Of a stretch of 43,585 nt of DNA, positions 1 to 43,585 are shown one piece after another. How positions within the stretch are numbered: the first letter of the stretch is position 1; every line of letters begins with the position of its first letter. The notes beneath the pieces were generated by a model. It saw only the letters and a list, made by a program, of their open reading frames with translations. It was not told the origin of the DNA and made no database searches. The DNA comes from Deltaproteobacteria bacterium (GTDB taxonomy: Bacteria > Desulfobacterota > Desulfovibrionia > Desulfovibrionales > Desulfovibrionaceae). The translations under genes and the position numbers were made by a program. The stretch is from positions 1 through 43,585 of the forward strand of contig JAISDX010000136.1 in the NCBI GenBank assembly GCA_031264465.1, written 5' to 3'.

Positions 1-1463
1 CCGCCGGCAATATCGTCTTCCGTGGCCGGCCGCACTTCCAGGCTGACGCGCCGGGCGCTCCGCCCGCTCACGGCCTGCACCGCGTTGATCAGCACGTTGT
101 AAAAAGCCCGGTAAAGCAAGTCCTTGTCGCCGGTAAGCATGAAGGCGCCGGGTGTTGCCCCGCCGTCTTCGGTCATATAGGTTTTGGCCAGGTCCACCTT
201 GTTGGCGGAAAGCTCCGGCCCCAAAAAGGTCAAAACCTGTTCGAGCACCGCTAGGATGTCCACCGGATCCTGCCGCAGCGCCTTGGGCCGAGCATAGTCG
301 AGAAAGTCGGTGACGGTCTGCGAAAGCCGGCGGCTTTCGTCATAAATTGCCTGCAGGATACCCGCGCTGGTCTGGTCCGTTTCCTTGGTGCGGCCCAGCA
401 GGAACTGGGCGCTGGAGCAGATGATGCCCAAGGGGTTGCGTATTTCGTGGGCAATGCCGGCAATAACCCGCCCCATGCCGGCCAGTTTTTCATGCTGGTG
501 CAGAAGCTGAAGCAGGCGTTCCTTTTCGCTGACCCTGGCTTCAAGCGCCTTCTCGGCCCTGGTCAGGAAAAACACCATGATCAGGAAAATCAGCAGGCAG
601 GAGGTCAGCACCACGGCAATCAGGGTGCGTTGGAACTGAATTACGGCGATCATGTCCGCGGTAATGTCCTGGGTGAAGGCCAGCACTCCCATGACCGGCC
701 CGTCCTCCATGGATGAATTGAGCCGGTTTTCAATGCGCAAGGCGGCCGTGGTACGCAGGATGAAAGAGCCGGGCTCCAGGTTCAGGGTGAAGAAGGCTTC
801 AAACATGGAAGTTGTGCTGTCCAGGCTGAAGATGGGATCCTGGGAATCCATGGCGATTTTGATTTCCGGCGTGTCCAGGTCCGGGCGGCCGAGGTCTTCA
901 ATGTTGATGGTGTAGGTGACCACGTTGTTGTAGTCGTAAATGCGCAAGTCCTGCACGTTCATGCCGTGGATGGCCTGGCGTACCAGTTGATCCAGGCGTT
1001 CATACTGGGCCGGCTGGCGCAGCGCGATGCGCCCGAAGCCGACCAGGGTCGGCAGGGTGAAGCGCCGGTAAATCTGGTGGTTGAGGTTGTCGCTCAGAAG
1101 GGCGGCAAACTCGTACTGCTTGGTAAGCAATACCTGCCTGGCATTGTTGCCAATCATCAGGCACAGGAAAACAGATAAGCCAACGATAAGTACAAGAAAC
1201 ACCCAGGCCAGGTAGCGGGACATGCTGCCGGAGCGCATTTCCGTAGCGCTGCCGAAGTCGAGCGCCGGTTCGGCCGCGCTGCCGGCGGTTGCGGCCGAAG
1301 TGCTGAAAGTTACGCCCCGGCCGGGCGGGTGTTTGGCGGCCTTGTCCGCGCCGCCGGCCGCGCCGGGTTTGTGGTCCGCCAGTTTGGCGGCAAGGCGCCG
1401 CAACGGCCGCGGGAACAGGCTGGAAAACACCTTGCCGGTTTTACCCTGGTAGTCCAGTGCCAT
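1..1463 (-). CDS. Sensor histidine kinase, C-terminus cut by window edge
   Basis: This is a membrane sensor kinase of a two-component system, read leftward and truncated by the left edge, with about 487 codons visible. A polar Ala/Gly-rich N-terminus of about 80 residues precedes a first membrane helix (about 84-104). An extracytoplasmic sensing region of about 160 residues follows, then a second helix (about 270-295), and the dimerisation/phosphoacceptor segment with the H-box motif AGIAHEIRNPLG near residue 338. The N-box (YNVLINAVQAV) of the ATPase domain appears just before the cut. The H-box style resembles NtrB/AtoS/ZraS kinases, which often partner sigma-54 activators; that partnership is an inference. 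The ATG at 1463 has AAGGAA 5 bases upstream. It lies 31 bases after pgi and is probably cotranscribed with it. The signal sensed is unknown. Confidence 0.9.
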   Translation of the reverse strand, partial: MALDYQGKTGKVFSSLFPRPLRRLAAKLADHKPGAAGGADKAAKHPPGRGVTFSTSAATAGSAAEPALDFGSATEMRSGSMSRYLAWVFLVLIVGLSVFLCLMIGNNARQVLLTKQYEFAALLSDNLNHQIYRRFTLPTLVGFGRIALRQPAQYERLDQLVRQAIHGMNVQDLRIYDYNNVVTYTINIEDLGRPDLDTPEIKIAMDSQDPIFSLDSTTSMFEAFFTLNLEPGSFILRTTAALRIENRLNSSMEDGPVMGVLAFTQDITADMIAVIQFQRTLIAVVLTSCLLIFLIMVFFLTRAEKALEARVSEKERLLQLLHQHEKLAGMGRVIAGIAHEIRNPLGIICSSAQFLLGRTKETDQTSAGILQAIYDESRRLSQTVTDFLDYARPKALRQDPVDILAVLEQVLTFLGPELSANKVDLAKTYMTEDGGATPGAFMLTGDKDLLYRAFYNVLINAVQAVSGRSARRVSLEVRPATEDDIAG

Positions 1464-1494
1464 ACCTGTTCCTTGCGCGGCGGTGCTGCATGCT

Positions 1495-2865
1495 CTAAAA
1501 GGCCTGGGCTTCGTCCGGGGCCGCGAAGTAGTTGTTCAGGGCTTCTTCTTCGGCCGCGTATCCGGGCGCGCCCAAGCGGGCGTTGGCCAGGCGCTTGCCG
1601 TATTCCACGGCCGGCTGGTCCAGGGGGTTGATCTCGAGCAGCCAGCCGGTGAACAGGGTGGCCAGCTCCAGGAGGGCGATCAGGCCGCCGGCGGCCCGCT
1701 CGTCGGTCCGGCCCATGGCGAGGCGGACGAGCGGCATGTTCTGGGCGGCCATGGCGCCAAGCGTGCCGACGGCCTCGGCCGCCAACAGGTCGCCGAAGCG
1801 CCGGCCCTTGAGGTAGGACCATTTTTCCGGCATGGGGACGGCGTCGCCAACTCCGAACTTGCGCCCTTGGGGCAGGCTGGGGCTTTCCAGGAAAAGGCAG
1901 CCCTTGTCCTTGGGGCCGTCCAGAAACATCTGGAGCGTGGAGTGCTGGTCTGTCACCCCCACAGCCCGGATGGGCATGGAACCCTTGCCTTCCTTGCCCA
2001 GGCTTTCGGCCCAGAGCTGGCAGAACCAGTCGCCAAAACAGGCCCAGGCCGGGATGTAGCTGAAAAAGAGCAGTTGGCTGTATTCGGCGTCCATGAGCGC
2101 CCTGGCCCAGCAGGCCAGCCGCCAGGCTGGGTGGGAACCCAGCGCCGCCGGGTTTTTCACCAGCGGTTCCGTCACCTCGGCCGCGCCCTGGAGCAGGGCT
2201 TTCCAGTCCAGGCCGCAAAAATGCGCCGGCACCAGGCCAACGGCCGAGAGCACCGAGTAGCGCCCGCCCAGGTGATCCGGCACCGGCAGGCTGCACAGGT
2301 TGCGGTCGCGCGCTTCCTGGCGCAGGGCGCCGCCGGTTTCGTCGGTGACCAGCAGAACATGATTCGTCCAGTCCTGGCTGAGAGCTTTCACCAGCCAGTC
2401 GCGCACCAGGAAGTATTGAGCCATGGTTTCAATGGTGCCGCCGGATTTGGAAACGGCCACCACCAGAGTTTCCCACGGGTTAAGGCGGTCAAGCCAGGCA
2501 TCCAGGCAGGCGGCGTCCACGTTGTCGGCTATCCAGAGCCAGGGACCTTTGTGCCCGGGCCAATCCTGCTCCGGCATAAAGGCTTTTTGCAGTGCCCGGG
2601 GGCCTAGGGCCGAACCGCCAATACCGAGGAGCAGCAAGTGCTTGAAGCCGCTTGCGCTCTTTTGGAATGAAGCCATGATGTCCGGCAGGGCGGCTTCCAG
2701 GCTGGCGCGGTAAGGCAGGTTGATGAAGGGCAGGGTGCCAGCGGCCAGTTCCCGAGCCAGGCGCCCGGCCGGCCCCTGGGCGAGAGTTTGCAGATTTTCC
2801 CAAAGTGCGCGTTGCGGTTGCAGGCGGCCGCTCAGGGCCTGTCCCCAATGCAAATTGTTGCCCAT
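1495..2865 (-). CDS. pgi: Glucose-6-phosphate isomerase
   Basis: This enzyme interconverts glucose-6-phosphate and fructose-6-phosphate in glycolysis and gluconeogenesis, in the cytoplasm. The 456-residue product carries the sugar-phosphate-binding SIS motifs GIGGSALGPRALQ and VAVSKSGGTIETMAQ, typical of the family. It matches the shorter bacterial form (about 450 residues, as in Bacillus) rather than the 549-residue E. coli enzyme. The ATG at 2865 is preceded by AAGGAG 6 bases away, which decides the start. It is downstream of the aminotransferase gene (75-base gap) and upstream of the histidine kinase (31-base gap), all leftward. The identification is secure. A link to the fructose-2,6-bisphosphate enzyme at 20528-21748 is metabolic only. 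Confidence 0.95.
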   Translation of the reverse strand: MGNNLHWGQALSGRLQPQRALWENLQTLAQGPAGRLARELAAGTLPFINLPYRASLEAALPDIMASFQKSASGFKHLLLLGIGGSALGPRALQKAFMPEQDWPGHKGPWLWIADNVDAACLDAWLDRLNPWETLVVAVSKSGGTIETMAQYFLVRDWLVKALSQDWTNHVLLVTDETGGALRQEARDRNLCSLPVPDHLGGRYSVLSAVGLVPAHFCGLDWKALLQGAAEVTEPLVKNPAALGSHPAWRLACWARALMDAEYSQLLFFSYIPAWACFGDWFCQLWAESLGKEGKGSMPIRAVGVTDQHSTLQMFLDGPKDKGCLFLESPSLPQGRKFGVGDAVPMPEKWSYLKGRRFGDLLAAEAVGTLGAMAAQNMPLVRLAMGRTDERAAGGLIALLELATLFTGWLLEINPLDQPAVEYGKRLANARLGAPGYAAEEEALNNYFAAPDEAQAF

Positions 2866-2940
2866 AAAGCTTTCTCCTTTGGGTTGTGGTACTCCGGCAT
2901 GGCAATTTGGCGCAGTGATTAAAATATTGCCCGCCAGCCC

Positions 2941-4125
2941 TTAGCCGAAGCTTTTATTCTTGAAGAGCACCTGCCCGACCCGGTCCAAGGCTTTGGCCAG
3001 GGTTTCGTCGTCCGTGGCGTAGGAAAGGCGCAGGCAGTTGTCGTCGCCAAAAGCCTCGCCCGGCACCATGGCAACCCCGGCCCGGTCCATGAGCGCCTTG
3101 CACATGGTCATGGAGTCCGGCATGTTGCTGGTGTAAAGTTCATGCATGTCCGGGAACAGGTAAAAGGCGCCGTCCGGCGTGGGGCAGGTGACGCCGGGCC
3201 AGGTATTGATGATTTCCATGGCCAGGTTGCGGCGGCGCAGGAAGGCCTGGCGCATCAGCTCGCGGCTGTCCGTTTCAATGGTCAGGGCGGCCAGGGCGGC
3301 TTTCTGGGCAATGGAGCAGACGTTGGAACTGCTCTGGCCCTGCAACTTGTTGCAGGCTTTGATCAGCTCGTGCTGGGCCAGCATGTAGCCCACCCGCCAG
3401 CCGGTCATGGCGTAGGACTTGGCCACGCCGTTGATCAGCGCGAAGTTGTCCGGGTGTTTGCGCCACCAGGGGCAGATGCTGGCATGTTCGGCCGGGGCGT
3501 AAATGAGCTGCTCGTAAATTTCGTCGGATACCATGAAGGTTCTGGTATCCACCGCCCACTGGGCCAGCGCGTCCAGCTCGGCCTGGGTGTAGGTCGCGCC
3601 GGTGGGGTTGGAGGGCGAGTTGATGATGCACATCCTGGTTTTGGGCGTGCGGTGCCGCTCCAGGTCCGCAGGGGTGACCTTGAAGTGTTTTTTCACGCCG
3701 GAAGGTACAATCACGGCCACACCGCCGGCCAGTTCCACCATGGGCGGGTAGCTCACCCAGTAGGGCGCGGGAATGAGCACTTCGTCGCCCGGGTTGATGG
3801 CGGACTGGAAGAGGTTGTACAGGCAGTGCTTGCCGCCGTTGGAAATGATTACATGCTCCGGCAGGCTCCCGGCCCCGGATTTGTTAAAGTAGTCGGAAAC
3901 GGCCTTGCGCAGTTCCATGATGCCCGGAACGGCGGTGTACTTGGTAAACCCTTCATTAATGGCGTCTATGGCCGCCTGGCTGATATAGTCGGGCGTATCG
4001 AAGTCGGGCTCGCCAACGGAAAGGCTGATAATTTCCCGGCCAGAGGCCCTGAGCTCCTGGGCCAGAGTGGCTGTGGCCAGGGTGGCTGATGGTTTTAGCT
4101 GCAAAACTCGGTGTGCAAGCTGCAT
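2941..4125 (-). CDS. Pyridoxal-phosphate aspartate aminotransferase (class I)
   Basis: This is a fold-type I, class I aminotransferase, most like prokaryotic AspC/AatA enzymes that interconvert aspartate and 2-oxoglutarate with oxaloacetate and glutamate. The 394 residues include the SVGEPDF N-terminal motif, the substrate/PLP motif NSPSNPTGA (about 169-177), VSDEIYE with the pyridine-N aspartate at 201, and the Schiff-base lysine K236 in GVAKSYAMTGWRVGY, followed by the usual arginine. GGGAG lies 5 bases after which ATG 4125 begins; a second ATG five bases upstream is out of frame. Exact substrate choice (aspartate versus aromatic or alanine) cannot be read from the sequence. It is followed by pgi on the same strand. 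Confidence 0.9.
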   Translation of the reverse strand: MQLAHRVLQLKPSATLATATLAQELRASGREIISLSVGEPDFDTPDYISQAAIDAINEGFTKYTAVPGIMELRKAVSDYFNKSGAGSLPEHVIISNGGKHCLYNLFQSAINPGDEVLIPAPYWVSYPPMVELAGGVAVIVPSGVKKHFKVTPADLERHRTPKTRMCIINSPSNPTGATYTQAELDALAQWAVDTRTFMVSDEIYEQLIYAPAEHASICPWWRKHPDNFALINGVAKSYAMTGWRVGYMLAQHELIKACNKLQGQSSSNVCSIAQKAALAALTIETDSRELMRQAFLRRRNLAMEIINTWPGVTCPTPDGAFYLFPDMHELYTSNMPDSMTMCKALMDRAGVAMVPGEAFGDDNCLRLSYATDDETLAKALDRVGQVLFKNKSFG

Positions 4126-4245
4126 TGCATCTCCCTTTTTCAGTTTAAGATTGCGGGTAAAATCTTCAGCTTTCCCGCGCTATCGCTGAAATTCTCTATT
4201 CAAAAAGCGCTTCAAGTTTAACAGGTAACGCTACGCATGTAAACG

Positions 4246-4263
4246 TTTCGAAAGTGTTTCGAA
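4246..4263. repeat. Tandem TTTCGAA palindromes one helical turn apart
   Basis: In the 267-base gap between rnhA and the aminotransferase gene, the heptamer TTTCGAA (core palindrome TTCGAA) occurs at 4246-4252 and 4257-4263, an 11-base period. Such same-face repeats often bind a dimeric regulator. The position is about 120 bases upstream of the aminotransferase start, so it could regulate that gene; this is inference. The gap also holds a perfect inverted repeat GAGGAAAT-C-ATTTCCTC at 4335-4351 and a bulged hairpin at about 4280-4312 (GGAGC with GCTCC, inner ATTTCA with TGAAAT). I see no clear -35/-10 pair and no T-tract terminator for rnhA. Confidence 0.4.
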
Positions 4264-4392
4264 TGTGGAGAATACGGCTGGAGCAATAGATATTTCATGC
4301 TTGAAATGCTCCGATTTATTTTCCGGGTGGTGCGGAGGAAATCATTTCCTCGGCCGGATCCAGGTCGGAACCTTGGCCGCCGGCGGCAAAAA

Positions 4393-4860
4393 CTATTTCC
4401 CAAAACCAGAATCCTCTGGCAATCCCGTGCCAAGGGCGGCCTGGCGGGCCAGGGCGTCCACGAGTTCGTTTTCCGGGTGTCCGTCGTGGCCGCGCACCCA
4501 GAGGAGTTTCGGGGAGTATTTTTTCAGCAGCGGGAGGAACTGTTCCCAGAGGTCGCGGTTGAGCACGTCTTTTTTGTCGGCTTTTTTCCAGCCCCGGGCC
4601 TGCCAGCTTTGCAGCCAGCGTTTGTTGACGGCATCGCAGAGGTAGCGGGAATCGGTGTAGAGCTCGACCGGGCAGGGGCGTTTCAGGGCTTCCAGACCCC
4701 TGATGGCGGCGGTCAGCTCCATGCGGTTGTTGGTGGTGAGGCGAAAGCCGCCGCAAAGCTCCCTGCGTTGCGCGCCGTATTCCAGGAGGGCCGCCCAGCC
4801 GCCCGGGCCAGGGTTGCCCAGGCAGGAGCCGTCCGAGTAGATGCGGACACGGTCGCTCAT
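4393..4860 (-). CDS. rnhA: Ribonuclease HI
   Basis: RNase HI cleaves the RNA strand of RNA-DNA hybrids, removing R-loops and replication primers in the cytoplasm. The 155-residue product has the complete metal-binding tetrad: D10 in YSDGSCLGNPG, E48 in NNRMEL, D70 in YTDSRYL and D135 in NELVDALA, plus the loop histidine H125 in VRGHDGHPEN. Length equals the E. coli enzyme. The start ATG at 4860 overlaps the stop of the upstream membrane-anchored gene (ATGA), so the two are translationally coupled. Identification is secure. Confidence 0.97.
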   Translation of the reverse strand: MSDRVRIYSDGSCLGNPGPGGWAALLEYGAQRRELCGGFRLTTNNRMELTAAIRGLEALKRPCPVELYTDSRYLCDAVNKRWLQSWQARGWKKADKKDVLNRDLWEQFLPLLKKYSPKLLWVRGHDGHPENELVDALARQAALGTGLPEDSGFGK

Positions 4861-5396
4861 GGCCGCCCTCCTTGTTCCTGGCTGGCCACCAGTTCTCCCA
4901 TGCGGCTTTCCAGGCGTTCCAGAACGGTGATCAGGCCTTTTTCCCAGGCTTTGGCGTCAAAGGCCGGGCGCATGACTTCGTCGCGCAGGCCGAGCAGGAA
5001 GGGGTAACCCAGCGCATCCTGCCAGGCTTTGGGCATGTAGAGCTCAAACTGGGCGCTGCCCGGGCAGACGCCCACCAGGAGAGTGTCGGCGATGGCGTCC
5101 GAAGGGGTGATCGGCAGCGGGCTTATTTTTATTTGGATTTTATTGCCGTATTTTTCGTCGATGCGGCCCATGACCGCGCCGGCTTCTTCTTTATACCCGT
5201 AAGCGAGCAGGCCGGACTTGTCGGTGATGCGGCCCTCGATGTTGAATTTCTGAACGTAACGGTTGCTGTTTTCCCAAAACCCCCAGCAGACCAGAGCGAT
5301 GCAGAGCGTCATGAGGAAAGTGCGGATAAACCGTTCCCTGGCGCTGTATCTGAAACCGGCCGGCAGGGTTGGTTTGAGCTTGCGGAGAAAAAACAA
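4857..5396 (-). CDS. Membrane-anchored protein of unknown function, TTG start
   Basis: I do not recognise this 179-residue protein with certainty. It has a basic N-terminus (residues 1-25), one membrane helix at about 26-43 (TFLMTLCIALVCWGFW), and a soluble remainder of about 135 residues presumably outside the cytoplasm. The soluble part begins ITDKSGLLAYGYKEEAGAVM followed by KIQIKISP, then a stretch around DTLLVGVCPGSAQFELYM. That pattern weakly recalls TPM-type domains, but I would not assign it. The start is a TTG at 5396, chosen because GAGAGG lies 5 bases upstream and no in-frame ATG fits. It overlaps rnhA by 4 bases and is the first gene of that pair. The upstream region is GC-rich and palindromic. 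Confidence 0.75.
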   Translation of the reverse strand: MFFLRKLKPTLPAGFRYSARERFIRTFLMTLCIALVCWGFWENSNRYVQKFNIEGRITDKSGLLAYGYKEEAGAVMGRIDEKYGNKIQIKISPLPITPSDAIADTLLVGVCPGSAQFELYMPKAWQDALGYPFLLGLRDEVMRPAFDAKAWEKGLITVLERLESRMGELVASQEQGGRP

Positions 5397-5562
5397 TGAA
5401 ACCTCTCTTCAAAAACGGCCCGCTTGGGCGCCGGCCGGCGCCGTGACGCGGCCCGGCGCGCCGTGGGGCCGCAAGCAGGCGAATTGTTGGGATATTGCCA
5501 ATTCCGCCAGGGTCGCGTGGCGTTATTAGACCAGTCTTGACGCATGCGGAAAAACATGGGAA

Positions 5563-5578
5563 TTTACAAAGTTGTAAA
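5563..5578. promoter_or_regulatory. Inverted repeat TTTACAA-AG-TTGTAAA, candidate operator
   Basis: Two perfect 7-base arms separated by two bases lie immediately upstream of the candidate hflK promoter, about 30 bases ahead of its TATAAA box. The size and position suit binding of a dimeric regulator. I cannot name the regulator; it is not an E. coli-type CRP site. The candidate is supported only by symmetry and location. Confidence 0.4.
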
Positions 5579-5583
5579 AGTTC

Positions 5584-5611
5584 TTGGGCATGGGCACAGG
5601 CAGTCTATAAA
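5584..5611 (+). promoter_or_regulatory. Candidate sigma-70-type promoter for hflK
   Basis: TTGGGC at 5584-5589 and TATAAA at 5606-5611 are separated by 16 bases. The -10 box is good and the -35 box fair. The predicted transcript would have a 5' leader of roughly 155 bases before the hflK ATG at 5776. No heat-shock-type -10 box was seen. Confidence 0.4.
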
Positions 5612-5775
5612 CGGGACGGTTTTTTGGCAAGCACGATGTGCCTCGCAGAGCGTTTCAAGTGTGAAATGCTCTCTATGGATATCCAGGGCTCGTTTCCGGG
5701 TGTTCGGGGCGGGCTGAAACCTTCGGCGGCATTTTTCGGCATGGTCGGCCGAAAAGTCTCCGGCAAGGAGCCTAT

Positions 5776-7029
5776 ATGAATTGGGATTGGGACAAGCTGC
5801 AGGAAAAACGCCAGCGGCAAAGCGGGCAGCAGCCTCCGAAAAAAGATCCGGAGCGGCCGGAGCGTGAAGACGCCGACTCGCCCATTGATTTTGAAGCTGA
5901 AAGAAGGAAACGGGCCGGCCGGGACTCCGGGCGCGACATCTGGGGCCGGGCCGTAAACCGTTCCCGCAGCGGTGGCGGCGGTTCAGGCGGTGGTGGCGGC
6001 GGCGGTTTGGGCGGAGCTTGGGGCCGTATGCGCAAGAATCCGTTTTCTTTTGTTAAAATTTGCATTGTTCTGGGGGTGCTGGTGGTCATCTGGCTGGCCA
6101 CCGGAATTTTTATTGTGGAGCCCGGCGAAAAAGGCGTGGTGCTGCGCTTCGGACGGCATGCGCGCACGGTTGAGTCCGGCCCGCATTACCACCTGCCCTA
6201 CCCCATTGAAACCGTGCTCACCCTGGACGTGCGCCAGGTGCACCGCCTGGAAATCGGCTTCAGCCGTGTCAAGACGCGCGAAGGGCGCGAAGAGCGCCGC
6301 AGTATCCCCGATGAAGCGGCCATGCTCACCGGCGACGAAAACATCGTTTACGTGCACTTCACCGTGCAATACCAAATTCAGGAGCCGGAAGACTTCCTGT
6401 TCCGCTCCGACATGCAACTGCACAATGTGGCCGGCGGCGGGATTTTTTCCGGCACGGTCAAGAGCGCGGCCGAATCGACCATGCGCGAAGTTATCGGCAA
6501 CAGCAAAATTGACGACGCCATTTACGGCAGCAAGGACGTGATTCAGGACAAGAGCCGCGAGCTTTTGCAGAATATCCTGAACCGCTATCACACCGGCGTG
6601 CACATTCAGAACGTGCAGCTCATGGACGTTCTGCCTCCGCCCGACGTTGACGCGGCCTTTAAAGACCTGATCAACGCGCGCGAGGAAAAAATCCGCTTCA
6701 TCAACGAAGCCGGGGCCTACCGCAACGACATCATTCCGAAGGCGCGCGGCGAGGCGGCGGAAACCCTGAACCGGGCCGAGGCCTACAAGGTCGCCAACGT
6801 TCAAAAAGCGCAGGGCGAAGCCTCCCGCTTCCTGAGCATGGTGGCCGAGTACAACAAGGCCAAGGACATAACCAAAAAGCGCCTGTACCTTGAAGCCATG
6901 GAGGAGATTCTTTCTTCTCCGGATCTTGAAAAAATCATCATCGGCCAGGATACCGGCAAGAACGTGCTGCCGTACCTGCCCCTGGACCGGACCGGCAAAC
7001 CGGCCCAGTCCGGCGGACGCGCAAATTAG
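5776..7029 (+). CDS. hflK: HflK, membrane modulator of FtsH protease
   Basis: HflK is a SPFH/prohibitin-family membrane protein that forms a large complex with HflC around the FtsH protease and modulates its access to membrane substrates. The 417-residue product has a charged N-terminus (1-55), a glycine/serine-rich stretch (about 60-80), one membrane helix (about 95-115, VLGVLVVIWLATGIFIV), then the SPFH domain beginning EPGEKGVVLRFGRH. A long helical part rich in Glu/Ala (about 310-370) follows. AAGGAG lies 5 bases upstream of the ATG. hflC follows after 15 bases, as is usual, so the pair is cotranscribed. The identification is strong from sequence and context. Confidence 0.95.
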   Translation: MNWDWDKLQEKRQRQSGQQPPKKDPERPEREDADSPIDFEAERRKRAGRDSGRDIWGRAVNRSRSGGGGSGGGGGGGLGGAWGRMRKNPFSFVKICIVLGVLVVIWLATGIFIVEPGEKGVVLRFGRHARTVESGPHYHLPYPIETVLTLDVRQVHRLEIGFSRVKTREGREERRSIPDEAAMLTGDENIVYVHFTVQYQIQEPEDFLFRSDMQLHNVAGGGIFSGTVKSAAESTMREVIGNSKIDDAIYGSKDVIQDKSRELLQNILNRYHTGVHIQNVQLMDVLPPPDVDAAFKDLINAREEKIRFINEAGAYRNDIIPKARGEAAETLNRAEAYKVANVQKAQGEASRFLSMVAEYNKAKDITKKRLYLEAMEEILSSPDLEKIIIGQDTGKNVLPYLPLDRTGKPAQSGGRAN

Positions 7030-7044
7030 GGAGAATGAATAATA

Positions 7045-7905
7045 ATGAACAAGTTTGCAATTACCGTCATTCTCCTGGTGGGTATTTTCGGCGTGGCCAT
7101 AAGCCAGAGCCTGTTCATCGTAAGCGAGACCGAGCGCGCCATCGTGCTGCAGCTCGGCGAACCGGTGCGCGGCATTTCCGACCCGGGCCTGCATTTCAAG
7201 CTGCCGTTCATCCAGAACGTGACCTTTCTGGAAAAGCGCATTCTGAGCTACGACGCGGCCCGGGCCTCGGCCTACACCAGTGACAACAAGAACATCGTTC
7301 TGGAAAACTTCACCCGCTGGCGCATCAAGGATACGCCCAAGGATACGCTGGAGTTTTACAAGACGCTGCGCACGGTCAGCCGGGCCCAGGCCGCGCTGGG
7401 TGACATTATCAACGCCGAAATGCACGTGGTTGTGGGCCGTTATACCTTGACGGAAATCATCACCACCAAGCGGCAGGAAATCATGCGCAAAGTCATTGAA
7501 GAGGCCAACAAAAAGAGCAGCGAGTACGGCGTTGAAGTGGTGGACGTGCGTATTAAGCGTGCCGACCTGCCCGACGCCAACCAGCAGGCTGTTTTTGAAC
7601 GCATGCGCGCCGAGCGTGTCCGGCTGGCCACCCAGTATCGTTCCGAAGGGCGCGAAGAGGAGCGCGTGATCAAGTCCACGGCCGAGTTGGAGCGTACCAG
7701 GCTTTTGTCCGAAGCGCGCAACAAGGCCCAGGTGATAATGGGCGAGGGCGACGCCGAGGCAATTCGCATTTTTGCTGAAGCCCTCTCCACGTCGCCGGAG
7801 TTTTATGAGTTTTCGCGTTCACTGGAAGCCTATAAAAAGAGCCTCAAGGAGAATACCCGCTTGCTGCTGCCCTTGGGTTCCGAGTATTTGAAACACTTTA
7901 ATTAA
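7045..7905 (+). CDS. hflC: HflC, partner of HflK
   Basis: HflC is the second SPFH subunit of the HflKC complex that surrounds FtsH in the inner membrane. The 286-residue product starts with a membrane helix (about 4-22, FAITVILLVGIFGVAISQSL) followed by IVSETERAIVLQLGEPV, the typical HflC entry into the SPFH fold, and has a long charged helix at about 165-240. The ATG at 7045 is preceded by AGGGAG. A near ATG at 7035 is in another frame and rejected. It lies 15 bases after hflK and 61 bases before the regulator gene. Confidence 0.95.
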   Translation: MNKFAITVILLVGIFGVAISQSLFIVSETERAIVLQLGEPVRGISDPGLHFKLPFIQNVTFLEKRILSYDAARASAYTSDNKNIVLENFTRWRIKDTPKDTLEFYKTLRTVSRAQAALGDIINAEMHVVVGRYTLTEIITTKRQEIMRKVIEEANKKSSEYGVEVVDVRIKRADLPDANQQAVFERMRAERVRLATQYRSEGREEERVIKSTAELERTRLLSEARNKAQVIMGEGDAEAIRIFAEALSTSPEFYEFSRSLEAYKKSLKENTRLLLPLGSEYLKHFN

Positions 7906-7966
7906 GGAAACGCCGCAATAAGCAAGTTTAGTCTGATTGATGCCGGAAGGATATAAGGGGGTTTGA

Positions 7967-8659
7967 GTGGCGGGTTTTGACGAAATTTTTGCCAGAGTAA
8001 AGCTGGCGACGAATACGCGCACCCAGGCGGAATTGGCCGAAGTGCTGGGCATAAGGCAGTCCAGCATTTCCGACGCCAAGCGCAGAAATTCGCTCCCGGC
8101 CGACTGGTATATGAAACTGTTCGAGCATCTCGGCCTGAACCCGCTCTGGCTGAAGTACGGCACAGCTCCCATGTACCTGTGCCCGGAACAGGGCCACTCC
8201 AGCCTGGAGGCGCGCGGGCATCCGCTTTCGCTGCCCGAGAACGCCGCCCGGTATAACGAGCCCGATGCCAAGGGGATCATCGTGCCGGTATACTCGCGGC
8301 AAGAGGCCTACAATCCGGAAAACCCGGCTGCTTCCATCGGCAAGCTGAACATACCAGTGTCGTTCGCGCATCCCGGGCTCTATGTAATCAGGTTCGATGC
8401 CTCCAGTATGGAGCCCTTTGTAAAGAAGGGCGCTTACGTGGGGCTCGATACCACCCGGCAGAGCGTGGCCTCCGGTGAACTTTACGGCATCAACCTGCCG
8501 CACGAGGGCGTGGTGATCAAACGGATTTACATCGACTCGCCCAATAACAGCCTGGTGCTTAAATCGGAAAATCCCGCCCATCCGGCCATGACTCTGCCCA
8601 TTTCCGAACAGCGCCACAATATCGTCGGCCTGCTGGGCTGGATATTGCAGAAGATGTAA
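7967..8659 (+). CDS. CI-like transcriptional regulator, HTH plus S24 peptidase-like domain
   Basis: This is a phage-repressor-type regulator encoded outside any visible prophage. Residues about 5-60 form a CI-type helix-turn-helix (TQAELAEVLGIRQSSISDAKRR). Residues about 105-228 form a LexA/CI C-terminal domain with the serine-lysine dyad: S147 in ASSMEPFVKKGAYVGL and K185 in GVVIKRIYI. In this family the dyad performs self-cleavage or only supports dimerisation. I see no clear Ala-Gly or Cys-Gly cleavage site in the linker, so self-cleavage is unproven. The start is GTG 7967, preceded by AAGGGGG. It is 61 bases downstream of hflC on the same strand. Its target genes are unknown. Confidence 0.85.
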   Translation: MAGFDEIFARVKLATNTRTQAELAEVLGIRQSSISDAKRRNSLPADWYMKLFEHLGLNPLWLKYGTAPMYLCPEQGHSSLEARGHPLSLPENAARYNEPDAKGIIVPVYSRQEAYNPENPAASIGKLNIPVSFAHPGLYVIRFDASSMEPFVKKGAYVGLDTTRQSVASGELYGINLPHEGVVIKRIYIDSPNNSLVLKSENPAHPAMTLPISEQRHNIVGLLGWILQKM

Positions 8660-9059
8660 AGCCGCTCCCCGGCCGGTGTTATGACGCCCTCCAAATTATA
8701 CCATAAATTGAGTTGCTTTTTTCCAGAAAAACCGTTCTTATGCGACAACAGCGGCTTCCACAGGAGGCCGCAAGGAATTTTCCGCCTCATTCAGCGCCGC
8801 GCGGAATGCCGTGTACAAAGCACCCGGCCTTTGCCATCGGCCCCGGCCGGGTCTGCCAGTTTGGCAATTATGGCCGTAAAAGCCGTGGGTTATGTTTCCG
8901 GTTACCCGCCGCCGCGCTGTGGGCAGGAGCGCTAGAGCCTGCAAAGGCTTGAAAAAATTTGGCGCTCCGCGGGGAGCAAGAGCTCCCCGTCGCCAGCTTC
9001 TTGCCGCCAGGCCACGAGCTGAAGCGTAAAATATCTATAAAAATTTTTTGAGGATGCTC
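8660..9059 (+). other. 400-base gap and structured leader of the RNase E/G gene
   Basis: No credible gene lies here; an 84-codon ORF at 8681-8935 lacks a Shine-Dalgarno sequence and any familiar motif. The 10-mer CCCCGGCCGG occurs twice (8667-8676 and 8841-8850). The 3' part is strongly structured. A stem pairs GGAGCGC (8926-8932) with GCGCTCC (8962-8968) around an inner hairpin AGCCT-GCAA-AGGCT with a GNRA loop (8936-8949). An 8-bp hairpin follows at 8970-8989. A weak -35/-10 pair, TTGCTT and TCTTAT, lies near 8713-8741. A structured leader recalls the autoregulatory 5' leader of E. coli rne, but that is analogy. Confidence 0.55.
8970..8989 (+). other. Perfect hairpin in RNase E/G leader
   Basis: CGGGGAGC pairs perfectly with GCTCCCCG across an AAGA loop, 70 bases before the start codon. 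There is no T-tract after it, so it is not an intrinsic terminator. In the leader of an RNase E/G gene such a stem could be a cleavage-control or autoregulatory element; this is inference. Confidence 0.55.
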
Positions 9060-11513
9060 ATGAGCGAAACTTCAGAGGGCGCGGCCAAAAAGCCCCGCGC
9101 CCGCAAAACGGCAACGACGACCAAGGCGGCCGCTAAAACGGCGGAGGCCAAAACTTCGAAAAGCAAAACCGTAAAGCCGGCGCCGGAAACAATACCGGCA
9201 CCGGCGGAGACAATGGCCGCCCCACAGGAAGCCCTGGTCGCCGAAAAGCCGGCCACCCAGGAGCCGGCCGCCAAAGCCCCGCGCAAGCGGGCCGCGCCCA
9301 AAAGCCCCAGCCGGAAAAGTTCCTCCAGACCGGCGGCCAAAACCGACCAGTCCGGCCCGGCCGAAGCCGCTCCGGAGGCGGATCACGCCCCAGCCAGCCC
9401 CGCACCTGCGGAGGAAAAAGCGGCGGCCCCCAAAGGCGGCGCTTCCGGCTCCAAGGGCAAGTCCAGTGCCAAGGCGCCCGGCCCGGGCCGCCGGACCAGC
9501 AAAAAACAGCCGCCGGCTGAAGCGGCCGCCGATCCGGCGCCGGAACAAAGCCCGGCCGTTGCACCCGCTCCGCCTGTTCTGCCCGTTTCAGCGGAGGCTC
9601 CGGCGCTTGCCGAACCTGTCGAAACGGCTGTGGCCGCCGCCGCGCAGGAAACTCCGGGCGAGGGCGAGCCGCCCAGGGAAAAGTCGAGGCGTTCGCGCTC
9701 CAGGCGCGGCCGCCGCAAGTCCGCGGCCGCCAGAGCCGCCGCCCAGGCCCGCCAGGAAGGCGAACCGGCCGAATCTGCTGCCGATTCCGATGAAAACACC
9801 GGCACTCCGGCAGTTGCCGAAGCGCTTGCGGAAGACGGTGCGGAAAGCGTCGCGCAAGCCGGGCTTGCGCCTGAGCCGCTTGACGAGTTCGACTGGTTCG
9901 ATGAAGAGGACGAGAGCGGCGAAACCGGCCAGGACCAGGCCGGAGGCCGGGCCGAAGACAGGAAAGGCAAAGCCTCTTCTAAAGAGGGCAAAGGCGGCAA
10001 GGAGCCGGAAAAGGCCAGGCAAAAACGCAAGATGTTCGTGAGCGTGCTCCCCGGCGAACAGGTGGAGGTGGTGCTCACGGCTGAAGGCCAGGTGCAGGAG
10101 TATTATGTTGAAATGCTGCATCAGGTTAAAATAAAAGGCAATATTTACAAAGGCGTCATCCATAACGTGGACGCCAACCTGCAGGCGGCTTTTGTTTCCT
10201 ACGGGGCGTCCAAGAACGGCTTTCTGCAAATCGACGAAGTGCACCCCGAGTACTATCTCACGCCGCACGAAGTTTCCAAGGGGCACAAGTACCCTCTGAT
10301 CCAGAAAGTGCTCAAGCCCGGGCAGGAAATTCTGGTCCAGGTGGTCAAGGAGCCTTCCGGCAGCAAGGGCGCGTTTTTGACGTCCTACCTTTCCCTGGCC
10401 GGCCGCTTTCTGGTGCTGACGCCGGGGCGGGAGCAGATTGGCGTTTCCCGCAAGGTGGACAGCGAAGAAGAGCGCACCCGCCTGCGCGATCTCCTGTCGG
10501 GCCTCAACCCCGGCGAGGGGCTGGGCGTGATCGTGCGCACCGTGAGCAGCGGCACCACCAAGACCAACCTGCAAAAAGACCTGCAACTCCTGAAGCGCGT
10601 TTGGAAAGACGTGCGCAAAAAAGGTTCCGCCGAGACCTCCCCCTGCCTGATTTACCAGGAATTGGCCCTGGATACGCGGGCCGTGCGCGACTACCTGACC
10701 GACGAAGTGACCGAGGTTTGGGTTGATGACGAGGAAATGGCCGAGCAGATCCGCGAGCTGGTGAGCATGCTCTTCCCGCGCAAGGCCGGCGTGGTGCAGG
10801 TGCACAAAGACCTGGACAGCACCCTGTTCGAGCGCTTCGGCCTGCGCAAGCAGCTGGAGCAGGTGCACTCGCGCGAAGTCACCCTGCCTTCCGGCGGCCG
10901 GCTGGTCTTTGACCATACCGAAGCCCTGATGGCCATAGACATCAACTCCGGCCGCTCCGCCGGCAAAAGTAATTTTGAAGACACCGCCTTCAAGACCAAC
11001 CTGGAAGCGGCGCAGCAAATCCCGCTGCAACTGCGCCTGCGCGACATTGGCGGCCAGATTGTCATCGACTTTATTGAAATGCGCGACCGCGCGCACTGGC
11101 GGGAAGTGGAAAAAGCCGTGCGCAACGGCATGAAAACCGACCGCGCCCGCCATGATATCGGCAAGATCAGCAGCTTCGGCCTGATGGAGATCGTGCGCCA
11201 GCGTCTTTCAACTTCGGCCATTTCCACAACCGTCGAGCCTTGCCCCTGCTGCAAGGGCACCGGTCAGCGCCGCAACCTGGAGTGGCAGGCTCTGCAAGCC
11301 CTGCGGGAAATACGCTCCAAACTGCGCAAGCAAAGCGCGGCCAACGGCAAAAACAGCGGCGGGAATGGCGCCAATGGCGGTAACAGCGCTAACGGCGCCG
11401 TCGTTTACAGCGGCAACCCGGAACTGATCCTCTACCTGCTCAACAGCAAGCGTGAGCGCCTGTCGGAAATGGAAAAGAGCGCCGGGCTCCACCTGGAACT
11501 AAAGCCGGAATAA
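9060..11513 (+). CDS. RNase E/G-family endoribonuclease with long N-terminal extension
   Basis: This endoribonuclease of mRNA decay and rRNA/tRNA processing has 817 residues. Residues 1 to about 320 are low-complexity Ala/Pro/Lys/Glu sequence, ending in an acidic DEFDWFDEEDE patch. The S1 RNA-binding domain follows (about 345-430, YKGVIHNVDANLQAAFVSYG), then the 5'-sensor and DNase I-like catalytic region. The metal-binding aspartates lie in DHTEALMAIDINSGR (about 626) and GGQIVIDFIEM (about 670), and the zinc-link motif is CPCCKGTG (about 727). An Asn/Gly-rich linker (about 758-780) precedes the last 35 residues. The start is ATG 9060 because GAGG lies 6 bases upstream; the ATG at 9054 abuts GAGG. 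There is no E. coli-like C-terminal degradosome scaffold. I cannot choose between rne and rng as a symbol. Confidence 0.93.
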   Translation: MSETSEGAAKKPRARKTATTTKAAAKTAEAKTSKSKTVKPAPETIPAPAETMAAPQEALVAEKPATQEPAAKAPRKRAAPKSPSRKSSSRPAAKTDQSGPAEAAPEADHAPASPAPAEEKAAAPKGGASGSKGKSSAKAPGPGRRTSKKQPPAEAAADPAPEQSPAVAPAPPVLPVSAEAPALAEPVETAVAAAAQETPGEGEPPREKSRRSRSRRGRRKSAAARAAAQARQEGEPAESAADSDENTGTPAVAEALAEDGAESVAQAGLAPEPLDEFDWFDEEDESGETGQDQAGGRAEDRKGKASSKEGKGGKEPEKARQKRKMFVSVLPGEQVEVVLTAEGQVQEYYVEMLHQVKIKGNIYKGVIHNVDANLQAAFVSYGASKNGFLQIDEVHPEYYLTPHEVSKGHKYPLIQKVLKPGQEILVQVVKEPSGSKGAFLTSYLSLAGRFLVLTPGREQIGVSRKVDSEEERTRLRDLLSGLNPGEGLGVIVRTVSSGTTKTNLQKDLQLLKRVWKDVRKKGSAETSPCLIYQELALDTRAVRDYLTDEVTEVWVDDEEMAEQIRELVSMLFPRKAGVVQVHKDLDSTLFERFGLRKQLEQVHSREVTLPSGGRLVFDHTEALMAIDINSGRSAGKSNFEDTAFKTNLEAAQQIPLQLRLRDIGGQIVIDFIEMRDRAHWREVEKAVRNGMKTDRARHDIGKISSFGLMEIVRQRLSTSAISTTVEPCPCCKGTGQRRNLEWQALQALREIRSKLRKQSAANGKNSGGNGANGGNSANGAVVYSGNPELILYLLNSKRERLSEMEKSAGLHLELKPE

Positions 11514-11530
11514 ATACCAAGGATAAAGAC

Positions 11531-12970
11531 ATGTCGAACCAGTTTCCCGAGTATCGCGGCAATATGGAATATTACTGCCTGGGCTGCGACAGCCGCCACG
11601 GTATTGACGAGTTGCTTTACACCTGCCCGCGCTGCGGCAGCGTGCTGCTCCTGGAAGACAAAAACTTCGACAGCCTCAAGAACAAGAGCGGCCGGGAATG
11701 GCGTGAGCTGTTCGACAACCGGGCCGCCTGCAAGCGCGACGCCCTGCGCGGCATTTTTCGGTTTTACGAACTCATGGCCCCGGTGCTGGAGGAAGAGGAC
11801 ATCATCTACCTGGGCGACGGCAATACGCCGGTGGTAAAAGCCGCTCCCGCCCTGCAGGACGCGGTGGGTCTGCCCTTTGCCATAAAAAACGACGGACAGA
11901 ACCCCAGCGCCTCTTTCAAGGACCGGGGCATGGCCTGCGCCTTCAGTTATTTGCAGGCCCTCGTCCGCAAGCACGGCTGGGACGAAGTGCTGACCATCTG
12001 CGCTTCCACCGGCGATACCTCCGCCGCCGCCGCTCTCTACGCCTCGTATCTTGGCGGGCCGGTCAAGTCGGTCGTGCTGCTGCCCCAGGGCAAGGTGACG
12101 CCGCAACAGCTCGGCCAGCCTTTGGGGAGCGGAGCCACGGTAATCGAATTGCCCGGCCTGTTCGACGACTGCATGAAAGTGGTGGAAAACTTGGCCCAAA
12201 ACTACCGGGTGGCCCTGCTCAACTCCAAGAACGCCTGGCGCATCTTGGGGCAGGAGTCCTACGCCTTTGAAGCGGCCCAATGGCGCGACTGGAACATGGA
12301 AGATCTTTGCCTGTTCGTGCCCGTCGGCAATGCCGGCAACATCACCGCTGTCATGAGCGGTTTTTTGAAACTGCACGAACTTGGCATCATCACCAGCCTG
12401 CCGCGCCTTTTTGGGGTGCAGTCCGCGCATGCCGACCCGCTGTTCCAATATTACCAGGTCAAGCACGAAAAAGACTATCATCCGGTCAAGGCACGGGCTA
12501 GTGTGGCCCAGGCGGCCATGATCGGCAACCCGGTATCTTTCCCCCGGGTGCGGCGCCTGGCGGAGCGTTACCGCGCCCTGGCCGGCGCGCAAGCCTTCCA
12601 GGTGGTGCAGGTGCGTGAACAGGATATTATTGAAAGCATGCTCTTGGCCAACCGGCACGGGCATGTCGTCTGCACTCAGGGCGGCGAGTGCTTGGCCGGG
12701 CTGCGGGAAGCCCTGCGCCTGAAAATTGTTGACCGGCACGAATACGCCCTGCTTGATTCCACGGCCCATGCCCTGAAGTTCGCCGGCTTTCAGCAGCTTT
12801 ATTTTGACGACGGTTTCGGACCGGAATATGAAATCACGCCGCGCCGGGAGTTCAGGAACGAGCCCGTTTCCCTGCTCAGCAACCCGGAAAAGGAGGCCCT
12901 GCCGGAAGCTGAGTACGTAAGCCGCGCCGCCCTGGCGGTGGCGGACAGGCTGGGGCTTAAAAGACGCTAA
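11531..12970 (+). CDS. thrC: Threonine synthase
   Basis: This PLP enzyme converts O-phosphohomoserine to threonine, the last step of threonine synthesis. The 479-residue product begins with a zinc-ribbon-like CxxC...CxxC segment (C16, C19, C32, C35), then the fold-type II core with the PLP lysine K130 in NPSASFKDRGM. The phosphate-binding glycine-rich loop PVGNAGN follows further on. AAGGA lies 8 bases upstream of the ATG. It starts 17 bases after the RNase E/G stop and precedes dedA by 55 bases, all rightward. The length fits the longer bacterial threonine synthases. Identification is strong. Confidence 0.93.
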   Translation: MSNQFPEYRGNMEYYCLGCDSRHGIDELLYTCPRCGSVLLLEDKNFDSLKNKSGREWRELFDNRAACKRDALRGIFRFYELMAPVLEEEDIIYLGDGNTPVVKAAPALQDAVGLPFAIKNDGQNPSASFKDRGMACAFSYLQALVRKHGWDEVLTICASTGDTSAAAALYASYLGGPVKSVVLLPQGKVTPQQLGQPLGSGATVIELPGLFDDCMKVVENLAQNYRVALLNSKNAWRILGQESYAFEAAQWRDWNMEDLCLFVPVGNAGNITAVMSGFLKLHELGIITSLPRLFGVQSAHADPLFQYYQVKHEKDYHPVKARASVAQAAMIGNPVSFPRVRRLAERYRALAGAQAFQVVQVREQDIIESMLLANRHGHVVCTQGGECLAGLREALRLKIVDRHEYALLDSTAHALKFAGFQQLYFDDGFGPEYEITPRREFRNEPVSLLSNPEKEALPEAEYVSRAALAVADRLGLKRR

Positions 12971-13025
12971 ATCTAAGCGGGAGCCCGCAACAGACGCGGC
13001 AAGCCCGAACTAAGGGTGATGATCG

Positions 13026-13733
13026 ATGGATTTGGAGAGCGTCAGAGTACTGCTGGAGCAATGGGGTTACCTGATTATCGTGGGCTGGACCTTCCTGGAA
13101 GGCGAAACCGTGGTCATCGTGGCCGGATTTCTGTCCAGCCAGCAGATTCTTGACCTGAACCCCTGGCTTATCGCGCTTTGTGCTTTTGTAGGCAGCTTTT
13201 GCAGCGACCAGCTCTTTTTCGCCCTGGGCAAATACAAGGGCGAAGCTGTGCTGAAGCGTTTTCCCCGCCTGGCTAAAAATACCGAAAAAGCCCGCCGCCT
13301 GATGCTCAAATATGAAACCGCGCTCATTCTCGGTTTCCGCTTTGTTTACGGCGTGCGCAACGCCACGCCGATCCTGCTGAGCATAAGCGGGGTCAAGCAC
13401 AGGAAGTTTTTTTTCCTGAACATGATCGGGGCCTCGGTCTGGGCTCTGAGCTTTGCTTTCGGCGGTTTCTACTTTGGCGAGTTAATCAACCATTTCGCCG
13501 CGGAGCATCCTTACCTCAAGTATGCCATCCTGGGCGGCTTCATCCTGCTCATCGTGAGCATGGTCGCGCTGGTGCGGCTGCGGAACCTGGCCCGGAATAG
13601 GCACCTGACCCGGCAGGCCCTGAACGCGGCGCGCCTGAATCCGGAAAAAGCGGCCGAAAACCGCGATAACGGCCTTAATAATAACGCGCATAAGCCCTCC
13701 CCGGAGGAGCCCCGCTCGCGGTCTGACCTGTAA
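13026..13733 (+). CDS. DedA/SNARE-associated family membrane protein
   Basis: DedA (VTT-domain) proteins are inner-membrane proteins linked to lipid flipping and envelope homeostasis. The 235-residue product has the family elements: an N-terminal membrane-associated part WTFLEGETVVIVAGFL, the acidic re-entrant region FCSDQLFFALGKYKG, the motif ILGFRFVYGVRNATPILLS with conserved arginines, and two C-terminal helices (about 140-162 and 172-192). A polar tail of about 40 residues follows. The ATG at 13026 is 55 bases after thrC. The gene ends 22 bases from the convergent hypF stop; between them is the perfect palindrome GCTGGCGCCAGC (13744-13755) with no T-tract. Confidence 0.88.
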   Translation: MDLESVRVLLEQWGYLIIVGWTFLEGETVVIVAGFLSSQQILDLNPWLIALCAFVGSFCSDQLFFALGKYKGEAVLKRFPRLAKNTEKARRLMLKYETALILGFRFVYGVRNATPILLSISGVKHRKFFFLNMIGASVWALSFAFGGFYFGELINHFAAEHPYLKYAILGGFILLIVSMVALVRLRNLARNRHLTRQALNAARLNPEKAAENRDNGLNNNAHKPSPEEPRSRSDL

Positions 13734-13755
13734 ACCGTTGCCAGCTGGCGCCAGC

Positions 13756-16245
13756 TCAGCCGGAGCGCTGGCTAAGCCGGGTGGCCCAGGCCGCCTGCCC
13801 GTATGATATGCAGGCGTCGTTGGGCGGCAGTTGCCGGTGGGCCAGCGGCCTGAGGCCGCGTCGGCGGAGTTCCGTTTTGAGCAGGCTGAACAGGGTAAGG
13901 TTCTGCATGACGCCGCCGGAAAGGCCGACGCAACGGCAGCCTGCCAGTTTCGCGCCGGCCAGGGCCAGTTCGGCCAGACCGTTGGCCAGGGCCTGGTGAA
14001 ACGAGCGGGCCAGGGCGGGCAGGCCGGCGCCCGCTTGCCGGGCTTCATGCACTCCACGCAACAGGCTGCGCGTATCCAGAACCAGGGGCGGGGCCGCCTT
14101 GCCGCCGCGCAGCAGAGGGCAGGCCAGAGCCGGCGGCGGCTCTATGCTTGCGCCGGCTTGGGCCGTTTCCAGGCGGATGGCCGCCTGGCCTTCGTAAGTT
14201 ATTTCCAGACACAGCCCCAGCAGGGCCGAGGCGGCGTCAAACACCCGGCCGCAGCCGCTGCTGCGTGGCGAATTGAGGCCTTTTTCCAGCATTTGCGGGA
14301 TCAGGGCGGCGGTTTCGGCAAAGCGCGGCAGCCAGGGCAGGACGCCCCGGTTTGCCCGCCCGTTATGTATGTTCAGGCGGCAGAGCAGCGCCTGGGCGAT
14401 GCGCCAGGGCTCCCGGATGGCCGCCTCGCCGCCGGGCAGGTCCAACGGCGTCAGGCTTCCCAGGCGGCGGTGTTCTTTTCCCCCTTCCCGCGCGGCGGCG
14501 TAATCGACCAGGAGCAGTTCGCCGCCCCAGAGGGCCGCTTGCCCGTCTTCATCCAACGCGTAACCCGTGCCGTCCAGCGCCAGGACCAGGGCGCGCCGGT
14601 CTTCGCGCAGGGCCTCGTCGTCCGGATTTTCGGCCAGCACGGCCTCGGCGTGGGCGTAATGGTGCTGCAGGGTCAGCTTCGGCAATTCGGCCCAGCCTTC
14701 CGGCATGGCCGACAACCCGCCGTAGAGGCTGGCGGCGAAGGCCGGGTGGCTGTCCGTTACCAGGCGGTCCGGCCGCACTTGCAGCAGGCGGGCCAGGTGG
14801 GCGGCGCTTTCGGCCTGGAAGGCCGCGGTGGCCAGGTTTTGCAAATCGCCGATATGCTGGCTGACAAACGCCTGGTTGCCGCGCGTCAGGCAGACGGTGT
14901 TTTTCAGGTCCGCGCCCAGGGCCAGGGCGCTGGCGCCCGCCGGCGGCGTCGGCGCCGCCAGATCTGGCAATCCGATGGGGCAAGGCACGAAACCCCTGGC
15001 CCGGCGCAGCATGATGTAGCCGCAATCGCCGGTTTCCGCCGCTGTTTCCGCCCCAAATTCAGGCAACGGCAAGAGCACCGAGTCATCCAGGCGGGTCAGG
15101 ATGTCGCGGTCATGCAGCAGGAAAGCGTCGGCCAGGCCCCGCAGCCGCAACATGGCCTCGCGGTTGCCCAAGGCAATGGGCTCGCCGCCGTGGTTGCCGG
15201 AAGTCATCACCAGGGGGCGCTCCACGGTGCGCAGCAACAGGTGGTGCAGTGGCGTGCAAGGCAGCATCAGACCCAGGCGGGCGGTATCCGGCGCAATATT
15301 GGGAGCGAGCGGGCCTTGCCCTGGTAAAGGCGGGCAGAGCACTATGGGCCGCTCCGGCGCGTTCAGCAGCGCGATGGCTCTTTTGTCCAGCCTGGCCAGC
15401 CGGGAAGCCTGTTCAAGGTCGGCCGCCATAAGCGCCAGCGGCTTGTGCGGACGCTCCTTGTGCTTTCGCAGGCGGGCCACGGCGGCGGCCGAGGTGGCGT
15501 CGCAAGCCAGGTGGAAGCCGCCCAGCCCTTTAATTGCCAGAATTTTACCCTGGCGCAGGCCTCGGGCGGCCAGTTCCATAGCCCTTGCGCCTCCGGCGCA
15601 GTTTTCCGGCCGGCTGTCCGGCCCCGGGGCCCGGGCTTCCGTAAACCACAGGCGCGGGCCACAGTCCGGGCAGGCGTTGGGCTGGGCGTGGAAGCGCCGA
15701 TCGGCCGGGTTGGCATATTCGGCGGCGCAGGCCGGGCACATGGGGAAGCAGGCCATGCTGGTGCCCGGGCGATCGTAAGGCAAGTTCGCGATAATGCTGT
15801 AACGCGGCCCGCAGTCGGTGCAGTTGGTGAAAGCGTAGCCGTAACGCCGGTCGGCCGGGTCGAGCGCTTCCCGCAGGCAGGCTTCGCATACGGCTACATC
15901 CGGGCTGGTCAGCAACACTTCGTCAGCCTGGCCGGCATTACCAGGGCCGTAGCTGCTTGCCAGAATTTGGAAGCCGTCTTCACCCCGGCGCACGGGCAGG
16001 CTTTCCTCCTGCCAGCCGCTGAGGCGGGCGAGCGGCGGCAGCTCTTCCCGCAGCGCCAGTCTGAAGGCCGCTAGGCTGTCAGGCCGGCCCTGGACTTCGA
16101 TGATCACTCCCCGGCCAGTGTTGAATACCTCGCCGCCCAAGCCGTAGCGCCCGGCCAGCCGGAAAACGAAAGGCCTGAAGCCTACCCCCTGCACCTGGCC
16201 GGACAGGCTGAAGCGCAGCCTTTTGACGCGCGCCGCCTGGTTCAC
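13756..16245 (-). CDS. hypF: Carbamoyltransferase HypF, [NiFe]-hydrogenase maturation
   Basis: HypF uses carbamoyl phosphate and ATP to carbamoylate the C-terminal cysteine of HypE, providing the cyanide ligands of the [NiFe]-hydrogenase active site. The 829-residue product has the full domain order. An acylphosphatase-like domain (1-95) carries SGQVQGVGFRPFVFRLAGRY. Two zinc fingers follow (CEACLREAL...NCTDCG and CPMCPACAAEY...ACPDCG). A YrdC-like domain carries KIGL-type motif region LAIKGLGGFHLACDA, and a Kae1-like domain carries HHYAHAEAVLAE. It is somewhat longer than the usual 750-780 residues. The start is GTG 16245 with GGAG about 8 bases upstream. No other hyp gene or hydrogenase is in the window. 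Confidence 0.95.
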   Translation of the reverse strand: MNQAARVKRLRFSLSGQVQGVGFRPFVFRLAGRYGLGGEVFNTGRGVIIEVQGRPDSLAAFRLALREELPPLARLSGWQEESLPVRRGEDGFQILASSYGPGNAGQADEVLLTSPDVAVCEACLREALDPADRRYGYAFTNCTDCGPRYSIIANLPYDRPGTSMACFPMCPACAAEYANPADRRFHAQPNACPDCGPRLWFTEARAPGPDSRPENCAGGARAMELAARGLRQGKILAIKGLGGFHLACDATSAAAVARLRKHKERPHKPLALMAADLEQASRLARLDKRAIALLNAPERPIVLCPPLPGQGPLAPNIAPDTARLGLMLPCTPLHHLLLRTVERPLVMTSGNHGGEPIALGNREAMLRLRGLADAFLLHDRDILTRLDDSVLLPLPEFGAETAAETGDCGYIMLRRARGFVPCPIGLPDLAAPTPPAGASALALGADLKNTVCLTRGNQAFVSQHIGDLQNLATAAFQAESAAHLARLLQVRPDRLVTDSHPAFAASLYGGLSAMPEGWAELPKLTLQHHYAHAEAVLAENPDDEALREDRRALVLALDGTGYALDEDGQAALWGGELLLVDYAAAREGGKEHRRLGSLTPLDLPGGEAAIREPWRIAQALLCRLNIHNGRANRGVLPWLPRFAETAALIPQMLEKGLNSPRSSGCGRVFDAASALLGLCLEITYEGQAAIRLETAQAGASIEPPPALACPLLRGGKAAPPLVLDTRSLLRGVHEARQAGAGLPALARSFHQALANGLAELALAGAKLAGCRCVGLSGGVMQNLTLFSLLKTELRRRGLRPLAHRQLPPNDACISYGQAAWATRLSQRSG

Positions 16246-16475
16246 CCGTTCGCTCCGTTTCTATTCAGGAAAAAAGTTGTCATGCTCGGCTTTACAAATT
16301 CTGGTGGAATATTCGCTGTACCAGAGGTTTTGGCCGTCCGGCGAGCAAAAAAATATCATTTTTTAAATTAATAACTAAAACAAGGCATTAGTTTTAAAGA
16401 AATTACTTGTCCTGCTAGGCGTTTAGTGGCAGAGAATACGCTTATTTACCAGTCCTTTCAGGGGGTACAACGGCA
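16246..16475. other. AT-rich divergent spacer between hypF and potA
   Basis: The 230-base spacer is much more AT-rich than its surroundings. It includes an inverted repeat AAAAAAT-ATC-ATTTTTT (about 16349-16365) and arms AACTAA and TTAGTT around 16375-16395. It must hold the promoters of hypF (leftward) and the pot genes (rightward), but I cannot single out a convincing -35/-10 pair for either. No gene is seen. Confidence 0.45.
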
Positions 16476-17582
16476 TTGAAAAATAACGGTCCTATTCTGG
16501 AACTGCGCGGCGTCAGCAAGTATTACGGTTCCACCGCCGCTCTGCACGACATCAACCTTGAGGTTGAAAACGGCGAATTCCTCACCCTGCTCGGCCCTTC
16601 TGGCTGCGGCAAAACCACCATTCTCCGTCTTTTTTCCGGCTTTGAGAGCCCCAGCAAAGGCGACGTGCTGCTTAACGGCAAAGTCATTAACGACATCGTG
16701 CCGGAAAAGCGCCAGTTGAATACCGTCTTTCAAAACTATGCCCTGTTCCCGCACATGAGCGTCCAGGACAACGTCTCCTTCGGCCTGCGTATGCAAAAGC
16801 GCCCCAAGGCCGAAATCAACAGCCGGGTGCAGGAAGTGCTGCGCATGGTGCACCTGGAAGATTTCGCCACCCGCATGCCTGCCCAGCTTTCCGGCGGCCA
16901 GCAGCAGCGCGTGGCCATTGCCCGGGCCGTGGTCATGAACCCCATGGTGCTGCTCCTAGATGAACCCTTCAGTGCTCTCGACTTCAAGCTGCGCAAGCAG
17001 ATGCAGTTTGAAATCAAACACTTGCAGCGCCAGCTCGGCATCACTTTCATTTTCGTCACCCACGACCAGGAAGAGGCGTTCGCCATGTCCGACCGGGTGG
17101 TGGTCATGAACCAGGGCTACATCGAGCAGAGCGGCAGCCCGCAGGAAATATACGAAGAGCCGGAAAACCTTTTCGTGGCCCGTTTTGTGGGCGAAATCAA
17201 CATTCTGGAAGCCACCATCCTAGAAGTGCAGGAAATGGGGCAGTACCTTGCCGATATTGACGGCGTGACCTTCCCCCTGCGCACCCGGCGCGAGTTTGCG
17301 GTGGGCGAAAAAGTGCTGCTGCTGCTGCGCCCTGAAGACCTGAAAGTCTACCGCCCGCACGATGAAGACCTGGAAGGGCCGCACCTGTATGGCCGCATCA
17401 ACGAGACCGTCTACAAGGGCGCGACCGTGGATCTCACCATCACCCTGACCAGCGGCAAAAAAATTCAGGCCGCCGAATTCTTCAACGAAGACGACGCGGA
17501 CATCAACTACAACCGTGGCGAGCGCGTGGCCGTGAACTGGGTTGCCGGTTGGGAAGTGGTGCTGGACGATGCAGGGGAATAA
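16476..17582 (+). CDS. potA: Spermidine/putrescine-type ABC transporter ATPase
   Basis: This is the ATP-hydrolysing subunit of a polyamine-type ABC importer. The 368-residue product has Walker A GPSGCGKT (40-47), the signature LSGGQQQRVAIARA, Walker B VLLLDEPFSALD, the switch histidine in IFVTHDQEEAF, and a C-terminal TOBE domain (about 280-365) typical of PotA. The start is TTG 16476, with GGGGG about 10 bases upstream. potB begins inside the last codons and potC follows, giving a coupled unit. Polyamine as substrate is inferred from family resemblance; related importers take other small cationic compounds. Confidence 0.92.
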   Translation: MKNNGPILELRGVSKYYGSTAALHDINLEVENGEFLTLLGPSGCGKTTILRLFSGFESPSKGDVLLNGKVINDIVPEKRQLNTVFQNYALFPHMSVQDNVSFGLRMQKRPKAEINSRVQEVLRMVHLEDFATRMPAQLSGGQQQRVAIARAVVMNPMVLLLDEPFSALDFKLRKQMQFEIKHLQRQLGITFIFVTHDQEEAFAMSDRVVVMNQGYIEQSGSPQEIYEEPENLFVARFVGEINILEATILEVQEMGQYLADIDGVTFPLRTRREFAVGEKVLLLLRPEDLKVYRPHDEDLEGPHLYGRINETVYKGATVDLTITLTSGKKIQAAEFFNEDDADINYNRGERVAVNWVAGWEVVLDDAGE

Positions 17583-18459
17583 GCGTTTTCGCAATTTCAA
17601 TATCGGCACGGTCTGGCTCTGGCTGGGGCTGTTCGCTCTTTTGCCGCAACTGGCCCTGTTCCTGGTAAGCTTTCTTGACCGGGGCGAAATCGACTTTTTC
17701 ATTCCGTCCTTCACTCTGGGCAACTTCAAGCGGCTGTTCGACCCGGCCTTCGTCAACATTTTTCTGGATTCGCTTTACCTTGCCAGCGTCAGCACCATTG
17801 TTTGCCTGCTGGTGGGCTATCCTTTCGCCTATCTGCTGGCCCGCACCAGCAAGCGTCTGCGCCCCTGGCTGCTGCTGCTGGTGGTCATTCCCTTCTGGAC
17901 CAACTCGCTCATTCGCACCTACGCGTTGATCATCATCCTGAAGACCCATGGGCTGATCAACCAGCTCCTGCTCTGGCTGGGCATTGTGGACGGGCCTTTT
18001 TCGCTCATGTACACGGACATCGCCGTATTTCTGGGCCTGACATATACGCTGCTGCCGTTCATGATCCTGCCGCTTTACGCCTCCATCGAAAAGCTGGACA
18101 CGCGCCTGCTGGACGCGGCCAAGGATCTGGGGGCCGGCACGCTGCGCAGTTTCTGGCACATCACGCTGCCGCTTACCTCGCCGGGCATTGTGGCCGGTTG
18201 CATCCTGGTGTTCCTGCCCGCCCTCGGCATCTTTTACGTGCCGGAAATATTGGGCGGGGCCACCAACATGCTGCTCGGCACCTTCATCAAGAACCAGTTT
18301 CTGGTGGCGCGCGACTGGCCGCTGGGCGCGGCCTCCAGCATCCTCCTGACCCTGATCCTGGTGCTGATGGCCCTGGTCTACCGCATGGTCAACCGCAAGG
18401 CCGCCGCCGCCGACCCGCTGGCGCCGCCGCGGCGCAGAAGAAGAGGGAGGGTTGCCTGA
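17569..18459 (+). CDS. potB: Polyamine-type ABC transporter permease 1
   Basis: This is one of the two membrane subunits of the importer. From the ATG at 17569 it has 296 residues, with six predicted membrane helices and the cytoplasmic EAA-loop region DAAKDLGAGTLRSFWHITLPLTSPG that contacts the ATPase. The ATG lies 14 bases before the end of potA, so translation is coupled. A TTG at 17542 would add nine residues and is the alternative start. Shine-Dalgarno complementarity is weak. The stop codon abuts the potC start. Confidence 0.9.
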   Translation: MQGNKRFRNFNIGTVWLWLGLFALLPQLALFLVSFLDRGEIDFFIPSFTLGNFKRLFDPAFVNIFLDSLYLASVSTIVCLLVGYPFAYLLARTSKRLRPWLLLLVVIPFWTNSLIRTYALIIILKTHGLINQLLLWLGIVDGPFSLMYTDIAVFLGLTYTLLPFMILPLYASIEKLDTRLLDAAKDLGAGTLRSFWHITLPLTSPGIVAGCILVFLPALGIFYVPEILGGATNMLLGTFIKNQFLVARDWPLGAASSILLTLILVLMALVYRMVNRKAAAADPLAPPRRRRRGRVA

Positions 18460-19242
18460 ATGAAGCGCAAGCTGGGCTATACCTACGTGTGGGCCGTGTA
18501 CGCCTTTTTGTACATCCCGATCATCGTGGTGATCATCTACTCGTTCAACAACGCCCGCTTCTCCACGGAGTGGAAGGGTTTTACCCTCAAGTGGTACGAC
18601 CTGCTCCTCAAGAACCAGCCCCTGGTGGACGCGGCCCTGAACTCGCTCCTGGTGGCCGTGTGCGCCGCCACCTTGGCCACCATCCTGGGCGGCATGGCGG
18701 CGCTGTGCATCCATCGCTACCGCTTTACCGGCAAGCAGCTGCTGCACGGCAGCATTTACATGCTCACCATTTCGCCGGATATCGTCATGGGCATTTCCCT
18801 GCTGATTTTTTTCATCTCCATCAATCTGGAACTGGGCTTTACCACGCTCCTCATCGCCCATATCACCCTGTGCATGCCTTTTGTCACCCTGACCATCCTG
18901 GCCCGCCTGGCGGCCTTTAACGAAAACCTGATCGAGGCGGCGCGCGACCTGGGAGCCACCGAGGTAAAATCGTTCCTGCACGTGCTTTTGCCCATCACCG
19001 CCCCGGCCGTGGCCGCGGGCTGGCTGCTCAGTTTCACCCTGTCCATGGACGACGTGCTGATCAGCTTTTTCGTGACCGGCCCCTCCTTTGAAGTGCTGCC
19101 GCTCAAAATCTACTCCATGGTGCGCCACGGCGTGAAACCGGACATTAACGCCCTTTCCGCCATAACCTTCAGCCTCACCCTGGTTTTGGTCGTTCTGGCC
19201 CAACTGCTGGTTCGACCCGGCAAAAAGTACCGGATGGAATAA
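18460..19242 (+). CDS. potC: Polyamine-type ABC transporter permease 2
   Basis: This is the second membrane subunit, 260 residues, six predicted helices, with the EAA loop EAARDLGATEVKSFLHVLLP and the PotC-like tail VLPLKIYSMVRHGVKPDINA. Its ATG directly follows the potB TGA, and GGGAGGG lies just upstream in the potB end. The next gene, 29 bases later, is an M24 peptidase rather than the expected periplasmic polyamine-binding protein PotD; none is encoded in this window. Confidence 0.92.
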   Translation: MKRKLGYTYVWAVYAFLYIPIIVVIIYSFNNARFSTEWKGFTLKWYDLLLKNQPLVDAALNSLLVAVCAATLATILGGMAALCIHRYRFTGKQLLHGSIYMLTISPDIVMGISLLIFFISINLELGFTTLLIAHITLCMPFVTLTILARLAAFNENLIEAARDLGATEVKSFLHVLLPITAPAVAAGWLLSFTLSMDDVLISFFVTGPSFEVLPLKIYSMVRHGVKPDINALSAITFSLTLVLVVLAQLLVRPGKKYRME

Positions 19243-19271
19243 CCGCCAAGAACCCACTGGAGTACCGACCA

Positions 19272-20525
19272 ATGAGCACCACTTTGCATCTCAGCGAGAA
19301 TTTGCCCGCCCGGGAGCTGGAACTGCGCTGGCAGCGCTGCCGCGCCCTGATGGACAAACTGGCCCCGGAAGCGGGCGGCCTGATGGTTTTTTCTCCACTG
19401 AACATCTACTACTTCACCGGCATTATGAACAGCGGCCTCTTCTGGCTGCCGCGCGAGGGCAAACCCCTTCTGGCCCTGCGCAAGGGCGCTGACCGCGCCG
19501 CCCTGGAGGCCCCGGCCCTCACCACTGTATCTTACCGTTCCTACGCCCAGGCGACGCAGCTTCTGGCCGGGGCCGGCTGCCCGCTTACCCCGGCTTTTCT
19601 GGTGGAAGACGGCGGCCTTACCTGGAGCCAGGGCCAGGGTTTCGCCAAGAGCTTCAAAGACAGTAAAACGCTGCCCGGCGACGCGCTCATCGCTCGGGCG
19701 CGCAGCGTGAAAACCCCCTACGAGCTCGCCATCATGCGCGAAACCGGCAAGCGCCACTACCAGGTCACCTGCGTCGAACTGCCCAGGCGCATCAAACCCG
19801 GCATGAGCGAAGAGCAAATCGGGCGCGAACTGGTAAGACTCTATCTTGATTACGGCCACCACCTGCTGGCCCGGGTGAACAGCCCGGCCCTCATCCCCTT
19901 CATCGGCACTCTGGCCGCCGGCGAAAACGGCTGCTACCCCACCTATTCCAACGGTATTCTCGGCTTCAAGGGCCTGCACCCGGCCTCGCCCTATCTGGGC
20001 GACCCCGGCACCGTCTGGCAGCCCGAGAGCGTGCTGATCCTCGACTGCGCCTTTGTTTTTGAAGGCTATCTCACCGACAAGTCGCAGCTTTATTTTTCCG
20101 GCAGCCCGGGCAAAATGCCCGAGCAGGCCCGCCGCGCCCAGGCCTGCGCCATTGCCATTGAAACCGCCATGGCCGCCCGCCTGAAGCCCGGCGCCATTCC
20201 CGAGGAAATTTGGCAAGCCGGCCGGAAAATGGCCGCCGAAGCCGGCTTTGCCGAAAACTTCATGGGTCTGGGGGCGCACCAGCAACCCTTCCTGGGCCAC
20301 GGCGTGGGCATGTGCATGGACGAAACCCCGGTGTTCGCCAACCGTTTCACCGACCCCTTGGAAGAAGGCATGGTCATGGCCCTGGAGCCGAAGTTCGCCC
20401 TGCCCGGCATCGGCATGGTGGGCGTGGAAAACAACTTCATCGTCACCCCCCGGGGCGGCGAGAGCATCACCACCCGAACCCCCGATCTCAAAGACGACAA
20501 CGGCGATTGTATTTTTATTGAATAG
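19272..20525 (+). CDS. M24-family metallopeptidase (Xaa-Pro peptidase/creatinase-like)
   Basis: This is a pita-bread-fold metallohydrolase. The 417-residue product has a creatinase-like N-terminal domain (about 1-150, VFSPLNIYYFTGIMNSGLFWL) and a catalytic domain with all five metal ligands recognisable. These are an aspartate in LILDCAFVFEGYL, an aspartate in TDKSQLYFSG, a histidine in FLGHGVGM, a glutamate in MALEPKF and a glutamate in GVENNFIV. The family cleaves X-Pro bonds, though some members hydrolyse other small compounds. GGAG lies 9 bases before the ATG. It follows potC by 29 bases and precedes the next gene by 2 bases, indicating cotranscription. The true substrate cannot be read from the sequence. 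Confidence 0.88.
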   Translation: MSTTLHLSENLPARELELRWQRCRALMDKLAPEAGGLMVFSPLNIYYFTGIMNSGLFWLPREGKPLLALRKGADRAALEAPALTTVSYRSYAQATQLLAGAGCPLTPAFLVEDGGLTWSQGQGFAKSFKDSKTLPGDALIARARSVKTPYELAIMRETGKRHYQVTCVELPRRIKPGMSEEQIGRELVRLYLDYGHHLLARVNSPALIPFIGTLAAGENGCYPTYSNGILGFKGLHPASPYLGDPGTVWQPESVLILDCAFVFEGYLTDKSQLYFSGSPGKMPEQARRAQACAIAIETAMAARLKPGAIPEEIWQAGRKMAAEAGFAENFMGLGAHQQPFLGHGVGMCMDETPVFANRFTDPLEEGMVMALEPKFALPGIGMVGVENNFIVTPRGGESITTRTPDLKDDNGDCIFIE

Positions 20526-20527
20526 CC

Positions 20528-21748
20528 ATGAACAAAAAATTATACATTGCCATGGTGGGGTTGCCGGCGCGGGGCAAGTCGTTTATGGCCGAGCGTTTGC
20601 GCGAAGGTTTGAGCGCGGACGGGCTCAAAGTCGGGGTGTTCAACAATGGCGACTTGCGGCGGGCGGAGCTGGGCGCGGCTTCGGCCCTGCCGGAGTTTTA
20701 CGACCCGGCCAACCGGGAAGGGCGGCGGCAGCGCGAGGATATCGCCAGGGCCAATATGTTTGAGGCCAGGGAATTTTTGGCGGAAGGCGGCAACGTGGCA
20801 ATTCTGGATGCCACCAACGGCAGCCGGGCCAGGCGGGAGTTTTTGGAGCGGAAGCTTGGGGACGCGCCGCTGTTGTTTATCGAGTGCCATAATAACGACG
20901 AGGATTTGCTGTCCCTGAGCATCAAGCGCAAGGCGAGGCTCCCGGAGTTCGCGGGCATGACCAGGGGCGAGGCCGAGCGGGCTTTCCGGCAACGCATCGC
21001 TTATTACGAGCAAATTTCGGCACCGCTCGCGGCCGGGGTGGAAAAGCGCTTCGCGCGGGTGGACACGTTCCGGAACCAGATTCTGGAAGAGCGCGGCGGC
21101 GGCGAGCTGCCGTTTTATTTACAGATTCGCGATATCATGATTGCCGACTGGATTCGCAACATGTACCTGGCCCGGCACTGCGAGAGCGAGTACAACGTGC
21201 GCGGGCGCATTGGCGGAGACTCGCCGCTCACGGCGCGCGGCATGACCCAGGCCCGAGCCCTGGCCGCGCACTTCGGCGGCGCGGAAATTCCCTATGTTTT
21301 TACTTCCACCCGGCTGCGCTCGTCCATGACGGCCGCGCCGGTGCTGGAATACCACCCGGACAGCACGCTGGTGGCCCTGCCCGAGTTTGACGAGATCGAC
21401 GCCGGCAGTTGCGAGGGCATGACCTACGCGGGGATAAAGCAGAAGATGCCCAAGGAATACGCGGCGCGCAGCCGCGACAAGTACGGTTACGTCTACCCCG
21501 GCGGCGAGGGGTACGTCAGCCTCAAGGAGCGGGTGCAGCGCGGTTTTCGCAAGGCCATGTTCCTTTCCGGCGCCGCGCCCGGCGTGCTGATCATCGGGCA
21601 CCAGGCCATCAACCGGGTGATTCTGTCGCTATTCATGTACCGGCGCAATGATTCCGTGCCCTATATTTACGTGCCGCAGGACGAATATTTTCACATCGTG
21701 GCCACGCACCGCACCAAACTTTTGGAAGTGGTCCGGTTCACCTCCTGA
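20528..21748 (+). CDS. Bifunctional 6-phosphofructo-2-kinase/fructose-2,6-bisphosphatase
   Basis: This 406-residue protein has the architecture of the eukaryotic enzyme that makes and degrades fructose-2,6-bisphosphate. Residues 1-205 form the kinase, with P-loop GLPARGKS (11-18), FNNGDLRR (38-45) and LDATN (93-97). Residues 210-406 form the histidine-phosphatase domain, with LARHCESEYNVRGRIGGDS (214-232), EIDAGSCEGMTY (289-300), DKYGYVYPGGEGY and the second catalytic histidine H358 in IIGHQAINR. The spacing and several runs closely follow the animal enzymes. The usual RHG motif reads RHC (C218). It begins 2 bases after the M24 stop without a Shine-Dalgarno sequence, so translation likely depends on coupling. 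The physiological substrate in a bacterium is unproven. Confidence 0.88.
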   Translation: MNKKLYIAMVGLPARGKSFMAERLREGLSADGLKVGVFNNGDLRRAELGAASALPEFYDPANREGRRQREDIARANMFEAREFLAEGGNVAILDATNGSRARREFLERKLGDAPLLFIECHNNDEDLLSLSIKRKARLPEFAGMTRGEAERAFRQRIAYYEQISAPLAAGVEKRFARVDTFRNQILEERGGGELPFYLQIRDIMIADWIRNMYLARHCESEYNVRGRIGGDSPLTARGMTQARALAAHFGGAEIPYVFTSTRLRSSMTAAPVLEYHPDSTLVALPEFDEIDAGSCEGMTYAGIKQKMPKEYAARSRDKYGYVYPGGEGYVSLKERVQRGFRKAMFLSGAAPGVLIIGHQAINRVILSLFMYRRNDSVPYIYVPQDEYFHIVATHRTKLLEVVRFTS

Positions 21749-21807
21749 AAAGTTTTAATTTTTGATCCCCCGCTTTGCGGCGCGGCAGCGTATGGCCCGC
21801 CGGTTTA

Positions 21808-21819
21808 TTTTGTACAAAA
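21808..21819. repeat. Perfect palindrome TTTTGTACAAAA
   Basis: A 12-base perfect palindrome about 60 bases beyond the end of the PFK-2/FBPase-2 gene, followed 11 bases later by CAACC-T-GGTTG. Either may be an operator or part of the 3' end of the upstream transcript. Only the symmetry supports it. Confidence 0.35.
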
Positions 21820-21876
21820 AATCAAATAATCAACCTGGTTGTCTTAAAAAAACGAAACGGTGAAACCAAGGCCGGT

Positions 21877-21892
21877 GTTCAAAATTTTGAAC
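21877..21892. promoter_or_regulatory. 16-bp perfect palindrome, candidate enhancer (UAS) for sigma-54 activator
   Basis: GTTCAAAATTTTGAAC is a perfect inverted repeat with no spacer. Its centre is about 118 bases upstream of the transcription start predicted from the sigma-54 promoter. This is within the range typical of bacterial enhancer-binding protein sites. The protein that would bind is unknown. Confidence 0.55.
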
Positions 21893-21935
21893 GGAGAGAA
21901 TAAGGTCAATAGAGTTGTTATATTTTTATTTTACT

Positions 21936-21958
21936 GAAATATTTGATGTTTATAAACA
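21936..21958. promoter_or_regulatory. IHF-like site overlapping palindrome TGTTTATAAACA
   Basis: The core AA-N4-TTGAT (21937-21947) matches the reverse complement of the IHF consensus except at the two outermost positions. It lies in an AT-rich stretch between the candidate enhancer and the promoter, where IHF bends DNA at many sigma-54 promoters. The perfect 12-base palindrome at 21947-21958 abuts it and could be an additional operator. Confidence 0.4.
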
Positions 21959-21977
21959 ACGGCGTTTTTGAAAAGTT

Positions 21978-21993
21978 TGGCACGCCGATTGCT
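21978..21993 (+). promoter_or_regulatory. Sigma-54 (RpoN) promoter upstream of prfC
   Basis: TTGGCACG-CCGA-TTGCT agrees with the -24/-12 consensus (TGGCACG-N4-TTGCW) at every defined position. The invariant GG (21979-21980) and GC (21991-21992) are separated by exactly 10 bases. Transcription would start near 22003, giving a leader of about 150 bases to the prfC start at 22152. Such a promoter requires an ATP-dependent activator; see the palindrome at 21877-21892. Confidence 0.8.
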
Positions 21994-22027
21994 AAGAAGT
22001 AAATATCTTCCTTTGCAAGCAGCTTTC

Positions 22028-22066
22028 AGAGAGGCGGTTAACGGGCGGTCCGTTAGCCGCCTCTCT
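22028..22066 (+). other. 17-bp stem-loop in prfC leader
   Basis: AGAGAGGCGGTTAACGG (22028-22044) pairs with CCGTTAGCCGCCTCTCT (22050-22066) over a 5-base loop GCGGT; every pair is Watson-Crick except one T-G. It starts about 25 bases into the transcript predicted from the sigma-54 promoter. No T-tract follows on either strand, so it is not a standard terminator. The left arm contains a purine-rich GAGAGG that the stem would sequester. Confidence 0.75.
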
Positions 22067-22071
22067 GTCTG

Positions 22072-22140
22072 ATGGCAATCTGGCCGGCAAATACAAATTC
22101 ATGTTTCCAATTACTTGCCTTCCTGGCCCTGGTGCTGTAA
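22072..22140 (+). CDS. Possible 22-residue leader peptide before prfC
   Basis: An ATG six bases after the stem-loop opens a 22-codon frame ending in TAA at 22138-22140. The peptide starts [13 protein letters not shown] and ends in a hydrophobic stretch, LLAFLALVL. Its stop is 11 bases before the prfC ATG at 22152, and it is in a different frame. No Shine-Dalgarno sequence precedes it in linear sequence. A role as a leader peptide coupling translation to prfC is speculative; a chance ORF is possible. Confidence 0.3.
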
Positions 22141-22151
22141 ATCCCAGCATC

Positions 22152-23789
22152 ATGAAAAACGAAGCCAGCCTGAAGCGGGAAATCGCCCGTCGCCGTACTT
22201 TTGCCATTATCAGCCACCCGGATGCCGGGAAAACCACCCTGACCGAAAAGCTGCTCCTGTTTGGCGGGGCCATTCAGATGGCCGGCACGGTCAAGGCCCG
22301 CAAGGCCTCGCGCCACGCCACCTCCGACTGGATGGCCATGGAGCGCGAGCGCGGCATTTCCGTCACCACTTCGGTGATGCGCTTCAGCTACAACAACTGC
22401 GAACTCAACCTGCTCGACACCCCCGGCCACCAGGATTTTTCCGAAGACACCTACCGGGTGCTCACGGCCGTGGATTCCGCCCTTCTTGTCATCGACTCGT
22501 CCAAGGGCGTGGAAACCCAGACCAAAAAGCTCATGGACGTCTGCCGCATGCGGGCCACGCCCATCATTACCTTCATCAACAAGCTGGACCGCGAAGGCCT
22601 GGGCCCGCTGGAGGTCATGGCCGATATCGAAGACCACCTGGGCATAGCCTGCGCCCCCCTCACCTGGACGGTGGGCATGGGCGCGGACTTCAAAGGCGTG
22701 TACGACCTGAGCGACGACGAACTGCGCCTGTTTTCCGCCCGGCACGGCGGCCGGATTGTGGATGACAAAATCATCCTCAAGGGCCGGCACGACCCGCGCC
22801 TGGACGAATACATCACCGCTTCCGCCGCCGCGCTGCGCGACGATCTGGAACTCCTGGAAGAGGCCGGCAATCCCTTTTCCCTGGAACAATACCTGGCCGC
22901 CGAGCAAACCCCGGTCTTTTTCGGCAGCGCCATAAACAACTTCGGCGTGCAGGAGCTTTTGCGGACCTTCACCCGCATCGCCCCGCCGCCCCAGCCCCGC
23001 CCGGCCAAAGTAATGCCGGAAAAATTCGAAGAGGCCAGCGGCGCCGAACCCACGCGCCTGGTGGACCCGGCCGAGCCGGAATTTTCCGGGGTGGTTTTTA
23101 AAATTCAGGCCAACATGGATAAAGCCCACCGCGACCGCATCGCCTTTCTCCGGGTCTGCTCCGGCCGCTTCACCAAGGGAATGAAGCTGCGCCACCACCG
23201 CACCGGCAAGGACGTGGCCATCAACAACGCCACCATCTTCATGGCCCAGGACCGTAGCGGCGTGGAGGAGTCCTGGCCGGGCGACATCATCGGCCTGCCC
23301 AACCACGGCACCATTAAAATCGGTGACACCTTCACCGAAAAAACGCCCCTCAAATTCACCGGCATCCCCAGCTTCGCGCCCGAGCACTTTCGCCGGGTGC
23401 GTCTGCGCGACCCCCTCAAGAGCAAACAACTCAAAAAAGGCCTGGAGCAACTGGCCGAGGAAGGAGCCGTGCAGCTCTTCCGCCCCCTGATCAACAACGA
23501 CTATATCCTGGGCGCCGTGGGTCTGCTCCAGTTCGACCTGATCATCTCCCGCCTGGCCGACGAGTATAACGTCAACGCCAGCTACGAAATGGTCGGCGCC
23601 CACTGCGCCCGCTGGCTGCACAGCGACGACAAGGCCCAGTTCGACGACTTCAAGGACTACTACCGCAACGATCTGGCCCTGGACGCCGAAAATACCCTAG
23701 CCTACCTCGCCCCCACCCCCTGGAAACTCGAATCCGCCATGGAACGCTACCCCAAGGTGGAATTCCGCACGACGCGGGAGGTTAATTAA
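22152..23789 (+). CDS. prfC: Peptide chain release factor 3
   Basis: RF3 is the GTPase that recycles RF1 and RF2 from the ribosome after termination. From the ATG at 22152 the product has 545 residues, close to the usual 525-540. It has the G1 P-loop SHPDAGKT (21-28), the [10 protein letters not shown] switch, [11 protein letters not shown] (G3), NKLDREG (G4), and a C-terminal region closely matching RF3 ([30 protein letters not shown]). An in-frame ATG at 22101 would add 17 residues unlike the family. Neither start has a recognisable Shine-Dalgarno sequence. The gene ends overlapping the convergent methyltransferase by 8 bases through a shared TTAATTAA. Confidence 0.95.
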
Positions 23790-24441
23790 GGCGCGCTTCA
23801 AGCAGGATCAGAGCGCCCAGCCCGAGGAAGGTACGCTTCGTTATCAGCAGTTCGGGGGCGCCGCCTGCGGCAGCCTTGATGTTATAGCGCTGGATTGCGC
23901 CTTCCGGGCCGCCCCGGCGCACGAAGGCGCGGAAGTTGCGATAATGGCGCCGGCCCATGCAGAGTTCGAGGCCATGCATGAGGGGGTGGAACAGGTAGTC
24001 CAGGTTGCGTTCGGGCAGCTTCCACTCCAGTATGAGCAGCCGCCCGCTCCCCGGCTCCAGCAGCCGGGCCGCCTCGGCCAGGATGCCCGTCGGCGCCGTG
24101 TCGCTCTCGTGCAGCAGCATGGACATGACCACCACCGCAAAAGAGCCGTTGGCAAAAGGCGCGGCCCCGGCCGAACCGGCCGCGACTTTGAACTCCCCGG
24201 ATATGTGGCGCAGCATGTGCGATGAATTGTCAAGGCCGACAGCGTCCGCGCCCGCGGCTTTCAGGTCGCGCAGCAGCGCGCCGGTGCCGCAGCCCAAGTC
24301 CAGCACGCGGCCTGCGGCCGCGCCGCGATTTTTTCCGGTAATTTTTTTGATGTGGGCGGCGAGTTCCCGCCGGAACGGCCCGAGCGCCCGGTCGGCCAAA
24401 ATTTTGTAAATGCGGGCGTGAAACCGGTAGCCGTCGTTCAT
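23782..24441 (-). CDS. SAM-dependent methyltransferase
   Basis: This is a class I methyltransferase of 219 residues in the Methyltransf_11/25 style. The SAM-binding motif I is [15 protein letters not shown] (about 46-60), the acidic residue of motif II is in [11 protein letters not shown], and the motif IV region is [12 protein letters not shown]. The C-terminal third ([19 protein letters not shown]) is helical and probably binds the acceptor. The substrate (small molecule, quinone, lipid or protein) cannot be determined. Its ATG is one base after the fliI stop, so it is the last gene of the long minus-strand train, translated with fliI. It converges on prfC with an 8-base overlap. Confidence 0.82.
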
Positions 24442-24442
24442 G

Positions 24443-25915
24443 TTACCGGCGCTGCCCCTGTTGCCCTTGCGGACCGGGTGCGCCCGGCCCGTCAGGACTG
24501 TCCGCTCCCATAACCCGCTGGGCGGAAAAGGCTTCGCCGGCGGCGGCCAGCTCGTGCATGGCCTTGAAGGAATCGGCCAGACTGCTGGGTTCGGCCACGT
24601 CCTGCCGCAGGAAGGCGTTGATGTGCGGCATCATGGCAATGGACCGGTCAACCTCGGGGTTGGCGCCGTGGGCGTACGCCCCGATATTGATCATGTCTTC
24701 CACTTTTTTGAAGGCCGCCATGCTGCTCACGAGCACGCGCCCGTCCCTGACCTGGTCCTTGGTGACGATGTCCGAGCGCAAACGGCTGATGGAGCGCAGC
24801 ACGTCGATAGCCGGAAAGTGCCCCTGGTCGGCCAGGTCGCGGGTGAGCACAATGTGCCCGTCCAGGATGGAGCGCACGCTGTCGGCAATGGGTTCGTTAA
24901 AGTCGTCGCCGTCCACCAGCACGGTGTAAATGCCGGTAATGGTGCCCTTGTTGTTGCGGCCGGTACGCTCGAGGAGTTTGGGGAGCTGGGCGAAAACCGA
25001 GGGCGTGTAGCCCTTGGTGGTGGGCGGCTCGCCCACGGCCAGGCCGATTTCGCGCGCGGCCATGGCAAAGCGGGTTACCGAGTCCATCATCAGGAGCACG
25101 TCCTTGCCCTGGTCGCGGAAATATTCGGCCACGGCCGTGCCGGCGTAGGCGGCGCGCATGCGCACCAGCGGCGACTGGTCGGAGGTGGCCACCACGAGTA
25201 CCGAGCGGGCGATACCCTCCGGCCCCAGATCTTTTTCGATAAATTCCAGCACTTCGCGGCCGCGTTCGCCGATTAGCGCGATTACGTTGACGTCGGCCCT
25301 GGTGTAGCGGGCCATCATACCCATGAGGGTGGATTTGCCCACGCCCGACCCGGCCATGATGCCCACGCGCTGGCCCTTGCCCAGGGTAAGCAGCGAGTTG
25401 ATGGAGCGCACGCCCACGTCCAGGGGCTCGGTGATGCGCGGCCGCGACAGGGGCGCGGGCGGGTCGGCGTAAATGGGCATGAAGGAGGGCCGGTCCGTGA
25501 CCGGGTGGCTCAGGCGCGACTCGTCCAGTACATTCTCCAGGCCCTCCAGGGGCTGGCCGAAAGCGTCAAAGGCCCGGCCCAGCAGACCCGGTCCCACCGG
25601 GAAGAAAGGCGGCAGGGAAGAGTTGCGGATCAGGCTCCCCGGCTGCACGCCGCGCAGGTCGCCGTAAGGCATGAACAAGACGTTGCCGTCGCGAAAGCCG
25701 ACCACTTCCACCGGAATGTGGGCCTTCTGGCCGGCCGGCCCTGTCTGTTGGCCGCCGGCCGAAAATCCGTCCGGCAAAATGTGGCACAGAGCGCCCAACG
25801 GCGCCTTCAAGCCGCTGCCCTCGGCCACCAGGCCGACCACCTTGTTCACCTTGCCGTAGCTGACGGTAAGATTGAGGTCGTTCAGGAGCTTGGCGGTATA
25901 TTGCGGGTCCGGCAT
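24443..25915 (-). CDS. fliI: Flagellum-specific export ATPase FliI
   Basis: FliI is the F1-beta-like hexameric ATPase that energises substrate entry into the flagellar type III export gate. The 490-residue product has Walker A AGSGVGKS (188-195), the GERGREVLEFIE motif, Walker B VLLMMDSVTRFAMA, and the FliI/SctN signature PPTTKGYTPSVFAQLPKLLER. The C-terminus carries an unusual Gly/Pro/Gln-rich tail of about 20 residues. The start ATG 25915 lies within the 3' end of the HDOD gene (34-base overlap). GGAA is about 10 bases upstream. fliH and fliJ, the usual neighbours, are absent. A non-flagellar SctN is the main alternative, but no secretion genes are nearby. Confidence 0.9.
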   Translation of the reverse strand: MPDPQYTAKLLNDLNLTVSYGKVNKVVGLVAEGSGLKAPLGALCHILPDGFSAGGQQTGPAGQKAHIPVEVVGFRDGNVLFMPYGDLRGVQPGSLIRNSSLPPFFPVGPGLLGRAFDAFGQPLEGLENVLDESRLSHPVTDRPSFMPIYADPPAPLSRPRITEPLDVGVRSINSLLTLGKGQRVGIMAGSGVGKSTLMGMMARYTRADVNVIALIGERGREVLEFIEKDLGPEGIARSVLVVATSDQSPLVRMRAAYAGTAVAEYFRDQGKDVLLMMDSVTRFAMAAREIGLAVGEPPTTKGYTPSVFAQLPKLLERTGRNNKGTITGIYTVLVDGDDFNEPIADSVRSILDGHIVLTRDLADQGHFPAIDVLRSISRLRSDIVTKDQVRDGRVLVSSMAAFKKVEDMINIGAYAHGANPEVDRSIAMMPHINAFLRQDVAEPSSLADSFKAMHELAAAGEAFSAQRVMGADSPDGPGAPGPQGQQGQRR

Positions 25916-26856
25916 AAAAGATAGCGTTCCGTTTTTTTGGCCAATCCGGTCATCAGGGTGGCCAGGGCCTCGGCCTTGGCGTCCAGTACGATATGCTTCA
26001 GGCTGTCGGCCTGGCTTTCCAGCGCCACGGCATAATCCGGCAGGAGCTGCCGGACGCGCTCCGGCAACCGTGGTGCCGCTTCGCCGGGTGCGTCGGTCAG
26101 CAAGCTTCGGTTGTTGTCGGCCAGGTGGTTGGCGGCGGCCAGGATATGTGTTTCCAGCTTGTAGTTCGGGGTCAGCTCCGGGTGGTGGTGCCAGCTGATC
26201 ATCTGGGTGAGCATGTCGGGCAGCCCCCAGGCGTTCAGCATGGCGGCGGCGGCGCTGCCGTGGTCCATGCCCCAGTAAACTTCTTCAGCCTCGGCAAAGC
26301 CGCAGCCGCGCTCCCGGGCGATTTCGCTGATCTCGGCCCAGACCGCCGGGCGGCGGGCGGCCAGGATAACCTTGCCCAAGTCGTGCAACAGGGCCGCGGT
26401 ATGGATGCTGTCCGCCTCCAAGGCAACCTCGCCCTTTTTCCCGGTCCCTTCAATGATCAGGGTCATCTGCCGGGCCAGCATGGCCGTGCGCACCTGGTGC
26501 TCCCAAAGGTCTCTGGAGGGAAACGCCCTGGGCAGTTTGGAGTCCGGTATGCTGCCCTTGGCGCTGAACAAAATGACCAGGGCGCGCAATTCCACCAGCC
26601 CCAGCACTTGCACGGCCCGGGTCAGTGAGGTGACGCCGCCCTGCAGCCCGTACATGGCCGAGTTGGCAACGGTAAGCACGCGGGCGGCCAGGCTCTGGCT
26701 GCGTTCCACTAGGGCGGCCAAGCCCTGCATGGACATGAAGCTCTTGTCCGAAAGGCTGGCGAACAGTTTGGGCAGCAGGGTGGGGTCGTGGGGGAGCTTG
26801 GGCGGAAAAGCCTCAATATCGCTCAAGAATTCGCGCGCTTCCTGAATTTTGGACAT
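25882..26856 (-). CDS. HDOD-domain signalling protein
   Basis: HDOD domains are catalytically degenerate relatives of HD phosphohydrolases found in bacterial signalling and motility proteins. The 324-residue product is almost entirely one HDOD domain (about 10-220): LPHDPTLLPKLFA, SLAARVLTVANSAMYGL, TSLTRAVQVLGLVELRALV, and the HD-like AALLHDLGKVILA with a WHHHPE stretch further on. This retains several histidine/aspartate residues. No receiver or GGDEF domain is attached. GGAGG lies 4 bases before the ATG. It overlaps the start of fliI by 34 bases, suggesting a role linked to motility or surface behaviour, which is inference. Confidence 0.87.
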   Translation of the reverse strand: MSKIQEAREFLSDIEAFPPKLPHDPTLLPKLFASLSDKSFMSMQGLAALVERSQSLAARVLTVANSAMYGLQGGVTSLTRAVQVLGLVELRALVILFSAKGSIPDSKLPRAFPSRDLWEHQVRTAMLARQMTLIIEGTGKKGEVALEADSIHTAALLHDLGKVILAARRPAVWAEISEIARERGCGFAEAEEVYWGMDHGSAAAAMLNAWGLPDMLTQMISWHHHPELTPNYKLETHILAAANHLADNNRSLLTDAPGEAAPRLPERVRQLLPDYAVALESQADSLKHIVLDAKAEALATLMTGLAKKTERYLLCRTRNIPPSS

Positions 26857-26867
26857 ATCGCCTCCGC

Positions 26868-27740
26868 TTAAGGTGATTGGGCGTCAGACGCGGGCGGCGT
26901 GGGCTGGGCCTGGCCGGGGGCAGCCGGGGCCGGGGCTTTAGCCGCCTCCTGGGCTTTTTTCAGCGCTTTTACGGCCTCAGGCTTCTTGTCGCCCGGCACC
27001 AGGTTCTTGCTGATCATCCAGAGCAGGAATTTAGCGCTTTCCTCCAGGCGGGGGTTGAGCTCCAGCCCCTTGATCAGGTAATCGACGGCGGTGGCCGGGT
27101 CTTTGTTTTCCAGGCAGGCGCGGGCTATATTGTAATAGAGGTTTTCGTCCTGGCTGGAAAGCTCCAGGGCTCGGGTGTAGTAGGCGATGGCGTCGCCGAA
27201 CATCTTGTTTTTGCGCAACTGGATGCCGAACTCGTTGAACAGGTGCTTGTGTTCCTGGTCAAAGGCGGCGTCCAGCTTGACGATGCGGTTCAGGATGTTT
27301 TCGGCCTTGGCGTTTTCGCCGCGCTGCATGTAGGTGAGCCCCAGGCCGAAGTTGGCGCGCACGTTTTCCTCGTCCACCTTGAGGGCGTTGTTGAATTCCA
27401 TTTCGGCGCTGAAAAGCTCGCCGTTATTGCGGTGGCGTTCGCCCCTGGCCACTTTTTTGGTGACTTCGCGCATGCGCGGGAACACCGTGGACATATAAAA
27501 TTCGGGCTCGGGCGAAAACTCGTTCAGGAAATTTTCTTTTTCAATAATGCGCTTGGGGCCGGAAGGTATGTAATTGACGTTGAGCGGCTGCACGTCCATT
27601 TTGCCGGCGTTGTCGCCGCTGTCCAGCTCAATGCAGTACCAGAAGGCCTTGTGAATGCTCTTGCGCGTGGTGGTGCCTGTACCCACCTTGTGTACTTCCT
27701 GCGTGGAAAATACCCCGGTAATCTTGTCTGGCTTGTCCAT
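26868..27740 (-). CDS. TPR-repeat protein of unknown function
   Basis: This is a 290-residue soluble protein. The N-terminal about 90 residues have no recognisable domain (DKPDKITGVFSTQEVHKVG...). Three or more tetratricopeptide repeats follow at about 95-245 (GELFSAEMEFNNALKVDEE, ANFGLGLTYMQRGENAKAE, AIAYYTRALELSSQDENLY). The last about 35 residues form an Ala/Pro/Gln/Lys-rich tail. TPRs mediate protein-protein contacts, so it is probably a scaffold; the partner is unknown. The start is ATG 27740 because GAGG is 8 bases upstream; a GTG at 27749 would add three residues. It lies between pyrF (34 bases) and the HDOD gene (11 bases). Confidence 0.82.
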   Translation of the reverse strand: MDKPDKITGVFSTQEVHKVGTGTTTRKSIHKAFWYCIELDSGDNAGKMDVQPLNVNYIPSGPKRIIEKENFLNEFSPEPEFYMSTVFPRMREVTKKVARGERHRNNGELFSAEMEFNNALKVDEENVRANFGLGLTYMQRGENAKAENILNRIVKLDAAFDQEHKHLFNEFGIQLRKNKMFGDAIAYYTRALELSSQDENLYYNIARACLENKDPATAVDYLIKGLELNPRLEESAKFLLWMISKNLVPGDKKPEAVKALKKAQEAAKAPAPAAPGQAQPTPPASDAQSP

Positions 27741-27774
27741 GCGCCGCACCTCAATAATGCTCTGAATATCGTAC

Positions 27775-28470
27775 TCAGTCCAACCGGCAAGAGGCCACTA
27801 TTTCCGCCGCCGCCGCCGCCGGGTCCGCCGCCCGGGTGATGGGCCGTCCCACCACCAGAAAGTCCGCCCCCTGGCGCACCGCTTCCAGCGGGGTCAGCAC
27901 CCGGCTCTGGTCGTCAGGCCTTCCGCCGTCCTGATAGGCGGCGGGCCGGATGCCCGGGCAAAGGCAGATAAACTCCGGCCCGCAGTCCCGTTTTACGGCC
28001 GCCGCTTCCAGGGCCGAACAGACCACGCCGTCCAGGCCCCAGGCCTTGGCGTTCACGGCCCGCTCCAGCACCAGATCGGCCAGGCCGCCGTCCTGGTCGG
28101 GCGTGCTGGTCAGCACGGTTACCCCCAAAAGCAGGCTTTCGCGCCCGCGCGAGCGGGCTTCGGCCATTTCCGCCACCGCCGCCCGGCTCATGGCTTCGCC
28201 GCCGGCCAGGTGGATATTGCAAATATCCGCGCCCGCGGCCAGGGCGCTCCGCACGGCACCCCGCACGGTATTGGGAATATCATGGAACTTCAAATCCAGA
28301 AATACCCGGCAGCCCCTCTTTTTAAGCTCCCGCACCATGGCCGGGCCTGCAAGCGTGAACAGCTCCAGACCGACTTTCATCCAGGGCGTGACCGGCATCA
28401 GCTTTGCGGCCAAAGCTAGGGCCAGCCGCCCGTCCGGCACGTCCAGCGCTACCGCGAGTTGTGCGGCCAT
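27775..28470 (-). CDS. pyrF: Orotidine 5'-phosphate decarboxylase
   Basis: PyrF decarboxylates OMP to UMP, the last step of de novo pyrimidine synthesis. The 231-residue product has LAVALDVPDG at the N-terminus, the catalytic Asp-x-Lys-x-x-Asp motif in FLDLKFHDIPNTV, and the phosphate-binding C-terminal loop DFLVVGRPITRA. All are hallmarks of the family, and length is typical. The ATG at 28470 is 2 bases downstream of the gmk stop, so the two nucleotide-metabolism genes are coupled. Confidence 0.96.
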   Translation of the reverse strand: MAAQLAVALDVPDGRLALALAAKLMPVTPWMKVGLELFTLAGPAMVRELKKRGCRVFLDLKFHDIPNTVRGAVRSALAAGADICNIHLAGGEAMSRAAVAEMAEARSRGRESLLLGVTVLTSTPDQDGGLADLVLERAVNAKAWGLDGVVCSALEAAAVKRDCGPEFICLCPGIRPAAYQDGGRPDDQSRVLTPLEAVRQGADFLVVGRPITRAADPAAAAAEIVASCRLD

Positions 28471-28472
28471 GG

Positions 28473-29096
28473 CTAAAACTCGTCCAAAAGCTGCCGCAGA
28501 AAGCCGCGCCGCCGGGCCGGGATCAGGCGGGAGGCCTGATAAACGTCGCAGAGGTCCGCAAAGGCTTTTTCCATGTTGTCGTTCACCACCCAGAAGTCGA
28601 ACCAGTCCGCTTCCGTCATTTCGTTGGAAGAGTTAAGCAGCCGCAGGATGATGTCCGCCTCGCTGTCCGTTTTGCGGTTGCGCAGGCGGCGCTCCAGTTC
28701 GGCTTTGGAAGGCGGCAGCACAAAAACGAAGCAGGCCTCGGGCAGGCTCTGCTTGAGCTGCTTCGCGCCCTGCACGTCCACATCGAACAGCAGGTCGCGG
28801 CCGGAGGCGAGAATGTCGCGGGTCTGCTCCAGCGGGGTGCCGTAATAGTTGCCATGTACCTCGGCCCATTCGGCAAAGTAAAATTCGTCTTCAATCCGGC
28901 TCATGAAAGCGGATCGATCCAGAAAAAAGTAGTCCTTGCCCTCCACTTCTCCCGGGCGCGGATCCCGGGTGGTGCAGGACACGGAAAAACTCAGTCCAGC
29001 GTATTTTTCCAGCAGCCGTTTGACCAGCGTGGTTTTACCGGTGCCGGAAGGCGCGCATATCACCAAGGCTGTGCCGATTCGCGAACAATCCGCCAT
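28473..29096 (-). CDS. gmk: Guanylate kinase
   Basis: This enzyme phosphorylates GMP/dGMP to GDP/dGDP with ATP. The 207-residue product has P-loop APSGTGKT (15-22), the GMP-binding segment VSCTTRDPRPGEVEGKDYFF, and the lid region RLRNRKTDSE. AAGGAG lies 6 bases before the ATG, the best ribosome-binding site in the cluster. It follows remA by 49 bases; the remA-gmk order is a widely conserved neighbourhood. The rpoZ gene often found after gmk is replaced here by pyrF. Confidence 0.96.
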   Translation of the reverse strand: MADCSRIGTALVICAPSGTGKTTLVKRLLEKYAGLSFSVSCTTRDPRPGEVEGKDYFFLDRSAFMSRIEDEFYFAEWAEVHGNYYGTPLEQTRDILASGRDLLFDVDVQGAKQLKQSLPEACFVFVLPPSKAELERRLRNRKTDSEADIILRLLNSSNEMTEADWFDFWVVNDNMEKAFADLCDVYQASRLIPARRRGFLRQLLDEF

Positions 29097-29145
29097 TGCT
29101 TGCTCCTTAAAGCTTTATATATGACGCTCGGGCGATGGTAGTTTG

Positions 29146-29418
29146 TCAGTCGTGCGCTTCCTGCGCAAAACGTTGCCGGATGGTTTCCGGCTGCACGGCC
29201 GAAAGAATTACGTGCCCGGAATCCGTCACCACTATGCAGCGCGTCTTGCGGCCCTGGGTGGCGTCGACAAGCCGCCCCTGCTCCTTGGCGTCCTCGCGCA
29301 GCCGGCGCATGGGCGAAGAAGCCGGGTTGAACAGGCCGACCACCCGTCCAGCCAGAACCAGGTTGCCGAAACCGACGTTTAAAAGCGTGTAGCCGCCTTC
29401 ACTTTCCGCAGCGGGCAT
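29146..29418 (-). CDS. remA: RemA/DUF370-family DNA-binding regulator
   Basis: RemA in Bacillus is a small DNA-binding protein that activates extracellular-matrix operons; in other bacteria its role is unclear. The 90-residue product matches the family throughout: [37 protein letters not shown] and [25 protein letters not shown] lies 7 bases before the ATG. It sits between yicC (32 bases) and gmk (49 bases), the conserved yicC-remA-gmk arrangement, which supports both identifications. Confidence 0.9.
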
Positions 29419-29450
29419 GACCCAACCTCCACAAATTCACAGGCAAGAAA

Positions 29451-30332
29451 TTATTCCATATTCTGCACTTGTTCGCGGCATTTTTCCAGTTCATTTTTAA
29501 AGTCCACGATAATGCGCGAAATTTGCGTATCCTGAATCTTGTTGCCGCAGGTGTTTATTTCCCGGAAAATTTCCTGGATGGTGAAATCCAGCCGGCGCCC
29601 GGCGTCGGCGCTCTGCTGCATGATTTCGCGAAAGCGCTCCAGGTGCGCTTGCAGCCGGGTCAACTCCTCGCTCACATCCAGCTTGTCGGCCAGAATGGTC
29701 ACTTCCTGTAAAAAGCGGCTTTCGTCCAAACTCGAAGACAGCGCCTCCAAAGCGTCCGACAGGCGGCCACGCAGGCTGGCAAAGCGTTCTTCCTTTATTT
29801 CCGGCCCTCGCTCCTCGATCACCTGCCCCCATTCTTCCATGCGGGCCGCCCGGGCCATGATGTCACGCTCCAGGCTCTTCCCTTCGGCCGCCCGGGCTTC
29901 GTTCCAATCCTCCAGGGCCAGCTCCAGCCCCCGCCCCAAAGCCTGGGCCAGTTCCTCCGCCAACTCGGAATCGCTGTCCTCCCACAGGCTGGAAAGCCCC
30001 AACAGGCGGTTGTAATCCGGCACAAAATCATCCCCGCGCGCCTGGGCGAACAAGCGCAGCTCCTCCAGCATGGCTGCGGCCTGGTCCGCTTTAAAGCTCA
30101 GCGCGGCCTGCCCCCCGCCGGTAAACTGCAAGTTAAGGCTGATTTCCACCCGGCCGCGCGCCGCATGCTTGCGCACCACCTTTTCCAGGGCCGGTTCCAG
30201 CCCGCGCGCCAAATAAGGCAGCCGCCACTTCAAATCCAGAAAACGGCTGTTCACACTGCGCACTTCCCAAGTTTGCGAAAACCCGTCCTCTTCCAGGTAA
30301 TAACGCCCGAATCCAGTCATACTGCGCGGCAT
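29451..30332 (-). CDS. YicC-family endoribonuclease
   Basis: YicC proteins are endoribonucleases implicated in mRNA and small-RNA turnover. The 293-residue product has the family N-terminus MPRSMTGFGR, then VRSVNSRFLDLKWRLP, and the C-terminal DUF1732 segment GRRLDFTIQEIFREINTCGN with KNELEKCREQVQNME at the end. Length is typical (about 290). AAGGAG lies 6 bases before the ATG. It follows ftsY by 18 bases and precedes remA by 32 bases. Confidence 0.92.
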   Translation of the reverse strand: MPRSMTGFGRYYLEEDGFSQTWEVRSVNSRFLDLKWRLPYLARGLEPALEKVVRKHAARGRVEISLNLQFTGGGQAALSFKADQAAAMLEELRLFAQARGDDFVPDYNRLLGLSSLWEDSDSELAEELAQALGRGLELALEDWNEARAAEGKSLERDIMARAARMEEWGQVIEERGPEIKEERFASLRGRLSDALEALSSSLDESRFLQEVTILADKLDVSEELTRLQAHLERFREIMQQSADAGRRLDFTIQEIFREINTCGNKIQDTQISRIIVDFKNELEKCREQVQNME

Positions 30333-30350
30333 CTGCGGCTCCTTAAATTT

Positions 30351-31670
30351 TTATTCTTCCTGCGCCAGCAGGGCCGAAGCGAAGCTGTCGCCGTCAAAGG
30401 GGCGCAGGTCTTCCATTTTTTCGCCCAGGCCGATGAAGCTGATGGGCAGTTGGTATTGCAGGGCTATGGCTGCGGCCACGCCGCCCTTGGCGGTGCCGTC
30501 CAGCTTGGTCAGGATGATTTCGTTCACGCCGCTGGCGCCTTTGAAGAGCTGGGCCTGGGACAGGGCGTTCTGCCCGGTGTTGGCGTCTAGGATCAGGATG
30601 CAGCGCTGCGGCGCGCCGGGGTGGAGCTTGCCGACCACGCGGCGGATTTTTTCCAGCTCTTCCATGAGGTTGGTCTTGGTCTGGAGGCGTCCGGCCGTAT
30701 CGATGAAGAGCATGTCGTATTTTTCTTGCAGGGCTTTTTCCGTGGCTTCGTAAGCCACGGCGGCCGGGTCGGCGTTCCGGCCCTTGGAGCAGAAGTCGGC
30801 TCCGCTGCGGCGGGCCCACACTTCCAGTTGTTCCACAGCCGCGGCCCGGAAGGTGTCGCCGGCGGCGATCAGAACTTTTTTGCCTTGGGCGATGGCCCGG
30901 TGGGCCAGCTTGGCGATGGTGGTGGTCTTGCCGGCCCCGTTCACGCCCACCATGAGGATGATCTCGGGCGGGTTGATGGCGGTGATGCGGCGGAGCGGCT
31001 GGAACAGGGCGGCCAGCTCCTGGCGCAGCAGTTCGCGCATGGCGGCGGGCTCGGTGATGCTTGCTTTTTCGGCCCGGCGGCGCAGGCGGCGGGTGATCTC
31101 CCGGGCCGCTTCAAAGCCGACGTCGCCCAGGATCAGCACTTCTTCCAGCTCGTCCCAGAAATTCTGGTCCAGGGCGCGGCCGGGCTGGAAAATAGCGTTC
31201 AGGCTCTTGCCGAACTGGGCTCGGGTTTTGGCCAGGCCTTCGCCCAGCTTGAGCAAAAGGCGGCTGCGCTCGTCTTCCTCGTCTTCCAGGTCCAGGGCCA
31301 GGGCCAGGCGATACTGGAGCTCGGAGCGAAAGTCGGCCAGGTGGGAATAGCCCATGTTGTCCAGCCAACTGCGAAAACCGGCGATAAACTTGGCGGACTC
31401 GGCCCCGGGCGCTTCCAAAGCCTGGAAGAGCAGGGCTAGGCGCTGCCAGAGCGGGTCGCCGGCGCCGCTGACGCCGTTCAGCAGGATGTCCAGCCAGGCC
31501 GAGAGTTGGGGCGGCGCTTCGCGCAGTTGTGCGAGCAACTGGCTGTCGGCGGCGCTCAGAGCGCAGTCGGCGGGGGCGGGCTGCCACGGGGCCTGGGCGC
31601 CGGCGGCGGTTTCCCGCGCCGGGGCGTCGTCGCCGCTGAACATGTTTTTGATGGATGAAAAAAAGCCCAT
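30351..31670 (-). CDS. ftsY: Signal recognition particle receptor FtsY
   Basis: FtsY is the GTPase that receives ribosome-nascent chain-SRP complexes at the inner membrane. The 439-residue product begins MGFFSSIKNMF, a short amphipathic membrane-binding helix, then a linker of about 100 residues. A helical N domain follows, then the G domain with GVNGAGKTTTIAKLA (G1), DTFRAAAVEQLEVW, DTAGRLQTKTNLMEEL (G3), TKLDGTAKGG (G4) and the closing SFIGLGEKMEDLRPFD. All SRP-GTPase motifs are intact. Shine-Dalgarno complementarity is weak. It follows a 74-residue membrane protein by 35 bases. Confidence 0.96.
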   Translation of the reverse strand: MGFFSSIKNMFSGDDAPARETAAGAQAPWQPAPADCALSAADSQLLAQLREAPPQLSAWLDILLNGVSGAGDPLWQRLALLFQALEAPGAESAKFIAGFRSWLDNMGYSHLADFRSELQYRLALALDLEDEEDERSRLLLKLGEGLAKTRAQFGKSLNAIFQPGRALDQNFWDELEEVLILGDVGFEAAREITRRLRRRAEKASITEPAAMRELLRQELAALFQPLRRITAINPPEIILMVGVNGAGKTTTIAKLAHRAIAQGKKVLIAAGDTFRAAAVEQLEVWARRSGADFCSKGRNADPAAVAYEATEKALQEKYDMLFIDTAGRLQTKTNLMEELEKIRRVVGKLHPGAPQRCILILDANTGQNALSQAQLFKGASGVNEIILTKLDGTAKGGVAAAIALQYQLPISFIGLGEKMEDLRPFDGDSFASALLAQEE

Positions 31671-31705
31671 ATTTCAATCCGGTGCGCCCTGGAGGCAGGG
31701 AGCCG

Positions 31706-31930
31706 TTATTTTTTCTTAAGCCAGCGACGGGCCAAGGTCAGGCCGGCCAGGCAGCCGGCGATCATGCCTAGGCCGATGCCGAAAAACAGGCTGCGGCTGA
31801 AGCCGAGCAGCGCGCCCAAGGCGCCCACGGAACCGCCGGCGATGATGCCGCGCACGATGTAGTCGGCAGGGCCGAGCGCAGCAGCCGGAGCTTCTTTTGC
31901 CGGAGCGGACGGTTTTTGTTGCTGTGGCAT
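31706..31930 (-). CDS. Small two-helix membrane protein of unknown function
   Basis: I do not recognise this 74-residue protein. After a Gln/Pro/Ala-rich head (1-20) come two glycine-rich membrane helices at about 27-44 and 48-66 (IIAGGSVGALGALLGF and LFFGIGLGMIAGCLAGL), ending in RRWLKKK. The glycine spacing suggests tight helix packing, as in AtpI/AtpZ-like or glycine-zipper proteins, but this is resemblance only. It is between rseP and ftsY on the same strand. No obvious Shine-Dalgarno sequence precedes the ATG. The codon choice and placement support a real gene. Confidence 0.65.
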   Translation of the reverse strand: MPQQQKPSAPAKEAPAAALGPADYIVRGIIAGGSVGALGALLGFSRSLFFGIGLGMIAGCLAGLTLARRWLKKK

Positions 31931-32007
31931 AAGCTTATACAGAGCGGCTTAACTTTGCAATGCCAGATAAATGTTTTGCGGATCTTACTTATAAAGCGTG
32001 AAGCGCG

Positions 32008-33060
32008 CTATTGCAAAATGCGAAAAATATCAAAGGCCGTGGCCATGAGCATCAGCGAGATCAACAGGGCGAAGCCGGCGTAAATGCACACGGCCTGGAT
32101 GCGCATGGGCACGGGGCGGCGAATCGCCAGTTCGATCAGGCAAAAGAGCACGTGTCCGCCGTCCAGGGCCGGGACGGGCAACAGGTTGAGCAGCCCCAAG
32201 TTGATGCTCAAAAAAGCGGTGAGGTAAAGCAGGTCCGCCAGGCCGCGCTCGGCTTGGCGGTGGACCATTTGCGCCACCAGAACCGGGCCGCCGATTTCCT
32301 TGAGCGAGCCCTGGCCGCTGAACATACGCCCCACGAACTGCCCGATAAGTCCGGTCAGGCGCCAGGTTTCCCTGGCTCCCTGCACGGCGGAATCAAAAAA
32401 GTCCAGGCTCCGGGCGCGGCCGGAGGGCGACACGCCGATGCGCCAAGTGTCGAACGTCTGGCCGTTTTCCTCAACTAGCACTTTTTCCGGGAGGATGGTG
32501 AAATCCAGAATCTGTCCGTTGCGTTCCACTTCCAGATGCAGGGGGTTGCCCTGGCTGGACTGGATGCGGGTGTACATGGCGGCCCAGGTATCCACGTTGT
32601 TGCCGTCAATGCTCTTGACCAGGTCGCCGCTCAAGAGCCCGGCCTGCCGGGCTGGCGAATCGTCCAGCACCTCGCCCACCTCGGCCAGGGGAAAGGCCCC
32701 GGCCGCCCAGAACAGGCCCCAAAAAATCAGTACGGCCAGGATCATGTTGAAAACCGGGCCGCTGGCCACCACCAGCAGGCGGTGCAGGGGAGGACGGTTG
32801 GCAAAGCTTTCTCTGAGGGTGAAGGGGGCCGGAATGTCCGCCGCGTCGTTCTCGCCCACCATGGAAACATAGCCGCCAAGAGGGAAGAGGCTGAGTTGAT
32901 ACCTGGTCTTTTTACCCTTCCAGGCAAGCAGGGCCGGCCCGAAGCCGACGGAAAAAGTCTTGATGCCTATGCCCAGGCTGCGGGCTACCAGAAAGTGCCC
33001 CAGTTCATGAAAGAAAATCAGGCCTCCCAGGACCAGGACTATGGAAATAACGCCAATCAT
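32008..33060 (-). CDS. rseP: Site-2 intramembrane metalloprotease RseP
   Basis: RseP cleaves membrane-bound anti-sigma factors and remnant signal peptides inside the membrane. The 350-residue product starts with a membrane helix carrying the zinc motif HELGH (18-22). One PDZ domain follows (about 120-200, LLSGDLVKSIDGNNVDTWAAMY), and further helices include the third zinc ligand in NLLPVPALDGGH. One PDZ domain rather than two marks the short form. The start is ATG 33060, because the family begins at that helix; the frame stays open for 62 more codons, which overlap dxr and are not homologous. AGGAG lies about 13 bases upstream. It is 16 bases after dxr. Confidence 0.95.
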   Translation of the reverse strand: MIGVISIVLVLGGLIFFHELGHFLVARSLGIGIKTFSVGFGPALLAWKGKKTRYQLSLFPLGGYVSMVGENDAADIPAPFTLRESFANRPPLHRLLVVASGPVFNMILAVLIFWGLFWAAGAFPLAEVGEVLDDSPARQAGLLSGDLVKSIDGNNVDTWAAMYTRIQSSQGNPLHLEVERNGQILDFTILPEKVLVEENGQTFDTWRIGVSPSGRARSLDFFDSAVQGARETWRLTGLIGQFVGRMFSGQGSLKEIGGPVLVAQMVHRQAERGLADLLYLTAFLSINLGLLNLLPVPALDGGHVLFCLIELAIRRPVPMRIQAVCIYAGFALLISLMLMATAFDIFRILQ

Positions 33061-33076
33061 GTATGCAAAAAGTCTC

Positions 33077-34366
33077 CTATTTGGGAACAAACCGCAGGGC
33101 CATACGGCGGGCTGCCGCGTCCAACTCCAGGATGTCGTCAATGTCGCCCGGCGCGACGGTCGCCGGCCATTTTTCCAGCACTTCGGCCACCAGGGCGCTG
33201 ATGCCGGTAAAGGAAAGCTTTTCGCCCATAAACAAAGTAATTGCAACTTCGTTGGCCGCGTTCAGGGCGATGGTGCGGCCCCGGTTTTGCTCAAGATCCC
33301 GGGAAAGCGCCCGGCGGCAGAGCTCCAGGGCCGGAAAGGCGTCGTTGTCCGGCGCTTCAAAGGTCAGGGGCGGCCTGTCCAGCAGGTTCAGGCGCGGGGC
33401 CGGGTTGGTCAGGCGATAGGGCCAGCCCAGGCAGACGGAAATGGGCAGGCGCATGTCCGGCGCGCCCAGTTGGGCCAGTTGCGAGCCGTCCCGGTATTCG
33501 ATCAGGGAGTGCACCACCGACTGCGGGTGCACGGCCACGGCCACTTCTTCCGGCGGTAGCCCGTACAGGTGGCAGGCTTCGATTACTTCCAGCCCCTTGT
33601 TCATCAGTGTGGCGGAATCGATGGTGATTTTTGCGCCCATGCTCCAGGTGGGGTGGGCCAGAGCTTCTTGTTTGCCCACGCCGTCGAGAAAAGCCTTGCT
33701 CCTGCCCCGGAAGGGCCCGCCCGAGGCGGTGAGGATCAGGCGCTTTAAGTCCGAGGAGGGCCGGGAATTTTCCGGCGCGCCGGCCGGCCGGTATGCCGGC
33801 TCGGTGTCGCGGGGCAGGGCGCTGCCGACGCCGGTTTGGCCCAGCAGACACTGGAAAATGGCGTTATGTTCGGAATCCACCGGCAGGATGCTCGCCCCGC
33901 TGGCCGCGCACTCGGACCGCACCAGCCCGCCGGCCAGCACCAGCGACTCCTTGTTGGCCAGAGCCACCACCTTGCCGGCGCGCACGGCCGAAAGGGTGCC
34001 ACGCAAGCCGGCCGCGCCCACCTGGGCCGAAAGCACCAGATCCGCTTCCGGCAGGGCGGCCAGGGTAACGTAGCCCGCCTGGCCGACCAGAATTTCCGGC
34101 CGGTAGTCCAGCAGGCCGGCCAACTCGCGCCGGGCCGCCTCGTCCTGTACGGCCAGGCAGGGCGGCTTCCACTTGGCCGCCTGTTGGGCCAGGCGGCGCA
34201 CGTTTTTGCCGCCGGCCAAGGCGACAAGGCTGAAGTATTCCGGGTGGGCGGCCAATACGTCCAGAGCGCTGCCGCCGATGGAGCCGGTGGAGCCGAGGAG
34301 CGCCACCCGCCGGGGCCAGCGGGCCGCAAAAGCGGCGGCGGGCAGGGGGGAGATGTAGTTGAGCAA
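33077..34366 (-). CDS. dxr: 1-deoxy-D-xylulose 5-phosphate reductoisomerase
   Basis: Dxr performs the first committed step of the MEP isoprenoid pathway, converting DXP to MEP with NADPH. The 429-residue product has the nucleotide motif LLGSTGSIG (about 23-31), ANKESLVLAGG, the metal/substrate segment PVDSEHNAIFQCL, the loop TASGGPFRG and the SATLMNKGLEVIEA stretch. An insert of about 20 residues follows the CLLG segment. The start is a TTG at 34366, with AAGGT 7 bases upstream just past the cdsA stop; no ATG is available. It sits between cdsA (14 bases) and rseP (16 bases). Confidence 0.95.
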   Translation of the reverse strand: MLNYISPLPAAAFAARWPRRVALLGSTGSIGGSALDVLAAHPEYFSLVALAGGKNVRRLAQQAAKWKPPCLAVQDEAARRELAGLLDYRPEILVGQAGYVTLAALPEADLVLSAQVGAAGLRGTLSAVRAGKVVALANKESLVLAGGLVRSECAASGASILPVDSEHNAIFQCLLGQTGVGSALPRDTEPAYRPAGAPENSRPSSDLKRLILTASGGPFRGRSKAFLDGVGKQEALAHPTWSMGAKITIDSATLMNKGLEVIEACHLYGLPPEEVAVAVHPQSVVHSLIEYRDGSQLAQLGAPDMRLPISVCLGWPYRLTNPAPRLNLLDRPPLTFEAPDNDAFPALELCRRALSRDLEQNRGRTIALNAANEVAITLFMGEKLSFTGISALVAEVLEKWPATVAPGDIDDILELDAAARRMALRFVPK

Positions 34367-34380
34367 GCTGCTACCTTACT

Positions 34381-35232
34381 TTAAAACCAGGCCAGTAACG
34401 GCAGGCAGATGAAAACATAAACCGGCAGGGCGAATACCAGGCTGTCCAGCCGGTCCAGCACGCCGCCATGGCCCGGGATCAGGCGGCTGGAATCCTTGAC
34501 GCCGTAGTGGCGCTTGATGGCCGATTCAAAAAAATCGCCGAGTTGCGAAGCCAGGCTGAGCAGGAGCCCGGCCAAAGCCCAGCCGGCCAGTCCCAAAACG
34601 CTGCCGGAAGGCGCGCCGATGGCGAAAAAGCCGAACAGTCCAAGCAACGCCGTGCTGCCCAAAAGGCCGCCCAGAGCGCCTTCCAGGCTTTTGTTGGGGC
34701 TGACCTTGGGCCAGACCTTATGCTTGCCGAAAAAGTTGCCGGCGTAATAGGCCCCGGTGTCCGAAGCCACCACGGCCAGCAGCACGGCCAGTTGGTGCAG
34801 CAGGCCTATTTCCAGGGCCAGGCGCAGGCTGAAGGGCAGGTATACCACGCCGAAGAGCAGCAGGGCCTGGTCGCCGAGGTTGGGCTTGGGCGCGTCGAGC
34901 TTGCCGCGCCCGTAGCTGGCAAGAAAACGGATGGCCGCGTACAGGAAAAGCGCGTGCAGAATCAGGAAGCCGTCCAGGGTAAAGCCACCGTCCGAACAGA
35001 CGAATTGCGGCGGCAGGAACAGGAGCAGGCCGCAGGCGAACCCCACGCCCTTGTCAAGAAGATGCTGCCGGCCGGGCCAGCACATCTGGTAAAATTCCCA
35101 CAGGCTCAGGAGCCCGGCCAGACCCATAAAAATACGTAGCGGCCAGCCGCCCAGGTACAGGCAGGCGCCCAGCGCCGCGAGCATGACCGCGCCGCTGATT
35201 ACCCGCTGTATATGGGAAAACCCCAGGCTCAT
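34381..35232 (-). CDS. cdsA: Phosphatidate cytidylyltransferase
   Basis: CdsA makes CDP-diacylglycerol from phosphatidate and CTP, the entry point to bacterial phospholipids, in the inner membrane. The 283-residue product has about eight membrane helices and the family signature near the C-terminus (KRHYGVKDSSRLIPGHGGVLDRLDS, seen at about 236-260, quoted here only in part by its key residues K, D, P-G-H-G-G, D-R-x-D). The upstream DTGAYYAGNFFGKHK motif is also typical. Its ATG overlaps the uppS stop by 4 bases (ATGA), so the two are coupled. Confidence 0.95.
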   Translation of the reverse strand: MSLGFSHIQRVISGAVMLAALGACLYLGGWPLRIFMGLAGLLSLWEFYQMCWPGRQHLLDKGVGFACGLLLFLPPQFVCSDGGFTLDGFLILHALFLYAAIRFLASYGRGKLDAPKPNLGDQALLLFGVVYLPFSLRLALEIGLLHQLAVLLAVVASDTGAYYAGNFFGKHKVWPKVSPNKSLEGALGGLLGSTALLGLFGFFAIGAPSGSVLGLAGWALAGLLLSLASQLGDFFESAIKRHYGVKDSSRLIPGHGGVLDRLDSLVFALPVYVFICLPLLAWF

Positions 35233-35987
35233 GGATTGTCCTCTGTTCGCTGTCCGCGATTTTTCTGGTCCAGGCCGCCAAAACGGCGCTTGCGCCCGGC
35301 AAAGTCAAGCAGGGCTTTGTCCAGCTCCGCCTCGTCAAAATCCGGCCAGAGCACCGGGGTAAAATAAAATTCGCTGTAGGCGCACTGGTAAAGCAGGAAG
35401 TTGCTGAGGCGCAACTCGCCGCTGGTGCGGATAATCAGATCCGGGTCCGGCTGGCCGGCGCTGTACAGGTGGCCGGCGAATTTTTCCGGCGTCAACTCAT
35501 CCGGCTGCGCGCCGCCGGCCAGGGCCTGGTCCAGGCAGCGGCGGCAGGCCGTGAGAATTTCTTCCCGGCCCGAGTAATTTAGGGCCAGGTTCAGGCAAAG
35601 GCGCTTATTATTTGCGCATTTGTCTATTACCCCGGCCAGGGCGGCCCGCGATGCGGGCGGCAGGCCGGAAACGTCGCCGAACACGCGCAGGCTGATGTCG
35701 TTTTGCATGAGTGTGGGCAGTTCGCTTTGCAAAAACTCGACCAGGAGCTCAAACAGGAAGTTTACTTCTTCTTGCGGCCGCGACCAGTTTTCCGTGGAAA
35801 AGGCGTACAGGGTAAGGTGGCCGATGCCCCTGGTCCGACAGGCGGTCACTATTTTGCGCACGGCCCCGGCCCCGGCCCGATGCCCTTCGCTGCGGGAAAG
35901 GGAGCGCCGGGCGGCCCAGCGCCCGTTGCCGTCCATGATGATGGCGATATGCCGCGGCGGTACGGCTTGAGAAGAAGTTTCAGTCAC
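35229..35987 (-). CDS. uppS: Isoprenyl (undecaprenyl) diphosphate synthase
   Basis: UppS condenses isopentenyl diphosphate units in cis onto farnesyl diphosphate to make the undecaprenyl carrier for cell-wall synthesis. The 252-residue product has the diphosphate-binding motif IIMDGNGRWA (catalytic Asp at 19), then RSEGHRAGA, TLYAFSTENWSRP, LNLALNYSGREEI and the C-terminal DLIIRTSGELRLSNFLLYQ. The start is GTG 35987, with AGGT 6 bases upstream. It is the first gene of the uppS-cdsA-dxr-rseP run and has a good promoter at 36023-36051. Confidence 0.95.
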   Translation of the reverse strand: MTETSSQAVPPRHIAIIMDGNGRWAARRSLSRSEGHRAGAGAVRKIVTACRTRGIGHLTLYAFSTENWSRPQEEVNFLFELLVEFLQSELPTLMQNDISLRVFGDVSGLPPASRAALAGVIDKCANNKRLCLNLALNYSGREEILTACRRCLDQALAGGAQPDELTPEKFAGHLYSAGQPDPDLIIRTSGELRLSNFLLYQCAYSEFYFTPVLWPDFDEAELDKALLDFAGRKRRFGGLDQKNRGQRTEDNP

Positions 35988-36022
35988 AGTGTACCTGCAA
36001 ATCGATATGGAATAATTAAATG

Positions 36023-36051
36023 ACTATATACATTGCCGGGCGCACGGTCAA
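36023..36051 (-). promoter_or_regulatory. Sigma-70-type promoter for uppS operon
   Basis: Read leftward, TTGACC (complement of 36046-36051) and TATAGT (complement of 36023-36028) are separated by 17 bases. This is close to consensus and lies 36 bases from the uppS start, so it probably drives the whole uppS-cdsA-dxr-rseP run. Confidence 0.7.
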
Positions 36052-36081
36052 GACAGGCGGGAAAAGTCTGTTCCGCCCTCC

Positions 36082-36109
36082 TTGACATTTGCTTTCACGC
36101 CTGTTTAAT
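36082..36109 (+). promoter_or_regulatory. Sigma-70-type promoter for class V aminotransferase gene
   Basis: TTGACA (36082-36087) and TTTAAT (36104-36109) are separated by 16 bases; the -35 box is perfect and the -10 box matches five of six. The leader to the ATG at 36158 is about 42 bases. It is back-to-back with the uppS promoter, the -35 boxes 30 bases apart. Confidence 0.65.
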
Positions 36110-36157
36110 TGAAATATTGTCTGAAAATGGATTGATCCGCAAACCAAGGAGGCCGAA

Positions 36158-37306
36158 ATGCCGGATTTTGAACTTGAACGCTACTACTACCCGGTCCTGG
36201 AGCATTGCGCCTACCTGGACGCCAGCACTACCGGAGCCATTCCCCAGTATACCTGCGACGCCATGCAGTCATACCTGGCCAGGCGCACCCGCAACGGCAT
36301 GGGCATCAAAGCTTATCTTGAAGACTGGGACTTTGCCGAACGCGTGCGCAGCGAAATAGGCGTGATGATCAACTGCGCGCCGGAAAACCTGGCCTTCGGC
36401 GCCAGCCAGGCTTCGGTGCAGAGTATTTTTTTCGACAATATCCCCATTGAAGACGGCGACAACGTGGTCACCTACGAAACCGCCTTCCCCAGCAGCATCC
36501 ACCCCTGGCTCTACCGCAAGGACGAAGGCGTGGAAACCCGCATCGCCAAGGCCGAGGACGGGGCCGTGCCGGCCCAGTCGCTCTTTGACCTGGTGGACGA
36601 GCGCACCCGCGCCGTGGTGGTCTGCCACGTGGACAACATGACCGGCTACCGCCACGACCTGCAAGCCATAGGCGAATTCTGCCGCTCCAAAGACATTCCT
36701 TTTGCCGTGGACGCCACCCAGTCCTGCGGCGCCCTGCAAATTGACGTGGAAGAGATGAAAATAGACTTCCTCAGCACCTCCACCTACAAGTGGCTGCTCA
36801 ACGTGCACGGCCTGGGCTTCGCCTATATCAGCCGCAAGCTCATGAACAGGCTGGGCATGAAAAACGTGGGCTGGGCCGGGGTGAAAGACCACAGCAAGGT
36901 CAACAACCTGCTGCTCAACCTGAGCCCGGACGCCCAACGCTACGAACAGGGCGGCCTGAACTTTATGGCCCTGCGCGGGCTTTCCAGCGTCATCCGCAAC
37001 TACATGCGCCTGGGCGGCATTCCGGTGGAAGAACAGGTGCTGCGCCTCGTGGACTACACCTACAAGAGCCTCAAGGGCATCAAGGGCGTGAGCGTGTTCG
37101 GCGACTTCCCGCCCCAGCACCGCTCCGGCATCGTCATGGTCAACTTCCCCGAAGCCTGGGACCTCAACAACGCCGTCCTGGCCGAGCACGGCATCCGGGC
37201 CGGTGTGGCCGGCAGCCGCATTCGCCTTGGCATCCACTTCTACAACAACACCGCCGACATTGACCGCTTCACCGACTTCCTCAAGAAATGCGCGGCCAAA
37301 AAGTAA
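36158..37306 (+). CDS. Class V aminotransferase-family PLP enzyme
   Basis: This is a fold-type I PLP enzyme of the class V (cysteine desulfurase/isopenicillin epimerase-like) group, 382 residues. Visible motifs are AYLDASTTGAIP at the N-terminus, CHVDNMTGYRHDL, FAVDATQSCGALQIDV with the pyridine-N aspartate, and the Schiff-base lysine in STSTYKWLLNVHGLGF. EQGGLNFMALRGL is typical of the non-desulfurase branch. The mobile-loop catalytic cysteine of desulfurases is not seen. Substrate is unknown. AAGGAGG lies 5 bases before the ATG, and a good promoter is just upstream. It is a single-gene unit. Confidence 0.87.
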   Translation: MPDFELERYYYPVLEHCAYLDASTTGAIPQYTCDAMQSYLARRTRNGMGIKAYLEDWDFAERVRSEIGVMINCAPENLAFGASQASVQSIFFDNIPIEDGDNVVTYETAFPSSIHPWLYRKDEGVETRIAKAEDGAVPAQSLFDLVDERTRAVVVCHVDNMTGYRHDLQAIGEFCRSKDIPFAVDATQSCGALQIDVEEMKIDFLSTSTYKWLLNVHGLGFAYISRKLMNRLGMKNVGWAGVKDHSKVNNLLLNLSPDAQRYEQGGLNFMALRGLSSVIRNYMRLGGIPVEEQVLRLVDYTYKSLKGIKGVSVFGDFPPQHRSGIVMVNFPEAWDLNNAVLAEHGIRAGVAGSRIRLGIHFYNNTADIDRFTDFLKKCAAKK

Positions 37307-37321
37307 GATGGTTTTATTATA

Positions 37322-37360
37322 ACGCCTCCGGCGGGCAGGGCTTTGCCCTGCACCAGCCAG
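37322..37360. repeat. REP-like dispersed palindromic element (candidate)
   Basis: Just after the aminotransferase gene come CGCC-TCC-GGCG and the hairpin GCAGGGC-TTT-GCCCTGC (37335-37351). Sequences of this style, CGCCTCCGGCGG followed by a G/C-rich hairpin with a TTT loop, recur in intergenic regions of many Desulfovibrio-like genomes to my knowledge. I see only one copy here, so the repeat status is inferred. There is no T-tract. Confidence 0.45.
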
Positions 37361-37386
37361 AGGGCGAAAAGACAAAATGACTGCCG

Positions 37387-37421
37387 GGGCAGGGCTGGTT
37401 AATGGGCGCCAGCCCCTGCCC
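37387..37421 (-). terminator. Hairpin at 3' end of the chemoreceptor gene, possible terminator
   Basis: GGGCAGGG-CTGG (37387-37398) pairs with CCAG-CCCCTGCCC (37409-37421), 12 pairs with a one-base bulge. The stem spans the chemoreceptor stop codon at 37399-37401. Read leftward, it is followed after a few bases by CATTTTGTCTTTTC, so it may end the chemoreceptor transcript. The T-rich part is interrupted, so this is moderate support. It may also serve the convergent aminotransferase. Confidence 0.45.
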
Positions 37422-39147
37422 GGTCGCCGCCGGAATCCTGTCTGCGCAGAGTTGCCAAATGCCGTTTGACATACGGCACATAGAGATGGTCGGTTTTCTG
37501 GATATGGGTGATCAGCCAGTCTTTCAGAAACTCTAGCAGTTCCGAACTGACCCTGGCTTCGCCCCGTTTCAGCTTGTTCTCGGTTTCCAGGACCTTGGCG
37601 ACGAAATCCTGGTGCACTTTTTTGTGTTTGTTTTCATCCGGGTACTTGCTGGCCGCGAAATAATGCTCTTCCGTGCTGAAATGGCTCACCGTGTACGCCT
37701 TGAGGTTGGCCACGATGTCCATGAGGACGGCATCTTCCTGGTTCTGCCGCATGGCCCGGTACAACGAGTTGATATAGGTGCAGAGCATCTTGTGCTGACT
37801 GTCGATGATCTCAATGCCGGTCGCCAGCTCCGGCGTCCACATCACCAGCTTGGTATCCTGGCCGGCCTGGGCCAGATCGCCGGTGGCCAGGGCCAGGGTA
37901 ATGATGTCCAGCTCTTCCATCTCGCCGGAAATTTGCACCAGTTCTGCGGTGAATTGCTGCATCTGTTCAACGGTGCTGTTGGCCACATGGCTGACTTCAT
38001 CCAAGGCGTGATTGGTGCGGGTGCTGCTGGCGGACTGCTGTTCCGTGGCTTCGGCGATGCTGCTCATGCGCTCAGCCGCGCCATTCATTTCTTGTGTGAT
38101 CTGATCCATGAATTGTCCCGCCCTGGAGGCGCGTTCCGCGCTCAGCACAATGCTGCCGGCCGCCTTGGCTCCGGCGGCCATGTTTTCCTGAGCCGCTTGC
38201 TGGATGTCCATGACGGCATTTTCCACCTCCTTGGTGGCAAGCATGGTCTTTTCCGCCAGCTTGCGCACTTCGTCGGCGACAACGGAGAAACCACGGCCGG
38301 CCTCGCCTGCCCGCGCAGCCTCAATAGCCGCATTTAAGGCCAGCAGGTTGGTCTGATCGGCGACTTCGTTGATAACGGTCATCACCTGACTGATGTTGTC
38401 CGCCTTTTCCTCCAAGATATTCATGGCCGTCTGCAGGGCCAGGGTGGTAACCTTGACCGCCTCAATTTCCGTAATGGCGGCGCGCACCTCCATGGCGCCC
38501 GTACTGGCCTTTTCCCTGGATTGCTGGGCTCCTTCCGAAGCCATGGATACGTTGCGGGAAATATCCAGCATGCTGCCGACGATCTGCTCCATGGCTTCCG
38601 CTGTGTCGCACAGCCTGAAGCGCTGCATTTCCATGCCGCTCCCCACCTCGGCCACCATGCAGGACAGACGCCGCATTTCTTTGGCCAGGGAGTTGGAAAC
38701 ATTTCTGGCCTTCCCGGACACCAGCCGCAAATGCGCGAGCAGGAGGACGTTCCGGTCCTCCAGCGCGTCGGCTCTGGCCGAGCAGTCGTCGCGCTCTTCA
38801 GTCGTATGGCGCAACTGCGCCTCCGACGCTTCCGCCCGGGAGAGGGTTTCCGCCAGGCAAGAGCGCAAGGCGGCAAGGGCTTCCTGAAGCTGGCCGGCGG
38901 AGCCGGACAGCGCTTCGCCGGAGAAGGTCGGGTCCGGGGACAGCCGGATCGCTTCGGCGTACCTGGAGAGCAGAATAAACTGTTGCGCGGCGCGTCTGCG
39001 GCTGAAAAAAAGGGCTGCCCCGGCAAGGGTGGCGCTGGCGGCCGCCAAAGCGCATGAAATAACCGTCCCGGGTTCAGCCTGGCTCGCGGCGACCGCTGCG
39101 GGGATCAATGCCAAAACAAGAAGGACTGGGATATTTTTGGCCAGCAT
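37399..39147 (-). CDS. Methyl-accepting chemotaxis protein with C-terminal hemerythrin domain
   Basis: This is a chemoreceptor with a built-in oxygen-binding di-iron domain, 582 residues. Two membrane helices (about 6-22 and 27-48) have almost no periplasmic loop between them. A long helical cytoplasmic part includes the signalling tip ([18 protein letters not shown] at 265-282, then [19 protein letters not shown]). The C-terminus (about 436-566) is a bacteriohemerythrin with all seven ligands in canonical spacing: H452, H489, E493, H508, H512, H548, D553. It resembles Desulfovibrio DcrH in concept but lacks a large periplasmic domain. The start is ATG 39147 with AAGGAG 6 bases upstream. The likely role is aerotaxis or oxygen avoidance through CheA. 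Confidence 0.93.
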
Positions 39148-39273
39148 GCGACGCTCCTTGATGCAGAAAGTTAGTTTGCCGTATGAGGTGCGGTAGTGCA
39201 GAAGAGTGATACAATTCGCGCCGGAAAGCAACCTGATAAACGAAGCGCCTGGCCGCCGGGCGGATTGCCGGTT

Positions 39274-42027
39274 TTACGGCTCGCGGGCGGCTTTGAGCCG
39301 CGCTTCGCCGGCCCTGCCCGCGCGGCCCGGCCATTCGAGGCAAATCTGGCCCAGGCGGTCGGTGGAAAAAAGCGGGATGCCGCGCTCTTTCAGCGTGGCG
39401 CGGGTGCGGGCCGCCGGCATGAACCAGCGGTTGCCGTAGCCGGCGCTGGCCAGGGCCAGCTTGGGGCGCACGGCATCGTAAAACGCCGGCAACGACGCGC
39501 CGGCCGCGCCGTGGTGCGGCAGCACCAGCACTTGGGCGGTCAGCTCCGCCGGGGAATAGCGTTCTAGAAGCAGGCGCTGGGCTTTGGCCTCCACGTCGCC
39601 GCAGAGCAGGGCCAAGCCCTGGCCGTGCCAGACCAGACGGGCCACCAGCGAAGCGTTGTTCCCGGTTAATGCCTTTTCGGGAAAGGGCCAGAGGATTTCA
39701 AGTTGGAGATTGGGCGCGAGTTCAAGCGCATCGCCGGCTTGCAGGCTGTGCCGGGGCTGGTTTTTGCTTTGCAGGATATCCAGCAGGGCCGGGCTGCTCT
39801 CGCCGTTGTCGCCAAAGTAGCCGACCTCCAGGTGTTGCAATGGAAAGGCAAGCCCGCCGGCATGGTCCAGGTCCGGGTGGCTGGTCAGCATGAACTCCAG
39901 GCGGGGCGTCCGGTTGTCGGTCAGGCTGGCGGCGATGATTTCACGGCCGATATCAAAGCGGGGCGACGGGCCGCCCCCGCCGTCCAGAAGGAGCCGCCCG
40001 CCGCCCTGCCACTCCAGCAATACGGCCTGCCCCTGCCCCACGTCGAGCAGGCGCAGCCGCACCAGGTCGCGGCCGGTCTCGTAATGGCGCAGGGCCGTTG
40101 GGGCCAGGCAGAGCAGCAGGCCGCAAAGCATGAACAGCGCCGGCTTGAGTAAGGGCGGGCGGGGAGCGGCGGCCGGCCGGCGGCGGGGCGCCAGGCGGGA
40201 TAGTAACCGGGGCGCCAGCCAGGGCAGCATGGCCAGAGCCAGCCAATAGCCCAGCATGAACAGCCAGTGCGGTCGGGTGGGGAGCAGGGCGGGCAGCAGG
40301 CCGGCGGAGTCGAGCCGGCCCAGGCAGTCCATCAGCCAGGCGCAGGGGAGCGAGGCCAGGTGAAAGGCGCCTTCGGCCAGGGCCGGCAGGTGCAGGGCCG
40401 CCGCCAGACAGCCGAACAGGGCGACTGGCATGACCAGAAAACCCAACAGCGGCAGCCAGAGCAGGTTGAGGGGGAAGGCCAGGCCGTAAAGGCCGAAGAC
40501 GCGCGCCAGGAGGGGCATCAGGATCAGTTGCGCGCTGAAGCTGATGCCCAGCATGATCAAGGCGCCTCGGGCCAGGCGGGCGCACTGGCGCGTTCCCCAG
40601 GCGGCGGAGCGGCCGGAGCGTGGGTCGGAGTATGGCCCGGAGCGTGGGCCAAGGGCGATTATCCGGTCGTGCAGGCGTAGGCTCAGGGCGTCCAGCCAGG
40701 GCATGATCAGGGCAATGGCGGCTATGGACAGCGCGGAAAGCTGCAAGCGCAGGTCAAAAGCGGCCTGCGGGGTAAAAAGCAGAATGCAGAACACCGCCCA
40801 GAGCAGCCCGTCCAGCAGCACGGCCGGGCGTTTCATGAAGAGCAGCAGCCCCCAGAAGAACAGCATCAGCCAGGCGCGCCAGAGCGACGGCGTGCCCCCG
40901 CCCAGCCAGACGTAAAACAGGGCCGGCAAGAGGGCCGCGGCCACGGCCAGTCGGCGCTTGGGCAGGATGAGCCCCAGGCCGGGGAAAAAGTAAAAAAACG
41001 CGTAAACCAAGGCATAGGCCAGACTGGCCACGTAGCCCAGGTGCAGGCCGGACAGGGCCAGGCTGTGCGCCAGGGTTGAGCGGGCCATGAGGTCGGCCGT
41101 GCTGGAGTCTTGCAGGTATTTGTCGCCCAAAAGCAGCGCCGGGATGAAGTCGGCTCCTGGAGCGACTGGCGCATCGGGATTATGCCCCGGGCCGAGGCGG
41201 GGCAGGGTAGCGTTCAGGCTTTGCCGCAAGCCCTCACGCCAGGCCGCCGGCCCGCTCGCCTCGCCCGTGCCGGCGGCGGGCCGCAACAGCAGGGGGCTGC
41301 CGTCGCTGCCGCTGGTCCAGGCGCGCAGGCGCACGCCGCGATCCCGCCAGTAACTTTCCGGTTCCCACAGCCCCGGGTTTTGCAGGCCGCGCACCTCTCT
41401 GGGGCGCAGGGAAATTTCCAGGATCTGCCCCGGCAGCGGCCGCGCGGGCAGCGGCTCCAACGGGGCCCGGCCGCGCCAGGCGGCGCCGGACTGCGCACCG
41501 GGCGCCTGCCGCGCCTCCGGGGTGGGGGAATCGTACCAGGTCAGCACCATCTTTCCCGGAAAAGGGCGGTTGTCGTGAAGTGATTGATTTTTCGGATTAT
41601 CAGCCGGGGCCGGCTGATCCAGAATCACTTGCAGCCACCGGTCGGTAAGGCCGTGCACTTCGTCAACCCGGGCGCGCAGGCGCAGTCCTTTTTTGTATAG
41701 CTCGCTTTCAGAATCCGGGGTGACCGCCGCCAGGGTCCAGGCGGGCCATTCTTCCCGGGGGGCGCTCTTGTCTGCGCGCAGTTGGCCGTAACCAAGGCCC
41801 AGGCCGAAACAGAGGCTGAAAAACAGCAGTAGAGCGAACGGAACCTGGAACCCCGGGCGGCCGGAGGGGAGAGGCGGGTTGGCCAGGGACAAAAAGAAGA
41901 GCAGCGCCCAGGCCGTGAAGCCGGGCCAGAAGAAGCGCGAGGCGAAAAGCCCGGCGCACCAGGCCAGGAGCAGGTATTGGCGGAAAAGCGGCGCCGGGCG
42001 TTTAGCTTCTGGCTTCAAATCCTTCAA
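39274..42027 (-). CDS. ComEC/Rec2-family DNA uptake channel
   Basis: ComEC forms the inner-membrane channel for single-stranded DNA in natural transformation. The 917-residue product has N-terminal helices (about 15-60), an extracytoplasmic OB-like region (about 60-260) and the multi-helix Competence domain (about 290-640, [19 protein letters not shown] and [17 protein letters not shown]). A C-terminal metallo-beta-lactamase-like domain carries [28 protein letters not shown] and [15 protein letters not shown]. The HPDLDH motif is intact, so the nuclease-like site may be active. The start is a TTG at 42027, overlapping the murA stop by 4 bases. Shine-Dalgarno support is weak. Other competence genes are not in the window. 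Confidence 0.92.
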
Positions 42028-43352
42028 CTATCGTCGCGGGCTCTTACGATTTCGGCGCCCACGGCCCGCAGTTTATTTTCGATGCGTTCGTACCCCCGGT
42101 CCAGGTGGTAGATGCGCTGCACGTGGGTTTCACCCTTGGCGGCCAGCCCGGCCAGGACCAGCGAGGCGCTGGCCCGCAGGTCCGAAGCCATTACCGGCGC
42201 GCCGGTCAGTTTCTTGACCCCGTGCACCACGGCTCTGGAGCCGGAAAGGCGAATGTCGGCGCCCATGCGGTTCAGCTCCGGCACGTGCATGAAGCGGTTT
42301 TCGAAAATGTTCTCCTCCACCGTGCCCGAACCCCGGGCCAGGCTCATCATGGCCATGAACTGGGCCTGCATGTCGGTGGGGAAGCCGGGATAGGGGGCAG
42401 TACTGATGTCCGAGCTTTTGAGCGGGCCGTCCATGGAGACGGTAACGGAGTGCGGCCGGCCGTCAACAAAAGAATGATCCGTGTCGGACTCGGCTATTTT
42501 GAAGCGCGCGCCCATGTCTTCCATTTTATCGATAACTTTACTCAAGCTTTCCGAAGGGCAGCTTTCAAGCTCCAGTTCGCCGCCGGTGATGGCGGCCGCG
42601 GCCATAAAGGTGCCGGCTTCGATGCGATCCGGCATGATCAAATAGGAGCAGCCGGAGAGCTTGTCCACGCCCTCGATGTACAGGGTGTCGCTACCGATGC
42701 CGCTGATGCGGGCGCCGCAGGCGTTGAGGAAATGGGCCAGGTCGCTGACTTCCGGTTCGCGGGCCGCGTTGCGCAGGATGGTTTCGCCGTCGGCCAGGCT
42801 GGCGGCCATGAGCAGGTTTTCCGTACCGCCCACGGTGGGGAAGTCGAAAGAAATGTCCGCGCCGTGGAGTTTTTTGCAGCGGCCGATAATGTAGCCTGAA
42901 TCCAGCTTGAATTCCGCGCCCATGCGTTCCAGAGCCTTAAGGTGCAGTTCCACGGGCCTGGCTCCGATGGCGCAGCCGCCCGGCAGGGCCACTTTGGCTA
43001 GGCCCAGCCGGGCCAGGAGCGGGCCGAGCACCAGCACCGAGGCGCGCATGGTTTTAACCAGATCGTAGGGCGCTTCCGGCTTGAGCTCTTGCACTTCGGC
43101 CCGGACCGTGTGGCCGCCTGGGTCGTATTCTGAGGCATCCGAGGCTGGCGCTTCAAAAGCCGCCGGGCAGCCGAGGATGTCCAGCAGCCGGTTGGCGGTG
43201 TTGATGTCGCGCAGGCGGGGCACGTTCAGGTAGCGCACCGGGCCGTCCACCAGGATGGCGGAAAGCAGGATGGGCAGAGCCGCGTTTTTGGAGCCGCTCA
43301 CCCGGATTCGTCCCCGCAGGCGTTTTCCGCCGTGAATAATCAGTTTTTCCAT
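42024..43352 (-). CDS. murA: UDP-N-acetylglucosamine 1-carboxyvinyltransferase
   Basis: MurA transfers enolpyruvate from PEP to UDP-GlcNAc, the first committed step of peptidoglycan synthesis, in the cytoplasm. The 442-residue product has [10 protein letters not shown] with the catalytic-site lysine K22, the PEP-binding cysteine C127 in [14 protein letters not shown] (so fosfomycin-type inhibition is expected from the family), and [10 protein letters not shown] with the conserved arginine. [12 protein letters not shown] follows further on. Length is about 20 residues more than the E. coli enzyme. AAGG lies about 12 bases before the ATG. The stop overlaps the comEC start, an unusual neighbour. 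Confidence 0.96.
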
Positions 43353-43506
43353 GTAATTGCGCTGCCTTTGCTATTGAGTTAAGCCTTGGCGGGAACCGCC
43401 TTGCGGGCCGCCTCTTTTTTGACAGGTACAGCCTACACTTTTTTGAAAAGAATGCGAAGCGGGACTTGACCAGTTTCCTGCAAGCATGTAAAGGCAATCT
43501 TCTTAC
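43353..43506. other. Divergent spacer between murA and tRNA-His
   Basis: The 154 bases hold promoters for murA (leftward) and tRNA-His (rightward). A folded element GGCGG-GAA-CCGCC (43388-43400), able to re-pair with CCGCC at 43408-43412, is followed by TCTTTTTTG on the plus strand, which looks terminator-like although no plus-strand gene ends here. On the minus strand it would be a murA leader hairpin. A possible tRNA -35 box TTGACC lies near 43468, but the matching -10 is poor. Confidence 0.4.
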
Positions 43507-43583
43507 GGCGGATGTAGCTCAATTGGTAGAGCACCAGATTGTGGCTCTGGGTGTCGGGGGTTCAATTCCCCTCATTCGCCCCA
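43507..43583 (+). tRNA. tRNA-His (anticodon GTG)
   Basis: The complete cloverleaf is present. The 7-bp acceptor GCGGATG (43508-43514) pairs with CATTCGC (43573-43579), with one G-T pair. The extra G-1 at 43507, specific to tRNA-His, faces discriminator C at 43580, and the CCA end is encoded at 43581-43583. The anticodon stem CCAGA/TCTGG (43534-43538, 43546-43550) encloses GTG at 43541-43543. The T-arm is GGGGG-TTCAATT-CCCCT-like. The gene ends two bases before the window edge. Confidence 0.97.
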
Positions 43584-43585
43584 TT

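Follow-up and report, generated by a model that had tools for sequence, protein, structure and literature searches.

In the window, that is the whole stretch of 43,585 nucleotides analysed here, we can with good confidence read region 21876-22075 as a gene of its own, encoding a small, trans-acting, porin-silencing RNA that depends on sigma-54, accompanied by a probable direct arm at the porin promoters. The promoter of this region most likely drives a regulatory RNA of about 65-72 nt and not release factor 3.

In the mechanism that we propose, an enhancer-binding protein (EBP) would bind the dyad GGTtcAAAATTTTgaACC and switch on the sigma-54 RNA polymerase at 21978-21993. The RNA would begin near 22004 and carry an unpaired, C/U-rich seed at its 5' end and a hairpin at its 3' end. 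This seed would pair with the Shine-Dalgarno (SD) regions of the mRNAs encoding the Desulfovibrio homotrimeric porin (NF033939) and block their translation. The same EBP probably acts at the porin promoters in many genomes, which would give a feed-forward circuit. The order of events would be a signal, the EBP, sigma-54, the small RNA (sRNA) and the block of porin translation. The features concerned are collected in Table 1.

Table 1. Features of the predicted sRNA gene and its neighbour in the window.
Feature	Position	Strand	Remarks
Upstream activating dyad TGTTCAAAATTTTGAACG	21876-21893	+	83 bp upstream of the -24 TGG; exact palindrome; 18.2 bits against the family motif
-24/-12 sigma-54 promoter TGGCACGCCGATTGCT	21978-21993	+	matches the consensus; kept in congeners and at the family loci
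Predicted small RNA, about 65-72 nt	22004-22075	+	both ends predicted; covariance-model match 22006-22069
5' seed CUUCCUUUGCAA, anti-Shine-Dalgarno-like	22007-22018	+	invariant in six congeners; pairs with porin leaders
3' hairpin, loop GCGGU	22027-22067 (arms 22027-22044 and 22050-22067)	+	from folding and covariation; terminator-like, poor U-tract
prfC (release factor 3)	22152-23789	+	neighbour, probably not the target; Pfam RF3_C and GTP_EFTU

Sigma-54 promoter and upstream dyad

When the window was scanned for the sigma-54 consensus, the only match without mismatch was TGGCACGCCGATTGCT at 21978-21993, which has the GG-N10-GC spacing and the TGGCAC/TTGC consensus of sigma-54 (RpoN) promoters. 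Such exact elements are rare in the window's genome, where TGGCACRNNNNTTGCW gave 6 matches over 2.27 Mb versus 0 for the reversed control. The -24/-12 element described in the first-pass annotation was thus confirmed as exact, non-random and conserved. The same genome contains 11 EBP genes.

The first-pass annotation had also pointed to a 16-bp perfect palindrome, and this held as well: GTTCAAAATTTTGAAC at 21877-21892 is an exact palindrome that occurs a single time in the window, where 0 were expected, and a single time in the genome at 0 mismatches, and its relaxed form GTNNAAWWWWTTNNAC is found once in the window versus 0.02 expected. It is one copy of a family dyad, GGTtcAAAATTTTgaACC, which can also be written GGTTCAAAATTTTGAACC. 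A first unconstrained EM search of the upstream regions of 36 family loci fell onto AT-rich sequence, and a model with one site per sequence was used instead. The motif obtained, gGTtcAAAATTTTgaACc, was present in all 36 regions, with a log-likelihood of 252 versus 43±5.5 for dinucleotide shuffles. The distances between dyad and promoter cluster at helical-turn steps, with a phasing of about 10.5-11 bp, the sites from related genomes not being fully independent; an upstream activator site at helical spacing is thus found. Judged across these loci, the window palindrome is conserved as a motif and not as a fixed sequence. A lack of conservation of the -24/-12 element or of the palindrome in closely related genomes had been put forward as grounds for dropping the earlier reading, and both proved to be conserved. 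By these sequence comparisons, the promoter upstream of prfC is genuine, of the sigma-54 type and preceded by an enhancer dyad.

The IHF-like core proposed as a bend site between them is present at 21936-21948 as written, but it has 2 mismatches to WATCAANNNNTTR. Matches of this quality number 152 in the window versus 145 expected, which is chance level; this core carries no weight, and no IHF bend site, an optional feature of sigma-54 promoters, is recognised here.

Searches of complete genomes with nothing but the dyad turned up copies of the sRNA overlooked by the RNA pattern. Most other matches to the dyad pattern that were inspected mark no promoter, and many lie within coding regions. 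One dyad in another genome (L127 1501-1608, G006:C15) is located about 90 bp upstream of a further sigma-54 site, ahead of a gene for a tetratricopeptide-like protein and divergent from apparent flagellar rod genes. The profiling of EBPs across ten genomes singled out no activator of the dyad: several orthologues are common to the genomes with the sRNA, yet they are present in genomes lacking it too. The surroundings of the EBP genes in the window's genome showed no dyad as strong as those of the family.

Conserved block and predicted hairpin RNA

When the intergenic region was searched against 39 related genomes, one block conserved in the genus was found, corresponding to window 21976-22067. 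This gut genus has the block in six genomes, where it consists of the sigma-54 site, CUUCCUUUGCAAGC at the predicted 5' end and a covarying hairpin, in this order. The strongest feature of the region is this hairpin, with its 18-bp stem at 22027-22067, which was absent from the features listed in the first-pass annotation. Folding of the leader gave a z value of -5.6. Each of the 18 stem pairs is present in every one of the six congeners (100% of cells paired), 11 of them being changed on both sides; this covariation was reached by none of 500 shuffles and was lost when the arms were slid. It is therefore the structure of the hairpin that is maintained. The 5' segment, predicted to begin about 12 nt after the -12 C, is, to judge from its conservation, maintained as unpaired sequence: the unpaired seed is the most conserved part of the unit, and its CUUCCUU...UGCA is retained across genera.

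No canonical U-tract follows the hairpin in the window, and read-through into prfC is therefore possible; U-runs follow the hairpins of many other family members. The apical sequence GGnCGGUCC is common to several genera in spite of diverged stems (e.g. window 22043-22051, L076 and L286), which suggests a function of the loop beyond termination. None of our claims rests on the automatic hairpin caller, which misplaced the boundaries in several members.

Distribution of the RNA family

A covariance model detected the RNA in 25 of 199 genomes of the family. A pattern combining promoter and seed, scanned over one genome per named species, gave about 36 full loci in Nitratidesulfovibrio, Pseudodesulfovibrio, Humidesulfovibrio and gut Desulfovibrionaceae. 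Nearly all of them are in records labelled Desulfovibrionaceae or Deltaproteobacteria, and the remaining matches, without hairpin and dyad, look like chance. With a relaxed pattern applied to 348 genomes of the order, the unit was found in most members of one genus (g5, Pseudodesulfovibrio by matching sequences), in up to four copies, with tandem arrays in which the copies are about 300-420 bp apart and each has its own promoter; this pattern also gives chance matches in other genera, so that its total should not be read as a prevalence. Rfam, including Qrr, gave no match, the best E-values being 0.62-0.84, far below the gathering scores.

One full member with dyads (L055 6709, WRKB01000277.1) is carried by a contig labelled Betaproteobacteria. 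The series of termite samples that yielded this contig also yielded a Desulfovibrionaceae bin, and the contig may be mis-binned or reflect a transfer. The window's genome contains further exact -24/-12 sites at G000:C148:3361 (L016 1501-1600) and G000:C103:3015 (L014); within the next 40-150 bases or so, each shows terminator-like hairpins bearing U-runs and no obvious gene start. These are candidates for further sigma-54 small RNAs without the dyad.

Porin leaders and porin promoters

In the window's genus, complements of the seed occur at about chance level overall, and the search was informative only because one match was the SD sequence of the outer-membrane homotrimeric porin NF033939. 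About 55 porin leaders were extracted from 22 genomes, and seeds and leaders were found to match genus by genus. Thus, in G085 the RNA CAUCCUUCUUUGUUUUGCA is perfectly complementary over 16 nt to the porin leader GCAAAACAAAGAAGGA, and in G014 CUUCCUUCUUUUGCA faces UGCAAAAGAAGGAAG over 15 nt. In G092 and G110, six or seven A's before GGAAGA in the leaders match the U-runs of their own sRNA copies.

Over 17 genomes, not all independent (six are from one genus and three from another), the cognate seed-porin duplexes had a mean energy of -20.5 kcal/mol versus -16.35±0.64 for permuted pairs (p = 5e-5). A background of 524 leaders with an SD sequence, taken from other genes, served for comparison. 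The best porin leader ranked within the top 2% except in three genomes, and in ten genomes it was equalled or bettered by only 0-2 of these background leaders. The pairing was moderate in G001 and G003, where 5-7% of the background leaders do as well. In the window's genome (G000), the one porin with an assembled leader gives a weak duplex (-12.8), 30% of the background being as good, and the leader of the second porin, a gene truncated on contig C166, lies beyond the contig end. A conserved unpaired seed with genus-matched complementarity to the target SD is therefore found across genera, and is weak in the window's genome. From this complementarity, the RNA family appears to block the SD sequences of porin mRNAs. 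No link between an sRNA and a porin was found in the literature searched on Desulfovibrio.

In addition, with p <= 0.05 as the cutoff, a dyad matrix trained solely on the sRNA genes recognised 26 of the 54 regions upstream of porin genes, where 2.7 were expected. In the complete genomes G086 and G110, five of the six strict dyad sites are at sRNA or porin genes. The presence of the dyad upstream of porin genes points to a probable direct effect of the same protein on porin transcription. By eye, the porin dyads are near sigma-70-like elements, so that the protein may either repress or activate there. For the window's own genome a porin arm is presumed; its assembled porin upstream region has no dyad by the sRNA-trained matrix. 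Some genomes in which no sRNA was detected still carry porin dyads. In one of these cases (G120, L343), a porin leader GCAAAAGAAAGGAAGG has an upstream dyad and the pattern found no sRNA, which may thus have been missed.

Neighbouring genes and alternative readings

According to the first-pass annotation, the promoter would set the level of release factor 3. Following this idea, it would drive a long mRNA that carries prfC behind a structured leader, and release factor 3 would respond to an RpoN signal. The genes are on the same strand, prfC starts about 85 bases past the hairpin end and lies downstream in two congeners too, and the U-tract is weak in the window's genome. However, the gene follows the block in only three of the six congeners, at variable distances (about +148 in G000, +187 in G002 and +595 in G005), its place being taken by hypAB in G001 and G006 and by an unrelated convergent gene in G003. 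In other genera the unit adjoins serS, aminotransferase genes and others (names read from the translations, with no family search). The unit recurs in many genera, also as tandem copies a few hundred bases apart, and many other members have U-runs after their hairpins. Regulation of prfC was rejected on this synteny, and we consider a long prfC mRNA quite improbable. The expectation that the element would be conserved upstream of prfC in relatives was borne out for the element, but only half of the genomes have prfC behind it; the aside that an RNA in the leader might be what responds was the right half of the proposal, the conserved block being a promoter, a seed and a hairpin RNA that is self-contained.

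A sigma-54-dependent small RNA with targets other than porins, its seed being generally anti-SD or protein-binding, is unlikely in our opinion, even if the seed resembles any anti-SD sequence, its complements are near chance in the window's genus and the porin pairing is weak in the window's own genome: seed variants specific to a genus fit their own porins, up to the perfect 16 nt of G085 and the 15 nt of G014, and the same dyad is found at porin genes. The hairpin is also an inverted repeat in the DNA and matches the covariance model on the minus strand, as would be expected of a conserved DNA element only (a bidirectional terminator or a protein-binding inverted repeat) next to a string that resembles a promoter by chance. 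We regard this as extremely improbable, since promoter, seed and dyad are kept at near-fixed spacing outside the hairpin and the part under the strongest conservation is the unpaired seed.

Directly upstream of the region, at window 20528-21748, lies a gene for a 6-phosphofructo-2-kinase/histidine-phosphatase fusion (6PF2K and His_Phos_1), an architecture best known from eukaryotes.

Discussion

The Qrr1-5 RNAs of Vibrio (LuxO/sigma-54) are trans-acting RNAs with a terminator hairpin, made from sigma-54 promoters with upstream EBP sites and present in several copies per genome. The porin-silencing gene proposed here shares with them the sigma-54 promoter with upstream sites, the multiple copies and the predicted trans-acting hairpin RNA, but differs in clade, sequence, dyad and predicted target, and has no counterpart in Rfam. 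The enterobacterial MicF, RybB, MicA and OmrA/B silence porins through a 5' seed complementary to the porin ribosome-binding sites, and are made from sigma-70 or sigma-E promoters. Such a seed is also predicted here, and the dyad, found at sRNA genes as well as at porin genes, is reminiscent of the logic of OmpR-MicF-ompF, in which a regulator box is present at both; in contrast, the promoter is of the sigma-54 type and the porin family is NF033939. To our knowledge, sigma-54 has no known link to porin control by an sRNA.

In D. vulgaris Hildenborough, ncRNAs under the EBPs DVU0653, DVU0679, DVU1419 and DVU2359 have been reported to depend on sigma-54 (PMC4641369; Dv_sRNA2 in PMC3333781), and the accessible text of these reports describes them without targets or sequences. 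They share the sigma-54 dependence predicted for the present RNA and the bacterial family of the window's organism. The ncRNA upstream of DVU3282 (DVU1419 regulon), reported in 2015, may, as far as that text goes, be a member of the family described here. No EBP gene was found in the scanned flanks of the Nitratidesulfovibrio loci, so these loci do not fit the EBP-adjacent ncRNAs of D. vulgaris. The literature searched yielded no described sRNA target for Desulfovibrionaceae sulfate reducers.

The matches between seeds and porin leaders offer direct, testable targets, and the dyad gives a handle on the activator. Furthermore, the tandem multi-copy arrangement provides a natural comparison for dosage control of the Qrr type. 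On balance, and with some reserve, we favour the existence in Desulfovibrionaceae of an outer-membrane circuit in which one sigma-54 EBP would bind the porin promoters and fire multi-copy short RNAs, the seeds of which would co-evolve with the porin ribosome-binding sites, sigma-54 standing in place of sigma-E or OmpR.
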